From NCBI RefSeq assembly GCF_003386795.1, contig NZ_QTUC01000001.1, positions 2,852,001 through 2,916,000 on the forward strand: DNA of 64,000 nt, given 5' to 3'. A program made the translations under genes and the position numbers. Below the pieces are notes generated by a model. It ran no database searches. It was given only the letters and a program-made list of their open reading frames with translations, and was not told where the DNA came from. The stretch is from Thermasporomyces composti (GTDB lineage Bacteria; Actinomycetota; Actinomycetes; Propionibacteriales; Actinopolymorphaceae). Positions 1 to 64,000 of this stretch are shown in pieces (the first letter of the stretch is position 1; each line of letters begins with the position of its first letter).

Positions 1-51
1 GCGGAAGGTCCTGGTGCGGGGGTCTGCCCGGCCGGCGTGAAGGGGGCCGAG

Positions 52-891
52 ATGGGCGGGGTCCGACGTCGCCTCGTTCGATTAGCGTTCGTCCTCGGCC
101 TGGTCAGCCTCTGGTTCCCCGTGGCCGCCGCGCCGGCGCACGCCGACGCGCTTCGCTACGTGGCTCTGGGCGACTCGTACTCGTCCGGCGTGGGCACCCG
201 CTCCTACTACTCGGACGGCACCGACTGCAAGCGGTCGCCCTACGCCTATCCAGTGCTGGTGGCCACGCGGCTAGGCGCGGCGCTGTCCTTCGCCGCCTGC
301 TCGGGCGCCACGGTCGCCGACGTGCGTGACAAACAGCTCGCCGGCCTCGACGCGGCGACGAATCTGGTGACCGTCTCGGTCGGCGGCAATGACGCGGGCT
401 GGGCCTCGGTTCTCTTCCGGTGCGCTCAGCCGTGGCCGACGACCTGTTGGGACGAGATCGAGTCGGCGAACGGCTTCATCCGCGATGTCCTCCCCGGCCG
501 ACTGGACTCGCTGTTCACGGCGATCCGTGCGGCCGCGCCGACGGCCCACGTCATCGTGGTCGGCTACCCGCGACTCTTCAACGGCGAGGAGTGCAACCTC
601 GCCGCTCGGATCAGCCCAGGCGAGCAGGCCGAGCTCAACGCGAGCGCCGACCTGCTGGCCGCGACGATCGGCGGTCGGGCGCGCGCGCATGGGTTCGACT
701 TCGTCGACGCCCGTCCCGCGTTCACCGGGCACTCGGTCTGCGACGACGTCGAGTGGATCAACGGACTGTCCAACCCGATCGGCGAGTCCTACCACCCGAA
801 CCGTCTCGGCCAAGCGGGCTACGCCGACCTCGTCGCAGCGGCGGCTGGCGTCCGTGCTTCCCAGACGTCGTCACCGAACCGCAAGGAATGA
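52..891 (+). CDS. secreted SGNH/GDSL-family hydrolase
   Basis: Probable exported esterase or lipase. The protein has a signal peptide (basic start, hydrophobic stretch to about residue 27, likely AHA-D cleavage). Catalytic blocks of the SGNH family follow: GDS with the nucleophile at Ser42, the GGND motif of block III, and SYHPN with the catalytic His near residue 248. Three residues before that His is Glu rather than the usual Asp. The layout resembles Streptomyces extracellular lipases of this family. ATG 52 is chosen because an AGGGGG Shine-Dalgarno sits 5-6 nt before it; GTG 37 is an in-frame alternative. Substrate unknown. It precedes phoD on the same strand with a gap of about 90 nt, so co-transcription is possible. 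Confidence 0.85.
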   Translation: MGGVRRRLVRLAFVLGLVSLWFPVAAAPAHADALRYVALGDSYSSGVGTRSYYSDGTDCKRSPYAYPVLVATRLGAALSFAACSGATVADVRDKQLAGLDAATNLVTVSVGGNDAGWASVLFRCAQPWPTTCWDEIESANGFIRDVLPGRLDSLFTAIRAAAPTAHVIVVGYPRLFNGEECNLAARISPGEQAELNASADLLAATIGGRARAHGFDFVDARPAFTGHSVCDDVEWINGLSNPIGESYHPNRLGQAGYADLVAAAAGVRASQTSSPNRKE

Positions 892-982
892 CGGATCCAC
901 GGAATGACAGGGCACGTCAGGCATCCCCCACGAGCGGCCGGTGCCGCACGAACGTGCCCTCGCTAAGGACAGGAGGACGGAC

Positions 983-2587
983 ATGGTGTCGACGACCGCG
1001 CTCCGGCGAATCCTCGGTCGGCGAGACGTCCTCTCCGGTCTGGCCGGCCTGGGCCTGTTCGCGGCCGGTTTCTCCCACGCTCCGGTGTGGGCGGAGCCGC
1101 GCCTACGCGAGGACCCGTTCACGCTGGGCGTCGCGTCGGGTGATCCGCATCCCGACGGAGTCGTCTTGTGGACCCGTCTCGCGCCAGAGCCGCTCGCCCT
1201 CGACGGCCACGGCGGCATGCCGAACCTGGCGGTTCCCGTCCGGTGGGAGGTCGCGCTCGACGAGCGGTTCCGGCGAGTCGTCCAGCGTGGCGAGGTCCTC
1301 GCCGTGCCGGAGCTCGCCCACGCGGTCCACGTCGAGGTGCGTGGCCTGCGTCCGAACTGGACGTACTTCTATCGCTTCCGCGCTGGACGGTTCGTGAGCC
1401 CGGTGGGCCGAACGAAGACCGCGCCCGCTCCGGGTACGCCGCTCACGACGCTGCGCGTCGGCGTCGCGTCGTGCCAGGTGTGGTGGGGCGGCTTCTACAC
1501 CGCCTACCGCCACATGAGCGACGACGACCTCGCCGTCGTCCTGCACCTGGGCGACTACATCTACGAGAACACGATCCCGGCCGACGGCCTGCACCGCAAG
1601 GTCACCTTGCCCACGGAGATCCGTACGGAACCGTGGACGTTGACCGAGTACCGGTTGCGGTACGCGCTCTTCCGGACCGACCCGGACCTGCAGGCGGCGC
1701 ACGCCGCGCTCCCGTTCGTGGTCACCTGGGACGACCACGAGGTCGACGACAACTGGGCTGGAGACTTCTCGCGCGACCTCGACGTGGATCCCGCGACGTT
1801 CCGGCAGCGCCGGGCGGCGGCTGCCCAGGCCTACTACGAGCACCTGCCGCTCCGTCTGCCCCAGAAGCCGAACGGAGCCGACATCCGGCTGTACCGCCGC
1901 CTCACCTACGGCGACCTGGTGACCGTCCACGTTCTCGACGAGCGCTCCTATCGCGACGACCAGGCCTGTGGGGACGGCCAGCAGGAGGACTGCGCGGAAC
2001 GACTCGACCCGACGCGGACGATGTTCGGAGCGGAGCAGGAGCGCTGGCTGGCCGAGGGCCTCACCGGCGCTCGAACCCGGTGGAACCTGCTCGCGAACCA
2101 GGTACCGATGAGCCAGTTCGACTTGGACGTCGGTGATCCTCTTCCCCTGTTCATGGACGCCTGGGACGGCTACCCCGCGGCCCGTCAGCGCCTCCTCGAC
2201 CTGTTCGCCGACCGACCGGACCTCAACCCCGTCGTGGTGACCGGCGACCGGCATCGCCACATCGCCGCCGAGCTGAAGCTGAACTTCGACGACCCCGACT
2301 CCGCCACGGTCGGTGTCGAGTTCGGCGGCACGTCGATCAGCTCCGACCAAGACGGCGAGGACCTCGACCCACACAGTGAGGTCGTCCTGGCGGCCAACCC
2401 GCACGTGCGGTTCATGAACCACCAGCGCGGCTACCTTCGCCTCACCCTGACCCGCGAGCAGTGTCGGGCTGACCACCTCGTGATGCCTTACGTGTCACGT
2501 CCTGGAGCGCCCATCGCCGTTCGGGCCAGCTTCGTGACCGAGGCGGGCAAGCCCGGCTTGCAGCTCGACACGCAGTCGCGGGTCTAG
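983..2587 (+). CDS. phoD: PhoD-family alkaline phosphatase/phosphodiesterase
   Basis: Exported metallophosphatase for phosphate scavenging from phosphoesters. The N-terminus carries a twin-arginine signal (GRRDVLSG then a hydrophobic stretch), so it is probably exported folded by Tat. The phytase-like N-terminal domain (DPFTLGVASGDP) precedes the metallophosphatase core: ASCQ, HLGDYIYE, TWDDHEVDDNWAGD and the late VVTGDRHRH motif, all typical metal-binding segments of PhoD. I chose ATG 983 because AGGAGG lies 6 nt upstream; a GTG at 941 extends the frame but would bury the Tat motif. Length (534 aa) is normal for the family. No Pho box was recognised upstream. Confidence 0.92.
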   Translation: MVSTTALRRILGRRDVLSGLAGLGLFAAGFSHAPVWAEPRLREDPFTLGVASGDPHPDGVVLWTRLAPEPLALDGHGGMPNLAVPVRWEVALDERFRRVVQRGEVLAVPELAHAVHVEVRGLRPNWTYFYRFRAGRFVSPVGRTKTAPAPGTPLTTLRVGVASCQVWWGGFYTAYRHMSDDDLAVVLHLGDYIYENTIPADGLHRKVTLPTEIRTEPWTLTEYRLRYALFRTDPDLQAAHAALPFVVTWDDHEVDDNWAGDFSRDLDVDPATFRQRRAAAAQAYYEHLPLRLPQKPNGADIRLYRRLTYGDLVTVHVLDERSYRDDQACGDGQQEDCAERLDPTRTMFGAEQERWLAEGLTGARTRWNLLANQVPMSQFDLDVGDPLPLFMDAWDGYPAARQRLLDLFADRPDLNPVVVTGDRHRHIAAELKLNFDDPDSATVGVEFGGTSISSDQDGEDLDPHSEVVLAANPHVRFMNHQRGYLRLTLTREQCRADHLVMPYVSRPGAPIAVRASFVTEAGKPGLQLDTQSRV

Positions 2588-2628
2588 ACCACCCCAGCAC
2601 CGGCGCCTCGCCGACCCTCGGTCATGGG

Positions 2629-2661
2629 ACCGGCTGGCCATCCTGCGGATGGCCAGCCGGT
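2629..2661. terminator. bidirectional terminator hairpin
   Basis: A perfect 15-bp inverted repeat with a 3-nt loop (arms 2629-2643 and 2647-2661; arm begins ACCGGCTGGCC) lies between the convergent phoD and aceA genes. Neither side has a long T-run, as is common for actinobacterial terminators. The position suits termination of both transcripts. Confidence 0.8.
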
Positions 2662-2701
2662 GGCGTGTCGGGGCCAGGCCCGAGTCGGACCGCGTGCGCC
2701 G

Positions 2702-4108
2702 TCACCGTGTCTGGAACTGCTCCTCCTCGGTGGATCCGCGCAGCGCCGTCGTCGAGGAGTCCGGTGAGATCGCGGTGCTGACCAGGTCGAAGTAGCCCGT
2801 GCCGACCTCACGCTGGTGCCTCGTCGCGGTGTAGCCGAACCGCTCGGCGGCGAACTCCCGCTCCTGCAGCGCGACGTAGGCGGGCATTCCCTCACTGGCG
2901 TAGCCCCTCGCCAACTCGAACATCGACGCGTTGAGGGCGTGGAACCCAGCGAGCGTGATGAATTGGAACGTGTATCCCATGTACCCGAGCTCGCGCTGGA
3001 ACTTGGCGATCGTGTCGTCGTCGAGGTGGCGCTTCCAGTTGAACGACGGGGAGCAGTTGTACGCCAGCATCTGGTCTGGGTACTCCGCCTTGATCGCTTC
3101 GGCGAACTGCCGAGCCACGTCGAGGTCGGGAGTGGAGGTCTCCATCCACAGCAGCTCGGCGTACGGCGCGTAGGCCAGGCCACGTGCGATGGCTGCGGGG
3201 AGACCGTTGCGTACCCGGTAGAAGCCTTCAGGCGTGCGCTCTCCGGTGATGAACGGACGGTCTCGTTCGTCGACGTCGCTGGTGATGAGCGTGGCGGCCT
3301 GCGCGTCGGTGCGGGCGATGATGATCGTGGGAACTCCGCACACGTCGGCGGCCAGCCGAGCCGCGTTGAGCGTGCGGATGTGCTGCCCGGTGGGAATGAG
3401 CACCTTCCCACCCAGGTGGCCGCACTTCTTCTCCGACGCCAGCTGGTCCTCCCAGTGCACGCCGGCGGCGCCCGCGGCGATCATCGCCCTCATCAGCTCG
3501 AAGGCGTTGAGGACGCCGCCGAATCCGGCCTCCGCGTCGGCCACGATGGGCGCCAACCAGTACGGCGCGTCGTGCTCGCCTTCGGCCCAGCTGATCTGGT
3601 CCGCCCGCAGCAAGGCGTTGTTGATGCGGCGCACCACGTTGGGGACGGAGTTCGCCGGGTACAGGCTCTGGTCGGGGTAGGTCTGGCCGGCCAGGTTCGC
3701 GTCAGCCGCGACTTGCCACCCGGACAGGTAGATGGCCTTCAACCCCGCCCGAACCTGCTGGACCGCCTGATTGCCGGTGAGCGCGCCCAGCGCGGCGACG
3801 TAGTCCTCGGTCTGCAGCAGGTGCCAGAGCCGCTCTGCGCCAAGCCGAGCCAGCGTGTACTCCTCCTGGATCGAACCGCGTAACCGGATGACGTCCTCGG
3901 CGGTGTACGTCCGCTCGATCCCTCGCCACCGTGGGTTGGTCTCCCACTCGCGTCGCAACTCCTCGGCGGCGCGGCGTGCGGCCGCCTCGATGTCCGCGCG
4001 GCTGGACGTCCGTGCGGCCTCTCGCGGGCGCGAAGCCCGGACCTTGCGCGTGGCGGTTCCCCCGTTGCCCGACCCCGGCGTGGTCGATGTCGGCTCGCTC
4101 GGCGTCAT
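2702..4108 (-). CDS. aceA: isocitrate lyase
   Basis: Cleaves isocitrate to glyoxylate and succinate, the first step of the glyoxylate shunt, needed for growth on acetate and fatty acids. The 468-aa protein contains the family signature KKCGH at residues 227-231, with the catalytic Cys, and the WEDQ and SPSFNW segments of the active site. An AT-poor, Ala/Arg-rich extension of about 45 residues precedes the conserved part. AGGGGGC upstream of the ATG serves as Shine-Dalgarno. It is divergent from the RamB-type regulator at 4227, the arrangement expected for a glyoxylate-shunt gene and its regulator. No malate synthase gene is in the window. Confidence 0.96.
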
Positions 4109-4214
4109 CGCTGCTGCCCCCTTTGTCGATGACCTCTCCCTGTTACACCTGAGTCTTGGAGGGAACGGGGCAAGACGCGGCGTTCGGCCCTAGAAACTTC
4201 CGCGAATGTTCTCC

Positions 4215-4220
4215 TAGCAT
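4215..4220 (+). promoter_or_regulatory. -10 hexamer of a leaderless promoter for the RamB-type gene
   Basis: TAGCAT ends 6 nt before the GTG start at 4227, and there is no Shine-Dalgarno. This is the usual signature of a leaderless actinobacterial mRNA. No clear -35 was found. Confidence 0.45.
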
Positions 4221-4226
4221 CAAGTT

Positions 4227-5708
4227 GTGTCAGACGTTCGGGGGGAAGAACGCCGGACGATTCCGCAGGATCTGCATCTTGTCACTCTGGGCCAGCGAGT
4301 GCGGCATCTGCGGCGAAGCCGGCGTATGACGCTTGCCGAGCTTGGTCGACGGGTCGGTCGAGCGCCGTCCCAACTGTCCCTGCTGGAGAACGGCCGACGT
4401 GAGCCGAAGCTCTCCCTCGTCAGCAAGATCGCGGCTGCGTTGGACGTTTCTGTCAATGAGCTGTTGTCACCCACGCCCCCGACGCGGCGTGCCGCTTTGG
4501 AGATCGCGCTCGAGGAGGCTCAGCGAGATCCTCGCTACCAGGCGTTGGGTCTGCCGCACCTGCGGGTCGGACCCCGGGTTCCCAGCGAGGTGTTGGAGCA
4601 CCTGGTCGCGTTGTACGACGAGCTCAAGCGCCGGGACAGCAGACCGACGGCGACACCAGAGGACGCACGCGCCGCCAACGCGGAATTGCGCCGAAAGATG
4701 AGGGAGCGTGGCAACTACTTCGGCGAGATCGAACGGCTCGCGATTCAAAGTCTCACCGCGGTCGACTACCGAGGTGGTCCGCTCTCGGACGCCCACGTGG
4801 GAGCGATCGTGGCCCACCATGGCTTCTCCATCCACTACGCCGAGGACTTGCCGGGATCGGTGCGGTCCGTCACCGACCTGCGCCACCGCCGTATCTACCT
4901 GCGCAGCGAGCAGCTGGGGATGCACACGCCGAAAGCTGTCGTCCTCCAAGCTCTCGGCCACGTCATCCTCGATCACCGATCGCCCCGGGACTACGCCGAC
5001 TTCCTGCGGCAGCGCGTGGAGGCGAACTACTTCGCCGCCGCCGTACTCGTGCCCGAACGGGCCGCGGTGCCGTTCCTCAAGCGAGCCAAGGCCGACCGCG
5101 ACCTCGCCATCGAGGATCTGCGGGACGCCTTCTCGGTGTCGTACGAGATGGCGGCGCACCGGTTCACCAACCTCGCGACCCGCCACTTGGACCTGCGTTG
5201 CCACTTCGTCCGCAACGACGAGGCCGGGATCATCTACAAGGCGTACGAGAACGACGGGTTGATCTTCCCGGCCGACGCCAGTGGCGCGATCGAAGGTCAA
5301 CGCATGTGTCGTCGGTGGGCGGGACGGCAGGTCTTCACCGCACCCGAGCGGTTTCCGTCGTACTACCAGTACACCGACACCCCAGACGGCACGCACTGGT
5401 GTGTCGCGCACGTCGACCCGACCCGGGAGCGACACTTCGCGGTGACCATCGGTGTTCGCTACGAGGACTCTCGGTGGTTCCGAGGCCGCGAGACCCGCAA
5501 TCGCGCGGTGTCGGAGTGCCCGTCCGGTTCGTGTTGTCAGCGGCCACCGGCCGAGCTCGCGTCGCGGTGGCAGGGCTGGAGCTGGCCGTCGGCACGAGCT
5601 CATTCGCACGTGCTCGCAGTCCTGCCGCCGGGAGCGTTCCCGGGGGTGGACGAGACGGACGTCTACGGCTTCCTCGAGCGACACGCGCCACCGTCGGCGG
5701 AGAGCTGA
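4227..5708 (+). CDS. RamB-type XRE transcriptional regulator (short-chain fatty acid metabolism)
   Basis: Probable regulator of acetate/propionate metabolism. Residues about 18-80 form a Cro/C1-type helix-turn-helix (LGQRVRHLRRSRRMTLAELG followed by SQLSLLENGRREP). A middle IrrE/ImmA-like region follows (around ALGHVILDH), and the C-terminal half is the Cys-containing domain found in RamB-family regulators (WCVAHVD, CPSGSCCQ). The 493-aa length fits the family. In mycobacteria and corynebacteria RamB controls aceA; here the gene is divergent from aceA across 118 nt, supporting the same role. No clear RamB-type operator (AATTTGCAAA-like) was found in the gap. Confidence 0.88.
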   Translation: MSDVRGEERRTIPQDLHLVTLGQRVRHLRRSRRMTLAELGRRVGRAPSQLSLLENGRREPKLSLVSKIAAALDVSVNELLSPTPPTRRAALEIALEEAQRDPRYQALGLPHLRVGPRVPSEVLEHLVALYDELKRRDSRPTATPEDARAANAELRRKMRERGNYFGEIERLAIQSLTAVDYRGGPLSDAHVGAIVAHHGFSIHYAEDLPGSVRSVTDLRHRRIYLRSEQLGMHTPKAVVLQALGHVILDHRSPRDYADFLRQRVEANYFAAAVLVPERAAVPFLKRAKADRDLAIEDLRDAFSVSYEMAAHRFTNLATRHLDLRCHFVRNDEAGIIYKAYENDGLIFPADASGAIEGQRMCRRWAGRQVFTAPERFPSYYQYTDTPDGTHWCVAHVDPTRERHFAVTIGVRYEDSRWFRGRETRNRAVSECPSGSCCQRPPAELASRWQGWSWPSARAHSHVLAVLPPGAFPGVDETDVYGFLERHAPPSAES

Positions 5709-6090
5709 CAGGTCTCGCGAAACACCGCGAACCGGCCACACGACACCCTGGCGGTGCCGTGTCGGCCGTTCCCGTCGTCAGGGACTAGCGCATCGGCCGG
5801 AACTTCGACCCCGTACCTTTTCGTCTGTATGTCGCGGGCATACGATGACGTGCAAGCGGCACTGGCCCGGTGCCAGGAGGCCGGTGCGGGTCGTCTCGCG
5901 CTGACGCCTCTGGCGACGCTCACCGCGTGACGCCCGCCGCGGTGAGCCGGGCCTTTGACAAGGTGAGAATGGAAGGTTCAGAACGCACTCCCCGAAGACC
6001 GACCCCCCGACGATCGGGGTCACGGACACCGGGATCACAACGCCCGTCACGAGCGGCTGATCCTCGGCCCGGACAGACGGGGGGCCGACG
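5709..6090. other. intergenic region with one possible micro-ORF
   Basis: The 382-nt gap holds no convincing gene. A 33-codon frame from ATG 5829 to TGA 5930 (starting MSRAYDDVQAALARC) begins about 9 nt after a TACCTT hexamer at 5814 and could be leaderless. An imperfect palindrome (5827-5843, arms GTATG/CATAC) overlaps its start. A consensus-like TTGACA at 5955-5960 lacks a matching -10 element. Coding status of the micro-ORF is unproven. Confidence 0.3.
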
Positions 6091-7416
6091 GTGACCAGCG
6101 TGTTGCTCGTCGGGCTGTCAGCCCTGCTCGTGGTCGCCTGCGGAGTTTTTGTCGCGGCCGAGTTCGCCCTGGTCACCGTGAGCCGCCCGGGCGTGGAACG
6201 AGCGGCCGCCCAGGGCCTGCCGGGCGCCCGGGGTGTTCACACGACGCTGAAGTCACTCTCCACCCACCTGTCCAGCGCCCAGATCGGGATCACCCTCACG
6301 AACCTCGCCATCGGCTGGCTCGCCGAGCCGGCGGTGGCTCGCCTGGTCGACGGACCGCTGGTGCGCCTCGGTGTCCCGGACAGCATGGTGACCGGGGTGT
6401 CGCTGACCCTGGCGGTCGTCGGCGTGACCGTGGTCACGATGCTGTTCGGCGAGCTGGTTCCGAAGAACCTCGCGCTCGCCCACCCCTTCGCGGTGGCGCG
6501 GGTCGTCCAGCTTCCGCAGCGCGCGTTCACCGCCGCGACCCGACCTCTCACGGTCGGGCTCAACACGGTCGCGAACCACATCGTCCGGTCGCTGGGCGTC
6601 GAACCTCAGGAGGAGCTGGCGTCCGCGCGCACGCCCGAGGAGCTCGTCTCGGTGCTGCGCAACTCCGCCGAGTCGGGCGTGCTCCCACCCACCACCGCGA
6701 CCCTCGTGGAGCGCGTGCTCCGCTTCGACGACAAGCGCGCCCGTGACGTCCTCACCCCGCGCACCCGCGTGGTGTGGGTGCACGCCGCCGACCCTGTGCA
6801 ACGGGTCGTCGACCTCGCGCGCGAGCACGGCGTCTCGCGGTTCCCCGTGGCCGGCGCCGACCTCGACGACGTGGTGGGTGTGGTCGAGCTGACCGACGCG
6901 GTCGCGGTACCGGTCGCCGAGCGGAGCTCGACACCGGTCGGACGACTGGCCCGGCCCGCGCTCTTCCTGCCGCACACGACCCCGCTCGACGAGGTCCTGT
7001 GGGCGTTACGCGACCACGGCACCGAGCTGTGCGTGGTCGTGGACGAGTACGGCGGCACGGCAGGGATCGCGACGTTCGAGGACGTCGTGGAGGAGATCGT
7101 CGGTGAGGTCGCCGACGAGCACGACGCGCCCCAGGTGACGTTCCGGCGCGACGGTGACGGGTGGATCGTCTCCGGGCTCCTGCGTCCGGACGAGGTTCAC
7201 GCGAAGACAGGGCTGCGGCTGCCTGAGGCGCACGCTCGCTACGAGACGGTCGCGGGTTTCGTCATGCACGTCCTCGGCCAGGTGCCGAGGGTCGGCGACT
7301 CGGCGGAAGTCGATGGCCTGCGCGTCACCGTCGAACGCTTGGACGGCCGCCGCGTCGACCTGGTTCGGATCGAGCGGGTCGCGGTCGACGACGGGGAAGG
7401 AGCCGGCGATGAGTGA
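6091..7416 (+). CDS. CNNM/CBS-domain membrane protein (HlyC/CorC family)
   Basis: Integral membrane protein of the CNNM (DUF21) family, usually linked to Mg/Co transport or resistance. Residues 1-170 hold the transmembrane domain (GLSALLVVACGVFVAAEFAL; LSSAQIGITLTNLAIGW; FGELVPKN). Two CBS motifs follow (ARDVLTPRT; ELCVVVDEYGG) and a CorC_HlyC domain ends the protein. Its stop overlaps the start of a paralogue by 8 nt (ATGAGTGA), so the two are translated as a coupled pair and probably form a heteromer. Start GTG 6091, preceded by a G-rich Shine-Dalgarno. Confidence 0.9.
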   Translation: MTSVLLVGLSALLVVACGVFVAAEFALVTVSRPGVERAAAQGLPGARGVHTTLKSLSTHLSSAQIGITLTNLAIGWLAEPAVARLVDGPLVRLGVPDSMVTGVSLTLAVVGVTVVTMLFGELVPKNLALAHPFAVARVVQLPQRAFTAATRPLTVGLNTVANHIVRSLGVEPQEELASARTPEELVSVLRNSAESGVLPPTTATLVERVLRFDDKRARDVLTPRTRVVWVHAADPVQRVVDLAREHGVSRFPVAGADLDDVVGVVELTDAVAVPVAERSSTPVGRLARPALFLPHTTPLDEVLWALRDHGTELCVVVDEYGGTAGIATFEDVVEEIVGEVADEHDAPQVTFRRDGDGWIVSGLLRPDEVHAKTGLRLPEAHARYETVAGFVMHVLGQVPRVGDSAEVDGLRVTVERLDGRRVDLVRIERVAVDDGEGAGDE

Positions 7417-8557
7417 GGGCGTGGCGTTGGTCGTCGCCATCCTCCTGCTGGCCGGCAACGCCTTCTTCGTGGGCGCGGAGTTCGCTCTCGTCTCGGTCCG
7501 CCGGAGCCAGATCGAGCCGCTGGTGGCCAGGGGATCGCGGCGAGCGCGGGCCACCTTGTGGGCGATCCGCCGGGTGAACCTCATGATGACCGGGGCGCAA
7601 GCCGGCATCACGCTGTGCACGGTCGGCCTGGGTGCGGTCGCCGAGCCGGCGGTCGCCGGCGTGGTGGCCCGCGGGTTGGAGGCGGTGGGCCTGCCCGAGG
7701 GCCTGGCGCACCCGGTGGCGGTGGCGATCTCCCTGTTGCTCGTGGTGGCCCTCCACGTCGTCATCGGGGAGATGGTCCCCAAGAACATCGCGCTGGCCGC
7801 ACCGCTCCAGTCGGCTCTCGTGCTCGGGCCGGTGCTGGGCGCGCTGGTCCGCGCCACTCGCCCAGCTGTCACCGGTGTCACCGGGGTGGCCAACACGTTC
7901 CTGCGGCTGGTTCGGGTCGAACCGAAGGACGAGGTCGCGGACGCGGTGACCCACGAGGAGGTCGCCCACCTGCTCGAGGAGTCCCGCCGCGAAGGGTTGC
8001 TCGACCCCGACGAGCACCGGCTCGCCGAACAGGCGTTGGGCTTCGCCACCTTCACCGCCTCGGACGTGGCGATCCCGCTCGAGTCGGTGGTCTTGGTGGG
8101 ACCGAACGCCACGGCTGCCGAGATCGAGGAGCTCGCGGCGCGGACGGGCCACTCGCGGTACCCCCGCCTGGACGAGCGCGGCCAGCTCACTGGCTACGTC
8201 CACCTCAAGGACGTCCTCACCGACACCGTGGAGCGGCCGTCCGAGCCGATCGCGCCGACAAAGGTGCGGCCACTGCCGGTGATCACCGCCACGACACCGC
8301 TCGTCGACGTTCTCGCCGCGCTGCGCAGTGGGGCGAGCCACCTGGCCCGTATCGACGACGCGGACGGCGGGACGATCGGCGTGCTGACGCTCGACGACGT
8401 CCTGTTGCGACTCGTGCCGGCCCGACACGTCACCGATGCCAGCGCGGAGGAGCCGGCCCCGTCCGCGGCGGCACCGTCCGGCGGAACAGTCCCGCCCGCG
8501 CCGACGGAGGAGCGGCCGGAGCCAGGTGAGCCTGCGGGTCTTCCCACGCGGCGGTGA
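7409..8557 (+). CDS. CNNM/CBS-domain membrane protein, second paralogue
   Basis: Second member of the coupled CNNM pair, 382 aa. The DUF21 membrane domain is clear (ALVVAILLLAGNAFFVGAEF; MMTGAQAGITLCTVGLG; IGEMVPKNIAL), followed by two CBS repeats (residues about 200-330). The CorC_HlyC domain of the first copy is absent; a Pro/Glu-rich low-complexity tail replaces it. ATG 7409 has GGAAGGAG upstream. Functional pairing of a long and a short CNNM gene is common in actinobacteria; the transported ion cannot be read from sequence. Confidence 0.88.
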   Translation: MSEGVALVVAILLLAGNAFFVGAEFALVSVRRSQIEPLVARGSRRARATLWAIRRVNLMMTGAQAGITLCTVGLGAVAEPAVAGVVARGLEAVGLPEGLAHPVAVAISLLLVVALHVVIGEMVPKNIALAAPLQSALVLGPVLGALVRATRPAVTGVTGVANTFLRLVRVEPKDEVADAVTHEEVAHLLEESRREGLLDPDEHRLAEQALGFATFTASDVAIPLESVVLVGPNATAAEIEELAARTGHSRYPRLDERGQLTGYVHLKDVLTDTVERPSEPIAPTKVRPLPVITATTPLVDVLAALRSGASHLARIDDADGGTIGVLTLDDVLLRLVPARHVTDASAEEPAPSAAAPSGGTVPPAPTEERPEPGEPAGLPTRR

Positions 8558-8691
8558 CCGGCCGGGGTGTCGGGGCGGTGATCGGCGGGCCCGTCCGGCC
8601 GGGACGCGCCCACGGCGTACCCTGGGCTCGCCGACCGGGCGGGGCGGGAGCGGCGATGGGTCATCACACTCGGGCACGAGAGGAGACTCCT

Positions 8692-9624
8692 GTGGTGCTA
8701 CGCAGAGCGCTGCTAGCCGCCGCCCGTGGCCGAGGGGTGCAGAAGCTCGCCTCCACGATGCCGGTGTCATCGACGATCGTCTCTCGGTTCGTCGCGGGCG
8801 AGACGGCCGACGAAGCGATCGAGGTGGCCCGACAGCTCCTCGACGAGGGGATCCAGGTCACGATCGACCACCTCGGTGAGCACACCGAGGACCGGGAGGG
8901 TGCCGAGTCGGCGACGAGGGCTTACCTCGATCTCCTCGACCGGCTGTCTCGGGCGGGAGTGGCCCGGTCGTGCGAGGTGTCGCTCAAGCTGTCCGCTCTA
9001 GGGCGGGACCTTCGGCCCGACGGCGAGAAGCTCGCGCTCGAGAACACACGCACGATCGCGCTCGCGGCGCGCAACGCCGGCACCGCGATCTCCATCGACA
9101 TGGAGGACTACACCACGGTCGACTCGACGCTGTCGGTGGTCCAGGAGCTGCGCCGCGACTTCCCGGAGACCGGTGCGGTCCTGCAGGCGTACCTGCGGCG
9201 AACCGAGGGCGACTGCCGGGACCTGGCCTACCAGGGGTCTCGGGTCCGGCTGTGCAAGGGCGCCTACGCCGCGCCGGAGTCGGTCGCGTTCCGGCGTCGG
9301 TCCGAGATCGACCTGTCGTACGTGCGTTGCCTGAAGATCCTCATGGCTGGCCAGGGCTATCCGATGGTCGCCACCCACGACCCGCGGCTCATCGAGATCG
9401 CCTCCGCGCTGGCGATGCGCTACGACCGGTCACCAGGCAGCTACGAGTTCCAGATGCTCTACGGTGTGCGGCCGGAGGAGCAGCGCCGACTGGTCTCCCT
9501 CGGGGACACGGTCCGGGTGTATCTGCCGTACGGCGACCAGTGGTACGCGTACCTGATGCGCCGGCTCGCGGAGCGTCCGGCGTACGTGGGCTTCTTCCTG
9601 CGCTCGCTGGTCACCCGGAGCTGA
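8692..9624 (+). CDS. putA: proline dehydrogenase (monofunctional)
   Basis: FAD enzyme oxidising proline to pyrroline-5-carboxylate. The 310-aa barrel shows the family motifs: VSLKLSALG, SIDMEDYTTVD, QAYLRRTEGDC, VRLCKGAYAAPE and the C-terminal YLMRRLAERP substrate helix. GTG 8692 is chosen because AGGAG lies 6 nt upstream; a longer in-frame extension to 8554 is Gly/Arg-rich and unlike the family. A TACCCT hexamer at 8618-8623 may be the -10 element. The next gene, proC, makes the opposite half of a proline/P5C cycle, and the 33 codons between the two genes are open in the same frame (see the repeat entry). Confidence 0.92.
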   Translation: MVLRRALLAAARGRGVQKLASTMPVSSTIVSRFVAGETADEAIEVARQLLDEGIQVTIDHLGEHTEDREGAESATRAYLDLLDRLSRAGVARSCEVSLKLSALGRDLRPDGEKLALENTRTIALAARNAGTAISIDMEDYTTVDSTLSVVQELRRDFPETGAVLQAYLRRTEGDCRDLAYQGSRVRLCKGAYAAPESVAFRRRSEIDLSYVRCLKILMAGQGYPMVATHDPRLIEIASALAMRYDRSPGSYEFQMLYGVRPEEQRRLVSLGDTVRVYLPYGDQWYAYLMRRLAERPAYVGFFLRSLVTRS

Positions 9625-9645
9625 CCGGCGGAGGAGGTCTGGCAC

Positions 9646-9720
9646 GAGGAGGGCCAGCACGAGAAAGCCCAGCGTGAGGAGGCCCAGCGTGAGGAGGCCC
9701 AGCGTGAGGAGGAGCGAGAG
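9646..9720 (+). repeat. 15-bp tandem repeat, five units, in frame between putA and proC
   Basis: Five 15-bp units, the clearest being GAGGAGGCCCAGCGT (exact twice, 9676-9705), with degenerate copies on both sides. Each unit contains a strong Shine-Dalgarno-like GAGGAGG. Read in the frame shared by putA and proC the units would encode EEAQR repeats, and no stop or start codon occurs between the putA TGA (9622-9624) and the proC ATG. Confidence 0.9.
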
Positions 9721-9723
9721 CGG

Positions 9724-10542
9724 ATGAGTCCTGAGCAGCACACGATCGCCGTCATCGGCGCCGGCAAGATGGGGGAGACCCTCCTGTCGGGGTTGCTGCG
9801 CGCTGGCTGGCCCGCGTCGGGTCTCATCGCCACGGTCCGTCGGGCGGAGCGCGGTGAGTACCTCCAGACGCGCTACGGCATCCGGGTCCTCCCGAACGAG
9901 GAGGCGGTGCGCGAAGCGCACGTCATCGTCATCGCCGTCAAGCCGCAGGACGCGTCGACCTTGCTCGCCGACCTGGGCCCGCGGGTTCCTCAGGGCAAGC
10001 TCGTCGTCTCCATCTGCGCTGGCCTGCCGACGTCGTTCTTCGAGAAGCGGCTTCCCGAGGGGACGCCGGTCGTCCGGGTCATGTCGAACACCCCGGCGCT
10101 GGTCGACCAGGCGATGAGCGCGATCTCCGCGGGTTCGCACGCGCGCGCCGAGCACCTCGCGCTGACCGAGGAGATGCTGCGCCCGCTGGGCAAGACGGTG
10201 CGGGTGCCCGAGTCGCAGCAGGACGCGGTCACGGCGTTGTCCGGCTCGGGTCCGGCGTACTTCTACTACCTGGTCGAGGCGATGACCGACGCCGGCATCC
10301 TGCTGGGGCTGCCCCGCCAGGTCGCGCACGAGCTGATCGTCCAGGCCGCGTTGGGCGCGGCGGTCATGCTGCGGGAGTCCGGCGAGCACCCGGTGACGCT
10401 GCGGGAGGCGGTGACGTCCCCGGGTGGCACCACGATCAGCGCGATCCGCGAGCTGGAGCGCCACCGGGTGCGTGCCGCGGTGCTCGACGCGATCGAGGCG
10501 GCACGCGACCGGGCGCGCGAGATCGCCGCCCAAGTCGACTGA
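9724..10542 (+). CDS. proC: pyrroline-5-carboxylate reductase
   Basis: NAD(P)H-dependent reduction of P5C to proline, last step of proline synthesis. The 272-aa protein starts with a Rossmann motif (AVIGAGKMGETLL) and carries the family signature around residues 220-245 (REAVTSPGGTTISAI). VMSNTPALV is the conserved central segment. Start ATG 9724 follows GAGGAGGAG of the last repeat unit. It lies 99 nt after proline dehydrogenase in the same reading frame. From memory, proC also occurs near the auxiliary trpS gene in Streptomyces coelicolor, as here. Confidence 0.95.
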   Translation: MSPEQHTIAVIGAGKMGETLLSGLLRAGWPASGLIATVRRAERGEYLQTRYGIRVLPNEEAVREAHVIVIAVKPQDASTLLADLGPRVPQGKLVVSICAGLPTSFFEKRLPEGTPVVRVMSNTPALVDQAMSAISAGSHARAEHLALTEEMLRPLGKTVRVPESQQDAVTALSGSGPAYFYYLVEAMTDAGILLGLPRQVAHELIVQAALGAAVMLRESGEHPVTLREAVTSPGGTTISAIRELERHRVRAAVLDAIEAARDRAREIAAQVD

Positions 10543-10616
10543 CCGGAGCCCCTCGGGACTCGCGCTGACCCGCGCGTCGAGCCCCACCGGCGGGCACCGA
10601 CGCGACTGCGGCGCGG

Positions 10617-11597
10617 TCACAACCCGATGGCGCGCTTGGCGGCGGCCACGGTCGGCTCGGCGAGGGCTCGCGCCCGCTCCGCCCCATCCCGCAGGACCGC
10701 GTCGACATACTCCGGGGCGGCGGCGAGATCGGCGTACCGGGCGCGCAGTGGGGCGAGCAGGCTGATCACGGCGTCGGCCACGTCCCGTTTGAGCGCTCCG
10801 TAGGAGCTGTACCGGGTGGCGAGCGCGGCGGGATCGGACTCGCCGACACACGCGGCCAGGATGTCCAGGAGGTTGGCGACGCCCGGCTGGTTCTCCGGGT
10901 CGTACCGGACCTCGTGACGGGAGTCGGTGACCGCGCGCATCACCTTGTGGCGGATCACGTCCGGGGAGTCGAGGAGGCGGACGCAGCCGGCGGCGTCGTC
11001 CGGAGCGTCCTTGCTCATCTTGGCCAAGGGGTTCCGCAGGTCCTTGATCCGAGCGCCGATGACGGCGGGAATCATCTCGGGGACCACGAAGACCTCGCCG
11101 TAGGCCCGGTTGAACCGCAGTGCCAGGTCGCGGGTGAGCTCGAGGTGCTGGCGCTGGTCGTCGCCGACCGGCACGTGGGTGGCGCGATAGGCGAGGATGT
11201 CGGCCGCCATGAGGACCGGGTAGGTGTAGAGGGAAACCCGGGTCTTGGGCCGGCCGCGCCCCTTCTCCTTGAACTGGATCATGCGATCCAGCTCGCCGAC
11301 GTAGGCCGTGCACTCCAGCAGGTACGCCAGCTCCGTGTGCAGCGACAGGTCGCTCTGCCGGAAGATCACGCAGGAGGCTGCGTCCAGGCCCGCGGCGAGG
11401 TAGAGCGTCGCTGTCTCCACGGTGAGCCGGCGGAGCCGCTCCGGGTCATGGGGAACAGTCAGCCCGTGCAGGTCAACCACGGGGAAGACACAGCGAGCGT
11501 CGTGCTGGAGGTCGACGAACCGTCGGAGGGCACCGAGGTAGTTGCCGAGGGTCAGGGAGCCGGTGGGCTTGACGCCGGAGACGATCGTGCGCGGCAT
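10617..11597 (-). CDS. trpS: tryptophanyl-tRNA synthetase, probably the auxiliary indolmycin-resistant type
   Basis: Charges tRNA-Trp. The 326-aa class I enzyme has TLGN (residues 16-19) as its HIGH-type motif, VDLHGLTV, GELDRMIQFKEK, PVGDDQRQH and KMSKD at 193-197, where the usual KMSKS has lost its last Ser. The residue matching Gln9 of Geobacillus TrpRS is Lys10 (SGVKPTG). From memory, a Lys here has been linked to indolmycin resistance in Streptomyces. The neighbourhood (acuC, bldN, rsbN, rex, hemACD) resembles that of S. coelicolor SCO3334, the inducible TrpRS1. A leader peptide with two Trp codons and a four-arm attenuator lie upstream. SD GAGGAG precedes ATG 11597. Confidence 0.93.
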   Translation of the reverse strand: MPRTIVSGVKPTGSLTLGNYLGALRRFVDLQHDARCVFPVVDLHGLTVPHDPERLRRLTVETATLYLAAGLDAASCVIFRQSDLSLHTELAYLLECTAYVGELDRMIQFKEKGRGRPKTRVSLYTYPVLMAADILAYRATHVPVGDDQRQHLELTRDLALRFNRAYGEVFVVPEMIPAVIGARIKDLRNPLAKMSKDAPDDAAGCVRLLDSPDVIRHKVMRAVTDSRHEVRYDPENQPGVANLLDILAACVGESDPAALATRYSSYGALKRDVADAVISLLAPLRARYADLAAAPEYVDAVLRDGAERARALAEPTVAAAKRAIGL

Positions 11598-11649
11598 GGG
11601 ACTCCTCGTCGGGTCGGAAGTCGCCGCCGCGGGGACGCCCAGGTCCGTC

Positions 11650-11722
11650 GGCCGCCCTCGCGGGCGGCCTCGGTCGGGTCAGGTTGATCGCGCGCACGCC
11701 ACAAGGCCGCCCTCGGGCGGCC
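11650..11722 (-). promoter_or_regulatory. ribosome-mediated attenuator of trpS (four-segment)
   Basis: Two perfect hairpins share identical arms. Hairpin 1 is 11705-11722 (8-bp stem, 2-nt loop) and hairpin 2 is 11650-11669 (8-bp stem, 4-nt loop); arms read GGCCGCCC and GGGCGGCC on the transcript. Because the arms match, segment 2 (11705-11712) can pair instead with segment 3 (11662-11669), giving the classic 1:2 + 3:4 versus 2:3 choice. The two Trp codons of the leader peptide (11721-11726) abut segment 1, and its stop codon (11679-11681) falls between the hairpins. No U-tract follows hairpin 2, so it could block transcription or translation. Confidence 0.85.
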
Positions 11723-11750
11723 ACCAGCCACGGGAGCGAATCGTGCGCAC
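11679..11750 (-). CDS. trpS leader peptide with tandem Trp codons
   Basis: A 23-residue frame starts at GTG 11750 and ends at TGA 11679. It begins MRTIRSRGWWPPEGG, with adjacent TGG codons 9 and 10, then ends in RST. Two consecutive Trp codons in a 23-codon leader immediately before a synthetase for Trp, placed exactly against an attenuator arm, are very unlikely by chance. No Shine-Dalgarno is present; a TTATCG hexamer shortly upstream suggests a leaderless start. Ribosome stalling at codons 9-10 under tRNA-Trp shortage would mask segment 1 and favour trpS expression. Confidence 0.85.
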   Translation of the reverse strand: MRTIRSRGWWPPEGGLVACARST

Positions 11751-11868
11751 GTCGGCACGATAACCGATCAGCCGCGACCGCACGCGCGACCCAGCCTGGC
11801 GGAGACGCGCACCGCTGACTCGGCAGCGCGCTCACAGCACGAAGACATCGGGCCCGGGACCGTCGTCG

Positions 11869-12387
11869 TCACAAGGGCTCGGGCGACTCGACCGCTGAGG
11901 TGTCCCTCTGGTCGCGCCGGATCACGCTGATCATCCCGTTGGGTTCGATGCACGCGCGTTCGACCATGGCGATGTCGTCGATGCCGTGCAGCCGCAGCTG
12001 GGAGGAGACCTCCTCGGTGGTCATGAGCTCCCGCCGCATGACGGCGCGGTTGAGCTTGCCGTTCTCGATCAGCGTCTTCGGCGTGGCCTTGAGCAGGGTC
12101 GCCAGCTTCGGGAAGCGGTAGGCGACGGCATCGACGACGACGCTCCAGAACAGGATCGTGACGACCACCACCATGCCGTCCGCCAGCGACGTGGTTTCGC
12201 CGTACAGGCCGGCTGAGGCCGCGTCGGCGACCAGCACGACCACGAGGACGTCGGTGAGTCCCAGACCGCCTGTCTCACGTCGCCCCACGACACGAAGGAG
12301 CGCGAGCAGCGCGAGGTAGGTCACCGTGCCGCGCACGACCCCCTCCAGGAGCGGAAGGTGAGGGGCGAAGATGAGGTTCCAGTCCAC
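11869..12387 (-). CDS. DUF421 (YetF/YcaP-like) membrane protein
   Basis: Small membrane protein, 172 aa, with three N-terminal transmembrane segments (about residues 17-35, 45-62, 68-85) followed by the cytoplasmic DUF421 domain (TLIENGKLNRAVMRRELMT; EEVSSQLRLHGIDD). Function is unknown; spore germination and envelope roles have been proposed for relatives. It lies upstream of trpS on the same strand but is separated by the trpS leader region, so it is not obviously co-regulated. Confidence 0.85.
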   Translation of the reverse strand: MDWNLIFAPHLPLLEGVVRGTVTYLALLALLRVVGRRETGGLGLTDVLVVVLVADAASAGLYGETTSLADGMVVVVTILFWSVVVDAVAYRFPKLATLLKATPKTLIENGKLNRAVMRRELMTTEEVSSQLRLHGIDDIAMVERACIEPNGMISVIRRDQRDTSAVESPEPL

Positions 12388-12523
12388 GTCGCCTCCACTA
12401 CCCGACGCCGAGCCGGTCGCCGCTCCTTACGATGGGCCGACGATCGGCACCGGTGGCTCGGCTCGGCCCACGGGAGCGCGCCCGCCGGCTTCGTCGCGCT
12501 TCGTCGAATGCGCGACAGGACAC

Positions 12524-12551
12524 GACGCCGAGGACGGGACGCCGAGGACGA
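12524..12551 (+). repeat. 14-bp tandem duplication
   Basis: GACGCCGAGGACGG (12524-12537) is repeated with one change (12538-12551) directly before the AAAGGAG Shine-Dalgarno of the GNAT gene at 12562. Confidence 0.8.
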
Positions 12552-12561
12552 AAGGAGCGGC

Positions 12562-13095
12562 ATGGGCGGTCGCGGAGTGGAGACCGGGGATCGCACGGCG
12601 GCCGTGCGTACTCGACTCCTGGGGCCAGACGACTGGCGGGAGCTGCGCGCGGTTCGACTGGAGGCACTACGGGAGTCGCCGTGGGCCTTCGGCTCGACCT
12701 ACGCCCGGGAGAGCGCGTTCACGGAAGCTGACTGGCGTCGCCGGCTCAGCGCCGGTGGGGCGACCTTCCTGGCCTACCGTGACGACGATCCCGCGACGGC
12801 GGTGGGGATCAGTGGCGGGTTCTTCGAGGAGTCGACTCCGGACACCGCGGAGCTGGTGTCGATGTGGGTACGGCCCGAGGCCCGCGGCAGCGGTGTGGCG
12901 GACGCGTTGGTGCGCGCCGTCCTCGACTGGGCCGTGGCCAGGGGAGCGGCGCGGGTGCACCTGTGGGTGACGGCGACGAACGAACGGGCGCGGCGGTTCT
13001 ACGAACGGCTCGGCTTCGTGCCCACCGACGAGCGGCAACCGCTGCCCTCCGATCCCACCCTCGACGAGATCGGCATGGTGCGACCGCTCAGCTGA
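12562..13095 (+). CDS. GNAT-family N-acetyltransferase
   Basis: Acetyl-CoA-dependent acetyltransferase, 177 aa, one GNAT domain. The acetyl-CoA loop is seen as VRPEARGSGVADALVRA (motif A), and RRFYERLGFVPTDE is the C-terminal motif B. ATG 12562 has AAAGGAG 5 nt upstream; the frame is open much farther 5' but that part is Arg-rich and without similarity. The substrate is unknown. Its 3' end overlaps the convergent NUDIX gene by 8 bp. Confidence 0.85.
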   Translation: MGGRGVETGDRTAAVRTRLLGPDDWRELRAVRLEALRESPWAFGSTYARESAFTEADWRRRLSAGGATFLAYRDDDPATAVGISGGFFEESTPDTAELVSMWVRPEARGSGVADALVRAVLDWAVARGAARVHLWVTATNERARRFYERLGFVPTDERQPLPSDPTLDEIGMVRPLS

Positions 13096-13687
13096 GCGCC
13101 TGCGCGCGCCGCGTCTCCGCGGCGAGGAAGAGCAGGTCCGGATACCACTCCTCGTTCTCTCGGAGCAGTGCCTGGGCCTCGGACAGGCTGGTGACCCGCA
13201 CTTCTTTGACCTGCTCGCCGTCGGGTGGGTTCGTGGGCGTCGCCACGAGCTCGACGTCGGCCACACACCACAGCCACGCCTTCTCCGGGTGGGGCAGGTG
13301 AGGTCGATACGGCGCGGGGTGGTCGCTGACGCCGCGGTGCGCGCCAAGCCACCGCAGCGGCCCGAGCCGCCGAGCGCCCGCCTCCTCCAAGAGCTCCCGG
13401 TCAGCGGTCTGCTCGATGCTCTCGCCCGGCTCTCGGGTTCCGCCGGGCAGGAACCACTCGTTCCCCCTGTGCCGGCACACCACGATGGACGATCCGACGA
13501 AGCCGACGACGTGGACGCTCTGCACGAGGGACTCCGGTGGCCGGTCGACGGAGAACGTCGCGTCGAACCCGGCCCACTCCCACCGGGTCGGAGTGAACAG
13601 GGTAGGGAAGCGTTCGGCCAGACTCGGGCTGGTCGTCACGCTCGCGGACTCTACCGGCCCGGCTCCGGTGTGGTCAGGCGCGTCCAT
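13088..13687 (-). CDS. NUDIX hydrolase
   Basis: Hydrolase of nucleoside diphosphate-linked substrates, 199 aa from ATG 13687. A complete Nudix box is present (GTREPGE, 7 residues, then RELLEEAGA), with the general REUxEExGU pattern intact. A Trp-rich segment (RWEWAGFDATF) precedes the domain. The frame extends farther upstream, but it would then run into the divergent acuC gene; only 37 nt separate the two chosen starts. Specific substrate unknown. Confidence 0.85.
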   Translation of the reverse strand: MDAPDHTGAGPVESASVTTSPSLAERFPTLFTPTRWEWAGFDATFSVDRPPESLVQSVHVVGFVGSSIVVCRHRGNEWFLPGGTREPGESIEQTADRELLEEAGARRLGPLRWLGAHRGVSDHPAPYRPHLPHPEKAWLWCVADVELVATPTNPPDGEQVKEVRVTSLSEAQALLRENEEWYPDLLFLAAETRRAQALS

Positions 13688-13724
13688 GTCGCCCACCAGA
13701 CCGACGTAGGGCAAGGTGGAGCCT

Positions 13725-14960
13725 GTGACGGAACTCGGACGCCTCGTGTATGACGAGGGACTGACGGCGTACGACTTCGGCCCTGGGCACCCGCTCGCGC
13801 CGATCCGGGTGCGGCTCACGGTCGCCCTGACCAGGGAGCTGGGGCTCATCCGGGACGGCGAGCGCGAGCGGTCCGACGAGCACGTCGTGGCGCTGGACGG
13901 CTGCGGTCTCGAAGGGCTGACGATGGTCCCGGCTCCCCGGGCCTCCGATGACGTCCTGGCCACGATCCACGACCACGCCTACATCGAGGCGGTCCAGCGC
14001 GCGAGCGCCGACCCACGCCTCATCGACGTGACGTTCGGGCTGGGAACGCCGGACAACCCGACCTTCGCCGGGATGCACGAGGCCGCGGCGCGCGTCGTCG
14101 GTGCGAGCATCGAAGCCGCTCGCTCGGTCTGGGAAGGGACGAGTCTCCACGCGGCCAACATCGCTGGCGGGCTGCACCACGCGATGCCGGCCATGGCCAG
14201 CGGCTTCTGCGTCTACAACGACCCGGCGGCGGCGATCCGGTGGCTCCTCGACGCCGGGTGCCCGCGCGTCGCCTACATCGACCTCGACGTCCACCACGGC
14301 GACGGCGTCCAGGAGATCTTCTACGACGACCCCAGGGTGCTCACGATCAGCCTGCACGAGTCGCCGCGCACCCTCTTCCCCTACCGCACGGGCTTCCCGA
14401 GCGAGACCGGGGGCCCGGGCGCGGAGGGGACCGCCGTCAACATCGCCTTGCCTCGAGGAACCGGCGACGAGGGGTGGCTGCGGGCGTTCCACGCGATGGT
14501 GCCGGCTCTGGTCGAAGCCTTCCAGCCCGCCGTCATCGTGAGCCAGCACGGCTGCGACAGCCACCGGCTGGACCCGCTGGCCCACCTCAACCTCTCCATT
14601 GACGCCCAGCGGGCTGCCGCGGCCGCGGTGCACGAGCTCAGCCATCGCGTCGCCGAGGGCCGGTGGGTCGTCACCGGAGGTGGCGGGTACGCCCTCGTGG
14701 ACGTGGTGCCACGCATCTGGAGCCACCTGCTCGCGATCGTCGGCGGGCAGGCGATCAGGCCCGAGACGACGACACCGCTCGCGTGGCGTCAGTTCGTGGC
14801 GGACGAGTGCGGACGCTCCGCGCCCGAGGCCATGACCGACGGCGCCCACGCCTCGTACGCCGAGTGGTCCGCCGGCTACGACCCGGCTGATCCCGTCGAC
14901 CGCGCGATTCGCGCCACGCGCCGCGCGGTCTTCCCGGCCCACGGCCTGGATCCGGACTGA
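13725..14960 (+). CDS. acuC: AcuC-type histone-deacetylase-family enzyme
   Basis: Zinc-dependent lysine deacetylase; in Bacillus AcuC deacetylates acetyl-CoA synthetase and so controls acetate use. The 411-aa protein has the HDAC signatures: LHHAMPAMASGFCVYND, the metal-binding IDLDVHHGDG, ISLHESP, SQHGCDSHRLDPL and TGGGGYA. GTG 13725 is favoured because AAGG lies 8 nt upstream; GTG 13716 is an alternative. It may act together with the aceA/RamB acetate genes nearby, an inference. The hairpin after the stop ends the transcript. Confidence 0.92.
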   Translation: MTELGRLVYDEGLTAYDFGPGHPLAPIRVRLTVALTRELGLIRDGERERSDEHVVALDGCGLEGLTMVPAPRASDDVLATIHDHAYIEAVQRASADPRLIDVTFGLGTPDNPTFAGMHEAAARVVGASIEAARSVWEGTSLHAANIAGGLHHAMPAMASGFCVYNDPAAAIRWLLDAGCPRVAYIDLDVHHGDGVQEIFYDDPRVLTISLHESPRTLFPYRTGFPSETGGPGAEGTAVNIALPRGTGDEGWLRAFHAMVPALVEAFQPAVIVSQHGCDSHRLDPLAHLNLSIDAQRAAAAAVHELSHRVAEGRWVVTGGGGYALVDVVPRIWSHLLAIVGGQAIRPETTTPLAWRQFVADECGRSAPEAMTDGAHASYAEWSAGYDPADPVDRAIRATRRAVFPAHGLDPD

Positions 14961-14974
14961 CCCCTGTCCGGACG

Positions 14975-15006
14975 GGCGGCACCGGACGGATGCTCTCGGT
15001 GCCGCC
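14975..15006 (+). terminator. hairpin terminator after acuC
   Basis: A 10-bp perfect inverted repeat (GGCGGCACCG at 14975-14984, complement at 14997-15006) with a 12-nt loop starts 14 nt after the acuC stop. No T-run. The rest of the 290-nt gap before 15250 is GC-rich with a TTGACC hexamer at 15140-15145 but no good -10. Confidence 0.65.
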
Positions 15007-15249
15007 TCGGCGTGCGACACCCGGTCGAGGGACCGGTCCTAGGGGGGAGCCGAGGGTCCCGGTCCGGCGCGCCGGCCCAGCGTGACGCCCGGCCGGCGGC
15101 GGGCCGGGGCGCCGACCTCGAGGCGCTTGGCCTGTACGCTTGACCGCGCCAGTACGTCGTGCTCCTCACCAACGCGAAGCGTTCATCCGACATGAGCGAG
15201 TTCCGATCCGCGTCCGGTGGGGTACCAAGTTGTTCCGAAAGGGCGTTAC

Positions 15250-15351
15250 GTGGGTTCTGTCATCAAGAAGCGTCGTAAGCGCATGTCGAAGAAGAAGCAC
15301 CGCAAGCTCCTCAAGAAGACGCGCATCCAGCGCAGGCGCCTGGGGAAGTAG
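15250..15351 (+). CDS. small ribosomal protein bS22 (AURKAIP1/COX24-domain protein)
   Basis: A 33-residue, extremely basic protein beginning [19 protein letters not shown] and ending RRRLGK. This is the actinobacterial 33-aa protein seen in mycobacterial ribosome structures as bS22, bound to the small subunit. It is far too short for ordinary ORF thresholds. GTG 15250 is supported by GAAAGGG 6-7 nt upstream and by the conserved N-terminus. It stands alone 31 nt before the epimerase gene and may share its transcript. Confidence 0.95.
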
Positions 15352-15381
15352 CGGTGCTCGACTCCACGGGGTGAGCGGCAG

Positions 15382-16428
15382 ATGGCGCGCGTTGTCCTGG
15401 TCACCGGTGTCTCCCGGGACATCGGGAGCAGGTTCACGCGCCTGCTCGCCGCCGACCCCGCGGTGGACCGTGTCCTCGGAGCGGACGTCGTCCCCCCTCG
15501 CGACGACCTAGGCGGAGCGGAGTTCGTCCGCGTCGACCTGCGCAGCCCCGTGGTCTCCCGGGTGCTCGCTCGCGAAGAGGTCGACACCGTGGCCCACCTC
15601 AACGTGATCGCGGCGCCTCAGCACGCCGGCGGCCGGGCCACGATGAAGGAGATCAACGTGATCGGGACGATGCAGTTGCTGGCCGCCTGCCAGCGGCTGC
15701 CGTCCGTGCGCAAGGTCGTCGTCAAGTCCTCGACCGCGGTCTACGGCGCCTCGCCAGACGACCCCGCGATGTTCACCGAGGACATGGAGCCGCGCGGGGC
15801 GCGCTCCGGCTTCGCCAAGGACGCCGTCGAGGTCGAGGGGTACGTGCGAGGCTTCGCTCGGCGGCGTCCTGACGTGATCGTCACGACGCTGCGCTTCGCC
15901 AACGTGATCGGCCCGCGCGTGCGCACCCCCATCACGCGGTACTTCACGCTGCCCGTCATCCCTACCGTGCTCGGATTCGACGCGCGACTGCAGTTCACCC
16001 ACGAGGACGACCTTCTGGAGGCGTTGCGGCTCGCCGTCGTCTCCGACCGGCCGGGCACGTTCAACGTCGCCGGCTCGGGTGTCCTCATGCTGTCGCAGGC
16101 GATCCGACGCATGGGCCGGCCCTCCCTTCCGGTACCGGCCTTCGCGGCGGCGACGCTCGGTCAGGCGTTCCGAGCGTTCCGACTCGCCGACTTCACCCCG
16201 GAGCAACTGGACTTCCTCACCTACGGCCGCGGGGTCGACACGACCCGGATGCGGGAAGAGCTGGGGTTCAAACCGAGTTACACCACGCCTGAGGCGTTCG
16301 AGACGTTCGCGGCGGCGCACGAGCCCGGCGTACTGAACGCTGAGCGGGTCAGGTCCGCCGAGCAGCGCGTGGCCGAGTTCCTCGGTGTGCGGGAGGATCT
16401 GAACGGGGTACGACAACGCCATGGCTGA
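15382..16428 (+). CDS. NAD-dependent epimerase/dehydratase (extended SDR)
   Basis: Nucleotide-sugar-epimerase-like SDR protein, 348 aa. The N-terminal Rossmann motif is TGVSRDIGSRF, followed by LGADV. The catalytic region has SSTAVYGAS, but the YxxxK motif reads FAKD (SGFAKDAVEVEG), so the proton-donor Tyr is Phe. The family member is typical of actinobacteria at this locus, next to an acyltransferase whose start overlaps its stop by 8 nt. That overlap implies coupled translation and suggests a shared lipid or envelope role. The substrate is unknown. Confidence 0.85.
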   Translation: MARVVLVTGVSRDIGSRFTRLLAADPAVDRVLGADVVPPRDDLGGAEFVRVDLRSPVVSRVLAREEVDTVAHLNVIAAPQHAGGRATMKEINVIGTMQLLAACQRLPSVRKVVVKSSTAVYGASPDDPAMFTEDMEPRGARSGFAKDAVEVEGYVRGFARRRPDVIVTTLRFANVIGPRVRTPITRYFTLPVIPTVLGFDARLQFTHEDDLLEALRLAVVSDRPGTFNVAGSGVLMLSQAIRRMGRPSLPVPAFAAATLGQAFRAFRLADFTPEQLDFLTYGRGVDTTRMREELGFKPSYTTPEAFETFAAAHEPGVLNAERVRSAEQRVAEFLGVREDLNGVRQRHG

Positions 16429-17425
16429 CTCGTCCGAGGCGAAGGTAATCCCGATCCGGGCCAGTCGTGGGCGTGAGGAGAACGGGCAGTTCCGGGGGGC
16501 GCACGAGCGGGTGTCCTTCTCCGCCACGGACCTGCTTCTCGGGGCGCTTGGCATGGCCGCGCGGGGCGTCGCGGCTCGGACGCTCGGTGAGGGCTGGCAG
16601 TCGAAGGTGGCCTCCGGCCTGGCGTTCCTGCGGCGTCGTCTCACCGGCGACTACGAGGTCGACGACTTCGGCTTCGACCCGGACCTGACCGAGAACGTCC
16701 TGTTGAGCGTCCTTCGACCGCTCTACCAGACCTGGTTCCGGGCGGAGGCTCGTGGCATCGAGAACATCCCGGCGGTGGGCGGCGCGCTCATCGTCGCCAA
16801 CCACTCCGGGACGCTGCCGCTCGACGGTCTGATGATCCACGTGGCGGTCCACGACAACCACCCGGCCCATCGCCACATCCGGCTGCTCGGTGCCGACCTC
16901 GTCTTCCGCCTGCCGTTCGTGTCGGAGCTCGCGCGCAAGGGCGGCACGACGCTGGCGTGCGCCCAAGACGCCGAACGCCTCCTGCGGAGCGGTGAGCTCG
17001 TCGCCGTCTTCCCGGAGGGTTACAAAGGGCTCGGCAAGCCGTTCTCGGAGCGCTACAAGCTCCAGCGCTTCGGGCGAGGTGGCTTCGTGGCGGCGGCGCT
17101 GCGGAGCGGGGTGCCGATCATCCCCTGCTCGATCGTCGGTGCCGAGGAGGCCTACCCGATGCTGGGCAACATCGAGCCCTTGGCCAGGCTCTTCGGGCTG
17201 CCCTACATGCCGGTCACCCCGACGTTCCCCTGGCTGGGTCTGCTCGGGCTGGTGCCGTTGCCGTCGAAGTGGATCATCGAGTTCAGCGAACCCGTGCCGA
17301 CCGACGGGTACGAACCCGAGGCGGCTGAGGACCCGATGCTCGTCTTCGACCTCACCGACCAGGTGCGGGAGACGATCCAGCACACGTTGTACGCGCTGCT
17401 GCTCGACCGTCCCGATGCCTTCTAG
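16421..17425 (+). CDS. PlsC-like lysophospholipid acyltransferase
   Basis: Probable 1-acyl-glycerol-3-phosphate acyltransferase-type enzyme, 334 aa. The acyltransferase block I is NHSGTLPLD, giving H-x6-D instead of the usual H-x4-D. Block III is VFPEGYKG, and VPIIPCSIVG is block IV. A hydrophobic stretch near LGALGMAARGVAA may associate with membrane. ATG 16421 overlaps the epimerase stop. A weak long-armed inverted repeat (17464-17479 with 17525-17537) in the 115-nt gap after it may end convergent transcription. Confidence 0.85.
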   Translation: MADSSEAKVIPIRASRGREENGQFRGAHERVSFSATDLLLGALGMAARGVAARTLGEGWQSKVASGLAFLRRRLTGDYEVDDFGFDPDLTENVLLSVLRPLYQTWFRAEARGIENIPAVGGALIVANHSGTLPLDGLMIHVAVHDNHPAHRHIRLLGADLVFRLPFVSELARKGGTTLACAQDAERLLRSGELVAVFPEGYKGLGKPFSERYKLQRFGRGGFVAAALRSGVPIIPCSIVGAEEAYPMLGNIEPLARLFGLPYMPVTPTFPWLGLLGLVPLPSKWIIEFSEPVPTDGYEPEAAEDPMLVFDLTDQVRETIQHTLYALLLDRPDAF

Positions 17426-17540
17426 CGAGCCCCCGCGGCGGTCGGCCCGGCGTCCCCTCGGATCCGAGCGGCGACGTCCCAACCCCTGTGCCCTTCGGGC
17501 CACCGATCGTCAGGACGCCGGTTCGGACGCCGCTCGGGTG

Positions 17541-19010
17541 TCACCGCTTCAGCTCGAGGATGTCGCCGAAGGGGTCGTCATCCGAGGGCGTCGTCGTGGT
17601 CGGCGTCGGGCTGGGGGTGTGAGGCACCGACGCTTCAGGTGACGGATCAAAGGATGGGGTCGCCGTCGAGCTCGGCCGACGGCTCATCTCCTCCGCCACG
17701 GGACTCGGCGAGCTCGGCGGGGTGACGGGCACCGGGCTCGGTGCCGGTGGCTCCTGCTGATCGAACCACGGCAGGGGTAGCGGCAGCTTGAGCACCGTGG
17801 GAAGCGGCAGGGGCAACGGCAGCGCCGTCGGCAGGGGCAGAGGGAGTGGCAGCGGGAGAGGGAGGGGCTCGTCTTCCGGAGGCGTCGGTGGTTGCTTCGT
17901 CGTGGTCGTCGGCCGCGGGTACGTGGGCCACGGCACCGGCAGCGACGGCTTCGACGTGGGCTGGGGCTCCGGTGGAATCGTCGGCCAGGGCTTGGGCGGG
18001 AAGGGATCCGGCTTGGGGTCGCTCGTGGGCGTTGTGTCGGGCTCGGTCTCGGTGCCGTCGTCGTCGGAGTGGGACTCCGAGGTGGGCTCGGACTCGTCAC
18101 GCCTCTGTGACGTGTCGCTCGACGACTCGTCACGCTTGCGCGTCGACGTGTCCGACCGTCCAATGGGGTCCCGTCCCTTGCTCACGACCTCGGCGTCCTC
18201 GACTCCGCCCCTGCCCGGGTCGCACAGGGGGCACAGCGCGAGAGCCTGGTTGTCGAGTCGCTCCAGCGTGGTCCACGCCTTCTGGTAGGCGCCATTGGCC
18301 TCGGCCGGCAGGAGCGGAGCCGTCGCTTCCAGCCGGGGCTTGGCGTCGGCGACGAACTCCCGCAAGCGCAGGAGCGGCGCGGTGCGCTGGTCGCTACGGA
18401 ACGCCTCGATGAGGAGCGCGCCACCGTTTCGGGAGTCGCGGGTGAACTCCTCGAGCGTGGAGACGCTGAGGTCGATCCGTGTGGTGTCGTCGGAGTGGAT
18501 ACGGCCCTCCGCGGTGAGCTCGCCCAGCTCCGTGAGCCTGGTGGACGCGTGAGCGAGGTACTCCAGACCACGGGACTCGGCGTTCGTGGTCACCGCGGCC
18601 TCGGTGCGTTCCAGGCCGCGCTTGATCGGATAGAGGAAGTCGCCAGGGAGGGCGGAGCGGGCGGCCGCCGCGGTGCCGACCATGCCGCCCGCCAGCACGA
18701 TGGAGGCGGCCATCGCGCCCACCCGGAGCCGGGTCGGCTTGCGGTCAGCGGGCCTGCTCGCCGGCGCCTCCACCACGTCGTCCGCCACGCTCGCGGCGCG
18801 CGCCGTGCTCGCCGCTCGCTCGGCCGCCACGGCGACCAGCTGGGCCCGCAGTGACTGACGGAAGTCTTCCGAAGGCGTGATCTCGGCCGGGCGCAACCGG
18901 TTGACCAGTCCGAGAAGGGAAGCCAGCTCCGGGTCAGACGTGCGCCTCGACCCCTCCACGAGGCGCGCGAAGTCCTCAGCCCGCCGGCGGGAAGCCAGGA
19001 GTGAGGTCAT
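17541..19010 (-). CDS. rsbN: RsbN-like transmembrane anti-sigma factor (DUF5667)
   Basis: Probable membrane anti-sigma factor for the adjacent BldN-type sigma factor. Residues 1-90 are a cytoplasmic helical region (ARLVEGSRRTSDPELASLLG). One transmembrane segment spans about 97-118, followed by the DUF5667 segment (LPGDFLYPIKRGLERTE, residues 121-137). The outer half is low-complexity: Ser/Asp-rich, then long Pro-Leu repeats and a Pro/Thr tail. At 489 aa the outer region is long. The position directly downstream of bldN matches Streptomyces bldN-rsbN. ATG 19010 has GAGGA upstream, and a BldN-type promoter lies at 19081-19108. The sigma-binding role is inferred from synteny and family. Confidence 0.82.
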   Translation of the reverse strand: MTSLLASRRRAEDFARLVEGSRRTSDPELASLLGLVNRLRPAEITPSEDFRQSLRAQLVAVAAERAASTARAASVADDVVEAPASRPADRKPTRLRVGAMAASIVLAGGMVGTAAAARSALPGDFLYPIKRGLERTEAAVTTNAESRGLEYLAHASTRLTELGELTAEGRIHSDDTTRIDLSVSTLEEFTRDSRNGGALLIEAFRSDQRTAPLLRLREFVADAKPRLEATAPLLPAEANGAYQKAWTTLERLDNQALALCPLCDPGRGGVEDAEVVSKGRDPIGRSDTSTRKRDESSSDTSQRRDESEPTSESHSDDDGTETEPDTTPTSDPKPDPFPPKPWPTIPPEPQPTSKPSLPVPWPTYPRPTTTTKQPPTPPEDEPLPLPLPLPLPLPTALPLPLPLPTVLKLPLPLPWFDQQEPPAPSPVPVTPPSSPSPVAEEMSRRPSSTATPSFDPSPEASVPHTPSPTPTTTTPSDDDPFGDILELKR

Positions 19011-19028
19011 CGGCGGTCCTCTCGGACA

Positions 19029-19061
19029 GGAGGTCGAATAGTGTGTAAGAGGACGACCTCC
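19029..19061. repeat. 8-bp inverted repeat in the rsbN leader
   Basis: GGAGGTCG (19029-19036) and CGACCTCC (19054-19061) face each other across 17 nt, between the BldN-type promoter and the rsbN start. In the mRNA the downstream arm contains Shine-Dalgarno-like sequence. It could be an operator or an RNA hairpin; no proof of either. Confidence 0.5.
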
Positions 19062-19080
19062 GGCGAATCAGACACCCGCA

Positions 19081-19108
19081 CCAACGATCCGCCGTGTCTG
19101 GAGTTACG
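19081..19108 (-). promoter_or_regulatory. BldN-type promoter of rsbN
   Basis: On the minus strand CGTAAC (-35) is followed by exactly 16 nt and CGTTGG (-10). From memory, the consensus for Streptomyces sigma-BldN is CGTAAC-N16-CGTTGA, so 11 of 12 positions match with the exact spacing. The predicted start site is about 64 nt before the rsbN ATG. It implies feedback: BldN drives its own anti-sigma factor, as reported in Streptomyces. Confidence 0.8.
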
Positions 19109-19158
19109 ACCCGCTGAGCACGCCATACGCCACACCGTCCAGAGCGCACCCACCTGCG

Positions 19159-20055
19159 TCATCTGATGCCTTTGGGAAGCAGCTTCGCGAGGTTGCGGAC
19201 GGCGCGGAGCTGAAGCTGCTTCACCGCCCCCTCGCTCTTGGACAGCACCTGGGCGGTCTCCGCGACGGAGAGCCCGTTGAGGAAGCGCAGGACGAGACAC
19301 TCCTGTTGGTCTGGCTTGAGCTTGCGGACGGCCTTGACGAGCTCCTCGTTGGTCAGGGTGGCGAGCACGTCGTCCTCGGGTCCGTCGGCGGCGAGGTCGT
19401 AGTCGAGGATCTCGCCGGTGGCGACCTCGAGGCGGAAGCGTCCGGACTTGAAGTGGTCGGTCACGAGGTTGCGGGCGATGGTGACCAGCCAGGCGCCGAA
19501 GTCGCGTCCCTGCCACCGGAACGACGACAGCGCCCGCAGCGCCCGGAAGAACGTCTCGCTCGTGAGGTCCTCGGCCAGGGCGTGTGTGCCGACGCGGTAG
19601 TAGATGTAGCGGTAGATCGTGGACACGTAGTGGTCGTACAGCTGGCCGAACGCCTCGGCGTCCCCGTCCTTGGCGAGCTCGACCAGCGCGACGATGCGGG
19701 GATCCTGCGTCGTCTCCTGCTCGGTCCGGACGCCCGCGCGGTGGAACGAGAGGGAGGCCGGGCGCGCTTCGGCGGTCTCTTGGTGCGAGGCCTGCAGCAG
19801 CCGGGTGTCGTCAGGACACCCACCGGTGGTATGAGGCCAGCTGGGGCAGGTACGGTCGTCGGCCACCACGGCACCGGCTGGGACGGGGTGTGCCGAGGCG
19901 GTCGCACCCTCCAGGAGCGCGCGGAGGAGGGCGAAGAGCTCCGCGACTCCCTCCCGGTCGGCGGTGATGGGTCGTTCGGTCTGCGGCGTCAATGTCTGCT
20001 CCCGACCCCCCGACCACACGGACTTCTGTCCCACCGAGGGCATCGTAGGAGACAT
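19159..20055 (-). CDS. bldN: BldN-type ECF sigma factor with long N-terminal pro-sequence
   Basis: ECF sigma factor, 298 aa. Sigma region 2 spans about residues 131-200 (FGQLYDHYVSTIYRY; AEDLTSETFFRALRAL) and region 4 about 238-292 (LVLRFLNGLSVAETAQVLSK). About 115 residues precede region 2, far longer than normal for ECF factors. Streptomyces BldN also has an unusual N-terminal extension that is removed by proteolysis, so this is probably a pro-sigma factor. Its upstream HAD gene, downstream rsbN and nearby rex-hem genes match the Streptomyces locus as I recall it. In Streptomyces BldN controls aerial growth and chaplin genes. Upstream sits an 11-bp repeat array. Confidence 0.88.
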   Translation of the reverse strand: MSPTMPSVGQKSVWSGGREQTLTPQTERPITADREGVAELFALLRALLEGATASAHPVPAGAVVADDRTCPSWPHTTGGCPDDTRLLQASHQETAEARPASLSFHRAGVRTEQETTQDPRIVALVELAKDGDAEAFGQLYDHYVSTIYRYIYYRVGTHALAEDLTSETFFRALRALSSFRWQGRDFGAWLVTIARNLVTDHFKSGRFRLEVATGEILDYDLAADGPEDDVLATLTNEELVKAVRKLKPDQQECLVLRFLNGLSVAETAQVLSKSEGAVKQLQLRAVRNLAKLLPKGIR

Positions 20056-20091
20056 CCGCCCAGACTGGAATACGCCGGGCTAATGCATACC

Positions 20092-20135
20092 GTGTCTCCT
20101 CGGTGTCTCCTCGGTGTCTCCTCGGTGTTTCCTGG
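20092..20135. repeat. 11-bp tandem repeat upstream of bldN
   Basis: GTGTCTCCTCG occurs three times exactly (20092-20124) with a fourth degenerate copy (20125-20135), 37-80 nt upstream of the bldN start. On the bldN sense strand each exact unit contains GACAC, spaced 11 bp, about one helical turn. A separate 12-bp direct repeat (GACGCGGTCACG at 20147-20158 and 20200-20211) lies just beyond, its second copy covering the stop codon of the HAD gene. Confidence 0.85.
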
Positions 20136-20206
20136 ACGTCGCCGCGGACGCGGTCACGTTCTGAGACAGGCGACCGGGTGCGGTCCTGGGCTCACGGGCG
20201 ACGCGG

Positions 20207-21073
20207 TCACGCTCCGGAACGGCGGTCGCGGACACGGCCCGCGTTGCGTCGAAGCGCCGCCGCGGCCGCGGTCGCGCCGCCGATGGCTCCGGCGAGCCCG
20301 GCGGTGGCAAGTCCCACCTGGACGGCGCGCCGACCCCGACGGAAGTCGCGGATGCGCCAACCGTGTCGACGGGCGTGAGCACGGAGCTTCCGATCAGGAT
20401 TGATCGCGCAGGGGTGCCCCACCAGGGAGAGCATGGGGATGTCGTTGGACGAGTCTGAGTAGGCCGAGCACAGGCGCAAGTCCAGCCCTTCCTCGGCGGC
20501 GAGCTGACGAACGGCGTTGGCCTTCGCGGCTCCGTGCATGAGGTCGCCGACGAGCCGGCCGGTGTAGAAGCCGTTGACGGTCTCGGCGACAGTGCCGATC
20601 GCGCCGGTGAGACCGAGGCGGTCGGCGATGAGCCTCGCGATCTCGATGGGCGCCGCGGTCACCAACCAGACTCGCTGCCCCTGGTCGAGGTGACGCTGGG
20701 CGAGGGCGGCGGTGCCAGGCCAGATCTTGGTCGCCAGCACCTCGTCGAAGATCTCCTCGGAGAGCTCGAGGAGCTCGTGTACCGGCCAGCCCGCGATGAA
20801 GTCCAGCGCCTGCTCACGGATCAGCCGCATGTGATCGGGGTCCTCCGACCCGACCACGCGGAACTTCAGCTGTCGCCAGCCGGCGGTGAGGATGTCGCGG
20901 GTGGAGAAGAACTTGCGGCTGTGCAGCCCACGAGCGAGATAGAACAGCGACGCGCCGCGCATGAGGGTGTTGTCGACGTCGAAGAACGCCGCCGCGCGGG
21001 AGTCGGGTGTGACCTCGGTCTCGCGGGCGGAAGTCGTCGCCTCAGCCGCATCCTCCGCGCGCGTCATGGTCAT
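20207..21073 (-). CDS. HAD-superfamily (subfamily IB) phosphatase
   Basis: SerB-like HAD hydrolase, 288 aa. Motif I is FFDVDNTL (DxDxT-like nucleophile), motif II includes WLVTAAPIEIA, and motif III/IV is YSDSSNDIPML. A C-terminal hydrophobic segment (GLATAGLAGAIGGATAAAAAL) may anchor it to the membrane. A member of this family also sits upstream of bldN in Streptomyces. The substrate is unknown; related proteins dephosphorylate phosphoserine or lipid-linked phosphates. ATG 21073 opens a MTMTRAED start; the longer upstream frame overlaps the divergent gene and is rejected. Confidence 0.87.
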   Translation of the reverse strand: MTMTRAEDAAEATTSARETEVTPDSRAAAFFDVDNTLMRGASLFYLARGLHSRKFFSTRDILTAGWRQLKFRVVGSEDPDHMRLIREQALDFIAGWPVHELLELSEEIFDEVLATKIWPGTAALAQRHLDQGQRVWLVTAAPIEIARLIADRLGLTGAIGTVAETVNGFYTGRLVGDLMHGAAKANAVRQLAAEEGLDLRLCSAYSDSSNDIPMLSLVGHPCAINPDRKLRAHARRHGWRIRDFRRGRRAVQVGLATAGLAGAIGGATAAAAALRRNAGRVRDRRSGA

Positions 21074-21253
21074 CCAGCCTAGAGCCTGGACGCCACTCGC
21101 TTGGGAGGGATGTCCGGTACGCGCCGTCTGGACCGTGCCATCGTCAGGGTGAAACCCTTGCCACGGAGCGTGCCCGTGCCGCGCGTCGGCGCCGGCATGT
21201 GCCAGACTCCCTGTGCCGGCGTCGCGCCGGCCTGGCAGTCCGAGGGAGGGGCC

Positions 21254-22831
21254 GTGAACGTCGCCGACCTGGTCCGCCGGGCCGCTCAGGCGAGCCCTGA
21301 CCGGACCGCCCTCGTCGCAGAGGAACGCCGCCTGACCTGGGCGGAGTTCGACCGCGCGGTCGACCGTTGCGCTGCCGCGCTCTCGGGTGGTGGCCTGGTC
21401 GCGGGCTACCGAGTGGCGCTCGCCTTGAGCAACTCGATCGAGTTCGCTCTCTGCTATTTCGGCGCGCTGCGGGCGGGGCTCGTCGTGGTCCTGGTCGATC
21501 CAGCCGGCACGGCGGCGGAGATGGCCGACGTGCTTGCGGAGACGGGGACCCGCGTCGTCCTCGCCGACGCCGCGAGTGTCGACGCGGTGCGGTCCGCCGT
21601 GCGCCAGATCGCCGGTCGTCCGCGCGGGGTCGGAGGGCCAGGCAGTGCCGATCACGACGCGGAGTTCGTGCCTCGCGTGGTGCCGGTCGGTGTCCCGGCC
21701 GCGGCCGGCGAACGGTCCTACGACGACCTGATGGCCACGCCGGCGCGCACTCCCGCCGTTCCGCCGGCTGACCCCGAGGCCCTCGCTCTCCTAGCCCGCA
21801 CGCCTGGAAGCGGTGTCCGACGCCGCGTGGCGATGCTCACCCATCGGGCACTCGTGGCGGCGATCGACCAGTGGTCGGCTGCCGAGCCGACGCCTGTACG
21901 AGGCGAGGACGTGGTTCTGGCCACGGTGCCGCTGTGCCACGTCGTCGGTTGCACAGCGGTGCTGGGCGCGGTGGCCCGTGCCGGCGCCACCCTCGTCGTG
22001 GTGCGCCACGACCAGCCCGAGCGCGCGCTGGAAGTGGCGGCCACCGAGAAGGTGACGGTCGTTCCAGTCGTCCCGCCGATCCTCGCCGCCTGGAGCCGGA
22101 GCGCCGAGTTGGCCGACGGGCTCGTCAGCGTGCGTGTGCTTCAGTCGCTGGGTTCGCCGCTTCCAGCCGGCGTTCGGCAGGAGGTGGAGACGGCGACCGG
22201 ACTCGTCGTCCACGATGGGTACGTGCTCACCGAGGCGGCCGGGCTGGTGACGACCACCCTGCCGGGTGCCGCGCCGGGCGACGCTGCACAACGACCCAAA
22301 GGTCTCGGCGTCCCGCTGCCCGGGGTGGAGATCCGGGTCGTCGACGACGCGGGGGTCGATGTCGAGCCGGGTGAGCCCGGCCAGATCCTCCTCCGGAGCC
22401 GGAGCATGTTCTCCGGCTACTGGCCTGATGGCTCAGAGGACCCGGGTGCGGACGGCTGGCACCTCACCGGCGACGTCGGCTACCTGGACGAGGAGGGCCG
22501 CCTCACCCTGGCCGGCCGGCGCTCGGAGGTGGTCGTCGTCTCCGGGTTCAACGTCTATCCCCGCGAGGTGGAGGAGGTCATCGCCGAGCTGGACTCGGTG
22601 GCCGACGTCGCCGTGGTCGGCGTGCCGGATCCGGCCACAGGGGAGGCCGTCGTCGCCTACGTCGTCCCTCGTCGAGGACGGACGGTGACGCCGGGCGAGG
22701 TCTCCGCTCACTGCGCCGCTCGACTCGCCAGGTTCCGTCGCCCCAGCGTCGTTCGGGTCGTCGACGAGCTGCCCAGGTCGGCCACCGGCAATGTGCTCCG
22801 AGCCCGACTCGCCGCGGAGCTGTCCGGCTGA
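21254..22831 (+). CDS. acyl-CoA synthetase-like protein with degenerate catalytic motifs
   Basis: Member of the ANL superfamily (AMP-binding, 525 aa). Overall order is intact: TWAEFDRAVDRCAAAL, VLTEAAGLV, HLTGDVGYLDEEG, VSGFNVYPREVEEVI. The phosphate-binding loop, normally TSGTTGxPKG, reads TPGSGVRRRVA. The C-terminal catalytic Lys of ATGK is Asn (SATGNVLRA). Both changes predict loss or strong change of adenylation, so it may be a non-catalytic binding protein. GTG 21254 has GAGGGAGGGG upstream. It is divergent from the HAD gene; its partner is unknown. Confidence 0.8.
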   Translation: MNVADLVRRAAQASPDRTALVAEERRLTWAEFDRAVDRCAAALSGGGLVAGYRVALALSNSIEFALCYFGALRAGLVVVLVDPAGTAAEMADVLAETGTRVVLADAASVDAVRSAVRQIAGRPRGVGGPGSADHDAEFVPRVVPVGVPAAAGERSYDDLMATPARTPAVPPADPEALALLARTPGSGVRRRVAMLTHRALVAAIDQWSAAEPTPVRGEDVVLATVPLCHVVGCTAVLGAVARAGATLVVVRHDQPERALEVAATEKVTVVPVVPPILAAWSRSAELADGLVSVRVLQSLGSPLPAGVRQEVETATGLVVHDGYVLTEAAGLVTTTLPGAAPGDAAQRPKGLGVPLPGVEIRVVDDAGVDVEPGEPGQILLRSRSMFSGYWPDGSEDPGADGWHLTGDVGYLDEEGRLTLAGRRSEVVVVSGFNVYPREVEEVIAELDSVADVAVVGVPDPATGEAVVAYVVPRRGRTVTPGEVSAHCAARLARFRRPSVVRVVDELPRSATGNVLRARLAAELSG

Positions 22832-22938
22832 CCTGTCGCGCCGGAGCGTCCCGGCGGCGTGACCGGCAGGTGAGGCGGGCCCGCTAGAAAGGCTTGACGG
22901 TCACGGCGAGCCCCGCTCGCTGGGACCGACGACACTGA

Positions 22939-22972
22939 ACATCCGCCTGGACATAACATCCGCCTGGACATA
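22939..22972 (+). repeat. 17-bp perfect tandem duplication
   Basis: ACATCCGCCTGGACATA occurs twice back to back (22939-22955, 22956-22972), 36 nt before the glutaredoxin-like gene. It could affect promoter spacing or the mRNA leader. Confidence 0.9.
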
Positions 22973-23008
22973 GAGGACAAACACGTTCACTGGGACGAAC
23001 GGACACGA

Positions 23009-23242
23009 ATGGCGAGGGTCACCCTTTACAGCAAGCCCGGCTGTCACCTGTGTGACGACGCGCGCGAGGTGATCGCGGCCGTGTGCGAGGACCTGGGCGT
23101 CGATTGGGTCGAGGTGGACATCACGACGGATGAAGAGCTGTACCGTCGGTGGTGGGAGCAGATCCCGGTGACCTTCGTCGACGGACGCCAGCACGACTTC
23201 TGGCGCGTCGACGAGGCGCGGCTGCGGGCGGCCCTGGCCTAG
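23009..23242 (+). CDS. glutaredoxin-like thioredoxin-fold protein
   Basis: A 77-aa redox protein of the glutaredoxin/DUF836 type. The active site CHLC (YSKPGCHLCDDA) is near residues 12-15, and the cis-Pro segment is IPVTFVDG. It lies before rex on the same strand, as in Streptomyces, and is separated from rex by its own promoter. A role in thiol-disulfide exchange is likely; the partner is unknown. Confidence 0.88.
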   Translation: MARVTLYSKPGCHLCDDAREVIAAVCEDLGVDWVEVDITTDEELYRRWWEQIPVTFVDGRQHDFWRVDEARLRAALA

Positions 23243-23375
23243 CAGGGGTGGGCGCAGACCACGCGGAGCGTCCGCGAGGTGACAGCCGGTCGGTCGCGCC
23301 CCGTGCTTCGGCGGCGAGGGTCACACCTGGCACGCCGCTCCCGGCGGCCTGACGATCAAGCGTCCACGCTCGATT

Positions 23376-23404
23376 TTGTTCGCGCGTTCACAAAGTCCTA
23401 GGCT
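23376..23404 (+). promoter_or_regulatory. rex promoter with overlapping Rex operator
   Basis: TTGTTCGCGCGTTCACAA (23376-23393) matches the Rex operator TTGTGAACGCGTTCACAA at most positions, with a complete right half. It covers the -35 hexamer TTGTTC (23376-23381) and most of the 17-nt spacer before the -10 TAGGCT (23399-23404). Binding would block this promoter, so Rex should repress its own operon, including hemACD, when NADH is low. Confidence 0.85.
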
Positions 23405-23473
23405 TGGATCGCCGACCGGGTTCGTCCGGTCGGCCGGAGGCGTCGTGGGAACGTCTCATACCTCAGGAGTGAA

Positions 23474-24205
23474 GTGAGTTCGTCGCGTCCCCGCCGTACC
23501 CATGACACGGACGCGCGGCCGAGTCGCGGGATTCCCGAGGCGACGGTCGCGCGGCTCCCGGTGTATCTCCGCGCGCTGACCGCGCTGTCCGAACGTGGGA
23601 TCGCGACCGCGTCGAGTGAGGAGCTGGCCCGCGCCGCCGGCGTCAACTCCGCCAAGCTCCGAAAAGATCTCTCCTACCTCGGCTCCTACGGGACCCGCGG
23701 CGTCGGTTACGACGTCGAGTACCTCCGCTACCAGATCGCACGGGAGATCGGTCTCACCCAGGACTGGCCCGTGATCATCGTGGGCATCGGAAACCTCGGC
23801 CACGCGCTCGCCAACTACTCTGGCTTCGTCTCGCGAGGTTTCGGCATCGTCGGCCTGTTGGACGCCGATCCGGCCAAGGTGGGTGAGCGAGTCGGCGATC
23901 ACGTCGTCCGCGCATACAGCGAGCTCGAGGACGTCGTTCGCGAGTACAACGTGTCGATCGGGATCATCGCCACGCCGGCGTCGGCCGCACAAGAGGTGTG
24001 TGACCGGATGGTCGCCGCGGGCATCACGAGTGTGCTGAACTTCGCCCCCGTGGTGTTGAACGTCCCTCCTGGTGTCGATGTCCGCAAGGTCGACCTGTCC
24101 ACTGAGCTGCAGATCCTCGCCTACCACGAGCAGCGCAAGGCGCTGTCCGCGCGGTTGACGAAGGTCGACGGTGTGCCTGCCGAGAGGAGTTCCGTCGCCC
24201 CATGA
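23474..24205 (+). CDS. rex: redox-sensing transcriptional repressor Rex
   Basis: NADH/NAD+ sensor repressor, 243 aa. An N-terminal winged helix (residues about 20-80: LPVYLRALTALSERG; ARAAGVNSAKLRKDLSYLG) recognises DNA. The Rossmann domain follows with IVGIGNLGHAL and a YHEQRK-containing C-terminal swapped helix. GTG 23474 follows AGGAGT. The gene heads an operon with hemA, hemC and hemD, the arrangement studied in Streptomyces coelicolor. The operator overlapping its promoter and the one before the nuo operon indicate the local regulon. Confidence 0.96.
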   Translation: MSSSRPRRTHDTDARPSRGIPEATVARLPVYLRALTALSERGIATASSEELARAAGVNSAKLRKDLSYLGSYGTRGVGYDVEYLRYQIAREIGLTQDWPVIIVGIGNLGHALANYSGFVSRGFGIVGLLDADPAKVGERVGDHVVRAYSELEDVVREYNVSIGIIATPASAAQEVCDRMVAAGITSVLNFAPVVLNVPPGVDVRKVDLSTELQILAYHEQRKALSARLTKVDGVPAERSSVAP

Positions 24206-24275
24206 GCCAGCGGCGCCAGTCAGCGGTTCGACTCTCGCGTGCCTTGCGCGCACTCGGAGCGAAGCGAGGTCGCGC

Positions 24276-25628
24276 ATGAGCCTGCTCGTTGTCGGCTTGT
24301 CCCACCGAGGAGCGCCCATCGACGTGCTGGAGCGGGTTGTCCCGGCTCCCGAGGGCGTCGAGAAGTTCCTCGAGGAGGTTGTCCAGTGCCCGCGAGTCGC
24401 GGCGGCGGTTGTCTTGGCGACCTGCAACCGCGTCGAGGTCTACGCCGAGGTGGAGCGCTTCCACGGTGGCGTCGAGCAGCTGACGGAGCTGCTGGCGCGG
24501 CGCGCTGGCGTCACGACCGCCGAGCTCACGCCCTACCTGTACGTGCGGTACGAGGAAGGCGCGGTGAGCCACCTGTTCTCGGTGGCGTGTGGCTTGGACT
24601 CCATGGTGGTCGGCGAGACGCAGATCCTCGGCCAGGTCAAGGCCGCGTTGCGCACGGCCCAGGACGCCGAGACGGTGGGCTCGACGCTCAACGCCGTGTT
24701 CCAGCACGCGCTGCGGGTGGGCAAGCGAGCCCACGCCGAGACCGACCTAGGCCGGGCTGGGCGCTCCGTGGTGACGGCCGCGCTCGAGCGTGCCGCCCGG
24801 GTGTTGGGTGACCTCACCGGGCGTTCGGCGCTCATCGTGGGCGCCGGGTCCATGGCCGCCCTCGCCGCGACCACCCTGCGCCGGGACCACGACGCGCGCG
24901 TGGTGATCGTCAACCGCACCCTCGAACGTGCCCGCCGGTTGGCCGAGAACGTGTCCGGTCGGGCCGTCGCGATGAGCGACCTCGCCGTCGAGCTGCCGGC
25001 CGCCGACCTCGTCATCTCCTGCACCGGCGCGGTCGGCACGGTCCTCAGCGGCGAGCGACTGGCGTCCGCGGTCGCGGCCCGGGCCGGCGCGCCCCTCGTG
25101 GTCTGCGACCTCGCCTTGCCTCGCGACGTCGAGCCCGGTGCCGGGGATCTCGCCGGCGTGACGCTCATCGACCTGGAAAGCCTGGCGGCCGGCGGTGGCG
25201 AGACCTCAGGTGCCGCCGCCAGCGACATCGAGGCGGTCCGCTCGATCGTCGCCGAGGAGGTCGCGGCGTTCGCGGCGTCCAGGCGGGCGGCCGCGGCGGT
25301 CCCCACGGTGGTGGCGCTGCGGACGATGGCGGCGGAGGTCGTCGACGCGGAGCTGCGCCGCTTGGCGAGCCGTCTGCCCGACCTGGACGAGACGGTTCGG
25401 TCCGAGGTGGAGTGGACGGTCCGCCGCGTGGTCGACAAGCTGCTGCACGCGCCGACGATCCGGGTGAAGGAGCTGGCCGAGCAGCCCGTGGAGACCTCCT
25501 ACGCCGACGCGCTGCGCACGCTGTTCGCGCTCGACCAGGCCACCGTCGAGGCGGTCACCAACGCGGACCCGATGCGCCCTGTGGAACGTCCGGAGCCGGG
25601 CGAGGAGACGACGGGGGTCGCATCGTGA
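24276..25628 (+). CDS. hemA: glutamyl-tRNA reductase
   Basis: First committed step of C5 tetrapyrrole synthesis: NADPH reduction of glutamyl-tRNA to glutamate-1-semialdehyde. The 450-aa protein has the catalytic Cys50 in ATCNRVEVY, the signature HLFSVACGLDSMVVGE, the nucleotide-binding IVGAGSMA, and a C-terminal dimerisation helix region. ATG 24276 follows a GAGG motif. The frame is open farther upstream but overlaps rex. Its stop overlaps hemC by 4 nt (GTGA). Confidence 0.96.
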   Translation: MSLLVVGLSHRGAPIDVLERVVPAPEGVEKFLEEVVQCPRVAAAVVLATCNRVEVYAEVERFHGGVEQLTELLARRAGVTTAELTPYLYVRYEEGAVSHLFSVACGLDSMVVGETQILGQVKAALRTAQDAETVGSTLNAVFQHALRVGKRAHAETDLGRAGRSVVTAALERAARVLGDLTGRSALIVGAGSMAALAATTLRRDHDARVVIVNRTLERARRLAENVSGRAVAMSDLAVELPAADLVISCTGAVGTVLSGERLASAVAARAGAPLVVCDLALPRDVEPGAGDLAGVTLIDLESLAAGGGETSGAAASDIEAVRSIVAEEVAAFAASRRAAAAVPTVVALRTMAAEVVDAELRRLASRLPDLDETVRSEVEWTVRRVVDKLLHAPTIRVKELAEQPVETSYADALRTLFALDQATVEAVTNADPMRPVERPEPGEETTGVAS

Positions 25629-26548
25629 AGCTTCGGATCGGCACCCGTGCCAGCGCTCTGGCGGTCACCCAGACCCGGACGGTCGCCACGGTGCTGGAGC
25701 GGCTCGGCATCGACGTCACCCTCGTGGAGATCACCACGCAGGGCGATCGGGATCGCAGCCCGCTGCGTCGCATCGGCGGCCAGGGTGTCTTCGTCGCCGC
25801 GCTGCGCGACGCGCTCGTCAACGGTGAGATCGACGTCGCCGTCCACTCGCTGAAGGACCTGCCCACCCAGCCGCACGAGGCGCTGGTGCTCGCGGCCGTA
25901 CCGCCCCGGGAGGATCCGCGCGACGCGGTCGTGGCACGGGACGGCCTCAACTTGCAGACGTTGCCACGAGGCGCGCGCGTGGGAACCGGTGCGCCCAGGC
26001 GACTCGCCCAGCTGCGGCTCGCCCGAGGGGACGACCTGACCTTGGTCGAGATTCGAGGCAACGTCGACACGCGGCTCGGCAAAGTTCACCGCGGCGAGCT
26101 CGACGCCGTCGTCCTCGCCAGGGCTGGGCTGGCTCGGCTCGGGCGCGAGGCCGAGATCACCCACACCTTGGACCCGACGGAGTTCGTGCCGGCGCCCGGC
26201 CAGGGCGCGCTCGCCGTCGAGTGCCGCAGGGCCGACGAGAGTGTGGTGCGCGCTCTCGCCCAGCTCGATGACCCACGCACCAGGGCGGCGGTGACCGCCG
26301 AGCGCGCCGTGCTGGCCGAGCTGCAAGCCGGCTGCAGCGCACCTATGGGAGCATTCGCCGAGACCACGGATGGCGAGGAGGGGGGCCAGCTCACCCTCCA
26401 CGCCGTCGTGGCGGCGGTTGATGGCTCAGCAAGCGTCCGTCTGTCCACATCGGGATCTCTCGGCGAGGCGGAGAGACTCGGCCGTGAGCTCGCGTCCGCT
26501 CTCCTCGCTGAGGGAGCCAGCCGTTTGATCGAGGAACGCGTCACGTGA
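25625..26548 (+). CDS. hemC: porphobilinogen deaminase (hydroxymethylbilane synthase)
   Basis: Joins four porphobilinogen molecules into hydroxymethylbilane. The 307-aa enzyme begins MKLRIGTRASALA; the catalytic Asp region is HSLKDLP, and the dipyrromethane cofactor attaches to Cys237 (QAGCSAPMG). GTG 25625 overlaps the hemA stop, and its own stop overlaps hemD in the same GTGA manner, showing tight translational coupling across hemACD. Confidence 0.96.
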   Translation: MKLRIGTRASALAVTQTRTVATVLERLGIDVTLVEITTQGDRDRSPLRRIGGQGVFVAALRDALVNGEIDVAVHSLKDLPTQPHEALVLAAVPPREDPRDAVVARDGLNLQTLPRGARVGTGAPRRLAQLRLARGDDLTLVEIRGNVDTRLGKVHRGELDAVVLARAGLARLGREAEITHTLDPTEFVPAPGQGALAVECRRADESVVRALAQLDDPRTRAAVTAERAVLAELQAGCSAPMGAFAETTDGEEGGQLTLHAVVAAVDGSASVRLSTSGSLGEAERLGRELASALLAEGASRLIEERVT

Positions 26549-28146
26549 CCGCGAAGAACAAGACCACGAAGAAGTCCCAGGGCTCGGTGTCCTTCGTTGG
26601 TGTCGGGCCGGGCGACCCGGCGCTTGTCACGGCGAGGGCCAAGGAGTTGCTGGAGCGGGCGGATGTCGTCGCGGGCGAGCTCGCGACCTTTGAGGCTGTG
26701 CTGTCCGCCTACGTATCCGACGAGGCCGAACGGATCGAGCTGACCGAGGACTCCGTCACTCCGGCGGAGGCCGGTCGCGTGTTGGCCAAGCACGCGAAGG
26801 AGGGCCGTCACGTCGTCCGTCTCTACCGTGGCGATCCCTTCCTCGACGGGCACGCGGCCGAGCACGTGGCGGCGTTCGTCCGGCACAACGTGCCGTTCGA
26901 GGTGACGCCAGGTCTGCCGATCGCCAGCGCGGTGCCCACGTACGCCGGGATCCCGCTCATGACGGCCAAGGTGCGGGAGGTTCGGATCGTCGACGTGAGC
27001 GCGGGTGAACCGGAGTGGGAGACGTTCTCCGACGGCTCCGCGACACACGTCATCACCGGGGTCACCGACAACCTCAAGGACATCACCGGCATGCTCGTGA
27101 AGGCCGGGCGAGAGCCGTCCACGCCCGCCTCGGTGACCACGGCCGGCACGACCACCAACCAGCGGACCGTGGAGGGCACGCTCGAGACGCTGGCCCAGGA
27201 GGTCAAGGCCGCGAAGGTGGAGGGCCCGTTCGTCTTGGTCGTGGGCCCGACGGTGCCCCAGCGAGACAAGCTGTCGTGGTTCGAGACCAAGCCGCTGTTC
27301 GGGTGGCGCGTGCTGGTTCCACGCACCAAGGAACAGGCGGCCGCGCTGTCCAAGCTGCTCCGGCAGTACGGCGCGGTGCCCGAGGAGGTGCCGACCATCT
27401 CGGTGGAGCCGCCTCGGAACCCGCAGCAGCTCGACCGGGCGATCACGGGTCTGGTCACCGGCCGCTACCAGTGGGTGGCGTTCACCTCCGTCAACGCCGT
27501 CCGCGCGGTGCGGGAGAAGTTCGAGGAGTACGGCCTGGACGCGCGGGCCTTCGCAGGGCTGAAGGTCGCCGCCGTGGGCGACAAGACGGCCGAGGCGATC
27601 CAGGCGTGGGGGATCAAGCCCGATCTCGTCCCGTCCGGCGAGCACTCCGCCCGTGGCCTGCTCGAGGACTGGCCGCCGTACGACCCGGTGCTCGACCCCA
27701 TCAATCGGGTGTTCCTGCCGCGGGCTGACATCGCGACCGAGACGCTGGTCGCCGGGCTCATCGAGCTCGGCTGGGAGGTTGACGACGTCACCGCGTACCG
27801 GACGGTGCGGGCGGCGCCTCCGCCGGCGCCCATCCGCGAGGCGATCAAGACCGGCAAGTTCGACGCGGTCGCCTTCACGTCCAGCTCGACGGTCCGGAAC
27901 CTGGTCGGGATCGCGGGCAAGCCGCACGCGACGACGGTGATCGCGGCGATCGGTGCTCAGACGGCGCGGACCGCGGAGGAGCACGGCTTGCGGGTCGACG
28001 TCCAACCCGAGGAGGCGTCGATCGAGGCGCTCGCCGAGGCCCTCGCCGAGTTCGGCGCCGCCCGTCGAGCGGCACAGATCGAGGCGGGCGAGCCGGTGAC
28101 CAAGCCGTCGGAGCGCAAGGCGGGGTCACGCCGGCGCGCCCGGTAG
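26545..28146 (+). CDS. hemD: uroporphyrinogen-III synthase fused to a methyltransferase-like domain
   Basis: The C-terminal half (from about residue 255: WRVLVPRTKEQAAALSKLL, TSVNAVRAVREKFEEYGL, FTSSSTVRNLVG) is the HemD domain that closes hydroxymethylbilane to uroporphyrinogen III. The N-terminal half resembles SumT/CobA methyltransferase, starting VGVGPGDPALVTARA. Its substrate motifs are weak: RLYRGDPFLDG replaces the usual RLKGGDPFVFG, and the THRG stretch reads MTAK. The fusion is common in actinobacteria, but the methyltransferase half may be vestigial. The C-terminal tail is Lys/Arg-rich. GTG 26545. Confidence 0.92.
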   Translation: MTAKNKTTKKSQGSVSFVGVGPGDPALVTARAKELLERADVVAGELATFEAVLSAYVSDEAERIELTEDSVTPAEAGRVLAKHAKEGRHVVRLYRGDPFLDGHAAEHVAAFVRHNVPFEVTPGLPIASAVPTYAGIPLMTAKVREVRIVDVSAGEPEWETFSDGSATHVITGVTDNLKDITGMLVKAGREPSTPASVTTAGTTTNQRTVEGTLETLAQEVKAAKVEGPFVLVVGPTVPQRDKLSWFETKPLFGWRVLVPRTKEQAAALSKLLRQYGAVPEEVPTISVEPPRNPQQLDRAITGLVTGRYQWVAFTSVNAVRAVREKFEEYGLDARAFAGLKVAAVGDKTAEAIQAWGIKPDLVPSGEHSARGLLEDWPPYDPVLDPINRVFLPRADIATETLVAGLIELGWEVDDVTAYRTVRAAPPPAPIREAIKTGKFDAVAFTSSSTVRNLVGIAGKPHATTVIAAIGAQTARTAEEHGLRVDVQPEEASIEALAEALAEFGAARRAAQIEAGEPVTKPSERKAGSRRRAR

Positions 28147-28223
28147 CCATCCGGTCCGGCGGCGCGGCACGCTGGCGCTGACAGCTCGGTCGCGACGTCC
28201 GGTCAGCGGCAGGGGGAGGAGAC

Positions 28224-29198
28224 ATGGGGTTCCCGGAGATTCGTCCCCGACGACTGCGGGCGACGCCGGCGCTCCGGCGGCTGGTGTCCGAGACCGAGGT
28301 GCCGCCGCGATCGCTGGTGCTTCCCCTGTTCGTCCGTGAGGGGGCGACCGAGCCGATCCCGGTGCCGTCCATGCCGGGTGTGGTCCAGCACACCCTCGAC
28401 TCGTTGCGGAAGGCGGCCGTGGAGGCGGTCGAGGCTGGCGTTGGCGGGCTCATGCTGTTCGCGATCCCGCGCGAGAAGGACGCGGTCGGCTCGGCTGCCA
28501 CGGATCCCGACGGCATCCTCAACGTCGCCATCCGCGAGGTGGTCGCGGAGGTCGGCGACGCCAGCGTCGTCATGGCCGACCTGTGCCTCGACGAGTTCAC
28601 CGACCACGGGCACTGCGGCGTGCTGACCGCGGAGGGGGACGTCGACAACGACGCCACGCTGGAGCGCTACGCGCAGATGGCGGTCGCCCAGGCCGAGGCG
28701 GGCGTCCACATGGTCGGTCCGAGCGGGATGATGGACGGCCAGGTCGGGGTGATCCGGCGTGCCCTCGACGCCGCCGGTCACACCGGCGTGGGCGTGCTGG
28801 CGTACTCGGCGAAGTACGCGTCGGCGTTCTACGGGCCGTTCCGGGACGCGGTCGAGTCGAGCCTGCGCGGCGACCGCCGGACGTACCAGCAGGACCCGGC
28901 GAACGCGGTCGAGGCGCTGCGAGAGGTCGCCCTCGACGTGGCCGAAGGCGCTGACGTGGTGATGGTCAAGCCGGCGCTGGGGTACCTCGACGTCGTTCGC
29001 CGGGTGAAGGACGCGGTCGACGTCCCCGTCGCGGCCTACAACGTCTCGGGTGAGTACGCCATGGTGGAGGCCGCCGCGCAGCGCGGCTGGATCGACCGTG
29101 AGCGGGCGATCCGCGAGACTCTCACCTCGATCCGACGCGCAGGCGCCGACATCGTGCTCACCTACTGGGCGACCGAGGTCGCGCGCGACTTCCGCTGA
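28224..29198 (+). CDS. hemB: delta-aminolevulinic acid dehydratase (porphobilinogen synthase)
   Basis: Condenses two 5-aminolevulinate molecules to porphobilinogen. The 324-aa protein has both Schiff-base lysines ([13 protein letters not shown] and [10 protein letters not shown]). The metal region reads [16 protein letters not shown]: two of the three zinc-binding Cys remain and the middle one is Asp, a mixed type between Zn and Mg enzymes. GGGGGAGGAG precedes ATG 28224, 77 nt after hemD, so it is probably part of the same operon. Two hairpins follow its stop. Confidence 0.96.
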
Positions 29199-29217
29199 GC
29201 ACCCTCTGGGTCGGGTG

Positions 29218-29272
29218 GCGGCGCTGCGTGGCGCCGCAGGTCCGTGACGGTCTGCCCCTCGTCTCTGACGAG
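29218..29272. terminator. paired hairpins between hemB and a convergent locus
   Basis: Hairpin one is 29218-29237 (7-bp stem GCGGCGC, 6-nt loop); hairpin two is 29258-29272 (CTCGTC-TCT-GACGAG). They lie just after hemB and just beyond the end of the minus-strand ORF pair, as expected for a two-way terminator. Confidence 0.6.
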
Positions 29273-29323
29273 ACGTAGCAGCGTTGTTGCGTTTGGTGAC
29301 GGTGGTTGGTGACGTGTGCCTTC

Positions 29324-29497
29324 TCACACGAGGACGACGCCGTCATGGAGGGGCCGCCGCGGCGCCCAGTCGGGGGGGAGGTAACCGGGCACCGCGGCGG
29401 CCGAGGAGGCCCGGCGCGCCCGGGGGGGTGAGGGCGCCGAGCCAGTCGCGGAGGCCGCGTTCGTACGGACCCTCGGAGGGGTCGAGGGAGGAACCAC
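29324..29497 (-). CDS. hypothetical 57-aa protein, second ORF of a small minus-strand locus
   Basis: Frame from GTG 29497 to TGA 29324. Its start shares one base with the stop of the preceding ORF (TAGTG), which would permit reinitiation. The second half (VPGYLPPDWAPRRPLHDGVV) has strong G/C third positions and looks protein-like. In the first half a different frame looks more protein-like (LDPSEGPYERGLRDWLGAL), and a C7 run lies near 29430. So either this is a real small gene or a longer one carries a frameshift here. I do not recognise the family. Coding status uncertain. Confidence 0.35.
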   Translation of the reverse strand: MVPPSTPPRVRTNAASATGSAPSPPRARRASSAAAVPGYLPPDWAPRRPLHDGVVLV

Positions 29498-29619
29498 TAT
29501 GGAGAAGGAGCGGACATGGAGTAACGACGGACGCGCCTGGTCGACATGGTGGCGTGAGGACAGGGAAGGCACAGACCCACAGCACGCGCCGCAGACCACC
29601 GAGCGCGCTCTCGCGTCAT
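29497..29619 (-). CDS. hypothetical 40-aa protein downstream of a BldN-type promoter
   Basis: Frame from ATG 29619 to TAG 29497. An excellent Shine-Dalgarno (GGGGGGAGG) sits 6 nt before the ATG. The peptide starts MTRERARWSAARAVGLCLPC, is basic and has two Cys. Codon bias is weaker than in neighbouring genes (G/C in about two thirds of third positions), so it may be a short regulatory or leader ORF. It is the first good start after the promoter at 29716-29743; a seven-codon frame (MSACDDR) lies in the leader. Family unknown. Confidence 0.4.
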   Translation of the reverse strand: MTRERARWSAARAVGLCLPCPHATMSTRRVRRYSMSAPSP

Positions 29620-29715
29620 GTGTGACCTCCCCCCGAAGCTCACGACTCACCTTACGTGGCCACTACCTGTCGTCGCAGGCCGACATGTCGGTGACAGTCG
29701 AGCCCGTCGTCGACA

Positions 29716-29743
29716 TCAACGACGGCAGCGCGATGGGGTTACG
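29716..29743 (-). promoter_or_regulatory. perfect BldN-consensus promoter in the hemB-hemL gap
   Basis: On the minus strand CGTAAC is followed by exactly 16 nt and CGTTGA, matching all 12 positions of the Streptomyces sigma-BldN consensus as I recall it. It reads away from hemL towards the small minus-strand ORFs at 29324-29619. The window also encodes BldN and has a second such promoter before rsbN. Confidence 0.75.
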
Positions 29744-29948
29744 GCCGTGATCACATCCGATTTCGAACCGGCCTCGTTCGGACCAACCTGGTTGGCCGCC
29801 GCCTGGCTCGACCTGCCCGGTTGGCCGCTGCTCGGTTCGAACGGGCCTGATCCGGACCCGCGCGGTCGACGCCGCGCCGTTCGACGCGGATCGCCTCGGC
29901 CCTGACCACCCCGAGCCCTCCCGCCGCGGGAGGTTGCACAATGGCGCG
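29744..29948. other. hemL upstream region with inverted and direct repeats
   Basis: Contains the 8-bp palindrome GTGATCAC (29747-29754), a 9-bp inverted repeat TTCGAACCG/CGGTTCGAA (29762-29770 and 29833-29841), and a direct repeat GGTTGGCCGC. A hairpin with arms CCTCCCG/CGGGAGG (29917-29933) ends 15 nt before the chosen hemL start and contains its likely Shine-Dalgarno, so it could control hemL translation. Confidence 0.5.
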
Positions 29949-31319
29949 GTGGCCACCGATGCTCGCCTCGATCCAGCCGTGCCCACCGCATCCGAGCGGC
30001 TCTTCGCCCGGGCTCAGCAGGTGACACCTGGCGGGGTCAACTCGCCGGTCCGGGCCTTTCGGGCGGTTGGCGGCACCCCACGGTTCATCACCCGGGCCCA
30101 CGGCCCCTACCTCGTCGACGTCGACGGCCGCGAGTACGTCGACCTCATCGGCTCGTGGGGGCCGATGATCCTCGGTCACGCCCACCCCGAGGTCGTGGCC
30201 GCGGTGCAGGCGGCGGTCGCGGCGGGGACCTCGTACGGCACGCCCACGGTGCCCGAGGTGGAGCTGGCCGAGGAGATCGTCGCGCGAACCCCGGTCGACC
30301 GTGTGAGATTCGTCTCGTCCGGCACCGAGGCGACCATGTCGGCGATCCGGTTGGCACGGGCCGTGACCGGGCGGGCGAAGATCGTCAAGTTCGCCGGCTG
30401 CTACCACGGTCACGTCGACGCGCTCCTGGCCTCGGCCGGATCCGGCGTCGCGACGTTCGGTCTCCCTGACTCGCCCGGCGTCACTCCTGCGCAGGCCGGC
30501 GACACCCTCGTGCTCCCGTACAACGACCGGGAGGCGGTGCGCGCGGCGTTCGAGCGGTACGGCACGGAGATCGCCGCCCTCATCACCGAGGCGGCTCCCG
30601 GCAACATGGGCGTCGTCCCGCCGGAGGACGGGTTCAACGCGTTCCTGGCCCAGGTGTGCCACGACCACGGTGCGCTGTTCATCTCGGACGAGGTCATGAC
30701 CGGCTTCCGGGCCAGCCGCTCCGGCTGGTACGGCATCGACGGCGTGGTCCCGGACCTCATGACGTTCGGCAAGGTGATGGGCGGAGGCTTCCCAGCCGCG
30801 GCGTTCGGCGGGAAGGCGGAGTACATGGAGCAGCTTGCGCCCACCGGCCCCGTCTACCAAGCCGGCACCCTCTCAGGAAACCCGGTCGCCACGACGGCCG
30901 GCCTCACCACGCTGCGGCTGGCGACGGAGCAGACCTACACCCAGCTGAACCAGATCGCAGCGAACGTGGCCGACATCGTCTCGTCCGCGTTGACCAAGGA
31001 GGGCGTGCCGCACCTGGTCCAGTTCGCCGGCACCCTCTTCAGCGTCTTCTTCGTCGACCCGGAGCGGATACCCAGGGTGCGCGACTTCGACGACGCCCGC
31101 TCCCAGGAGCAGCACCGCTTCCGGGCGTTCTTCCATGCCATGCTCGACGGTGGCGTCCACCTTCCGCCGAGCCCGTTCGAGGCGTGGTTCGTCAGCACCG
31201 CACACGGCGACGAGGCGCTCGAGCGCATCGCGGCCGCGGTTCCCGCCGCCGCTCGCGCCGCCGCGGCGGCGCGTCCGGACGCCGACGACGGTCCACCCGC
31301 AAGCGAGCCCGACACCTGA
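29949..31319 (+). CDS. hemL: glutamate-1-semialdehyde 2,1-aminomutase
   Basis: PLP enzyme making 5-aminolevulinate, the second step of the C5 route that starts with HemA. The 456-aa protein has the N-terminal [29 protein letters not shown] and the PLP lysine at residue 275 ([16 protein letters not shown]). The start is uncertain: GTG 29949 gives the family-like N-terminus but its GGGAGG is 15 nt away; TTG 29934 is in frame and closer. The tail is Ala/Asp-rich. It stands apart from the hemACDB operon but begins the stretch leading to cytochrome c maturation genes. Confidence 0.94.
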
Positions 31320-31339
31320 CGGTGTCCCCAGGAGAGCCC

Positions 31340-31996
31340 GTGAGTCCTACCCGCACGATCGTGCACCTGCTGCGGCACGGTGAGGTCGACAACCCGCGCA
31401 AGGTCCTCTACGGACGTCTGCCCGGCTACCACCTGTCGGAGCGGGGCCGGGCCATGGCCCAACGGGTGGCCGAGACGGTCGCGGGGCGCGACATCGTCCA
31501 CCTGGTCACCTCGCCGTTGGAGCGGGCGCAGGAGACAGCCGAGCCGATCGCGGCGGCCTTGGGGCTCACGCCGGTCGTGGACGACCGGGTGATCGAGGCA
31601 GCCAACGTCTTCGAGGGGCAGCGGTTCGGCGTGGGCGACGGGGCGCTTCGTCGACCACGGGCCTGGGTGCACCTTCGGAACCCGTTCCGGCCGTCGTGGG
31701 GCGAGCCGTACCGCGCGATCGTCGTCCGCATGCTCGCCGCGATCGCGGACGCCCGGAAGGCGGCCTACGGGCACGAGGCGCTCCTGGTCTCCCACCAGCT
31801 GCCGATCTGGATCGTGCGCTCCTACGTCGAGGGTCGCCGGCTGTGGCACGACCCGCGCAAGCGTCAGTGCACGCTCGCCAGCCTCACGTCGTTCACCTAC
31901 GACGACGACCGGCTCGTCGCGGTGGACTACTCCGAACCGGCCGCCGACCTGCTGCCAGCTCCACCGTCCAAGCGAACCTTCGTGGCGGGAGCGTGA
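31340..31996 (+). CDS. histidine phosphatase family protein (phosphoglycerate-mutase-like)
   Basis: 218-aa branch 1 histidine phosphatase. LLRHGEVDNP carries the phospho-accepting His, SPLERAQETAEPI the second Arg motif, and LVSHQLPIW the second catalytic His. Start GTG 31340 has GGAG 5 nt upstream. It lies between hemL and the tlpA-ccdA-resB-ccsB set, a conserved actinobacterial order. The substrate is unknown, but the context suggests a link to haem or cytochrome c assembly. Confidence 0.88.
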   Translation: MSPTRTIVHLLRHGEVDNPRKVLYGRLPGYHLSERGRAMAQRVAETVAGRDIVHLVTSPLERAQETAEPIAAALGLTPVVDDRVIEAANVFEGQRFGVGDGALRRPRAWVHLRNPFRPSWGEPYRAIVVRMLAAIADARKAAYGHEALLVSHQLPIWIVRSYVEGRRLWHDPRKRQCTLASLTSFTYDDDRLVAVDYSEPAADLLPAPPSKRTFVAGA

Positions 31997-31999
31997 GCG

Positions 32000-32587
32000 T
32001 TGGTGTCTCGTCGGTTGTGGTCGCTGGTGGTCGTGCTGGTCGCGGTGGTGAGTCCGCTCGTCGCATGCTCCGGTGCGGGCTCGTCCGCCGAGGTGACGGC
32101 CGAGACCCGGTACGTCAGCGGAGGCGGCACCGTCACGACGGTCCCGCCGAAGCAGCGCCGCCCCGCACCGCCACTGCGCGGCACGACGCTGACGGGTGAC
32201 GTGCTGGACCTGGCGTCCTACCGGGGGCGGGTCGTGGTGCTCAACGTCTGGGGCTCCTGGTGCCCGCCGTGCCGCAAGGAGGCGCCCGACCTGGTGAAGG
32301 CGGCGAAGGCGCTCGAAGCCAAGGACGTCGCCTTCGTGGGGCTCAACACCCGTGACCTGGATCCCGAGCCGGCACGAGCGTTCGTCCGCACCTTCGAGGT
32401 GCCGTACCCCAGCGTCTACGACCCGAACGGGGAGCAGCTGCTCGGCTTCCGCGAGACGCTACCAGCCAACGCGATCCCGTCGACGCTCGTCATCGACACG
32501 GAGGGGCGCGTGGCCGCCCGGGTGCTCGGACCCGTGGACGACCGCACGCTCGGACATCTCGTGGACGACGTGGTAGCGCGGGGATGA
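32000..32587 (+). CDS. TlpA/ResA-like thiol-disulfide lipoprotein
   Basis: Extracytoplasmic thioredoxin-fold reductase that probably keeps apocytochrome c haem-binding cysteines reduced. The N-terminal signal ends in a lipobox (LVAC), predicting a lipid-anchored protein. The active site is WGSWCPPCRKE, followed by LNTRDLDPEPARAF and the cis-Pro loop AIPSTLVID. TTG 32000 has GGGAG at 8 nt; GTG 32003 is the neighbouring alternative. Its stop overlaps ccdA (ATGA). Confidence 0.9.
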   Translation: MVSRRLWSLVVVLVAVVSPLVACSGAGSSAEVTAETRYVSGGGTVTTVPPKQRRPAPPLRGTTLTGDVLDLASYRGRVVVLNVWGSWCPPCRKEAPDLVKAAKALEAKDVAFVGLNTRDLDPEPARAFVRTFEVPYPSVYDPNGEQLLGFRETLPANAIPSTLVIDTEGRVAARVLGPVDDRTLGHLVDDVVARG

Positions 32588-33447
32588 GCGGGATGGTGGT
32601 CTCCGAGGTGGCGGTGTTCAACCGGGTGGCTCCGACCGATCACGTGGCGGTGCCCGACCCGGTCACAGCACTCGACCAGGTGGCCGGTGTGAGCGCGTCG
32701 GTGGGTGACAGCTTCGCCGACACCGTGCTCCACGGCTCGATGGTGCTCGCGGCACCCGTCGCACTCGTGGCCGGGCTGGTGTCGTTCCTCTCGCCCTGCG
32801 TCCTGCCCCTCGTGCCCGGCTACCTGTCCTACGTCACCGGCTTGTCGGGCGCCGACCTCGCGGAGGGCCGGCGTGGGCGGATGGTGGCGGGCGCCCTGCT
32901 GTTCGTGGCCGGGTTCTCGGCGGTCTTCGTCTCTGCGGGAGCGTTGTTCGGCGCGGTGGGAACCTTCCTGGCCGCTCACACCCGGGCCCTCACCGTGGCG
33001 CTCGGGTCGGTGACCATCGGGCTCGGCCTGGTGTTCCTGGGCGCGGTGCCGTGGCTCCAGCGCGACCTGCGGGTGCACCGGGTGCCAGCCGTGGGGCTCG
33101 GGGCCGCTCCGCTGCTCGGTGTGCTGTTCGGGCTGGGCTGGACCCCGTGCATCGGTCCGACGCTCGGCGCGGTCGCCACCCTCGCGGTCAACGAGGCGAC
33201 CGCGGGACGCGGCGCCGTGCTCATGGTGTGCTACGCGCTCGGCCTGGGACTGCCGTTCGTGGCGGTCGCCGTCGGGTTCCGGCGGCTGGTCGGTGCCCTC
33301 GGCTGGGTTCGTCGCCACCACGTCTGGGTGACGCGCGCCGGTGGCGCCCTCCTCGTCCTCGTCGGCGTGCTCCTGGTCACCGGTGGGTGGGATCTGCTCG
33401 TGGGGCCGATGCGACAGTGGGTCAGCGACTTCTCGACGGTGGTGTGA
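32584..33447 (+). CDS. ccdA: CcdA-type cytochrome c biogenesis protein
   Basis: Membrane electron carrier moving reducing power from cytoplasmic thioredoxin to TlpA/ResA. Six transmembrane segments are seen; redox Cys lie in FLSPCVLPLVPGY and GLGWTPCIGPTLGA. About 45 extra residues precede the first helix and contain Val/Asp repeats (VAVPDPVTALDQVAG), unusual for the family. ATG 32584 overlaps the tlpA stop. Confidence 0.92.
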   Translation: MSGMVVSEVAVFNRVAPTDHVAVPDPVTALDQVAGVSASVGDSFADTVLHGSMVLAAPVALVAGLVSFLSPCVLPLVPGYLSYVTGLSGADLAEGRRGRMVAGALLFVAGFSAVFVSAGALFGAVGTFLAAHTRALTVALGSVTIGLGLVFLGAVPWLQRDLRVHRVPAVGLGAAPLLGVLFGLGWTPCIGPTLGAVATLAVNEATAGRGAVLMVCYALGLGLPFVAVAVGFRRLVGALGWVRRHHVWVTRAGGALLVLVGVLLVTGGWDLLVGPMRQWVSDFSTVV

Positions 33448-33450
33448 CGA

Positions 33451-35163
33451 ATGACGCAGACGCAGGCGCCGGAACGGCAGACCGCGCCGGCTGAGCCAGC
33501 TCCGCTCGGCGCCTGGGAGCTCGCCCGCTGGGCGTGGCGTCAGCTCACCTCGATGCGGACCGCCCTCCTTCTGCTCTTCCTGCTGGCGCTCGCCTCGGTG
33601 CCCGGGTCTCTCATCCCGCAGCGCCGGGTCAACCCGGTGACGGTGGCGGAGTTCGCGCAACAGCATCCAGAGCTGGCCCGCTGGTACGACCGGTTGGGGT
33701 TGTTCGACGTCTTCGGGTCGGCCTGGTTCGCCGCCATCTACCTCGCTCTGCTCGTCTCGCTGCTCGGCTGCATCCTGCCGCGAGCGGCGCAGCACGCGCG
33801 GCGCATGTGGTCCCCGCCGCCGCCCGCACCACGGCGTCTCCACCGGTTGCCCGTCTCGTCGACGTGGGCCACGGACGCCGCCGCCGAGCAGCTCGTCGAG
33901 TCTGCGGTGGCGCGGCTGCGGTCTCGTCGCTACCGGGTGGTCGTGCGCCGGCCCGCTCCTGGGTCACCCGCTCCTGAGCCATCCGGGACGGCTCCGACTT
34001 CGACCACCGAGGCCAGCTCGCGGACCTGGACGGTCTCGGCGGAGCGTGGCTACTCCCGCGAGATCGGCAACCTGCTCTTCCACCTCGCGATCGTCGTGGT
34101 TCTCGTGGGCGTCGCGGTCGGGAGCCTCTTCGGGTTCCGCGGCACCGCCCTGGTGATCGTCGGAAACGGCTTCGCCAACACGGTCACCCAGTACGACGGC
34201 TACCAAGCCGGCGCGTTCTTCGAGGAGAGCCAGCTTCCTCCCTTCGCGTTGACGGTGCGGGACTTCCAGGCGCGCTGGGAGGTCGCGGGTGAGCAGGCCG
34301 GCGCGCCGCGCGCGTTCGACGCGACGTTGACTTACACCGAGGCTCCCGGCGAGCCCGAGCGCGAGTACCGCCTGCGGGTCAACCATCCGTTGCGGATCGG
34401 GACCGCGCAGATCCACCTCATCGGTCACGGCTACGCGCCACGCTTCACGGTGCGGGACGGCAACGGCGACGTGGCGTTCTCCGGACCGGTGCCGTTCCTG
34501 CCCCAAGACACCCGCTTCACGTCGACCGGTGTGGTGAAGGTCCCTGACGCGCGACCCACGCAGCTCGGGTTCCAGGGCTTCTTCCTCCCGACCGCGGTGG
34601 TCGACCAAGAGCTGGGGCCGGTCTCGGCGTTTCCCGATGCGCTGAGCCCAGCGGTGTACCTCACGGCCTACCAGGGTGACCTCGGCCTGGATGACGGCGT
34701 TCCTCAGTCGGTCTATCGGCTGCGCACCGATGGCTTGACACAGTTCCGCACGGCCGACGGGGACGCGCTCCGGTTGGCGCTGTCGCCGGGGGAGAGCGCC
34801 ACGCTCCCCGGTGGCGCGGGCAGCATCCGCTTCGACGGTTACGAGCGGTGGGTGAACCTGCAGATCAGCAGCAACCCGGGTGAGCCCATCGCGCTCGGCG
34901 GCGCCTTGCTCGGCCTCGCCGGACTGTTACTATCCCTCGTAGTACGTCCCCGGCGGGTCTGGGTACGGATCACCGAGGACGCCGGGCGTACAGAGGTGAC
35001 GATCGCCGGGCTCGACAAGGGTGAGCGCCTCGCCCGGACACGCTCGAACGACGACATGCCGACGAGCGATTCCGCCGAGGGTGACGACCTGGCGGCGGAG
35101 ATCGAGACGATCGCCGCGGGCCTTCCGGGGCGCGCGGCCGCTGACGATGAGGAGCACCAGTGA
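33451..35163 (+). CDS. resB: ResB-family cytochrome c biogenesis protein
   Basis: One half of the system II haem-export and ligation complex. The 570-aa protein has transmembrane helices near residues 33-52 (MRTALLLLFLLALASVPG), 90-110, and 200-220, a large extracytoplasmic domain, and a last helix near 480. VPGSLIPQR is the family motif after the first helix. A Pro/Thr-rich insert lies about residues 165-190. It partners with the CcsB gene, which overlaps its stop by 4 nt. Confidence 0.93.
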   Translation: MTQTQAPERQTAPAEPAPLGAWELARWAWRQLTSMRTALLLLFLLALASVPGSLIPQRRVNPVTVAEFAQQHPELARWYDRLGLFDVFGSAWFAAIYLALLVSLLGCILPRAAQHARRMWSPPPPAPRRLHRLPVSSTWATDAAAEQLVESAVARLRSRRYRVVVRRPAPGSPAPEPSGTAPTSTTEASSRTWTVSAERGYSREIGNLLFHLAIVVVLVGVAVGSLFGFRGTALVIVGNGFANTVTQYDGYQAGAFFEESQLPPFALTVRDFQARWEVAGEQAGAPRAFDATLTYTEAPGEPEREYRLRVNHPLRIGTAQIHLIGHGYAPRFTVRDGNGDVAFSGPVPFLPQDTRFTSTGVVKVPDARPTQLGFQGFFLPTAVVDQELGPVSAFPDALSPAVYLTAYQGDLGLDDGVPQSVYRLRTDGLTQFRTADGDALRLALSPGESATLPGGAGSIRFDGYERWVNLQISSNPGEPIALGGALLGLAGLLLSLVVRPRRVWVRITEDAGRTEVTIAGLDKGERLARTRSNDDMPTSDSAEGDDLAAEIETIAAGLPGRAAADDEEHQ

Positions 35164-36215
35164 ACCTCGCGCTCGCGAGCCTGTCGGACAACCTGGTTTA
35201 CGCCGCCACCGGGGTCATGGCGTTGGCGATGCTGGCGCACGCCGGGGCGTGGGCGTTCACCCGCGAACGCCGGTCCGCCGCGTTGGCGGAGCGCCGCCTC
35301 GCGGCTCGAGTCCGTCAGCCGGCCGTCGCCGTGGCCGCGTCGGGTGACGGAACGCGGCAGGCGGACGTGGCGGTCGCCACTCTCGACCCGTTGGAGACCC
35401 AGGACGGCCTCGACAGCGTGACCGCAGGGTCGTCTCCCGACGACGAGGCGACCCGTGCCTACCGTTCCGACGTCTTGGCCCGCATCGGCGTCGCCCTCAC
35501 CATCCTGGCCACTCTCCTGCTGGGCGCCGGAGTCCTCACCCGAGGCCTGGCCGCGGAGCGGGTGCCGTGGAGCAACCTCTACGAGTTCACGATCAGCGGT
35601 GCCTTCGTCATCGCCGTCGGCTACCTGGCCCTGCTGCGGCCGCTGCGGCTGGGTTTCCTCGGTCTGCCGGTCACCGGCTTCCTCCTCGTGGCGCTGGGCA
35701 TCGCGGTGGTGATCTTCTACACGCCGGTGTCCGGCCTCATCCCCGCGCTGCAGTCGTACTGGCTCGCGCTCCACGTGTCCGCGGCGGTCCTGGCCACCGG
35801 TGTCTTCACGATCGGCGCACTGACGAGCCTGCTCCAGCTCCTCAAGGGGCGGCAGGAGCGCCGCGCTGCGCAGGGGGTTCCGGGAGGCTACCTCGCCCAG
35901 CTGCCGTCCGCGGCAGCGCTCGAGCGGATCGCCTACCGCCTCAACGCGTTCGCGTTCCCGATCTGGACCTTCGCCCTCATCGCCGGCGCGATCTGGGCGG
36001 CGGCCGCCTGGGGACGCTACTGGGGCTGGGACCCCAAGGAGACCTGGATGTTCATCACCTGGGTCTGCTACGCCGCCTACCTGCACGCGCGGGCGACCGC
36101 CGGGTGGCGGGACAAGGTCGCGTGGATCGGCTTGGCGGCCTACGGCGCGCTGCTGTTCAACTTGATCGGAGTCAACTTCCTGCTGCCCGGCCTGCACTCC
36201 TACGCCGGCGTGTAG
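35160..36215 (+). CDS. ccsB: CcsB/CcsA-type cytochrome c synthase subunit
   Basis: Haem-handling partner of ResB in system II. The 351-aa membrane protein contains the WWD-like haem motif GRYWGWDPKETWMFITW and flanking His-bearing helices (LALHVSAAVLATG; SYAGV end). About 100 N-terminal residues are a first helix then a charged loop. GTG 35160 overlaps the resB stop (GTGA). Together with ResA/TlpA and CcdA this completes a c-type cytochrome assembly set. Confidence 0.93.
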   Translation: MNLALASLSDNLVYAATGVMALAMLAHAGAWAFTRERRSAALAERRLAARVRQPAVAVAASGDGTRQADVAVATLDPLETQDGLDSVTAGSSPDDEATRAYRSDVLARIGVALTILATLLLGAGVLTRGLAAERVPWSNLYEFTISGAFVIAVGYLALLRPLRLGFLGLPVTGFLLVALGIAVVIFYTPVSGLIPALQSYWLALHVSAAVLATGVFTIGALTSLLQLLKGRQERRAAQGVPGGYLAQLPSAAALERIAYRLNAFAFPIWTFALIAGAIWAAAAWGRYWGWDPKETWMFITWVCYAAYLHARATAGWRDKVAWIGLAAYGALLFNLIGVNFLLPGLHSYAGV

Positions 36216-36347
36216 CCCTCAGACCGATCCCGCGACGGCCTCGGAGGCGTCCTCTCGACCCGGCGCTCCCCGGTGGACCGCGCGTGAAGGGCCGAACCCT
36301 CGTGACGGGCCCCTCCCCGTGGACCCTCGCGTGCTGAACCCGCAGCG

Positions 36348-36365
36348 CTCCACGCTCACGTGGAG
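36348..36365. terminator. hairpin overlapping the stop of the PLDc_N gene
   Basis: CTCCACG-CTCA-CGTGGAG is a 7-bp perfect stem whose loop contains the TCA complement of the stop codon at 36356-36358. It lies between convergent ccsB and the PLDc_N gene. Confidence 0.5.
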
Positions 36366-36754
36366 GAGCCAGGGTCGGGGCGGCTCTGGTCGCCGCGGTC
36401 GTCGCCACGACCGAGCTCGCGCTCCCGGCGTTCGAGGTCGGCCTCCCATTGCCGGAGGCGTTCACTCTCGGCCTTCAGCCTGAGCTCCTTCAACCGGGCG
36501 AGGAAGACGGGGTCGTCGTCGGGTGCCACTGGACGGGTGGCGCTCGCACCGGACACGGTGGGTACGCCGGCCTGGCGACCCGGTCTGCCCATCAGCAACC
36601 AACCGATCGGGCCGAGGACCGGGATGAAGAGGATGGCGAGCGCCCACACCCACCGCGGCAAGGCCCGGACCTCGTCGGCTGGACTCTGGGCGAGGTCGAT
36701 GAGGCAGTAGACCACGAGGACGAGGACGACCAGGACGGGCAACACGCGGAGCAC
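36356..36754 (-). CDS. PLDc_N-domain membrane protein
   Basis: 132-aa protein with two transmembrane segments (VLPVLVVLVLVVYCLIDL; WVWALAILFIPVLGPIGWLL) forming the phospholipase D nuclease N-terminal domain (PF13396-like), without any catalytic HKD motif. A charged coiled-coil-like tail (LKAESERLRQWEADLERRE) follows. GTG 36754 has GGGAGGGG upstream. Function unknown; the domain often acts as a membrane anchor. Confidence 0.85.
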   Translation of the reverse strand: MLRVLPVLVVLVLVVYCLIDLAQSPADEVRALPRWVWALAILFIPVLGPIGWLLMGRPGRQAGVPTVSGASATRPVAPDDDPVFLARLKELRLKAESERLRQWEADLERRERELGRGDDRGDQSRPDPGSST

Positions 36755-37412
36755 GGGAACCCCTCCCAGCGGCGTACGACGGATGTGGTCTCCGAGCGTA
36801 GTCGCCGCCGGAGGGGTCCCGCCGCTCAGCGTTCACAGCCGGTCCCACGAGTCGTCGCGGGGGCGCACACGATCTCTGGGCGCCGGCGGTCGTCAGGGAC
36901 CAGGATCGTCAGAGGTCAGGATCGTCGGGTTCGGGGTTGTCAGGGGCACCGCGTCGTGGAGGTATCCGCCGCGCGCCGCTGCTTCGGGATCCGCGCAGGA
37001 CCACTGCGAGCTGGCTGGTGGGAGACGGTGGTGGCGTCACCGGTCAGGTGCTCGGCCGTGGTGCCGGTGTCGCCAGACCGCATGGAACGGGACAGGCCGA
37101 CCGAGCCAGCGTGGCGCGCGGCCCACCAGCGTCGGAGCTGGCGCTGGAGGCGATGCGTCCGTCGGTGCACCGCCGGGACGCTGGCGCCAGCCAGCTCGTG
37201 GGCAGCCGAGCCCTGCGACGGAGCAGGGATGCGTGGACCGGCAAGGAGTGAGCTTCCGCCCAGGTGCGGAAGCCGGCGGAGAGTGGCATACGTTGGCGAG
37301 CCAATGTGCATGTAGTGGGCGATCCCCCTCGAATCTATGATGAAACTCGCTCGACTGCCTCAAATTCTAAGGCGAAGGACGACAGTCGGCTAGCGATTTA
37401 TGGGGAGGGCGG
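36755..37412. other. long intergenic region before the Lrp gene
   Basis: 658 nt without a convincing gene. It contains an imperfect 16-bp tandem repeat (36893-36908 and 36909-36924, core CAGGATCG), an 8-bp hairpin GCTTCCGC/GCGGAAGC at 37252-37273, and then a locally AT-richer segment. TATGAT at 37336-37341 is a consensus -10 likely serving the Lrp gene, though the -35 is poor. Confidence 0.5.
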
Positions 37413-37919
37413 ATGATCGGTGGGTCCTTGGACGACGTGGATCGGCAGTTGATCGCGCACCTTCGCAAGGACGGTCGTGCCTCGTACGCGGAGCTCGGAC
37501 GGATCGTGGGGCTGTCGGGGCCGAGCGTCCTCGATCGGATCCGTCGACTGGAGGAGCGCGGGGTGCTCACCGGGTACCGCGCGCTGGTGAGGCCCTCCGC
37601 CCTCGGGCTGGGCGTCACCGCGCTGATCGGCCTCGTGCTCTCCGACAACGCCGACCAGAGTCAAGTGCTCGAGCGCTTGGAGAAGGTCTCCGACATCGAG
37701 GACTGCTGGTACGTCGCGGGCGGGGAGTCCTACATCGTCAAGGTGCGGGTCCGTGACGTCGACGCTCTCGAGGAGCTGCTGGGGCGGCTCCAGCGCATTC
37801 GCGGCATCAGCCGGACCCGGACGACGCTCGTCCTGTCGACGAAGTGGGAGGGACGGATGCCGCCGGGTGACCTCGGAGCCTTCGGCGTCGACGAGCCGAC
37901 GCGGGAGCCGAAGGGCTGA
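37413..37919 (+). CDS. Lrp/AsnC-family transcriptional regulator
   Basis: 168-aa regulator. The N-terminal helix-turn-helix spans about residues 5-50 (LDDVDRQLIAHLRKDGRA; IVGLSGPSVLDRIRRLEERG) and the C-terminal RAM/AsnC ligand domain follows (IEDCWYVAGGESYIVKVRV). ATG 37413 has GGGGAGGG upstream. The next gene, a threonine dehydratase, is a plausible target because Lrp proteins often sense amino acids, but no operator was identified. Confidence 0.9.
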   Translation: MIGGSLDDVDRQLIAHLRKDGRASYAELGRIVGLSGPSVLDRIRRLEERGVLTGYRALVRPSALGLGVTALIGLVLSDNADQSQVLERLEKVSDIEDCWYVAGGESYIVKVRVRDVDALEELLGRLQRIRGISRTRTTLVLSTKWEGRMPPGDLGAFGVDEPTREPKG

Positions 37920-38002
37920 CCCGTCCGTCGCGACGCCAGCGTGACCTCCGTGGCGCCGACCGGGTGGGACCGGTGAGACCCCTGGCGGGCTACCGTTCCG
38001 GC

Positions 38003-38968
38003 ATGGGTCGCCCAGTCACCCTCGTGCAGCTCGCCGACGTCGAGGCCGCCGCCGCGCGCATCGCCGGCCACGTCGTCCGGACCCAGCTCGTGCCCTGGTC
38101 CGACGGGGACCGTGACCGGCCGCTGTGGCTCAAACCGGAGAACCTCCAGGTCATCGGCGCCTTCAAGATTCGTGGCGCGGTCAACGCGGTCGCCGCGCTC
38201 GACCCGGAGGCCCGAGCCCGCGGCGTGGTCACGCACTCCTCCGGCAACCACGCCCAGGCGCTCGCGCTGGCGGCGCGCCGCCACGGCGTCAAGGCGCACG
38301 TCGTCATGCCCACGACGAGTCCGGCGGTGAAGGTTGAGGCCACACGTGCCCTCGGCGCCGACGTGACTCTCGTGCCACCCGCCGAGCGCGCCACCCGGGT
38401 CGCCGAGCTGGTCGCCGAGCACGGCTACACGTTCATCCCGCCGTTCGACCACCCTGACGTGATCGCCGGCCAGGGCACGATCGGGCTCGAGATCGTGACC
38501 GACCTCCCCGAGGTCGCGACCGTCCTCGTGCCCGTCGGGGGCGGCGGCCTCGTCGCCGGGGTCGCGACCGCGATCAAGGCCCGCGCCCCGCAGGTTCGGG
38601 TCATCGCCTGCGAGCCCGAGCTCGCCGGGGACGTCGCGGACAGCATGCGGCACGGCGAGCGCCGGGTCTGGCCGGTCGACCAGACCTATCGGACGATCGC
38701 GGACTCCCTCCGGGTCAGTGTGGGCGAGCTGACCTGGGAGCACATCCGAGCTCGGGTCGACGGCGTCCTCACCGTGTCCGAGGACGCGATTCGCGCTGCG
38801 GTCGTGGCGTTGGCGACCCGGGCTCGCCTCGTGGCGGAGCCGGGTGGAGCCGTCGCGACGGCGGCCTACCTGGAGCACCGCGCCGACCTGCCTCCGGGCC
38901 CCGTCGTGGCCGTGGTCTCCGGGGGCAACATCGACCCCGCCCTCCTGGCCTCGTTGCTCGCCGGCTGA
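38003..38968 (+). CDS. threonine/serine dehydratase (PLP fold type II)
   Basis: Deaminates threonine to 2-oxobutyrate or serine to pyruvate. The 321-aa protein has the PLP lysine in GAFKIRGA, the SSGNHAQ substrate loop, the VGGGGLVAG phosphate loop and SGGNIDP at the end. There is no regulatory ACT domain, so it resembles the catabolic form. ATG 38003 lies 6 nt after TACCGT (37991-37996), suggesting a leaderless transcript; the upstream 13-codon extension is then not translated. Confidence 0.9.
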   Translation: MGRPVTLVQLADVEAAAARIAGHVVRTQLVPWSDGDRDRPLWLKPENLQVIGAFKIRGAVNAVAALDPEARARGVVTHSSGNHAQALALAARRHGVKAHVVMPTTSPAVKVEATRALGADVTLVPPAERATRVAELVAEHGYTFIPPFDHPDVIAGQGTIGLEIVTDLPEVATVLVPVGGGGLVAGVATAIKARAPQVRVIACEPELAGDVADSMRHGERRVWPVDQTYRTIADSLRVSVGELTWEHIRARVDGVLTVSEDAIRAAVVALATRARLVAEPGGAVATAAYLEHRADLPPGPVVAVVSGGNIDPALLASLLAG

Positions 38969-38986
38969 CGTACGCTGCGAAGCACT

Positions 38987-39238
38987 GTGCGTCAGCTGCT
39001 CGTCTACACCCTGCTGAGGCTCGTCGTGTTCGCGGCGTGCTTCGGTGTGCTGTACCTGCTGTTCGGCAGCTACGTCACGGGCTGGGCGATCGCGCTGCTG
39101 GCCCTGCTCTTCTCGTCCGGTCTGTCCCTCTTGCTCCTCAGGCGGCAGGGCGCCGAGGCGGGCCGCGTGTTGGTGGGGGCAGCGGCCGCCGTCCGCGGTC
39201 GCATCGACGCCGCCGCTCGCAAGGAGGACGTCGACTGA
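38987..39238 (+). CDS. DUF4229 membrane protein
   Basis: 83-aa protein with two transmembrane segments (LLVYTLLRLVVFAACFGVLYL; TGWAIALLALLFSSGLSLLLL) and a basic/acidic tail. It matches the actinobacterial DUF4229 family; role unknown. GTG 38987 lies about 10 nt after TACGCT, a possible leaderless promoter, and 18 nt after the dehydratase stop. Confidence 0.8.
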   Translation: MRQLLVYTLLRLVVFAACFGVLYLLFGSYVTGWAIALLALLFSSGLSLLLLRRQGAEAGRVLVGAAAAVRGRIDAAARKEDVD

Positions 39239-39379
39239 GCCACGCGGGTCCGCGCGTCCGTTCGGCTCCGCCGTCCGGCCTGTGGTGATCCTGCTGCGGT
39301 CCGGCTGTGCTGAGCCCGGCATGACCTGGTGAGCTTGGGTCCGTCTGGACGGTTCGGTGTGACGCGCTCTGGGGGTGCC

Positions 39380-39700
39380 ATGGCGTGGCTGGTCTTGATC
39401 GTGTCCGGCTTCTTCGAGGCCGGCTGGGCGGTGTCGCTCAAGCTCTCCGACGGGCTGAGCAGGCTGTGGCCCACGGTGAGCTTCCTCGTGCTGACGATCG
39501 CGAGCCTGCTCGGTCTGGGCTGGGCGATGCGGTTCCTGGCGGCCGGGCCGGCCTACGCCGTCTGGACCGGGATCGGCGCGTCGGTGACGGCGATCATCGG
39601 GATCCTCTTCCTAGGGGAGAGCGTGAGCCCGCTCAAGATCGCCTCCATCCTCCTCATCATCGCCGGAGTGGTCGGCCTCAACCTCGCCGGCGGCCACTGA
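39380..39700 (+). CDS. SMR-family transporter (SugE/Gdx-like)
   Basis: 106-aa protein with four transmembrane helices. The conserved Glu lies in the first helix (LIVSGFFEAGWAVSLKLS), and FLAAGPAYAVWTGIGA plus ILFLGESVSPLKI are SMR signatures. The AGWAV and SLKLSDG pattern fits the SugE/Gdx branch, whose known members export guanidinium. No guanidine riboswitch was recognised upstream. ATG 39380 follows GGGGGTG. Confidence 0.85.
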   Translation: MAWLVLIVSGFFEAGWAVSLKLSDGLSRLWPTVSFLVLTIASLLGLGWAMRFLAAGPAYAVWTGIGASVTAIIGILFLGESVSPLKIASILLIIAGVVGLNLAGGH

Positions 39701-39761
39701 CGCGCGCTCTCACCGTCGACCGGGCCTGGTTACGGCACGCGTCACCGGGTACCTGGTCGAG

Positions 39762-39980
39762 GTGACGGACGAACCTCACCGCGACCCGCAGACCACGAAC
39801 CGGTGGACCAAGGAGGGTGCCACCGAAGGTGAGGACCCGCGCGAGATCGACGAGGAGCAGCTGTCCCCCGAGTACGTCCGCCGTCTCCAGGAGCACCGGC
39901 AGGTGACCCACGCCGAGCAGGAGACGGACGGCGCGATGGGGACCAGCTCGACCACGTACGACCCCACGGAGCGGGACTGA
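39762..39980 (+). CDS. hypothetical acidic protein
   Basis: 72-aa, highly charged protein with no transmembrane segment or known motif; the centre reads REIDEEQLSPEYVRRLQEHR. Codon bias is coding-like. GTG 39762 has no strong Shine-Dalgarno. It seems a small conserved actinobacterial type but I do not recognise a family. Function unknown. Confidence 0.6.
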   Translation: MTDEPHRDPQTTNRWTKEGATEGEDPREIDEEQLSPEYVRRLQEHRQVTHAEQETDGAMGTSSTTYDPTERD

Positions 39981-40097
39981 CGGGCCCCAGGAGTCGGCCG
40001 GGTCGGGTTTCGGCCCGATCGGTCCGGCTGGGTGTGGCTCGGAGGTGGCCCTTCGGTGCTCCTCTGCAAGGGTCGTGACCGACAGCCTTGGCCGACC

Positions 40098-40151
40098 GAC
40101 CGGTCCGTCGAGCACGACCGGTCCGTCGAGCACGAGCGGTCAGCTGAGCAC
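40098..40151 (-). repeat. 18-bp tandem repeat covering the menA 3' end
   Basis: GACCGGTCCGTCGAGCAC occurs twice (40098-40115, 40116-40133). A third, 14/18-matching copy (40134-40151) contains the menA stop codon and its last codons. The pattern suggests duplication outward from the gene end. Confidence 0.85.
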
Positions 40152-41012
40152 GAGCCCGACGGTGAGCAGGACCGCGAAGGCGATCTCGGCGAGGCCGGTG
40201 TCGCGGAGGACGCCGATCAGCGCCCGTCCCTCCGCGCCTCGTAGGACCTGCCGAACGGGCCGGACGGCCAGGGGGAGCGCGAGCCAGGCCAGGAGCACCC
40301 AGACCTCCGTGGTGGCCGCGAGTACCGCGACGACGAGGTAGGCGACGCCGTGGAGCGCGGCGTAGAGGTGTCGGGTGCGGTGGTCGCCCATCACGACGGC
40401 GAGGGTGCGCTTGCCGCTCGCGGCGTCCGTCGGAATGTCGCGGAGGTTGTTGGCGACGAGGATCGCGCAGGTGAGCGCTCCGATCGCGATCGCCCCGGCG
40501 ACCGCCGGCCAGGTGACCCGCGACGTCTGCACGTACGTCGTGCCGACGGTCGCGACGAGCCCGAAGAAGACGAAGACGCTGACCTCGCCCATCGCGTGGT
40601 ACCCGTAGGGGCGCGAGCCGCCGGTGTAGAACCACGCCGCCGCCACCGCCGCGGCCCCGACGAGGATGAGCCACCACGCGGTGGCGAGCGCGAGGACGAG
40701 GCCGCAGAGCGCCGCGACGGCGAAGCAGGCGAACGCCGCGGTCCGGACGGCCGAGGGACTGGCGGCACCGGACGCGACGAGGCGTCGCGGCCCGACGCGG
40801 TGGTCGTCCGTCCCGCGGATGCCGTCGGAGTAGTCGTTGGCGTAGTTGCAGCCGATCTGCAGGGCGAGCGCGACGACGAGAGCGAGTGCCGCCCTCCACG
40901 CGACGAAGGAGCCGACCGAGGCGGCCGCTCCGGAGCCGACGAGGACAGGGGAGATCGAGGCGGGAAGCGTGCGCGGTCGGGCTCCTTCCAGCCACTGTGC
41001 GGGGGTCGCCAC
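40140..41012 (-). CDS. menA: 1,4-dihydroxy-2-naphthoate polyprenyltransferase
   Basis: Attaches the polyprenyl tail to dihydroxynaphthoate, giving demethylmenaquinone. The 290-aa UbiA-family membrane protein has the first Asp-rich motif NYANDYSDGIRGTD and the second NNLRDIPTDAASGKRTL. About eight to nine transmembrane helices are visible. GTG 41012 gives the MATPAQWLEGARPRTLPAS start typical of MenA; a longer frame is rejected. It is divergent from the GNAT gene at 41191. Confidence 0.94.
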   Translation of the reverse strand: MATPAQWLEGARPRTLPASISPVLVGSGAAASVGSFVAWRAALALVVALALQIGCNYANDYSDGIRGTDDHRVGPRRLVASGAASPSAVRTAAFACFAVAALCGLVLALATAWWLILVGAAAVAAAWFYTGGSRPYGYHAMGEVSVFVFFGLVATVGTTYVQTSRVTWPAVAGAIAIGALTCAILVANNLRDIPTDAASGKRTLAVVMGDHRTRHLYAALHGVAYLVVAVLAATTEVWVLLAWLALPLAVRPVRQVLRGAEGRALIGVLRDTGLAEIAFAVLLTVGLVLS

Positions 41013-41190
41013 GGCTGTGGAGTGTGGCAAGCTCGCTGGCGCGACCACCGGCCGGGGTCGCCTCTTCGCACCGGACTGGTGCCAGTCCGGGGCGGAACCG
41101 TCCAGCCTGGGTCCCAGTCTGGGGCTGAAGCGAACGGTCGCGCAGCGCCACGAGCTGCTTATGCAAGGAATTTCTGTATAAGGTATGAGT

Positions 41191-41976
41191 ATGCCGTCCA
41201 CCCGGGAGGTCACCTCGGCCGACGAGCTCCGTCGCTGCTCTGACGGTGACAGCGTGGTCCTGTGGGCCGCCCAGGGCATGGCCCCGGGAGTTCGCGCGTG
41301 GCGGCGAGGTGACGCGGTCGCGGTGGCGGCACCGTTCGTGGCGTGCCGCAACCGTCTGGCCGTGCGGGGACCCGCCGACCAGGTGGCCGCTCTCGTGACC
41401 GAGGTGCTCGGGATCGTGGGACCCACCTACCGGCTCTTCGGCGACGACTCTCTCGTCACGGCCGTGGCCGAGCGAGTCCCTGATCTGAGCCACTACGGCA
41501 GCTGGGGCTGGATGGAGTTGAACGGTCCGCCGCGCCAGGCGTCCGCGGACCACGCTGGTCAGTCCCCCGATGGTCGAGGCGACGTGCGTTGGCTGGGCCA
41601 GAGCTGGGAGGGGCCCGTCGCCGAGCTGCTCGACGTCGCGTATCCCGGGTCGTGGGTGCGTCCCGGCATGTCCGCGGTCCGTCGCTGGGCAGGGGCGTTC
41701 ACCGCGGACGGGGACCTCGCGGCGGTGTGCGCCGACGCGTGGGCGGCACCGGAGGTCGGCTACGTCGGCGGCGTCGCGGCCCACCCCCGCTGGCGGGGCC
41801 GGGGCTACGCCCGCGCGGTCCTTCGCTTCGCCGTCGACGCCTTGCTCGCCGAGCACGGTCGGGTGGCGCTCATGGTCGACAGCGAGAACAGCGCCGCGGT
41901 CACGTTGTACGAGCGCTGCGGCTTCCGCTGGCGGACCGTCGCCGCCGCCGGCCTCACCGCACGACGCGCGGCGTGA
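41191..41976 (+). CDS. GNAT-family N-acetyltransferase
   Basis: 261-aa protein with a C-terminal GNAT domain: VGGVAAHPRWRGRGYARAV binds acetyl-CoA and SAVTLYERCGF-like sequence (NSAAVTLYERCGFRW) closes the fold. The N-terminal 120 residues are a separate, less conserved half. TGTATAAGG with TATAAG at 41177-41182 is an extended -10, so ATG 41191, 8 nt later, fits a leaderless start better than ATG 41185. Substrate unknown. Confidence 0.82.
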   Translation: MPSTREVTSADELRRCSDGDSVVLWAAQGMAPGVRAWRRGDAVAVAAPFVACRNRLAVRGPADQVAALVTEVLGIVGPTYRLFGDDSLVTAVAERVPDLSHYGSWGWMELNGPPRQASADHAGQSPDGRGDVRWLGQSWEGPVAELLDVAYPGSWVRPGMSAVRRWAGAFTADGDLAAVCADAWAAPEVGYVGGVAAHPRWRGRGYARAVLRFAVDALLAEHGRVALMVDSENSAAVTLYERCGFRWRTVAAAGLTARRAA

Positions 41977-42081
41977 CAGACCCGTCGAGGTGGCGCCGAC
42001 CGGCCGAGCCTCGGCGGGGGACTGTCGGTGGGCGTCAGTCGGCGGCACACCTGTCGGTGGAGCGTGGCAGGCTCGCGCGGC

Positions 42082-42933
42082 GTGAGCCTGCAGCCCTACG
42101 ACGCCGACCTGCGCGATCGCTACCTCCGCCACCTGGGCCTGAGCGACGGGCTCGGGCCGCCGTCGCCGGAGGCACTCCGAGCGCTGCAACACGCCCACCT
42201 CGACCGGGTGCCGTACGAGAACCTCGAGATCCAGCTGGGACGGCCGACGTCCATCGACCCCCGGGAGTCAGCGCAGCGGATCGTCACCGGGCGGGGCGGC
42301 TACTGCTTCCACCTCAACGGCGCGTTCGCCGCTCTCCTCGTCAGCCTCGGCTACGACGTCGTCCTCACCCGGGGTGCCGTCCCGTCCGCGGGCGACGGCA
42401 CGGCGTGGGGCAACCACCTCGTGCCGCTCGTGCGGCTGGCGGAGCGGACGTGGTTGGTCGACGTGGGTCTGGGCGACGGGTTCCGTGACCCGTTCCCGCT
42501 CGAGCCAGCCGACCTGCCGCAGCCGCCGTTTCACTACCGCCTGGAACACGTCGCCGGCACGCTCTGGCGTTTCCACCACGACGCCCTGGCCTCGATCACC
42601 GGCTTCGACCTCGACGTCAGCCCGGTCGCGCTCACGGCGTTCGCCGCCAAGCACGAGGAGCTCTCGACCTCGCCGGAGTCCCCCTTCGTGCAGAAGCTGG
42701 TGGTCCAGCTCCGGCGCGCCGACCACGCGCTCACCCTGAGGGGCTGCGTACTGACCCGTGTCGACGCGACAGGGAAGGCGAGCCGCGACGTGCTCAAGCA
42801 GGACGAGTGGCTGGACCTGCTCCGGGACGAGTTCGGGCTGCGGCTGGACGACGTGGACTCGGACCAGCTCACCGCGCTGTGGTATCGGGTCCGGGCCGCG
42901 CACGAGGCGTGGGAGCGCGCGGGACGCCCCTGA
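42082..42933 (+). CDS. arylamine N-acetyltransferase
   Basis: Acetyl-CoA-dependent acetylation of arylamines or hydrazides. The 283-aa enzyme shows the full Cys-His-Asp triad with normal spacing: Cys75 (GRGGYCFHLN), His112 (WGNHLV) and Asp127 (WLVDVGLG). PYENLEIQLG is the N-terminal family motif. GTG 42082 is chosen because the upstream extension is Arg-rich and non-conserved. Natural substrate unknown. Confidence 0.93.
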   Translation: MSLQPYDADLRDRYLRHLGLSDGLGPPSPEALRALQHAHLDRVPYENLEIQLGRPTSIDPRESAQRIVTGRGGYCFHLNGAFAALLVSLGYDVVLTRGAVPSAGDGTAWGNHLVPLVRLAERTWLVDVGLGDGFRDPFPLEPADLPQPPFHYRLEHVAGTLWRFHHDALASITGFDLDVSPVALTAFAAKHEELSTSPESPFVQKLVVQLRRADHALTLRGCVLTRVDATGKASRDVLKQDEWLDLLRDEFGLRLDDVDSDQLTALWYRVRAAHEAWERAGRP

Positions 42934-42947
42934 CCGAGGCGTCCACC

Positions 42948-43001
42948 AGGCGAGCGCAGACCGACAGGCGAGCGCAGACCGACAGGCGAACGGACACCGA
43001 C
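42948..43001 (+). repeat. 18-bp tandem repeat, three units
   Basis: AGGCGAGCGCAGACCGAC occurs twice exactly (42948-42965, 42966-42983) and once degenerately (42984-43001), starting 15 nt after the N-acetyltransferase stop. Confidence 0.85.
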
Positions 43002-43061
43002 GAGGGACAGGCGCCGGGTGAGGGAGGGCTCCTGTGGCGTCGGGCCGCGCGACGACGCAGT

Positions 43062-43087
43062 CCCGGGATCAAGGCCCGGGATCAAGG
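43062..43087 (-). repeat. 13-bp tandem duplication covering the menE stop
   Basis: CCCGGGATCAAGG occurs at 43062-43074 and 43075-43087. The second copy includes the menE stop codon (43082-43084). Confidence 0.85.
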
Positions 43088-44332
43088 GCTAACCGCGTGG
43101 CGGCTGGTGCGGCCAGCCGATCCCGCCGCCCGCGCGAGCGCCGAGCGGTCGAGCTTGCCCGACGGCAGCATGGGGAGGGAGTCCACCACGACGACCTCGC
43201 GTGGCGCCCAGGCTCGGGGGTGGGTCGCGGCGACGTGGTCTCGCAGGTCGGCGAGAGCGGGCGGTCGCGCGCCGGGCCGCAGCACGACGTACGCGACCAC
43301 CTTGCTGCCCCACTCCGGGTCCTCGACACCGACCGCACCCGCCTCGGCCACGCCGGGATACGACGCGACCGCTCGCTCCACCGCCTGGAGCGGGACGTTG
43401 ACGCCGCCGGAGATCACGACGTCATCGAGCCGACCGAGGATCTCCAGCCCACCGTCGGGACGCAGCCGCCCCAGGTCGTTGGTGAGGTGGTGGCCGTCGA
43501 CCAGCGCCGCGGCGGTCAGGTCCGGGCGGAGCCGGTAGCCCGCGAACACCACGGGACCGCCGATGCGGACCCGGCCCACGCCCTGCTCGTCGGCGCTGTC
43601 GACGTGCACGGTCACCCCGCCCAAGGGCCAGCCGTCGTAGACGCATCCGCCGCACGTCTCCGTCATGCCGTACGTCGTGACCACGCGGACGCCGGCCTGG
43701 CGAGCCCGTGTCACCAGCGCGGGCGGGCATCCCGCGCCGCCCACCAGCACGGCGTCGTAGGCCGCCAGCGCGGCCACGACGGCGGGTCCCGCGTCGAGCA
43801 GGCGCACCAGCTGGGTGGGGACGAGCGCGGTGTAGCGGCGGCGGACGCCCGGGGTCGCGACGAGTCGCTCGGTCGCGACCCGGAACGCCTCGGCGTCGAA
43901 CCGACCCACCACCGGCACCGGCGTGGTCCCCGCGACCAGGGACCGAACGACGATCTGGAGGCCGGCGACGCGTGTCGGCGGGAGCGCGAGCGTCCAGTGT
44001 CCGGGACCTCCGAGTCGGTCGAGCGTCGCCCGCGCGGAGTGCAGCAGCGCCGTGGCGGGAAGCAGGGCCGCCTTGGGTTCGCCGGTCGAGCCGGAGGTGG
44101 CGACGACGGCCGCCACGTCGTCCCGTTCCAGCGGCAGGTCGACCCGCAGCGTGCTCACCAGCCGCTCCCGCTCGGGGCTGGCGTCGAGAAGCGCGAGGGC
44201 CGGGCCGGATCCGTCGAGGGCGGCGCCCAGCGAGGCGAGGAGCCGCTCGACCGCGCGGTCAGCTCCAGCTGGGTCGTCGGGGATGCGGTCGGTTTCGGCC
44301 AGGGCCAGCCGGCGGCTCGCGAGCGAACGCAC
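43082..44332 (-). CDS. menE: o-succinylbenzoate-CoA ligase
   Basis: Activates o-succinylbenzoate for ring closure to dihydroxynaphthoyl-CoA. The 416-aa ANL enzyme has an intact P-loop (ATSGSTGEPKAALL), TTYGMTETCGG, DDVVISGGVNV and the catalytic Lys (LPSGKLDRSAL). TAGCCT (44339-44344 on the minus strand) ends 6 nt before GTG 44332 and no Shine-Dalgarno is seen, so the mRNA is probably leaderless. It is divergent from menC. Confidence 0.92.
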   Translation of the reverse strand: MRSLASRRLALAETDRIPDDPAGADRAVERLLASLGAALDGSGPALALLDASPERERLVSTLRVDLPLERDDVAAVVATSGSTGEPKAALLPATALLHSARATLDRLGGPGHWTLALPPTRVAGLQIVVRSLVAGTTPVPVVGRFDAEAFRVATERLVATPGVRRRYTALVPTQLVRLLDAGPAVVAALAAYDAVLVGGAGCPPALVTRARQAGVRVVTTYGMTETCGGCVYDGWPLGGVTVHVDSADEQGVGRVRIGGPVVFAGYRLRPDLTAAALVDGHHLTNDLGRLRPDGGLEILGRLDDVVISGGVNVPLQAVERAVASYPGVAEAGAVGVEDPEWGSKVVAYVVLRPGARPPALADLRDHVAATHPRAWAPREVVVVDSLPMLPSGKLDRSALARAAGSAGRTSRHAVSP

Positions 44333-44465
44333 GGGACTAGGCTACGGGGCCAATCCCCCGTGACGGTGTGTCGCGGACGTCCCATGAGCGGGCCAGGACG
44401 GACACCTGGCCGCTGGAGCACGTCTGGTCACGACAAGCTGGCCAGCAGAGACGGAGGGTGTGACC

Positions 44466-45428
44466 ATGATCATCGGCGGGGGCGAGTCTCCGCACGTCTT
44501 CGCGATGGCCATGCGCACCCGGTTTCGCGGGATCCGGGTTCGTGAGGGGATCCTGGTCCGGGGTCCGGCCGGTTGGGCGGAGTTCAGCCCGTTCTGGGAC
44601 TACAAGCCGGTCGACTGTGTCCCGTGGTTGCGGGCGGCGCGCGAGGCGGCCTACGACGTCTGGCCCACGCCGGTGCGCGACACCGTGCCGGTCAACTGCG
44701 TCGTTCCCGCGGTCGGTCCGGAGGAGGCGAAACGCGTCGTCGCCGAGAGCGACGGCTGCCGTACCGCCAAAGTCAAGGTCGCTGAGCGTGGCCAGACCGA
44801 GGCGGACGACCTCGCGAGGGTCGCCGCGGTCCGCGACGCCCTGGGACCGGACGGTCACGTCCGCGTCGACGCCAACGGCGCCTGGGACGTCGAGACCGCG
44901 GTCCGGATGATCGGCCTGTTGGACAAGGAGGCGGGCGGGCTCGAGTACGTCGAGCAGCCGTGCGCCACCGTCGAGGAGCTGGCGCAGGTACGCCGCAAGG
45001 TGGACGTGCCCATCGCCGCCGACGAGTCGATCCGCCGCGCCGAGGACCCCTACCGCGTGGCCCGGCTCGAGGCCGCGGACATCGCCGTGCTCAAGGTGCA
45101 GCCGCTGGGTGGGGTCTGGCCAGCGCTGCGCATCGCCGAGCAGATCGGCCTACCCGTCGTGGTGTCGAGCGCGCTGGAGACCTCGGTGGGCCTGGCCGCG
45201 GGCGTCGCGCTGGCAGCCGCCCTGCCGGAGCTGCCGTACGCCTGCGGCCTCGGGACCATCACCATGCTCGACGCCGACGTGGTGACCCACTCCCTCGTCC
45301 CGCGGAACGGCGTCCTGCCGGTCGTTCGACCCGAACCCGATCCGGAGCTGCTGGCGTCCGTCGCCGCTGACGAAGCCACGACCGCACGCTGGGTGGAGCG
45401 ACTGGCGCAGGTGGAGCAAGCGGTATGA
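44466..45428 (+). CDS. menC: o-succinylbenzoate synthase
   Basis: Enolase-superfamily dehydratase converting SHCHC to o-succinylbenzoate. The 320-aa protein has the catalytic lysines in AKVKV and VLKVQPLGG, and metal ligands in VDANGAWD, YVEQPC and ADES. ATG 44466 has GGAGGG 7 nt upstream; GTG 44460 is too close to that site. Its stop overlaps menD (ATGA). Confidence 0.93.
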   Translation: MIIGGGESPHVFAMAMRTRFRGIRVREGILVRGPAGWAEFSPFWDYKPVDCVPWLRAAREAAYDVWPTPVRDTVPVNCVVPAVGPEEAKRVVAESDGCRTAKVKVAERGQTEADDLARVAAVRDALGPDGHVRVDANGAWDVETAVRMIGLLDKEAGGLEYVEQPCATVEELAQVRRKVDVPIAADESIRRAEDPYRVARLEAADIAVLKVQPLGGVWPALRIAEQIGLPVVVSSALETSVGLAAGVALAAALPELPYACGLGTITMLDADVVTHSLVPRNGVLPVVRPEPDPELLASVAADEATTARWVERLAQVEQAV

Positions 45429-47167
45429 ATCCCTCCACGGCACTCGCGCAGGTCTTCGTCGACGAGATGTGGCGAAACGGCGTGCGCGAGGCCGTGCTCG
45501 CCCCCGGCTCTCGCAGCGCGCCGTTGGCCTTCGCGCTCCACGCCTCCGACGCGCAGGGGCGGATCCGGCTGCACGTCCGGATAGACGAGCGCGCCGCCGG
45601 CTTCCTCGCCCTCGGGCTCGCCAAGGCGAGTCGACGTCCGGTTCCTGTCGTGTGCACGTCGGGTACGGCCGCGGCCAACCTGCACCCGGCGGTCCTGGAG
45701 GCCCACCACGCCGGGGTCCCCTTGGTCGTCCTCACCGCGGACCGGCCGCCGGAGCTGCGGGGCGTCGGCGCGAACCAGACCACCGACCAGCTCAAGCTGT
45801 ACGGCACCGCGGTCCGCATGTTCCACGAGGTGGGGGCGCCGGAGCGGCGGGCCGGGCAGAACGCCTACTGGCGGGAGCTCATCGGGCGCGCGCTCGCGAT
45901 CGCTCGTGGGTTCCGGGACCGCGACCCCGGACCGGTGCACCTCAACGTGGCGTTCCGGGAGCCGTTGGTCCCCGACGTCGGCGACACCGGCGAGGACTGG
46001 CCGGAGTCGTTGGAGGGGCGGCCCAACGGTGCGCGGTGGACCCGCATCGAACGCGCCACGACCGACCGCATCTCCTGGTTGGACCCGGGGCCGCGGACGA
46101 TCGTCGTCGCGGGCGACGGCGCTGACGTCCAGGCCCGGTGGCTGGCCGAGACCGCCGGGTGGCCGTTGCTGGCGGAGCCGTCGAGTGGTGCGCGGTCCGG
46201 TCCGAACGCGCTCGGACCCTACCGGCTGATTCTGGCCAGTGACAGCGACCTGGTCCGCCAGGTCGAACGAGTCGTGGTCTATGGATGGCCGACCCTGTCC
46301 CGCCCCGTCACCCAGCTGCTCAGTCGCGACGACGTCGAGGTGGTCGTGGTGTCGCGACGCCCCGCCTGGTCCGACCCCGGGCATCGGGCGTACCGGGTCA
46401 GTGGCGCGGTGGCCCTCGAGGGGACCGTCGACGGCGCCGGACGAAGGGAACCGGACGAGTGGCTGTCGGCCTGGCTCGAGGCGGACCAGCGCGCTCGGGC
46501 GGCGGTACGGAAGGTGCTCGCTGAGGAGCCGGAACTGACCGGCCCGCTCGTCGCGCGGGAGGTCGCCGCGGCGGTGCCGGGAGGCGGCCTCCTCGTGGCT
46601 GGCTCCTCCAACGCGATCCGCGATCTCGACCTGGCCGCCGACCCGTGGACCAACCGGCTCGTCGACGAGAGCGGGCGGATCGACCCCCGCGACCACCGGC
46701 GGGTGCTCGCCAACCGAGGGTTGGCCGGCATCGACGGCACGCTGTCGACGGCGATCGGCGCCGCGCTCGTCCACCGCACGGGACCGGCGTTCGCGCTGGT
46801 CGGCGACCTGGCGTTCCTCCACGACTCCAACGCGCTCGTGCGCGGGGCCTACGAAGCTCGGCCGGACCTCACCATCGTCGTCGTGAACGACGACGGCGGC
46901 GGCATCTTCACCACGCTGGAGCAGGGCGCGCCCGCCTACGAGGACGTGTTCGACCGGCTCTTCGGGACACCGCACGGCGTGGACATCGGAACGCTGGCGG
47001 CGGCCACGCGGACGCCGTACACGTTGGTCCGCACCCGGCAGGAGCTGCGCGCGGCACTGTCCCGCTCCCGCGGGCTGCGGGTGGTGGAGGTGCGCACCGA
47101 CCGGTCACGGCTGCGGGAGCTGCACGAGCGTCTGCGCGCGGCCGTCGCGGACGCGGTCGTGGGCTGA
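45425..47167 (+). CDS. menD: SEPHCHC synthase (MenD)
   Basis: ThDP enzyme joining isochorismate and 2-oxoglutarate. The 580-aa protein has the start NPSTALAQVFVDEMWRNGV, the activating Glu in RIDERAAGFLALG, the TSGTAAANLHPAV loop, and the ThDP/Mg motif GDLAFLHDSNAL with NDDGGGIF. Coupled to menC by a 4-nt overlap. Confidence 0.95.
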   Translation: MNPSTALAQVFVDEMWRNGVREAVLAPGSRSAPLAFALHASDAQGRIRLHVRIDERAAGFLALGLAKASRRPVPVVCTSGTAAANLHPAVLEAHHAGVPLVVLTADRPPELRGVGANQTTDQLKLYGTAVRMFHEVGAPERRAGQNAYWRELIGRALAIARGFRDRDPGPVHLNVAFREPLVPDVGDTGEDWPESLEGRPNGARWTRIERATTDRISWLDPGPRTIVVAGDGADVQARWLAETAGWPLLAEPSSGARSGPNALGPYRLILASDSDLVRQVERVVVYGWPTLSRPVTQLLSRDDVEVVVVSRRPAWSDPGHRAYRVSGAVALEGTVDGAGRREPDEWLSAWLEADQRARAAVRKVLAEEPELTGPLVAREVAAAVPGGGLLVAGSSNAIRDLDLAADPWTNRLVDESGRIDPRDHRRVLANRGLAGIDGTLSTAIGAALVHRTGPAFALVGDLAFLHDSNALVRGAYEARPDLTIVVVNDDGGGIFTTLEQGAPAYEDVFDRLFGTPHGVDIGTLAAATRTPYTLVRTRQELRAALSRSRGLRVVEVRTDRSRLRELHERLRAAVADAVVG

Positions 47168-47287
47168 GCGCGTCCGGCGGGTGGTGACGTCGCCGACTCG
47201 TCCTCGCAGTGGCGCCGTCCGAACGCGGCGAACCACTGGTGGCGAATTCGCTTGGCGGCGTCGTCGCCCGCTGGCATGCTCGCCGGC

Positions 47288-48193
47288 ATGCGCTGCGAGA
47301 TCACCTCGGACCCGGGCGAGTTCTGGGCGACGACCGCGGACTTCCTGCTCACCGATCCGGTGCTCAACAACGTCATCCTCGTCAACGTGGACGCGCGGCG
47401 GTCGGGGACCATCACCGATCCCGCCCCGGCGAGCTACCTGACGGTCCGGGACGGCTCCGGCGCGGTGGTCGGCGCGGCGATGCGGACGCCGCCGTATCCG
47501 GTCTACGTCTCCCGGCTGCCCGCGGCGGCGATCGAGCCCGTGCTCGACGCCTTGCTGGAGGCCTGCCCCGACGCCGCGGGACTCACCGGGACGGTGGCGG
47601 AGGCGGACGCGCTCGCGCCCGCGTGGGGTCGGCGCACCGGTCGACCGGTCGAGGTGGAGATGGACGGCCGGATCTACCGACTCGACGAGGTGACCCCGCC
47701 CGCGCGAGTGTCCGGCACGATGCGCCGGGCGGGACCCGCCGACCTGGACCTGCTCCTGGCCTGGACGGTGGCGTTCCATCGCGAGGCCACCCCTCCGGCC
47801 GCTCGCGAGGCTGGGCCCGAGCCGATCGAGATGTGGCGTCGAGAGCTGGAGCGGAAGGTGGCCGAGGGGCGCGTCTTCCTCTGGGACGACGCCGGCCCGG
47901 TCTCCTACGCCGGTACGAGCCGGCCGGTTGCCGACGTCGTGCGGGTCGCCCCGGTGTACACCCCGCCCGAGCACCGCCGGCGAGGGTACGCCAGCGCGCT
48001 GGTCGCGGCCGTCAGTCAAGCAGCCCTTGACGAGGGCGCGGTCGCCACCATGCTCTACACGGACCTGGCCAACCCGACGTCGAACAAGATCTACGCCGCC
48101 GTGGGCTACCGGCCGGTCGCCGACGTGCGGACGTATCGTTTCGGGCGTCCCGCGACCGACGCGATCCCGCCAAGCCAGAACCGCGCCAGCTGA
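47288..48193 (+). CDS. GNAT-family N-acetyltransferase
   Basis: 301-aa protein with an N-terminal non-catalytic part and a C-terminal GNAT domain: VAPVYTPPEHRRRGYASAL binds acetyl-CoA and DLANPTSNKIYAAVGYRPV ends the fold. The sequence resembles actinobacterial acetyltransferases next to men genes. ATG 47288 is preferred; a CATGCT hexamer before it could be a leaderless -10. Substrate unknown. Confidence 0.83.
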   Translation: MRCEITSDPGEFWATTADFLLTDPVLNNVILVNVDARRSGTITDPAPASYLTVRDGSGAVVGAAMRTPPYPVYVSRLPAAAIEPVLDALLEACPDAAGLTGTVAEADALAPAWGRRTGRPVEVEMDGRIYRLDEVTPPARVSGTMRRAGPADLDLLLAWTVAFHREATPPAAREAGPEPIEMWRRELERKVAEGRVFLWDDAGPVSYAGTSRPVADVVRVAPVYTPPEHRRRGYASALVAAVSQAALDEGAVATMLYTDLANPTSNKIYAAVGYRPVADVRTYRFGRPATDAIPPSQNRAS

Positions 48194-48527
48194 GAATCCC
48201 TCGACAGGTATCGGCGACGCAATCCGGGATTCACGACAGGTCCCGATCCGCGGCACGCCGCCGGGCAGCGGACGTTCGTGCCGGTCGTGGGCGTCGGCTG
48301 CGTTCCGCCCGAGTTGACGCCGTTCCTCTGGTCGACGTGTTCCTCCGTCAACGGTCCTCAGTCGACGCTGCTGGTGGTGCCTCGGTGCCGTCGTCTCCAC
48401 GCGCTCCGTGTCCGGCTCGCCCGATTTCGGGAGTGACGACGGGTCGTCGAGCCACGATTTCTCCCGGTAACCGGCCGGATCGCACCGTAGTGTCTGTCTG
48501 AGAGGCAGCACAGCGGGAGGCTCAGCG
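48194..48527. other. intergenic region before the hemolysin III gene
   Basis: 334 nt. A 7-bp inverted repeat GAATCCC/GGGATTC (48194-48200 and 48226-48232) starts at the stop of the previous gene and may terminate it. CCGGTAACCGG (48464-48474) is a near-palindrome, and TAGTGT (48488-48493 region) is a possible -10 for the next gene. No other gene seen. Confidence 0.45.
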
Positions 48528-49211
48528 ATGCACATGCCGGACGTCGGCGGCGCCGTTCACGACGTCGCCCAGACCGTCAAGCCGAAGATGCGGGGATGGC
48601 TGCACGCCGGCACTTTCCCGCTCGCCGTGGTGGCGGGGATCGTCATCGTGACCTTGGCACCCACACCGCGGGCGCGGATCAGCACCGCGATCTTCGCGGT
48701 GACGGCGGCCCTGCTGTTCGGCGTGAGCGCGCTCTACCACCAGGGTCGCTGGTCGCCACGAACCGTCGCGTTCCTCCGTCGGCTCGACCACGCCAACATC
48801 TTCTTGATCATCGCGGGCACCTACACGCCGTTCACCATGCTGCTGTTGGACGGGGCCCGGGCCCGGGTGCTGCTCACGCTGGTCTGGGTCGGAGCGTTGC
48901 TCGGCGTGGCGTTCCGGGTGCTGTGGCTGGGAGCGCCACGCTGGCTGTACGTGCCCGTGTACGTCGCGCTGGGATGGGCGGCGGCGTTCTGGCTGCCGGA
49001 CTTCCTCGCCCGGGGCAACGTCACGATCGTGACGCTGATCGTCGTGGGCGGGTTGTTCTACTCGATCGGCGCCCTCATCTACGCGATCAGGAAACCCAAT
49101 CCGTCGCCGCGGTGGTTCGGCTTCCACGAGGTGTTCCACGCCTGCACGATCCTGGCCTTCATGTCCCACCTCGCGGGGGTCGTCCTGACGGTGACCGCCG
49201 TCGCGGCCTGA
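48528..49211 (+). CDS. hemolysin III/PAQR-family membrane protein
   Basis: 227-aa protein with seven transmembrane segments. The conserved metal site is visible: SALYHQG, LDHANIFLIIAGTYTPF, and FHEVFHACTI near the end. Bacterial members are called hemolysin III or YqfA; their physiological role is unclear. ATG 48528 has GGGAGG 7 nt upstream. Confidence 0.9.
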   Translation: MHMPDVGGAVHDVAQTVKPKMRGWLHAGTFPLAVVAGIVIVTLAPTPRARISTAIFAVTAALLFGVSALYHQGRWSPRTVAFLRRLDHANIFLIIAGTYTPFTMLLLDGARARVLLTLVWVGALLGVAFRVLWLGAPRWLYVPVYVALGWAAAFWLPDFLARGNVTIVTLIVVGGLFYSIGALIYAIRKPNPSPRWFGFHEVFHACTILAFMSHLAGVVLTVTAVAA

Positions 49212-49308
49212 CAAGACGTCCTGGCCGCCGGCTCACCTAACGCCCGCGACTGGCGCCCAGCGTCGGCGAGAGGCCCGGGTCCCCGAGGAGCTCGGGGTCC
49301 GCGAGAGC

Positions 49309-50592
49309 TCAGGGGCTGAGCGCGTCCCTGATCGGGACCAGCTTGGCCTGGGCCTCGGCCAGCTCCGCCTCGGGGATCGAGTCGGCCACGATCCCGCAGC
49401 CGGCGAACAACCGCAGCCGCGTCGGGTCGTGGTCGTCGACCTGGGCGCAGCGCAGCGCGATGCCCCACTCGCCGTTGCCGGCGGCGTCGATCCAGCCGAC
49501 GGGTCCGGCGTACCGACCGCGGTCCATCCGCTCCAGCTCACCGATCACCTGCAGCGCGACGGAGGTCGGCGTGCCACACACGGCGGCGGACGGGTGCAGC
49601 GCCGCGGCCAGCTCCAGGGACGTCGAGGAGTCCTTCAGCACCCCAGCGAGATCGGTCGCCAGGTGCATGACGTTGGGCAGGTGGAGGACGAACGGAGACT
49701 CCGGGACGTTGATGCTGGAGCAGTGCGGGGCGAGTGCCTCCGCGACCGACCGGACGGCGTACTCGTGCTCCTCGAGGTCCTTGCTGGAGCGGGCGAGCGA
49801 GGCGGCCAAGGCCAGGTCGTGCGCGTCGTCATCGCTGCGGCGGATCGTGCCGGCGAGGACCCGTGAGGTGACCAGGCCGTTCTCCAGGCGGACGAGCATC
49901 TCGGGCGTCGCGCCGAACAGGCCACGCACGGCGTAGGTCCAGCACACCGGATACCGCTCGGCCAGCCGCCGCAACGGCCAGCGCAGGTCGATCGGCGCCT
50001 TCGCGACCGCGAGCAGGTCTCGGGCCAAGACGACCTTGTCGAGCTGACCGGCTTGGATCCGTCGAACCGCTTCGGCGACGGCGGCCGACCACCCGGCACC
50101 GGTGAGAGCGCCGTCGGCGAAGGTGACGCCTCGCGGCGGGCACGGCGGGGTCGTCGCCCGGAGCCGGCCCAGCGCGGACGTGCTCGGAAGTGACGGCTCC
50201 GCGGAGACCGTGGTGACCCAGGTCCGCCCGGCACGGCGTCCCACCACCACTTCAGGCACGACGAGTGTCGAGTGACCAGGCACGTCGGCGAAGGCGAAGG
50301 AGCCGAACGCCACGAGCCCGGTTCCAGGCTCCTGGATGTCATCCCGCACCGCCGCCGCGGCGGTGAGCTGCGACCACCAGCGGCTGGCGATGGCGAACCG
50401 GTCGGGTCCGGCGACCTCGAGGCGAGCGGCCTCACCGTGGCCGACGAATCCCTCGCCTCGACGAATCCACGCGGTCGGGTTGTGGACGGCGAGGAGGGCG
50501 AGGAGGTCGGGTTCGTCTGGGACCTGGGTTGTCCGGGCCACCAGACGGGGAACCCGGTCCGCGAGGTCGTCGCGGATGGCTGATTCCGTCAC
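49309..50592 (-). CDS. menF: isochorismate synthase
   Basis: Converts chorismate to isochorismate, the entry to menaquinone synthesis. The 427-aa chorismate-binding enzyme has KVVLARD, GLFGATPEMLVR, LAGTIRR, HEYAVRSV, LHPSAAVCGTP and the terminal RLFAGCGIVADS metal-site motif. TACCCT (50601-50606, minus strand) lies 8 nt before GTG 50592, indicating a leaderless start. A siderophore salicylate role is possible, but the men neighbours favour menaquinone. Confidence 0.92.
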   Translation of the reverse strand: MTESAIRDDLADRVPRLVARTTQVPDEPDLLALLAVHNPTAWIRRGEGFVGHGEAARLEVAGPDRFAIASRWWSQLTAAAAVRDDIQEPGTGLVAFGSFAFADVPGHSTLVVPEVVVGRRAGRTWVTTVSAEPSLPSTSALGRLRATTPPCPPRGVTFADGALTGAGWSAAVAEAVRRIQAGQLDKVVLARDLLAVAKAPIDLRWPLRRLAERYPVCWTYAVRGLFGATPEMLVRLENGLVTSRVLAGTIRRSDDDAHDLALAASLARSSKDLEEHEYAVRSVAEALAPHCSSINVPESPFVLHLPNVMHLATDLAGVLKDSSTSLELAAALHPSAAVCGTPTSVALQVIGELERMDRGRYAGPVGWIDAAGNGEWGIALRCAQVDDHDPTRLRLFAGCGIVADSIPEAELAEAQAKLVPIRDALSP

Positions 50593-50665
50593 GACACCCC
50601 AGGGTAGGGGGCGAGGGCTGTGGGGTCGGTCGCTGTGTCCGGCCCGGGCGTGAGAGGTTGGACAC

Positions 50666-51358
50666 GTGCCTCGTGCGTCTTTGGCGAAGTCCCCTCACGA
50701 CGTGGCGGCGATGTTCGACGGCATCGCCGACCGCTACGACCTCACCAACGACCTGCTGTCCCTTGGCCAGGATCGGCTGTGGCGCCGTGCGGTCGTCCGC
50801 GCGGTGGATCCGAGACCGGGGGAGCGGGTGCTCGATCTGGCCGCTGGCACTGGGACGTCGACGCAGCCGCTGACCAGGACCGGCGCCTTCGTCGTGCCGT
50901 GCGACTTCTCCTTGGGCATGGCGCGCGTGGGCAAGCGCACCCGGCCGTGGCTTCCCTTCGTGGCCGGCGACGCGCTGCGACTGCCGTTTTCGGACGCCAG
51001 CTTCGACGCCGTCACCATGTCGTTCGGTCTGCGGAACGTCGTCGACGTCCACGGCGCGCTCGTCGAGCTACGGCGGGTGACCCGACCGGGTGGGCGGATC
51101 GTCATTTGCGAGTTCAGCCACCCGGTGTGGCGGCCGTTTCGGGCGGTCTACGAGCGCTACCTCGCCCGCGTGGTGCCCGCGATCGCCCGACGCGTGGCGT
51201 CGGACCCGGAGTCGTACGTCTACCTTGCGGAGTCCATCCAGGCCTGGCCGACGCAGGCGGAGCTGGCGGCGATGATGGCGGCGGCCGGTTGGGAGGCGCT
51301 GGAGTGGCGCAACCTCAGCGCCGGGATCGTGGCTCTGCACCGCGGGCGACGTCCGTAG
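50666..51358 (+). CDS. menG: demethylmenaquinone methyltransferase
   Basis: SAM-dependent methylation completing menaquinone. The 230-aa UbiE/MenG protein contains [17 protein letters not shown] at its start, the SAM motif [11 protein letters not shown], and the UbiE signature [13 protein letters not shown] 50666 has GAGAGG 8 nt upstream. It is divergent from menF and precedes the reductase-nuo operon. Confidence 0.94.
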
Positions 51359-51502
51359 GAAACACCATGTCCCGTGGTGTCCTCGTCCGACCGTTTCGCG
51401 GCCGATCGGCGTCCCAGCGGAGGTTTTTCGCAAAGGGAAAGTGCCGAAATTCGTGGGATCTCGGCGGTGCGGGGGGTTGCGTTCAGCGCGACGAGTACCC
51501 CG

Positions 51503-51541
51503 TAGACTGGCTTCGACGCGGATTCGTGAAGAGATTCACAA
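51503..51541 (+). promoter_or_regulatory. promoter with downstream Rex operator for the reductase-nuo operon
   Basis: TAGACT (51503-51508) is a TANNNT -10; TTGCGT at 51477-51482 is a weakly spaced -35. TCGTGA-N6-TCACAA (51524-51541) matches the Rex site TTGTGA-N6-TCACAA with one change and lies where transcription would start. Rex bound there should block the operon when NADH is scarce. Confidence 0.75.
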
Positions 51542-51598
51542 GTTCGCTCACGGGGGCGACAAGGGGTCCGGACATCTCTCACCCAGGCGCGAGGATCG

Positions 51599-53002
51599 AT
51601 GAGCCGCAGCACCACTGACTTCGACGCGGACGTCATCGTCGTCGGTGCGGGTCCCGCTGGCTCCACGGCGGCCTACCACCTCGCGCGTACCGGCCTTGAC
51701 GTGCTGCTCTTCGAGAAGACCGCGTTCCCGAGGGAGAAGGTCTGTGGTGACGGGTTGACCCCGCGCGCGGTCAAGCAGCTCGCTCGGATGGGAATCGACA
51801 CCTCGCCGGAGCAGGGTTGGCTCCGCAACCGCGGTCTGCGCATCTTCGGCGGGGGCATGCGGCTCGAGCTGCCGTGGCCGGAACTGGTCGAGTTCCCGCC
51901 GTACGGCTTGGTCCGAAAGCGCATCGATTTCGACGAGCTCCTCGCTCGGCACGCCCAGAAGGCCGGTGCACGTCTCCACGAGCGGACCACGGTGACCGGA
52001 CCGGTCCTCGACGAGCGCACCGGACGCGTCGTCGGTGTTCGCGTCCGACCGACCGTCCGCGCGACCACGGCTGAGACGGTGGCGGAGACCACGACCACGG
52101 CCGGGACCGGGACGACGAGCGAGGAGCCGGGCGTCGAGCCCGAGCGCGCCGGTGACGGAACGCCGGCCGGCGACCGTGCGTCGAGCGAGGTCGTCTACCG
52201 TGCCCCGATCGTCGTCGCCGCCGACGGCAACTCCTCGCGACTGTCGGTGGCGGTCGGCCGGCAGCGTCTGGAGAACCGCCCGATGGGTGTCGCGGTCCGG
52301 ACGTACTTCACCAGCCCCAGGCACGACGACGACTGGCTGGAGTCGTGGCTGGAGCTGTGGGACGGTCCGCCGGGCCGCAGCAACCTGCTGCCGGGTTACG
52401 GCTGGGTCTTCGGCATGGGCGACGGCACCAGCAACGTCGGGCTCGGGTTGCTCAACACCAGCCGCGGCTTCCGCAACACCGACTACCGCGAGCTGCTGCG
52501 GGCGTGGCTGTCCGGGATGCCCAAGGAATGGGGCTTCACCGAGGAGAACCAGGTCGGGCCGGTGCGTGGCGCGGCCCTGCCGATGGGGTTCAACCGCAAA
52601 CCCCACTACGCTTCGGGGCTGCTGCTCGTCGGCGACGCCGGCGGCATGGTGAACCCCTTCAACGGCGAAGGGATCGCCTACGCCATGGAGTCGGCGGAGC
52701 TGGCCGCTGACGTGATCACCCAGGCGCTGACCCGCCCCGCTGGCCCGGCTCGCGAACGCGTCCTCGCGGCCTACCCGAGGGCGCTGCGGGAGCGGTACGG
52801 CGGCTACTACACGCTCGGCCGGATCTTCGTGAAGCTGATCGGAAACCCGCAGGTGATGAAGGTGGCGACCAGGCACGGACTGCCACGTCCGCTGCTGATG
52901 CGCTTCACGCTCAAGCTGCTGGCGAACCTCACCGACCCGCGCGGAGGTGATGCCATGGACCGCCTCATCAACGCGATGTGCAAGGTCACCCCGGCGGCGT
53001 GA
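51599..53002 (+). CDS. geranylgeranyl-reductase-family flavoprotein (MenJ-like)
   Basis: FAD oxidoreductase that probably saturates isoprenoid units, as MenJ does for menaquinone in mycobacteria. The 467-aa protein has VIVVGAGPAGSTAAYHLA (FAD), the family motif FPREKVCGDGLTPRAV and GLLLVGDAGGMVNPFNGEG. Residues about 155-200 are a Thr/Glu/Gly-rich low-complexity insertion (start TTAETVAETTTTAGTG), unusual within the fold. ATG 51599. It heads the nuo cluster, 79 nt before nuoA. Confidence 0.9.
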   Translation: MSRSTTDFDADVIVVGAGPAGSTAAYHLARTGLDVLLFEKTAFPREKVCGDGLTPRAVKQLARMGIDTSPEQGWLRNRGLRIFGGGMRLELPWPELVEFPPYGLVRKRIDFDELLARHAQKAGARLHERTTVTGPVLDERTGRVVGVRVRPTVRATTAETVAETTTTAGTGTTSEEPGVEPERAGDGTPAGDRASSEVVYRAPIVVAADGNSSRLSVAVGRQRLENRPMGVAVRTYFTSPRHDDDWLESWLELWDGPPGRSNLLPGYGWVFGMGDGTSNVGLGLLNTSRGFRNTDYRELLRAWLSGMPKEWGFTEENQVGPVRGAALPMGFNRKPHYASGLLLVGDAGGMVNPFNGEGIAYAMESAELAADVITQALTRPAGPARERVLAAYPRALRERYGGYYTLGRIFVKLIGNPQVMKVATRHGLPRPLLMRFTLKLLANLTDPRGGDAMDRLINAMCKVTPAA

Positions 53003-53081
53003 GGAGGGGGAGTCCTAGGATGTCGAGCTTGCCTGCGCTGGTCGCGCGCTGGAGCGTGTCGAGGAAAGGGAGCGGGTCGGC

Positions 53082-53441
53082 GTGAACCTCTATGTGCCGA
53101 TTCTGGCGCTGCTTCTGCTAGGCGGGGGCTTCGCCGTGATCTCGGTCCTGGCCGGGGCCCTCATGGGACCGAAGCGCTACAACCGGGCGAAGGTCGAGTC
53201 CTACGAGTGTGGAATCGAGCCCACACCGCAGCCGCCCGGTGGTGGACGCTTCCCCGTGAAGTACTACATCACGGCGATGCTCTTCATCATCTTCGACATC
53301 GAGATCATCTTCTTGTACCCCTGGGCCGTCGCCTTCGACCAGATGGCGATGTTCGGCCTGGTCGAGATGGTGCTGTTCATCCTGACGGTGTTCGTGGCCT
53401 ACGCCTACGTCTGGCGGCGAGGAGGCCTCGAATGGGAGTGA
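53082..53441 (+). CDS. nuoA: NADH-quinone oxidoreductase subunit A
   Basis: Small membrane subunit of complex I, 119 aa, three transmembrane helices. The conserved loop ESYECGIEP near the quinone site and FIIFDIEIIFLYPWA are present. GTG 53082 has GAAAGGGAG upstream. Confidence 0.95.
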   Translation: MNLYVPILALLLLGGGFAVISVLAGALMGPKRYNRAKVESYECGIEPTPQPPGGGRFPVKYYITAMLFIIFDIEIIFLYPWAVAFDQMAMFGLVEMVLFILTVFVAYAYVWRRGGLEWE

Positions 53442-53486
53442 CCGTGCCGCGCGAGGGCCGAACCACTCGGACAGAGGAGAGCTGAC

Positions 53487-54041
53487 ATGGGCATCGAGGA
53501 GAAGCTGCCATCGGGCGTGCTCCTCAGCACCGTCGAAGGGCTTGTGGGGTACTTCCGCAAGGCGTCCGTCTGGCCCGCGACGTTCGGTCTGGCGTGCTGC
53601 GCCATCGAGATGATGGCCACGGGCGCGCCCGCCTACGACACCGCACGCTTCGGCATGGAGGTCTTCCGAGCGTCGCCGCGACAGGCCGACCTGATGATCG
53701 TCGCCGGCCGGGTCAGCCAGAAGATGGCGCCCGTGCTTCGGCAGATCTACGACCAGATGCCCGAGCCCAAGTGGGTGATCGCCATGGGCGTGTGCGCGTC
53801 CAGCGGCGGCATGTTCAACAACTACGCGATCGTCCAGGGCGTCGACCACGTCGTTCCCGTCGACATCTACCTGCCGGGCTGTCCACCGCGGCCGGAGATG
53901 CTCCTCGACGCGATCATCAAGCTGCACGAGAAGATCCGCACCGCCAAGCTCGGTGTCAACAAGGAGCGCCTGCTGGCTGAGGAGGAGCGTCAGGCTCTCG
54001 AGGCCGTGCCGACCTCGCAGATGAAGGGGCTGTTGCGATGA
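53487..54041 (+). CDS. nuoB: NADH-quinone oxidoreductase subunit B
   Basis: Hydrophilic subunit carrying cluster N2, which passes electrons to quinone. The four Cys ligands are seen in [18 protein letters not shown] and PGCPPRPE. 184 aa. ATG 53487 has AGAGGAG upstream; its stop overlaps nuoC (ATGA). Confidence 0.97.
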
Positions 54042-54766
54042 GCGACGAGACACCCGACCAGGTGCCGGACGAGCGGCTACCGAAGCGGCGGGAGCCGGCC
54101 CCGCCGGAGGTCATCGACGTCCGGCGAGGGGCGTTCGGTGTGCGCGGCTCCGGAGACACCTCGGGCTATGGCGGTCTGGTCCGCAGGGTCGCCTTGCCGG
54201 GTGGGACGGAGCCGCCCTACGGCGGCTGGTTCGACGAGGTGGCCGAGCGGCTGGAGGCCGTCCTCGGCGAGGGCGACGGCCCCTCCTTCGACGAGGCCAT
54301 CGAGAAGGTCGTCGTCGACCGTGGCGAGATCACCTTCTTCGTCCGGCGCGAGCACCTTGTGCGGGTGGCGCGTCATCTCCGCGACGACCCGGCGCTGCGG
54401 TTCGAGTTCCTGAGCGGTGTCTCCGGCGTCCACTACCCAGGTGACAAGGACCGCGAGCTGCACGCGGTCTACCACCTGCTGTCGATGACCCACAACCGTC
54501 GCATCCGGCTGGAAGTGGTCTGCCCCGACGCCGACCCGCACATCCCGTCGGTCGTCCCGGTCTACCCCACGGCGGACTGGCACGAGCGGGAGACGTACGA
54601 CTTCTTCGGCATCATCTTCGACGGCCACCCGGGGTTGACGCGGATCGAGATGCCGGACGACTGGCCGGGTCACCCGCAGCGCAAGGACTACCCACTCGGC
54701 GGTATCCCGGTCGAGTACAAAGGCGCGACCATCCCGCCCCCGGACGAGCGGAGGGCCTACAACTGA
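54038..54766 (+). CDS. nuoC: NADH-quinone oxidoreductase subunit C
   Basis: The 30-kDa-type subunit, 242 aa. The signature [16 protein letters not shown] and the end RKDYPLGG are present. About 70 extra N-terminal residues are charged and Pro-rich. It shares one base with nuoD (TGATG). Confidence 0.95.
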
Positions 54767-56130
54767 TGTCCACGCGTACAGACAGCACCCGACACGACGC
54801 GGCCTACGACCCCTACGCCAGCGTCCGCGAGACCACCGAGGGCAAGGTCTTCACCGTCACCGGTCAGGACTGGGACGCCGTCGCCCAAGAGATCGCCGAG
54901 GTGGCCGAGGAGCGGGTCGTGGTCAACATGGGCCCGCAGCACCCGTCCACCCACGGTGTCCTCCGGCTCATCCTGGAGCTCGATGGCGAGACGGTGAAGG
55001 ACCTGCGGTGTGGGATCGGATACCTCCACACCGGCATCGAGAAGAACATGGAGTACCGGACGTGGACCCAGGGGGTCACGTTCGTCACCCGGATGGACTA
55101 CCTGTCGCCGTTCTTCAACGAGGCGGCTTATGTCGGCGCCGTGGAGCGGCTGCTCGGCATCGAGGACCAGATTCCCGAGCGGGCCAAGATCCTCCGGGTG
55201 CTCATGATGGAGCTCAACCGGATCTCCTCGCACCTGGTGGCCATCGCGACCGGTGGCATGGAGATCGGCGCGCTCACCGTCATGACGATCGGGTTCCGGG
55301 AGCGGGAGAAGATCCTCGACATCTTCGAGCTGATCACGGGCCTGCGGATGAACCACGCCTACATCCGCATCGGCGGTGTGGCGCAGGACCTCCCGCCGAA
55401 CGGCATCGAGAGGCTGCGCGAGCTGGTCGCGTGGTTCAAGAAGCACCTCAAGGAGTACGCCGAGCTCTGCAACGAGAACCCCATCTTCAAGCAGCGGTTG
55501 AGCGACATCGCTCACCTCGACCTGACCGGCTGCATCGCGCTCGGCGCCACCGGTCCGGTGCTGCGCGCCACCGGGTACCCGTGGGACCTCCGCAAGACCC
55601 AGCCGTACTGGGGCTACGAGACGTACGACTTCGACGTCGTCACCTGGGACACCGCTGACGCCTACGGGCGGTTCCGGATCAGGCTCGCCGAGATGCACGA
55701 GAGCTTGAAGATCGTCGAGCAGTGCATCGACCGGCTCGAGGCCACCCCAGGTCCGGTGATGATCCAGGACAAGAAGATCGGCTGGCCGAGCCAGCTCGCG
55801 CTCGGACCGGACGGCCTCGGGAACTCCCTGGACCACATTCGCCACATCATGGGCGAGTCGATGGAGGCCCTCATCCACCACTTCAAGCTCGTCACCGAGG
55901 GCTTCCGGGTGCCGGCGGGGCAGGCCTACTTCGCGGTGGAGTCGCCGCGTGGCGAGCTCGGCGCCCACGTGGTGTCCGACGGCGGCACGCGCCCGTACCG
56001 CGTGCACTTCCGGGACCCCTCGTTCGCCAATCTCCAGTCCGCCGCCGCGATGTGCGTGGGGTGCATGGTCGCTGACGTGGTGGTGGCGGTGGCCAGCATC
56101 GACCCCGTGATGGGGGGTGTGGACCGTTGA
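54766..56130 (+). CDS. nuoD: NADH-quinone oxidoreductase subunit D
   Basis: The 49-kDa-type subunit, which forms the quinone pocket with NuoB. 454 aa. [15 protein letters not shown] contains the conserved His, and [15 protein letters not shown] and [16 protein letters not shown] follow. The C-terminal [17 protein letters not shown] motif is intact. Confidence 0.97.
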
Positions 56131-56948
56131 TCACCGAGAAGACGCGTGAGGAGATGCGGGAGATCATCGCCCGCTATCCGCAGAAGCGCTCCGCGTTGCT
56201 GCCGATGCTCCACCTCGTGCAGAGCGTGGAGGGGTACGTCAGCCCCGAGGGCATCGAGGTGTGCGCGGAGCTCCTCGACATCACGCCGGCCGAGGTCGCC
56301 GCCGTCGCGACGTTCTACACGATGTTCAAGCGGCGGCCGGTCGGTGACTACCACGTCGGGGTCTGCACGAACACCCTGTGCGCGGTGATGGGCGGCGACG
56401 CGATCTTCGCCGCGCTCAAGGAGCACCTCGGTGTCGGCAACGACGAGACCACCCCCGACGGCAAGATCACCCTCGAGCACGTCGAGTGCAACGCCGCCTG
56501 CGACTACGCGCCGGTCGTCATGGTCAACTGGGAGTTCTTCGACAACATGACGCCGGAGAAGGCTCGCCAGCTGGTCGACGACCTGCGCGCCGGCGTGGAG
56601 GTCCAGTCCACGCGGGGCGCGCGACTGTGCACGTGGCGGGAGGCGGAGCGGGTGCTGGCCGGCTTCCCCGACGGCCGTGCCGACGAGGGGCCGTCGGCGG
56701 GCGAGGCCTCCTTGGCCGGCCTGCGCGTGGCCGCCGAGCGCGGCTGGTTCGCCCCCACCGAGGGGAACGGCACCGCTCCGGAGATGACCACGCGCCCGAC
56801 CACCCCCGCCGAGGCGACGCGGACGGCGGAGCAGGCCGACACCACGCGGGCGGCGGACGAGTCGCGCGTGGCCGAGGCCGGCATCGGCGCCGCTGACCAG
56901 GACGACACCGACCGCGACGACTCGCGGGGTGGGAAGGAGCAGGGATGA
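56127..56948 (+). CDS. nuoE: NADH-quinone oxidoreductase subunit E
   Basis: The 24-kDa-type subunit with cluster N1a. Cys ligands are in [10 protein letters not shown] and [10 protein letters not shown]. At 273 aa it has a C-terminal extension of about 90 residues, mostly Thr/Ala/Asp-rich and probably disordered. The start is TTG 56127, overlapping the nuoD stop (TTGA), an uncommon start maintained by coupling. Confidence 0.94.
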
Positions 56949-58270
56949 CCAATCCGCCGCTCACTCCGGTCCTCACGGCCAACTGGGGCCAGAAGGCGTC
57001 GTGGACGCTGCCCGCCTACCTCGACCAGGGCGGCTACCGCGCCCTCTACACCGCGGTCACCATGGACCCCGACGAGATCGTCAACCTCGTCAAGGAGTCC
57101 GGTCTGCGCGGCCGCGGCGGCGCCGGCTTCCCGACCGGGATGAAGTGGGGGTTCCTGCCTCCGCCGGGTGACAAGCCGCGCTACCTGGTCGTCAACGCGG
57201 ACGAGTCCGAGCCCGGCACGTGCAAGGACATCCCGCTGATGATGGCGAGCCCGCACACGCTGGTGGAGGGCGTCATCATCTCCGCGTACGCGATCCGCGC
57301 CCGCCAGGCGTTCATCTACGTGCGCGGTGAGGTCCTCCACGTCATCCGCCGTCTGCAGCAGGCGGTACGTGAGGCCTATGAGGCGGGCTACCTCGGGCGC
57401 AACATCCTGGGCACCGGCTTCGACCTCGACGTCGTGGTCCACGCCGGCGCCGGCGCCTACATCTGCGGCGAGGAGACGGCGCTGCTGGACTCCCTGGAAG
57501 GGCGCCGCGGCCAGCCCCGGCTGCGTCCGCCGTTCCCCGCCGTGGCGGGCCTGTACGCCTCGCCGACCGTCATCAACAACGTCGAGTCGATCGCGAGCGT
57601 CCCCGGCATCGTCAAGCGCGGTGCCGAGTGGTTCTCGAGCATGGGGACCGAGAAGAGCAAGGGACACGTGATCTACTCGCTGTCCGGTCACGTCCGCCGG
57701 CCCGGCCAGTACGAGGGGCCGCTCGGGATCACCCTGCGGGAGCTCCTCGACCTGGCGGGCGGCATCCGACCCGGCCACGAGCTGAAGTTCTGGACGCCCG
57801 GCGGCTCGTCGACCCCGATGCTCACCAAGGAGCACCTCGACGTCCCGCTCGACTACGAGGGCATGATGAGCGTCGGCAGCATGCTGGGCACGCGGGCGCT
57901 CCAGATCTTCGATGACACCACCTGTGTCGTCCGCGCGGTGCTCCGCTGGACCGAGTTCTACAAGCACGAGTCCTGCGGGAAGTGCACGCCGTGCCGAGAG
58001 GGCACGTGGTGGCTGGTCCAGATCTTGCAGCGCCTGGAGCGCGGCGAGGGTAGCGAGGACGATCTCGAGCTGCTGCTGGACCTGTGCGACAACATCGGCG
58101 GCCGGTCGTTCTGCGCGCTGGCCGACGGTGCGATCGCGCCGATCAAGTCGTCCATCCAGCACTTCCGCGACGAGTACATCCAGCACTTCGAGAACGGTGG
58201 CTGCCCGTTCGACCCGATGGCGGCCACGTTGTTCGCGTCGAGCGAGGCGAGTGCGGGGGCGGCGGTATGA
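56945..58270 (+). CDS. nuoF: NADH-quinone oxidoreductase subunit F
   Basis: NADH- and FMN-binding subunit, 441 aa. [16 protein letters not shown] is the NADH/FMN glycine-rich loop, EPGTCKD and [10 protein letters not shown] follow, and the N3 cluster ligands are in [12 protein letters not shown] with a later Cys. Overlaps nuoE by 4 nt; its stop overlaps a 32-codon ORF before nuoG. Confidence 0.97.
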
Positions 58271-58365
58271 CGAAGCGACTGGTCCAGCGGACGGCCACGC
58301 CGGGGCGTCGCGGCGCCCTGGCGACGGCCACCCGCGAGCCGAACGAGGAGCGAACCCGACCATGA
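58267..58365 (+). CDS. possible 32-aa coupling ORF between nuoF and nuoG
   Basis: ATG 58267 overlaps the nuoF stop (ATGA), and its own TGA (58363-58365) overlaps the nuoG ATG (58362) in the same way. The peptide starts [18 protein letters not shown] and is basic. It keeps the ATGA chain unbroken across a gap that would otherwise separate nuoF from nuoG. It may serve only to pass ribosomes on to nuoG; no family recognised. Confidence 0.4.
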
Positions 58366-60878
58366 CTGTGCAGAGCCCTGGTCAGCCGTCGACCGAGGTC
58401 GAGAACCTCGTCACCCTCACCATCGACGGCGTTCGGGTGAGCGTGCCCAAGGGCACCCTCGTGATCCGGGCGGCGGAGATGATCGGGATCCACATCCCGA
58501 GGTTCTGCGACCACCCGCTCCTGGACCCGGTGGGCGCCTGCCGGCAGTGTCTGGTCGAGATTCCCGACGCCGGCAACGGGCGTGGCTTCCCCAAGCCACA
58601 GGCGTCCTGCACGATCCAGGTCGCCGAGGGCATGGTCGTCAACACGCAGTTGACGTCGCCGGTGGCGGACAAGGCTCAGCAGGGCATCATGGAGTTCCTG
58701 CTGATCAACCACCCGCTCGACTGCCCGATCTGCGACAAGGGCGGCGAGTGCCCGCTGCAGAACCAGGCGATGACCAACGGGCGGGCGGAGTCCCGCTTCA
58801 CCGAGGTCAAGCGCACCTACCCGAAGCCGATCAACATCTCCAGCCAGATCCTGCTGGACCGGGAGCGTTGCGTCCTGTGCGCCCGCTGCACCCGGTTCTC
58901 CAAGCAGATCGCCGGTGACCCGTTCATCGAGCTGCTCGAGCGTGGGGCGCTGCAGCAGGTCGGGATCTACGAGAAGGAGCCGTTCTCCAGCTACTTCTCC
59001 GGCAACACGATCCAGATCTGCCCGGTGGGTGCCCTCACGAGCGCCCAGTACCGGTTCCGCGCCCGTCCGTTCGACCTCGTGTCGACCCCGGGCGTCTGCG
59101 AGGGGTGCGCGAGCGGGTGCGCCATCCGCACCGACCACCGGCGAGGCAAGGTGCTGCGGCGGCTCGCCGGCGAGGACCCGGAGGTCAACGAGGAGTGGCT
59201 GTGCGACAAGGGTCGCTTCGCGTTCCGCTACGCCTCGGAGAAGGACCGGCTGACCCACCCGCTGGTCCGTGACCAGGAGACCGGCGAGCTGGTTCCGGCG
59301 TCGTGGACGGAGGCGTTCCGGGTGGCGGCCGAAGGGCTCGCCGCGGCCGGGAACCGTGTCGGCGTGCTCCCCGGCGGACAGCTGACCGTGGAGGACGCCT
59401 ACGCCTACGCGAAGTTCGCGCGCGCGGTGCTCGGCACGAACGACATCGACTTCCGCGCGCGGCCGCACTCCGGCGAGGAGGCCGACTTCCTCGCCTCGAC
59501 GGTCGCCGGTACCGGTCTCGGCGTCACCTACCGCGACCTGGAGCAGGCCGCCTCGGTCCTCCTCGTGGGCTTCGAGCCGGAGGAGGAGTCGCCGATCGTC
59601 TTCCTCCGCCTGCGCAAGGCGGCGATGAAGAGCAACACGCGGATCTGGTCCGTGGCGCCGTACACCACCCGCGGGCTGGAGAAGATGAACGGCACGCTGT
59701 TGCGGGCGGCGCCGGGGACGGAGGCAGAGGTCCTCGACGCCCTCTCGCTCGGCGGGATCGAGAGTGGTCTGGACGCGGCCGGTCTGGCGTGCGCGAGGGC
59801 GCTGCGCGGCGAGCGGTCGGTGATCCTGGTCGGCTCGCGACTGGCGACCATCCCGGGCGCCTTCTCGGCCGCCGTGCGGTTGGCCCGATCCACGGGCGCC
59901 CGACTGGCCTGGATCCCGCGCCGGGCCGGCGAGCGCGGAGCCGTCGACGCCGGCTGCCTGCCGCACCTGCTGCCGGGCGGCCGTCCCGCCGGTGACGCCG
60001 CGGCTCGCGTCGACCTCAGCGCCGCCTGGGGCTGCGGCGACCTGCCGATCGAGCCCGGCCGCGACACCTCGGCCATCCTCACCGCGGCCGGTCTGGGTGA
60101 GCTGGGTGCCCTCGTCGTCGGCGGCGTCCAGGTCTCCGACCTGCCCGACCCCGCGGCGGCGCGGGTGGCGCTGCGGAAGGCGCGGTTCGTGATCAGCCTG
60201 GAGCTGCGGCACAGCGAGGTCACCTCCTACGCGGATGTGGTCTTCCCCGTCGCCGCCGTGGCGGAGAAGTCCGGCACGTTCGTCGACTGGGAGGGCCGGC
60301 TCCGGCCGTTCGAGACCGCTCTGCGCGACTCCGACACCCAGCCGGACCTGTGGGTCCTCGCCGGGCTCGCCGAGGAGCTCGGCCGACCGCTGGGCTTCTC
60401 GACCGTCGAGGAGGCGCGGGCCGAGATGCGCGAGCTCGGCGCGTGGGACGGCCAGCGCGCCGCTCCGCCCCAGCTCCCGGCGCCGGGTCCCGCCCGGGCG
60501 CGGGCCGGCGAGGCGGTGCTGGCCACCTGGCACCAGCTGCTGGACCTGGGTCGGCAGCAGGATGGCGAGCCCTACCTCGCCGGGACCGCCCGACCGCCGC
60601 GTGCCCGGCTGTCCGCCACCACCGCCAAGGTGCTCGGCCTGGCTCCCGGTGACCAGGTGCAGGTGTCCACCGCCCGCGGCAGTGTCGAGCTGCCGCTGGA
60701 GCTGGCCGACCTTCCCGACGGGGTGGTCTGGCTGCCCACCAACTCGCCGGGGTCGGCGGTCCGCGACAGTCTCGGCGTCGACGCCGGCGCCGTCGTCACG
60801 GTCGCCCGCGCCAACTCCGCATCGACCTCGACCAACGGTCAGGTCGGCTCCGTCAGCAGTCAGGGAGGTACGGCATGA
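58362..60878 (+). CDS. nuoG: NADH-quinone oxidoreductase subunit G
   Basis: The 75-kDa-type iron-sulfur subunit, 838 aa. It has the [2Fe-2S] ligands ([17 protein letters not shown]), the H-x3-C-x2-C-x5-C N5 site ([14 protein letters not shown]), N4 ligands (CVLCARC, ICPVGAL) and the N7 site found in only some bacteria ([15 protein letters not shown]). A molybdopterin-like domain with no visible cofactor chemistry fills the second half. ATG 58362 has GAGGAG 11 nt upstream; an earlier frame is a shadow of nuoF. Confidence 0.96.
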
Positions 60879-62281
60879 CCGCCGCTCCGCTCGCCGCGCC
60901 GGACCTGTCGTCGTTCGGCCATGACCCGTGGTGGGTCATCCTCATCAAGGCGGCCGGTATCACGGTCCTGCTGCTGGTCTTCACGATCTTCAACGTCTGG
61001 TACGAGCGACGTGTCGTCGCGCGGATGCAGCACCGGGTCGGGCCGAACGTGCACGGCAAGTTCGGCTTGCTGCAGAGCCTGGCGGACGGGATCAAGCTCT
61101 CGCTCAAGGAGACGATCCGCCCGAAGGGCATCGACACCGTCGTCTACGTCCTCGCGCCGGTCATCTCGGCGGTGATGGCGTTCACCGCGTTCGCGGTCAT
61201 CCCGATGGGCCCGGAGGTGAGCATCTTCGGGCACCGCACGCCGTTGCAGCTGACCGACCTGCCGGTCGGTGTGCTGTTCGTGCTCGCCGCCGCCTCACTC
61301 GGGATCTACGGCATCGTGCTGGGCGGTTGGGCGTCGGGGTCGACCTACCCGCTGCTGGGCGGTCTGCGGTCGTCGGCGCAGATGATCTCCTACGAGGTGG
61401 CGATGGGCCTGGCGCTCGTCGCGGTCTTCCTCTACGCGGGCTCGTTGTCGACGTCTGAGATCGTGGCCGCGCAGGCGAACGGAGGCCAGGTCGAGGTCCT
61501 GGGCCTCACCCTCCACCTGCCCAGCTGGTACGCCATCGTCTTGCTGCCGTCGTTCCTGATCTACCTGATCGCGATGGTGGGCGAGACCAACCGGGCGCCG
61601 TTCGACCTGCCGGAGGCGGAGGGCGAGCTCGTCGCCGGGTACATGACCGAGTACTCCTCGATGAAGTTCCTGCTGTTCTTCCTCGCGGAGTACGTCAACA
61701 TGGTCACCGTCTCCGCGCTCGCCACCACCATGTTCCTCGGTGGCTGGCGGGCACCGTGGCCGATCTCGCTGTGGGAAGGCGCCAACCAGGGCTGGTGGCC
61801 GTTCCTGTGGTTCCTCGCCAAGGTCCTGGCCTTCCTGTTCGTCTTCATCTGGCTGCGCGGGACGCTGCCGCGGATGCGGTACGACCAGTTCATGCAGCTG
61901 GGTTGGAAGTTCCTGATCCCGCTCGCGCTGGTCTGGACGATCTTCGTCGCCGTCGCCCGAGCCAGCATGAACGCCGGCTACCAGCGGCCGTTCCTCTTCG
62001 TGGTCATCGGCTTCGCGCTCGTGGTCTTCGTCGGATCGGTCATCTGGGAAGAGGTGGCCAAGCGGCGCGAGGGCGAGGAGGACGTCACCGCGCGGCGGAC
62101 CACCGACCAGGCGGAGTTCGACCCGTTCGCCGGTGGCTACCCTGTCCCGCCGATGCCTGGGCAGAAGGTGCCCGGTCTGGTGCCAGCGGCGGTCACGGTG
62201 TCGCCGTCCGGGGCCAAGGCCGAGGACGGGACGCCAGGAGCCCAGTCCGAGGGTTCACCTGAGGAGGATGGCCGTGGCTAG
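60875..62281 (+). CDS. nuoH: NADH-quinone oxidoreductase subunit H
   Basis: Membrane subunit linking the hydrophilic arm to the proton pumps. 468 aa with about eight helices; the quinone-channel motifs [15 protein letters not shown] and [20 protein letters not shown] are intact. A C-terminal tail of about 80 residues (from [12 protein letters not shown]) is charged then Pro/Gly-rich. Overlaps nuoG by 4 nt. Confidence 0.97.
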
Positions 62282-62864
62282 TCTCAAGGAGCAGATCTGG
62301 GACCCGATCGCGGGTTTCGGCGTGACCTTCCGGACCATGTTCCGGAAGCCGGTCACCTACCAATACCCCTTCGAGAAGCGGCCCACGGCGCCGCGCTACC
62401 ACGGCCGGCACCAGCTCAACCGCCACCCCGACGGGCTGGAGAAGTGCGTCGGATGTGAGCTGTGCGCCTGGGCGTGTCCCGCCGACGCGATCTACGTCGA
62501 GGGTGCGGACAACACCGACGAGGAGCGCTACTCCCCAGGGGAGCGGTACGGCCGGGTCTACCAGATCAACTACCTGCGGTGCATCTTCTGCGGGCTGTGC
62601 ATCGAGGCGTGCCCGACCCGGGCGCTCACCATGACGAACGAGTACGAGCTGGCCGACGACAGTCGCGCCAAGCTCATCTACGAGAAGAAGGACCTCCTGG
62701 CCCCGCTGCTGCCGGGCATGGAGGAGCCGCCGCACCCCATGCGGCTCGGTGACGACGAGCGCGACTACTACCTCGGCGCCGGGCTCCCAGGATGGTCCGA
62801 GCGCGACGCCGGCGGCGCGGCGGATGCCGACGAGGATGTGGAGAGCGAGGCAGTTCGCTCATGA
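62274..62864 (+). CDS. nuoI: NADH-quinone oxidoreductase subunit I
   Basis: Ferredoxin-like subunit with clusters N6a and N6b: [12 protein letters not shown] and [12 protein letters not shown]. 196 aa. GTG 62274 has GAGGAGG 6 nt upstream; the nearby ATG 62268 touches that site directly. An acidic C-terminal extension (DADEDVESE) follows the fold. Confidence 0.95.
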
Positions 62865-63748
62865 CCGTGACGTTCTGGGTGCTCGCGCCGATCGCGGTGC
62901 TGGCGGCCCTGGGCATGGTGGTCGCCCGCAAGGCGGTCCACAGCGCGTTGTTCCTGGCCAGCGTGATGATCTGCCTGGCGCTGCTCTACGCGAGCCTGGA
63001 CGCGCCGTTCCTGTTCGCCGTCCAGGTGATCGTCTACACCGGCGCGATCATCATGCTGTTCCTGTTCGTCCTCATGCTGGTCGGTGTCGACGCCTCCGAC
63101 TCCCCGGTCGAGACGCTGCGCGGCCAGCGGGCGCTCGCGATCCTCGGGGCGATCGCGTTCGGCGCGCTCCTGCTGACCGGCATCGGGCGGGTGACGTTCG
63201 CCGAGCCGGTGGGTCTCGCGGCGGCCACCTCCGACGGCAACATTCCCGCGCTGGCGGCCCTGCTGTTCTCCCGGTACGTCTTCGCCTTCGAGGTGACCAG
63301 CGCCCTGCTCATCACCGCTGCGCTGGGCGCGATGATCCTGGCCCACCGCGAGCGGTTGACTCCGAAGCTGAGCCAGAAGGACCTCGCGCGTCTGCGGTTC
63401 AAGGAGTACGCCGAGAAGGGTCGGCACCCGGGCCAGCAGCCGCCTCCGGGCACCTTCGCCCGCCACAACTCGATCGCCACGCCCGCGTTGCTGCCCGACG
63501 GCAGCGTCGCCGAGGGCTCGGTGTCGCGGGTCCTCCTTGCCCGGGGTGTCGTTCCCGAGCCGTCCCGGCTCACCCACACGGTCCTGGGGTTGGAGCAGCA
63601 CACCGGCCGGCCGCGTCCCCGGGTGCTCCGGGGGCCGGACGAGCCGGAGACCACCGACCGGAGCGACGCGGGCCGCGACGAGAATGGCTCAGCGAGCACA
63701 AGCCGTGACGAGAGCACGAGCAGCCCTGCCAAGGGAAGTGAAGGATGA
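62861..63748 (+). CDS. nuoJ: NADH-quinone oxidoreductase subunit J
   Basis: Membrane subunit, 295 aa. Five transmembrane helices fill residues 1-165; [20 protein letters not shown] contains the conserved third helix with its bulge. A hydrophilic, Ser/Asp-rich tail of about 120 residues follows, longer than in most species. Overlaps nuoI (ATGA). Confidence 0.95.
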
Positions 63749-64000
63749 CCACGACCTCCTACATCGTGCTGTCGGCGCTGCTGTTCACCATCGGCGCCGT
63801 CGGTGTGTTGGTACGGCGGAACGCCATCGTGGTGTTCATGTGCGTCGAGCTCATGCTCAACGCGGCCAACCTGGCGTTCGTCGCGTTCGCGCGGCAGACC
63901 GGCAACCTCGACGGGCAGGTCGTGGCGTTCTTCGTCATGGTCGTCGCGGCGGCGGAGGTGGTGGTCGGCCTGGCCATCATCATGACGATCTTCCGGACTC
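63745..64000 (+). CDS. nuoK: NADH-quinone oxidoreductase subunit K (partial)
   Basis: First 85 codons only; the window ends inside the gene. Start [20 protein letters not shown]. The helix with the proton-channel Glu is present ([18 protein letters not shown]) and a second Glu lies in [13 protein letters not shown]. Overlaps nuoJ by 4 nt. Confidence 0.95.

Follow-up and report, generated by a model that had tools for sequence, protein, structure and literature searches.

How is the auxiliary trpS gene of Thermasporomyces composti controlled? The gene, which encodes a tryptophanyl-tRNA synthetase (TrpRS), lies in the 64,000-nt stretch of DNA that was analyzed as a whole (hereafter the window), and the same genome contains a second trpS (G000:C1:3272443) that is 51% identical to it. 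An auxiliary copy (67-76% identity to the window trpS) along with a primary copy was also found in all seven other genomes of the window family, Actinopolymorphaceae. Our analysis makes it very probable that the auxiliary TrpRS is controlled by a ribosome-mediated attenuator that senses charged tRNA-Trp. A previous sequence-only reading of the window had stated that attenuation of this kind was reported for the auxiliary, indolmycin-resistant trpRS1 of Streptomyces coelicolor. Such a report has indeed been published (Vecchione and Sello 2010, J Bacteriol 192:3565), as represented here by its citation in PMC4787780, and the indolmycin resistance of S. coelicolor trpRS1 is summarised in PMC9437257.

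The elements identified between the putative promoter box and trpS are listed in Table 1. The 23-codon frame with tandem TGG codons described in the sequence-only reading was recovered and reads GTG CGC ACG ATT CGC TCC CGT GGC TGG TGG CCG CCC GAG GGC GGC CTT GTG GCG TGC GCG CGA TCA ACC TGA; the auxiliary trpS is therefore preceded by a leader ORF with a regulatory Trp codon. The position of the -10 box implies, by its spacing, a leaderless transcript that would start at or near position 11750. Downstream, GGCCGCC-type arms allow 1:2, 2:3, and 3:4 pairing. Hairpin sites of the form GGCCGCC(3-8)GGCGGCC occur in the window at exactly these two places (0.09 expected by chance), and the three-arm pattern was found at one place in the 4,372,514-base genome, with 0 occurrences in the reversed control. 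It had been proposed that segment 2 could pair with either segment 1 or segment 3 by an equal 8 bp. The arms are indeed identical, but the equality does not hold: hairpin 1 comprises 7 bp with a CGAG loop, because all eight pairs would leave a 2-nt loop, and 2:3 can reach 11 bp compared with 8 bp for 3:4 in the window copy. Folding energy was dropped as evidence, since the z-scores of the window element (-0.57 for the entire region, -1.35 for its core) did not reach significance; such energies are ordinary for GC-rich DNA, and the case therefore rests on comparison. A functionless chance repeat would agree with these unremarkable z-scores and with the 77% GC of the region. However, the single occurrence in the genome, the conservation at 64 orthologous loci, and the association with Trp genes (see below) make this explanation practically negligible.

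Table 1. Features of the auxiliary trpS locus (positions refer to the window).
Feature	Position	Strand	Remarks
-10 box TATCGT	11757..11762	-	6 nt 5' of the leader GTG; TAnnnT at 6-7 nt in 50/64 loci
Leader peptide ORF, 23 codons, MRTIRSRGWWPPEGGLVACARST	11679..11750	-	GTG 11750 to TGA 11679; (V/M)R...WW kept in relatives
P0 5' arm, GTGCGCACG	11742..11750	-	9 bp; takes in the leader start codon
Tandem Trp codons TGG TGG	11721..11726	-	First (11726-11724) is the likely stall codon; it starts 15-18 nt 5' of segment 2 in 64/64 loci
Segment 1, GGCCGCCC	11715..11722	-	1:2 with compensatory changes at three pairs across loci
Segment 2, GGGCGGCC	11705..11712	-	Alternative partner of segments 1 and 3
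P0 3' arm, CGTGCGCGC	11690..11698	-	Fold of the window and pairing test over loci
Segment 3, GGCCGCCC	11662..11669	-	2:3 extendable to 11 bp (11712-11702 with 11672-11662)
Segment 4, GGGCGGCC	11650..11657	-	3:4 is a terminator-like hairpin with GCGA loop; no U-run 3' of 3:4
SD-hairpin 5' arm, GACTTC	11617..11622	-	Relatives have GGCTCC/GGAGCC; compensatory G-C to A-U in the window
SD-hairpin 3' arm, GGAGTC	11600..11605	-	Overlaps the trpS SD AGGAG (11606-11602)
trpS, auxiliary tryptophanyl-tRNA synthetase, 326 aa	10617..11597	-	NCBIfam TIGR00233, 297.9 bits

Auxiliary copies were collected by protein search from Streptomyces-like (f22), Nocardioides-like (f4), Streptosporangiaceae-like (f20), and other families, the family names being inferred ones. 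A Trp codon, the arms, their spacing, and the position before trpS are kept in all 64 parsed auxiliary trpS loci from several families of Actinomycetes; these loci, whose sequences are related within families, are not independent events, and one further copy (L147), which was not parsed, was left out. A lack of conservation of the Trp codons and arms in relatives had been named beforehand as the finding that would speak against an attenuator, and the opposite was observed. The first Trp codon is invariant. The expectation of conserved TGG pairs was borne out for this codon but not for the second, in whose place LWRAA leaders have CGG (Arg). Thermomonospora echinospora, Actinomadura alba, and the seven other family genomes share a leader of the form (V/M)R(T/A/N)...WW(A/T)A; it ends in UAG or UGA, and this stop codon lies in the loop of hairpin 1, as the stop does in 55 of the 64 loci. 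Compensatory arm changes in relatives, which had also been suggested as a check, were found in hairpin 1 (Table 1), and hairpin 2 was paired in 99% of cells. The 2:3 pairing was kept in 93.8% of cells and gave no covariation signal of its own, because its columns are nearly invariant; the register-shifted locus L157, which retains GGACGGC/GCCGTCC, is suggestive only. U-runs follow 3:4 in many relatives. Some f20 loci (L141, L146, L148-L150, and L153) have single-Trp leaders (LWRAA...) whose stop lies 11 or 20 nt 3' of the first base of segment 2, and several of them combine a strong U-run with a strong SD-covering hairpin. In addition, an intact-looking leader (L159) lies upstream of a possible trpS pseudogene, an auxiliary copy that contains one in-frame TAG (G143:C11:72648-73586).

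Besides the four segments, a strongly conserved outer helix (P0) is formed by pairing of the 5' end of the leader with the spacer 3' of hairpin 1. Summed over all loci, its pairing score was 1137, compared with 744 ± 18 in 300 shuffles, and its arms differ between families (GCGTACGTG/CACGTATGC, TCGCGCATGTG/CACATGCGCGA, GTGCTGA/TCAGCAC, and GCGCAACGT/GCGTTGTGC). Some of the Nocardioides-like and f20 loci have only a weak P0. Wherever its 5' arm begins at base 1, the start codon lies inside the helix. No description of P0 was found in the literature consulted on these attenuators.

Ribosome-constrained folding was carried out on 14 loci, with a footprint (A-site first base +14) assumed from E. 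coli ribosomes. When the ribosome was placed at the first Trp codon, P(2:3) before synthesis of segment 4 was 0.69-1.00 in the 14 loci (1.00 in the window), and the effect was weaker in most of them with the ribosome at the second Trp codon. Except for L154 (0.98), P(2:3) was 0 in all loci (13/14) with the ribosome at the stop codon, and it was low in the absence of a ribosome except in L066 and L154. Folding with segment 1 blocked or free, as proposed in the sequence-only reading, thus gave the expected switch, with a stall at the first Trp codon favouring 2:3. Even when a ribosome is stalled, 3:4 prevails at equilibrium, and the switch must therefore be kinetic. The constrained folding, together with the 64/64 conservation, supports the earlier prediction that a stall on the Trp codons would free trpS.

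With these anatomical, comparative, and modelled data in hand, we infer the following course of events. Transcription would begin at the leader GTG or close to it, with immediate initiation by a ribosome. When Trp-tRNA is plentiful, the ribosome should pass the Trp codons, 2:3 would not form, and the 3:4 hairpin would stop or hinder the polymerase. If no ribosome is present, P0 and 1:2 would hold segment 2, and 3:4 would again form. When Trp-tRNA is scarce, either by Trp starvation or because the primary TrpRS is inhibited, the ribosome is predicted to stall with the first Trp codon in its A site and to cover segment 1; segment 2, free 15 nt ahead, would then pair with segment 3 before segment 4 is synthesised, and trpS would be transcribed. 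Induction of the gene, with TrpRS inhibitors as a possible signal, would be the outcome.

The window copy deviates from its relatives in several respects. Its leader has one G missing after TGGTGG and a C in place of the T of the loop stop, and the ribosome would therefore read through hairpin 1 and P0. The peptide runs 13 codons past the Trp pair to a stop (11681-11679) about 10 nt 5' of segment 3, and segment 2 keeps its usual distance of 15 nt from the first Trp codon despite the 1-nt deletion. A leader stop between the hairpins, as noted in the sequence-only reading, is thus correct for the window but not as a general trait; judged from the comparison of leaders, it is a derived peculiarity of this genome, although eight other loci also stop later than the usual, non-defining position in the hairpin-1 loop. 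The lack of a U-tract after hairpin 2 was confirmed: there is one T in the 10 nt after segment 4, the lowest value among the 64 loci (mean 4.7), and a consensus scan gave no terminator-like site. Poor tails after 3:4 were also observed in four relatives from the window family. As a U-run directly after 3:4 marks the classic enteric-type attenuator with an intrinsic terminator, the window switch works like an enteric-type attenuator but is not classed as one with an intrinsic terminator. Either it is leaky, or its arrest is independent of a U-run. In the window genome, the ribosome would pass through hairpin 1 and stop just before segment 3, and 3:4 would form without a U-run, so that the arrest step may be weaker or leakier, different, or factor-dependent.

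These deviations also raise the question of whether the element is a relic, having lost terminator strength and the leader stop and leaving trpS largely constitutive. The most extreme loss of the loop stop, the poorest U-run of the 64 loci, and a 2:3 helix longer than 3:4 would fit such decay. On the other hand, the deletion has left P0, the Trp codons, all four arms, and the 15-nt spacing intact, weak U-runs recur in the four family relatives, and S. lividans TrpL2 was reported to lack a U-rich tract yet was termed an attenuator (PMC8079986). We thus consider decay unlikely, and a functional attenuator remains our preferred interpretation. A more elaborate version of it is possible, and we offer it tentatively: the arrest would be modified, with the leader ribosome moving through hairpin 1 as far as the foot of segment 3, and 3:4, lacking a U-run, arresting the polymerase via pausing, Rho, or another factor; the outer helix would set the default by hiding the leaderless start codon; and the whole would be a portable module, taken up elsewhere by a non-orthologous trpS.

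Control could also be exerted on translation, if the state of the leader determined whether a hairpin over the Shine-Dalgarno (SD) sequence of trpS is open or closed. Such an SD-covering hairpin does exist: a compensatory change is seen within the window family, other families have strong versions of it, and its pairing total is 807 versus 705 ± 18 in shuffled sequences. However, arms swapped between species pair almost as well, and this species-swap test was not significant overall; the modelled SD accessibility in the window was 0.20 in both the 2:3 and the 3:4 state and, except for L117, nearly unchanged between states in the other loci tested. The SD hairpin was therefore rejected as a switched element. 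Considering also the U-runs that follow 3:4 in many relatives, translational control appears quite improbable, and attenuation of transcription is retained.

A tRNA-binding T-box, or another described riboswitch, was also considered; Firmicutes trpS genes are often controlled by T-boxes. Nevertheless, an Rfam search of the window found no family at threshold, with the T-box model unmatched, and a translated leader with stalling geometry accounts for the conservation; this explanation is hardly tenable. The specificity of the leader was further examined with controls and covariance searches. No leader of this type was found upstream of the second trpS of the window genome, the other primary trpS copies fetched from the window family, or trpS of Acidimicrobiia, Paenibacillus/Bacillota, and others; homologues of the window trpS that lack the leader are housekeeping or other-lineage copies. 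A covariance model built from ten close relatives (R1) and used blind on 395 genomes of the class matched 6 of them, always 5' of a trpS. As this model was too narrow, a broader one (R2) was built, which matched 99 of the 395 genomes. The loci of all 26 strong R2 matches fetched (L191-L216) contain an auxiliary trpS. Part of the weaker matches was classified. In a Pfam scan of ten of them, the gene downstream encoded a chorismate-binding enzyme (TrpE) in eight cases, a TrpD-type transferase in one, and a TrpRS in one; a further TrpRS was detected by tblastn at L227. Wherever the gene class was checked, the matches belong to Trp genes only (trpS, trpE, and trpD). The window copy, which was in the training set, scored 57.9 bits with R2 (E 4.9e-10 over about 100 kb). 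A weak match at 31747-31821 (minus strand, 18.9 bits, E 0.033 over about 100 kb) is probably due to chance. WW or WWW leaders with GGCCGCC arms were observed 5' of trpE and trpD in several actinobacterial families (L217-L236). A single architecture serves Trp genes, which agrees with the common triple reported in PMC1262725. Since trpS is the sole R2-type match of the window genome, its trp biosynthesis genes seem not to be under this architecture.

Comparison with known systems places the locus more precisely. E. coli trpL has tandem Trp codons and 1:2, 2:3, and 3:4 logic, both of which recur in the window; the window differs in its leaderless start, its aminoacyl-tRNA synthetase target, the lack of a U-run, and a stop beyond segment 2. 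In S. lividans, TrpL2 (MMTRTCTQLWRAA) precedes trpS, its transcript was reported to be leaderless, no U-rich stretch is present, and the second Trp position is an Arg codon, as in the LWRAA leaders (PMC8079986); Streptomyces-like loci collected here carry MTTRTCTQLWWAA, which is near the reported peptide. Insofar as the S. coelicolor work is represented by its citation, the window shares with S. coelicolor trpRS1 and S. lividans trpL2-trpS a leaderless Trp leader, two GC-rich hairpins, and an auxiliary TrpRS gene downstream, the enzymes forming one clade; it differs from them in a leader extending 13 codons beyond the Trp pair with no stop in the hairpin-1 loop, a weaker tail, a different leader sequence, and a start codon inside the outer helix. 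An attenuator of S. avermitilis trpS2 was predicted in 2005 (Seliverstov et al. 2005, PMC1262725). This system and the actinobacterial trp operon attenuators resemble the window in a Trp run and in the gGCC-rGCy-GGCC triple common to antiterminator and terminator (PMC1262725), and R2 finds both trpS and trpE/trpD leaders; the trp operon terminators of that study all have poly-U, whereas that of the window does not. Because attenuation has been published for S. coelicolor, as known through its citation, and predicted for S. avermitilis trpS2, the window locus is an addition to the known Streptomyces-type Trp switch, with local peculiarities.

An auxiliary, TrpRS1-like synthetase thus carries a Trp-tRNA-sensing leader across several Actinomycetes families, whereas the primary trpS of the window family does not. 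An induced back-up of an aminoacyl-tRNA synthetase would be a general, testable trait, and plausibly resistance to TrpRS inhibitors as well. P0, the invariant Trp-codon spacing, and terminators lacking a U-run offer handles on attenuation in high-GC bacteria. Residues H43, D132, and Q147 of B. stearothermophilus TrpRS contact indolmycin (PMC4899734). All three are retained by the window enzyme as well as by the other copies compared, auxiliary and primary, and they therefore do not predict indolmycin resistance and were ruled out as predictors. The N-terminus of the window enzyme (SGVKPTG; 10620-11597, minus strand) has Lys in place of Gln9 in the GIQP signature of bacterial TrpRS, as do most auxiliary enzymes compared. 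A link between Q9K and inhibitor insensitivity is a possible lead only.

In a tree of 81 TrpRS sequences, all 43 leader-bearing enzymes included form one clade (100/97) adjoining leader-free Acidimicrobiia enzymes. The window TrpRS falls in this clade together with the Streptomyces auxiliary enzymes, and its link to S. coelicolor TrpRS1 itself is based on the match in leader sequence. Two Trp leaders (L108, G481:C1:857621-857706, and L231 in G245) lie 5' of a divergent TrpRS about 37% identical to that of the window. The G481 enzyme (37% identity; leader MRTRIGMWWAADRRP), whose leader is among the six R1 matches, is of a different lineage, a second trpS is present in that genome, and no WW leader was found with its 70%-identical relatives in three genomes. 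As these close relatives have no leader, the pattern suggests that the control module may have moved between non-orthologous trpS genes. Moreover, the auxiliary TrpRS of Thermomonosporaceae (L004 and L005) nest inside the window-family clade (L083-L089) and share its VRT...WWAA leader, which suggests that gene and leader were transferred horizontally between Thermomonosporaceae and the window family.
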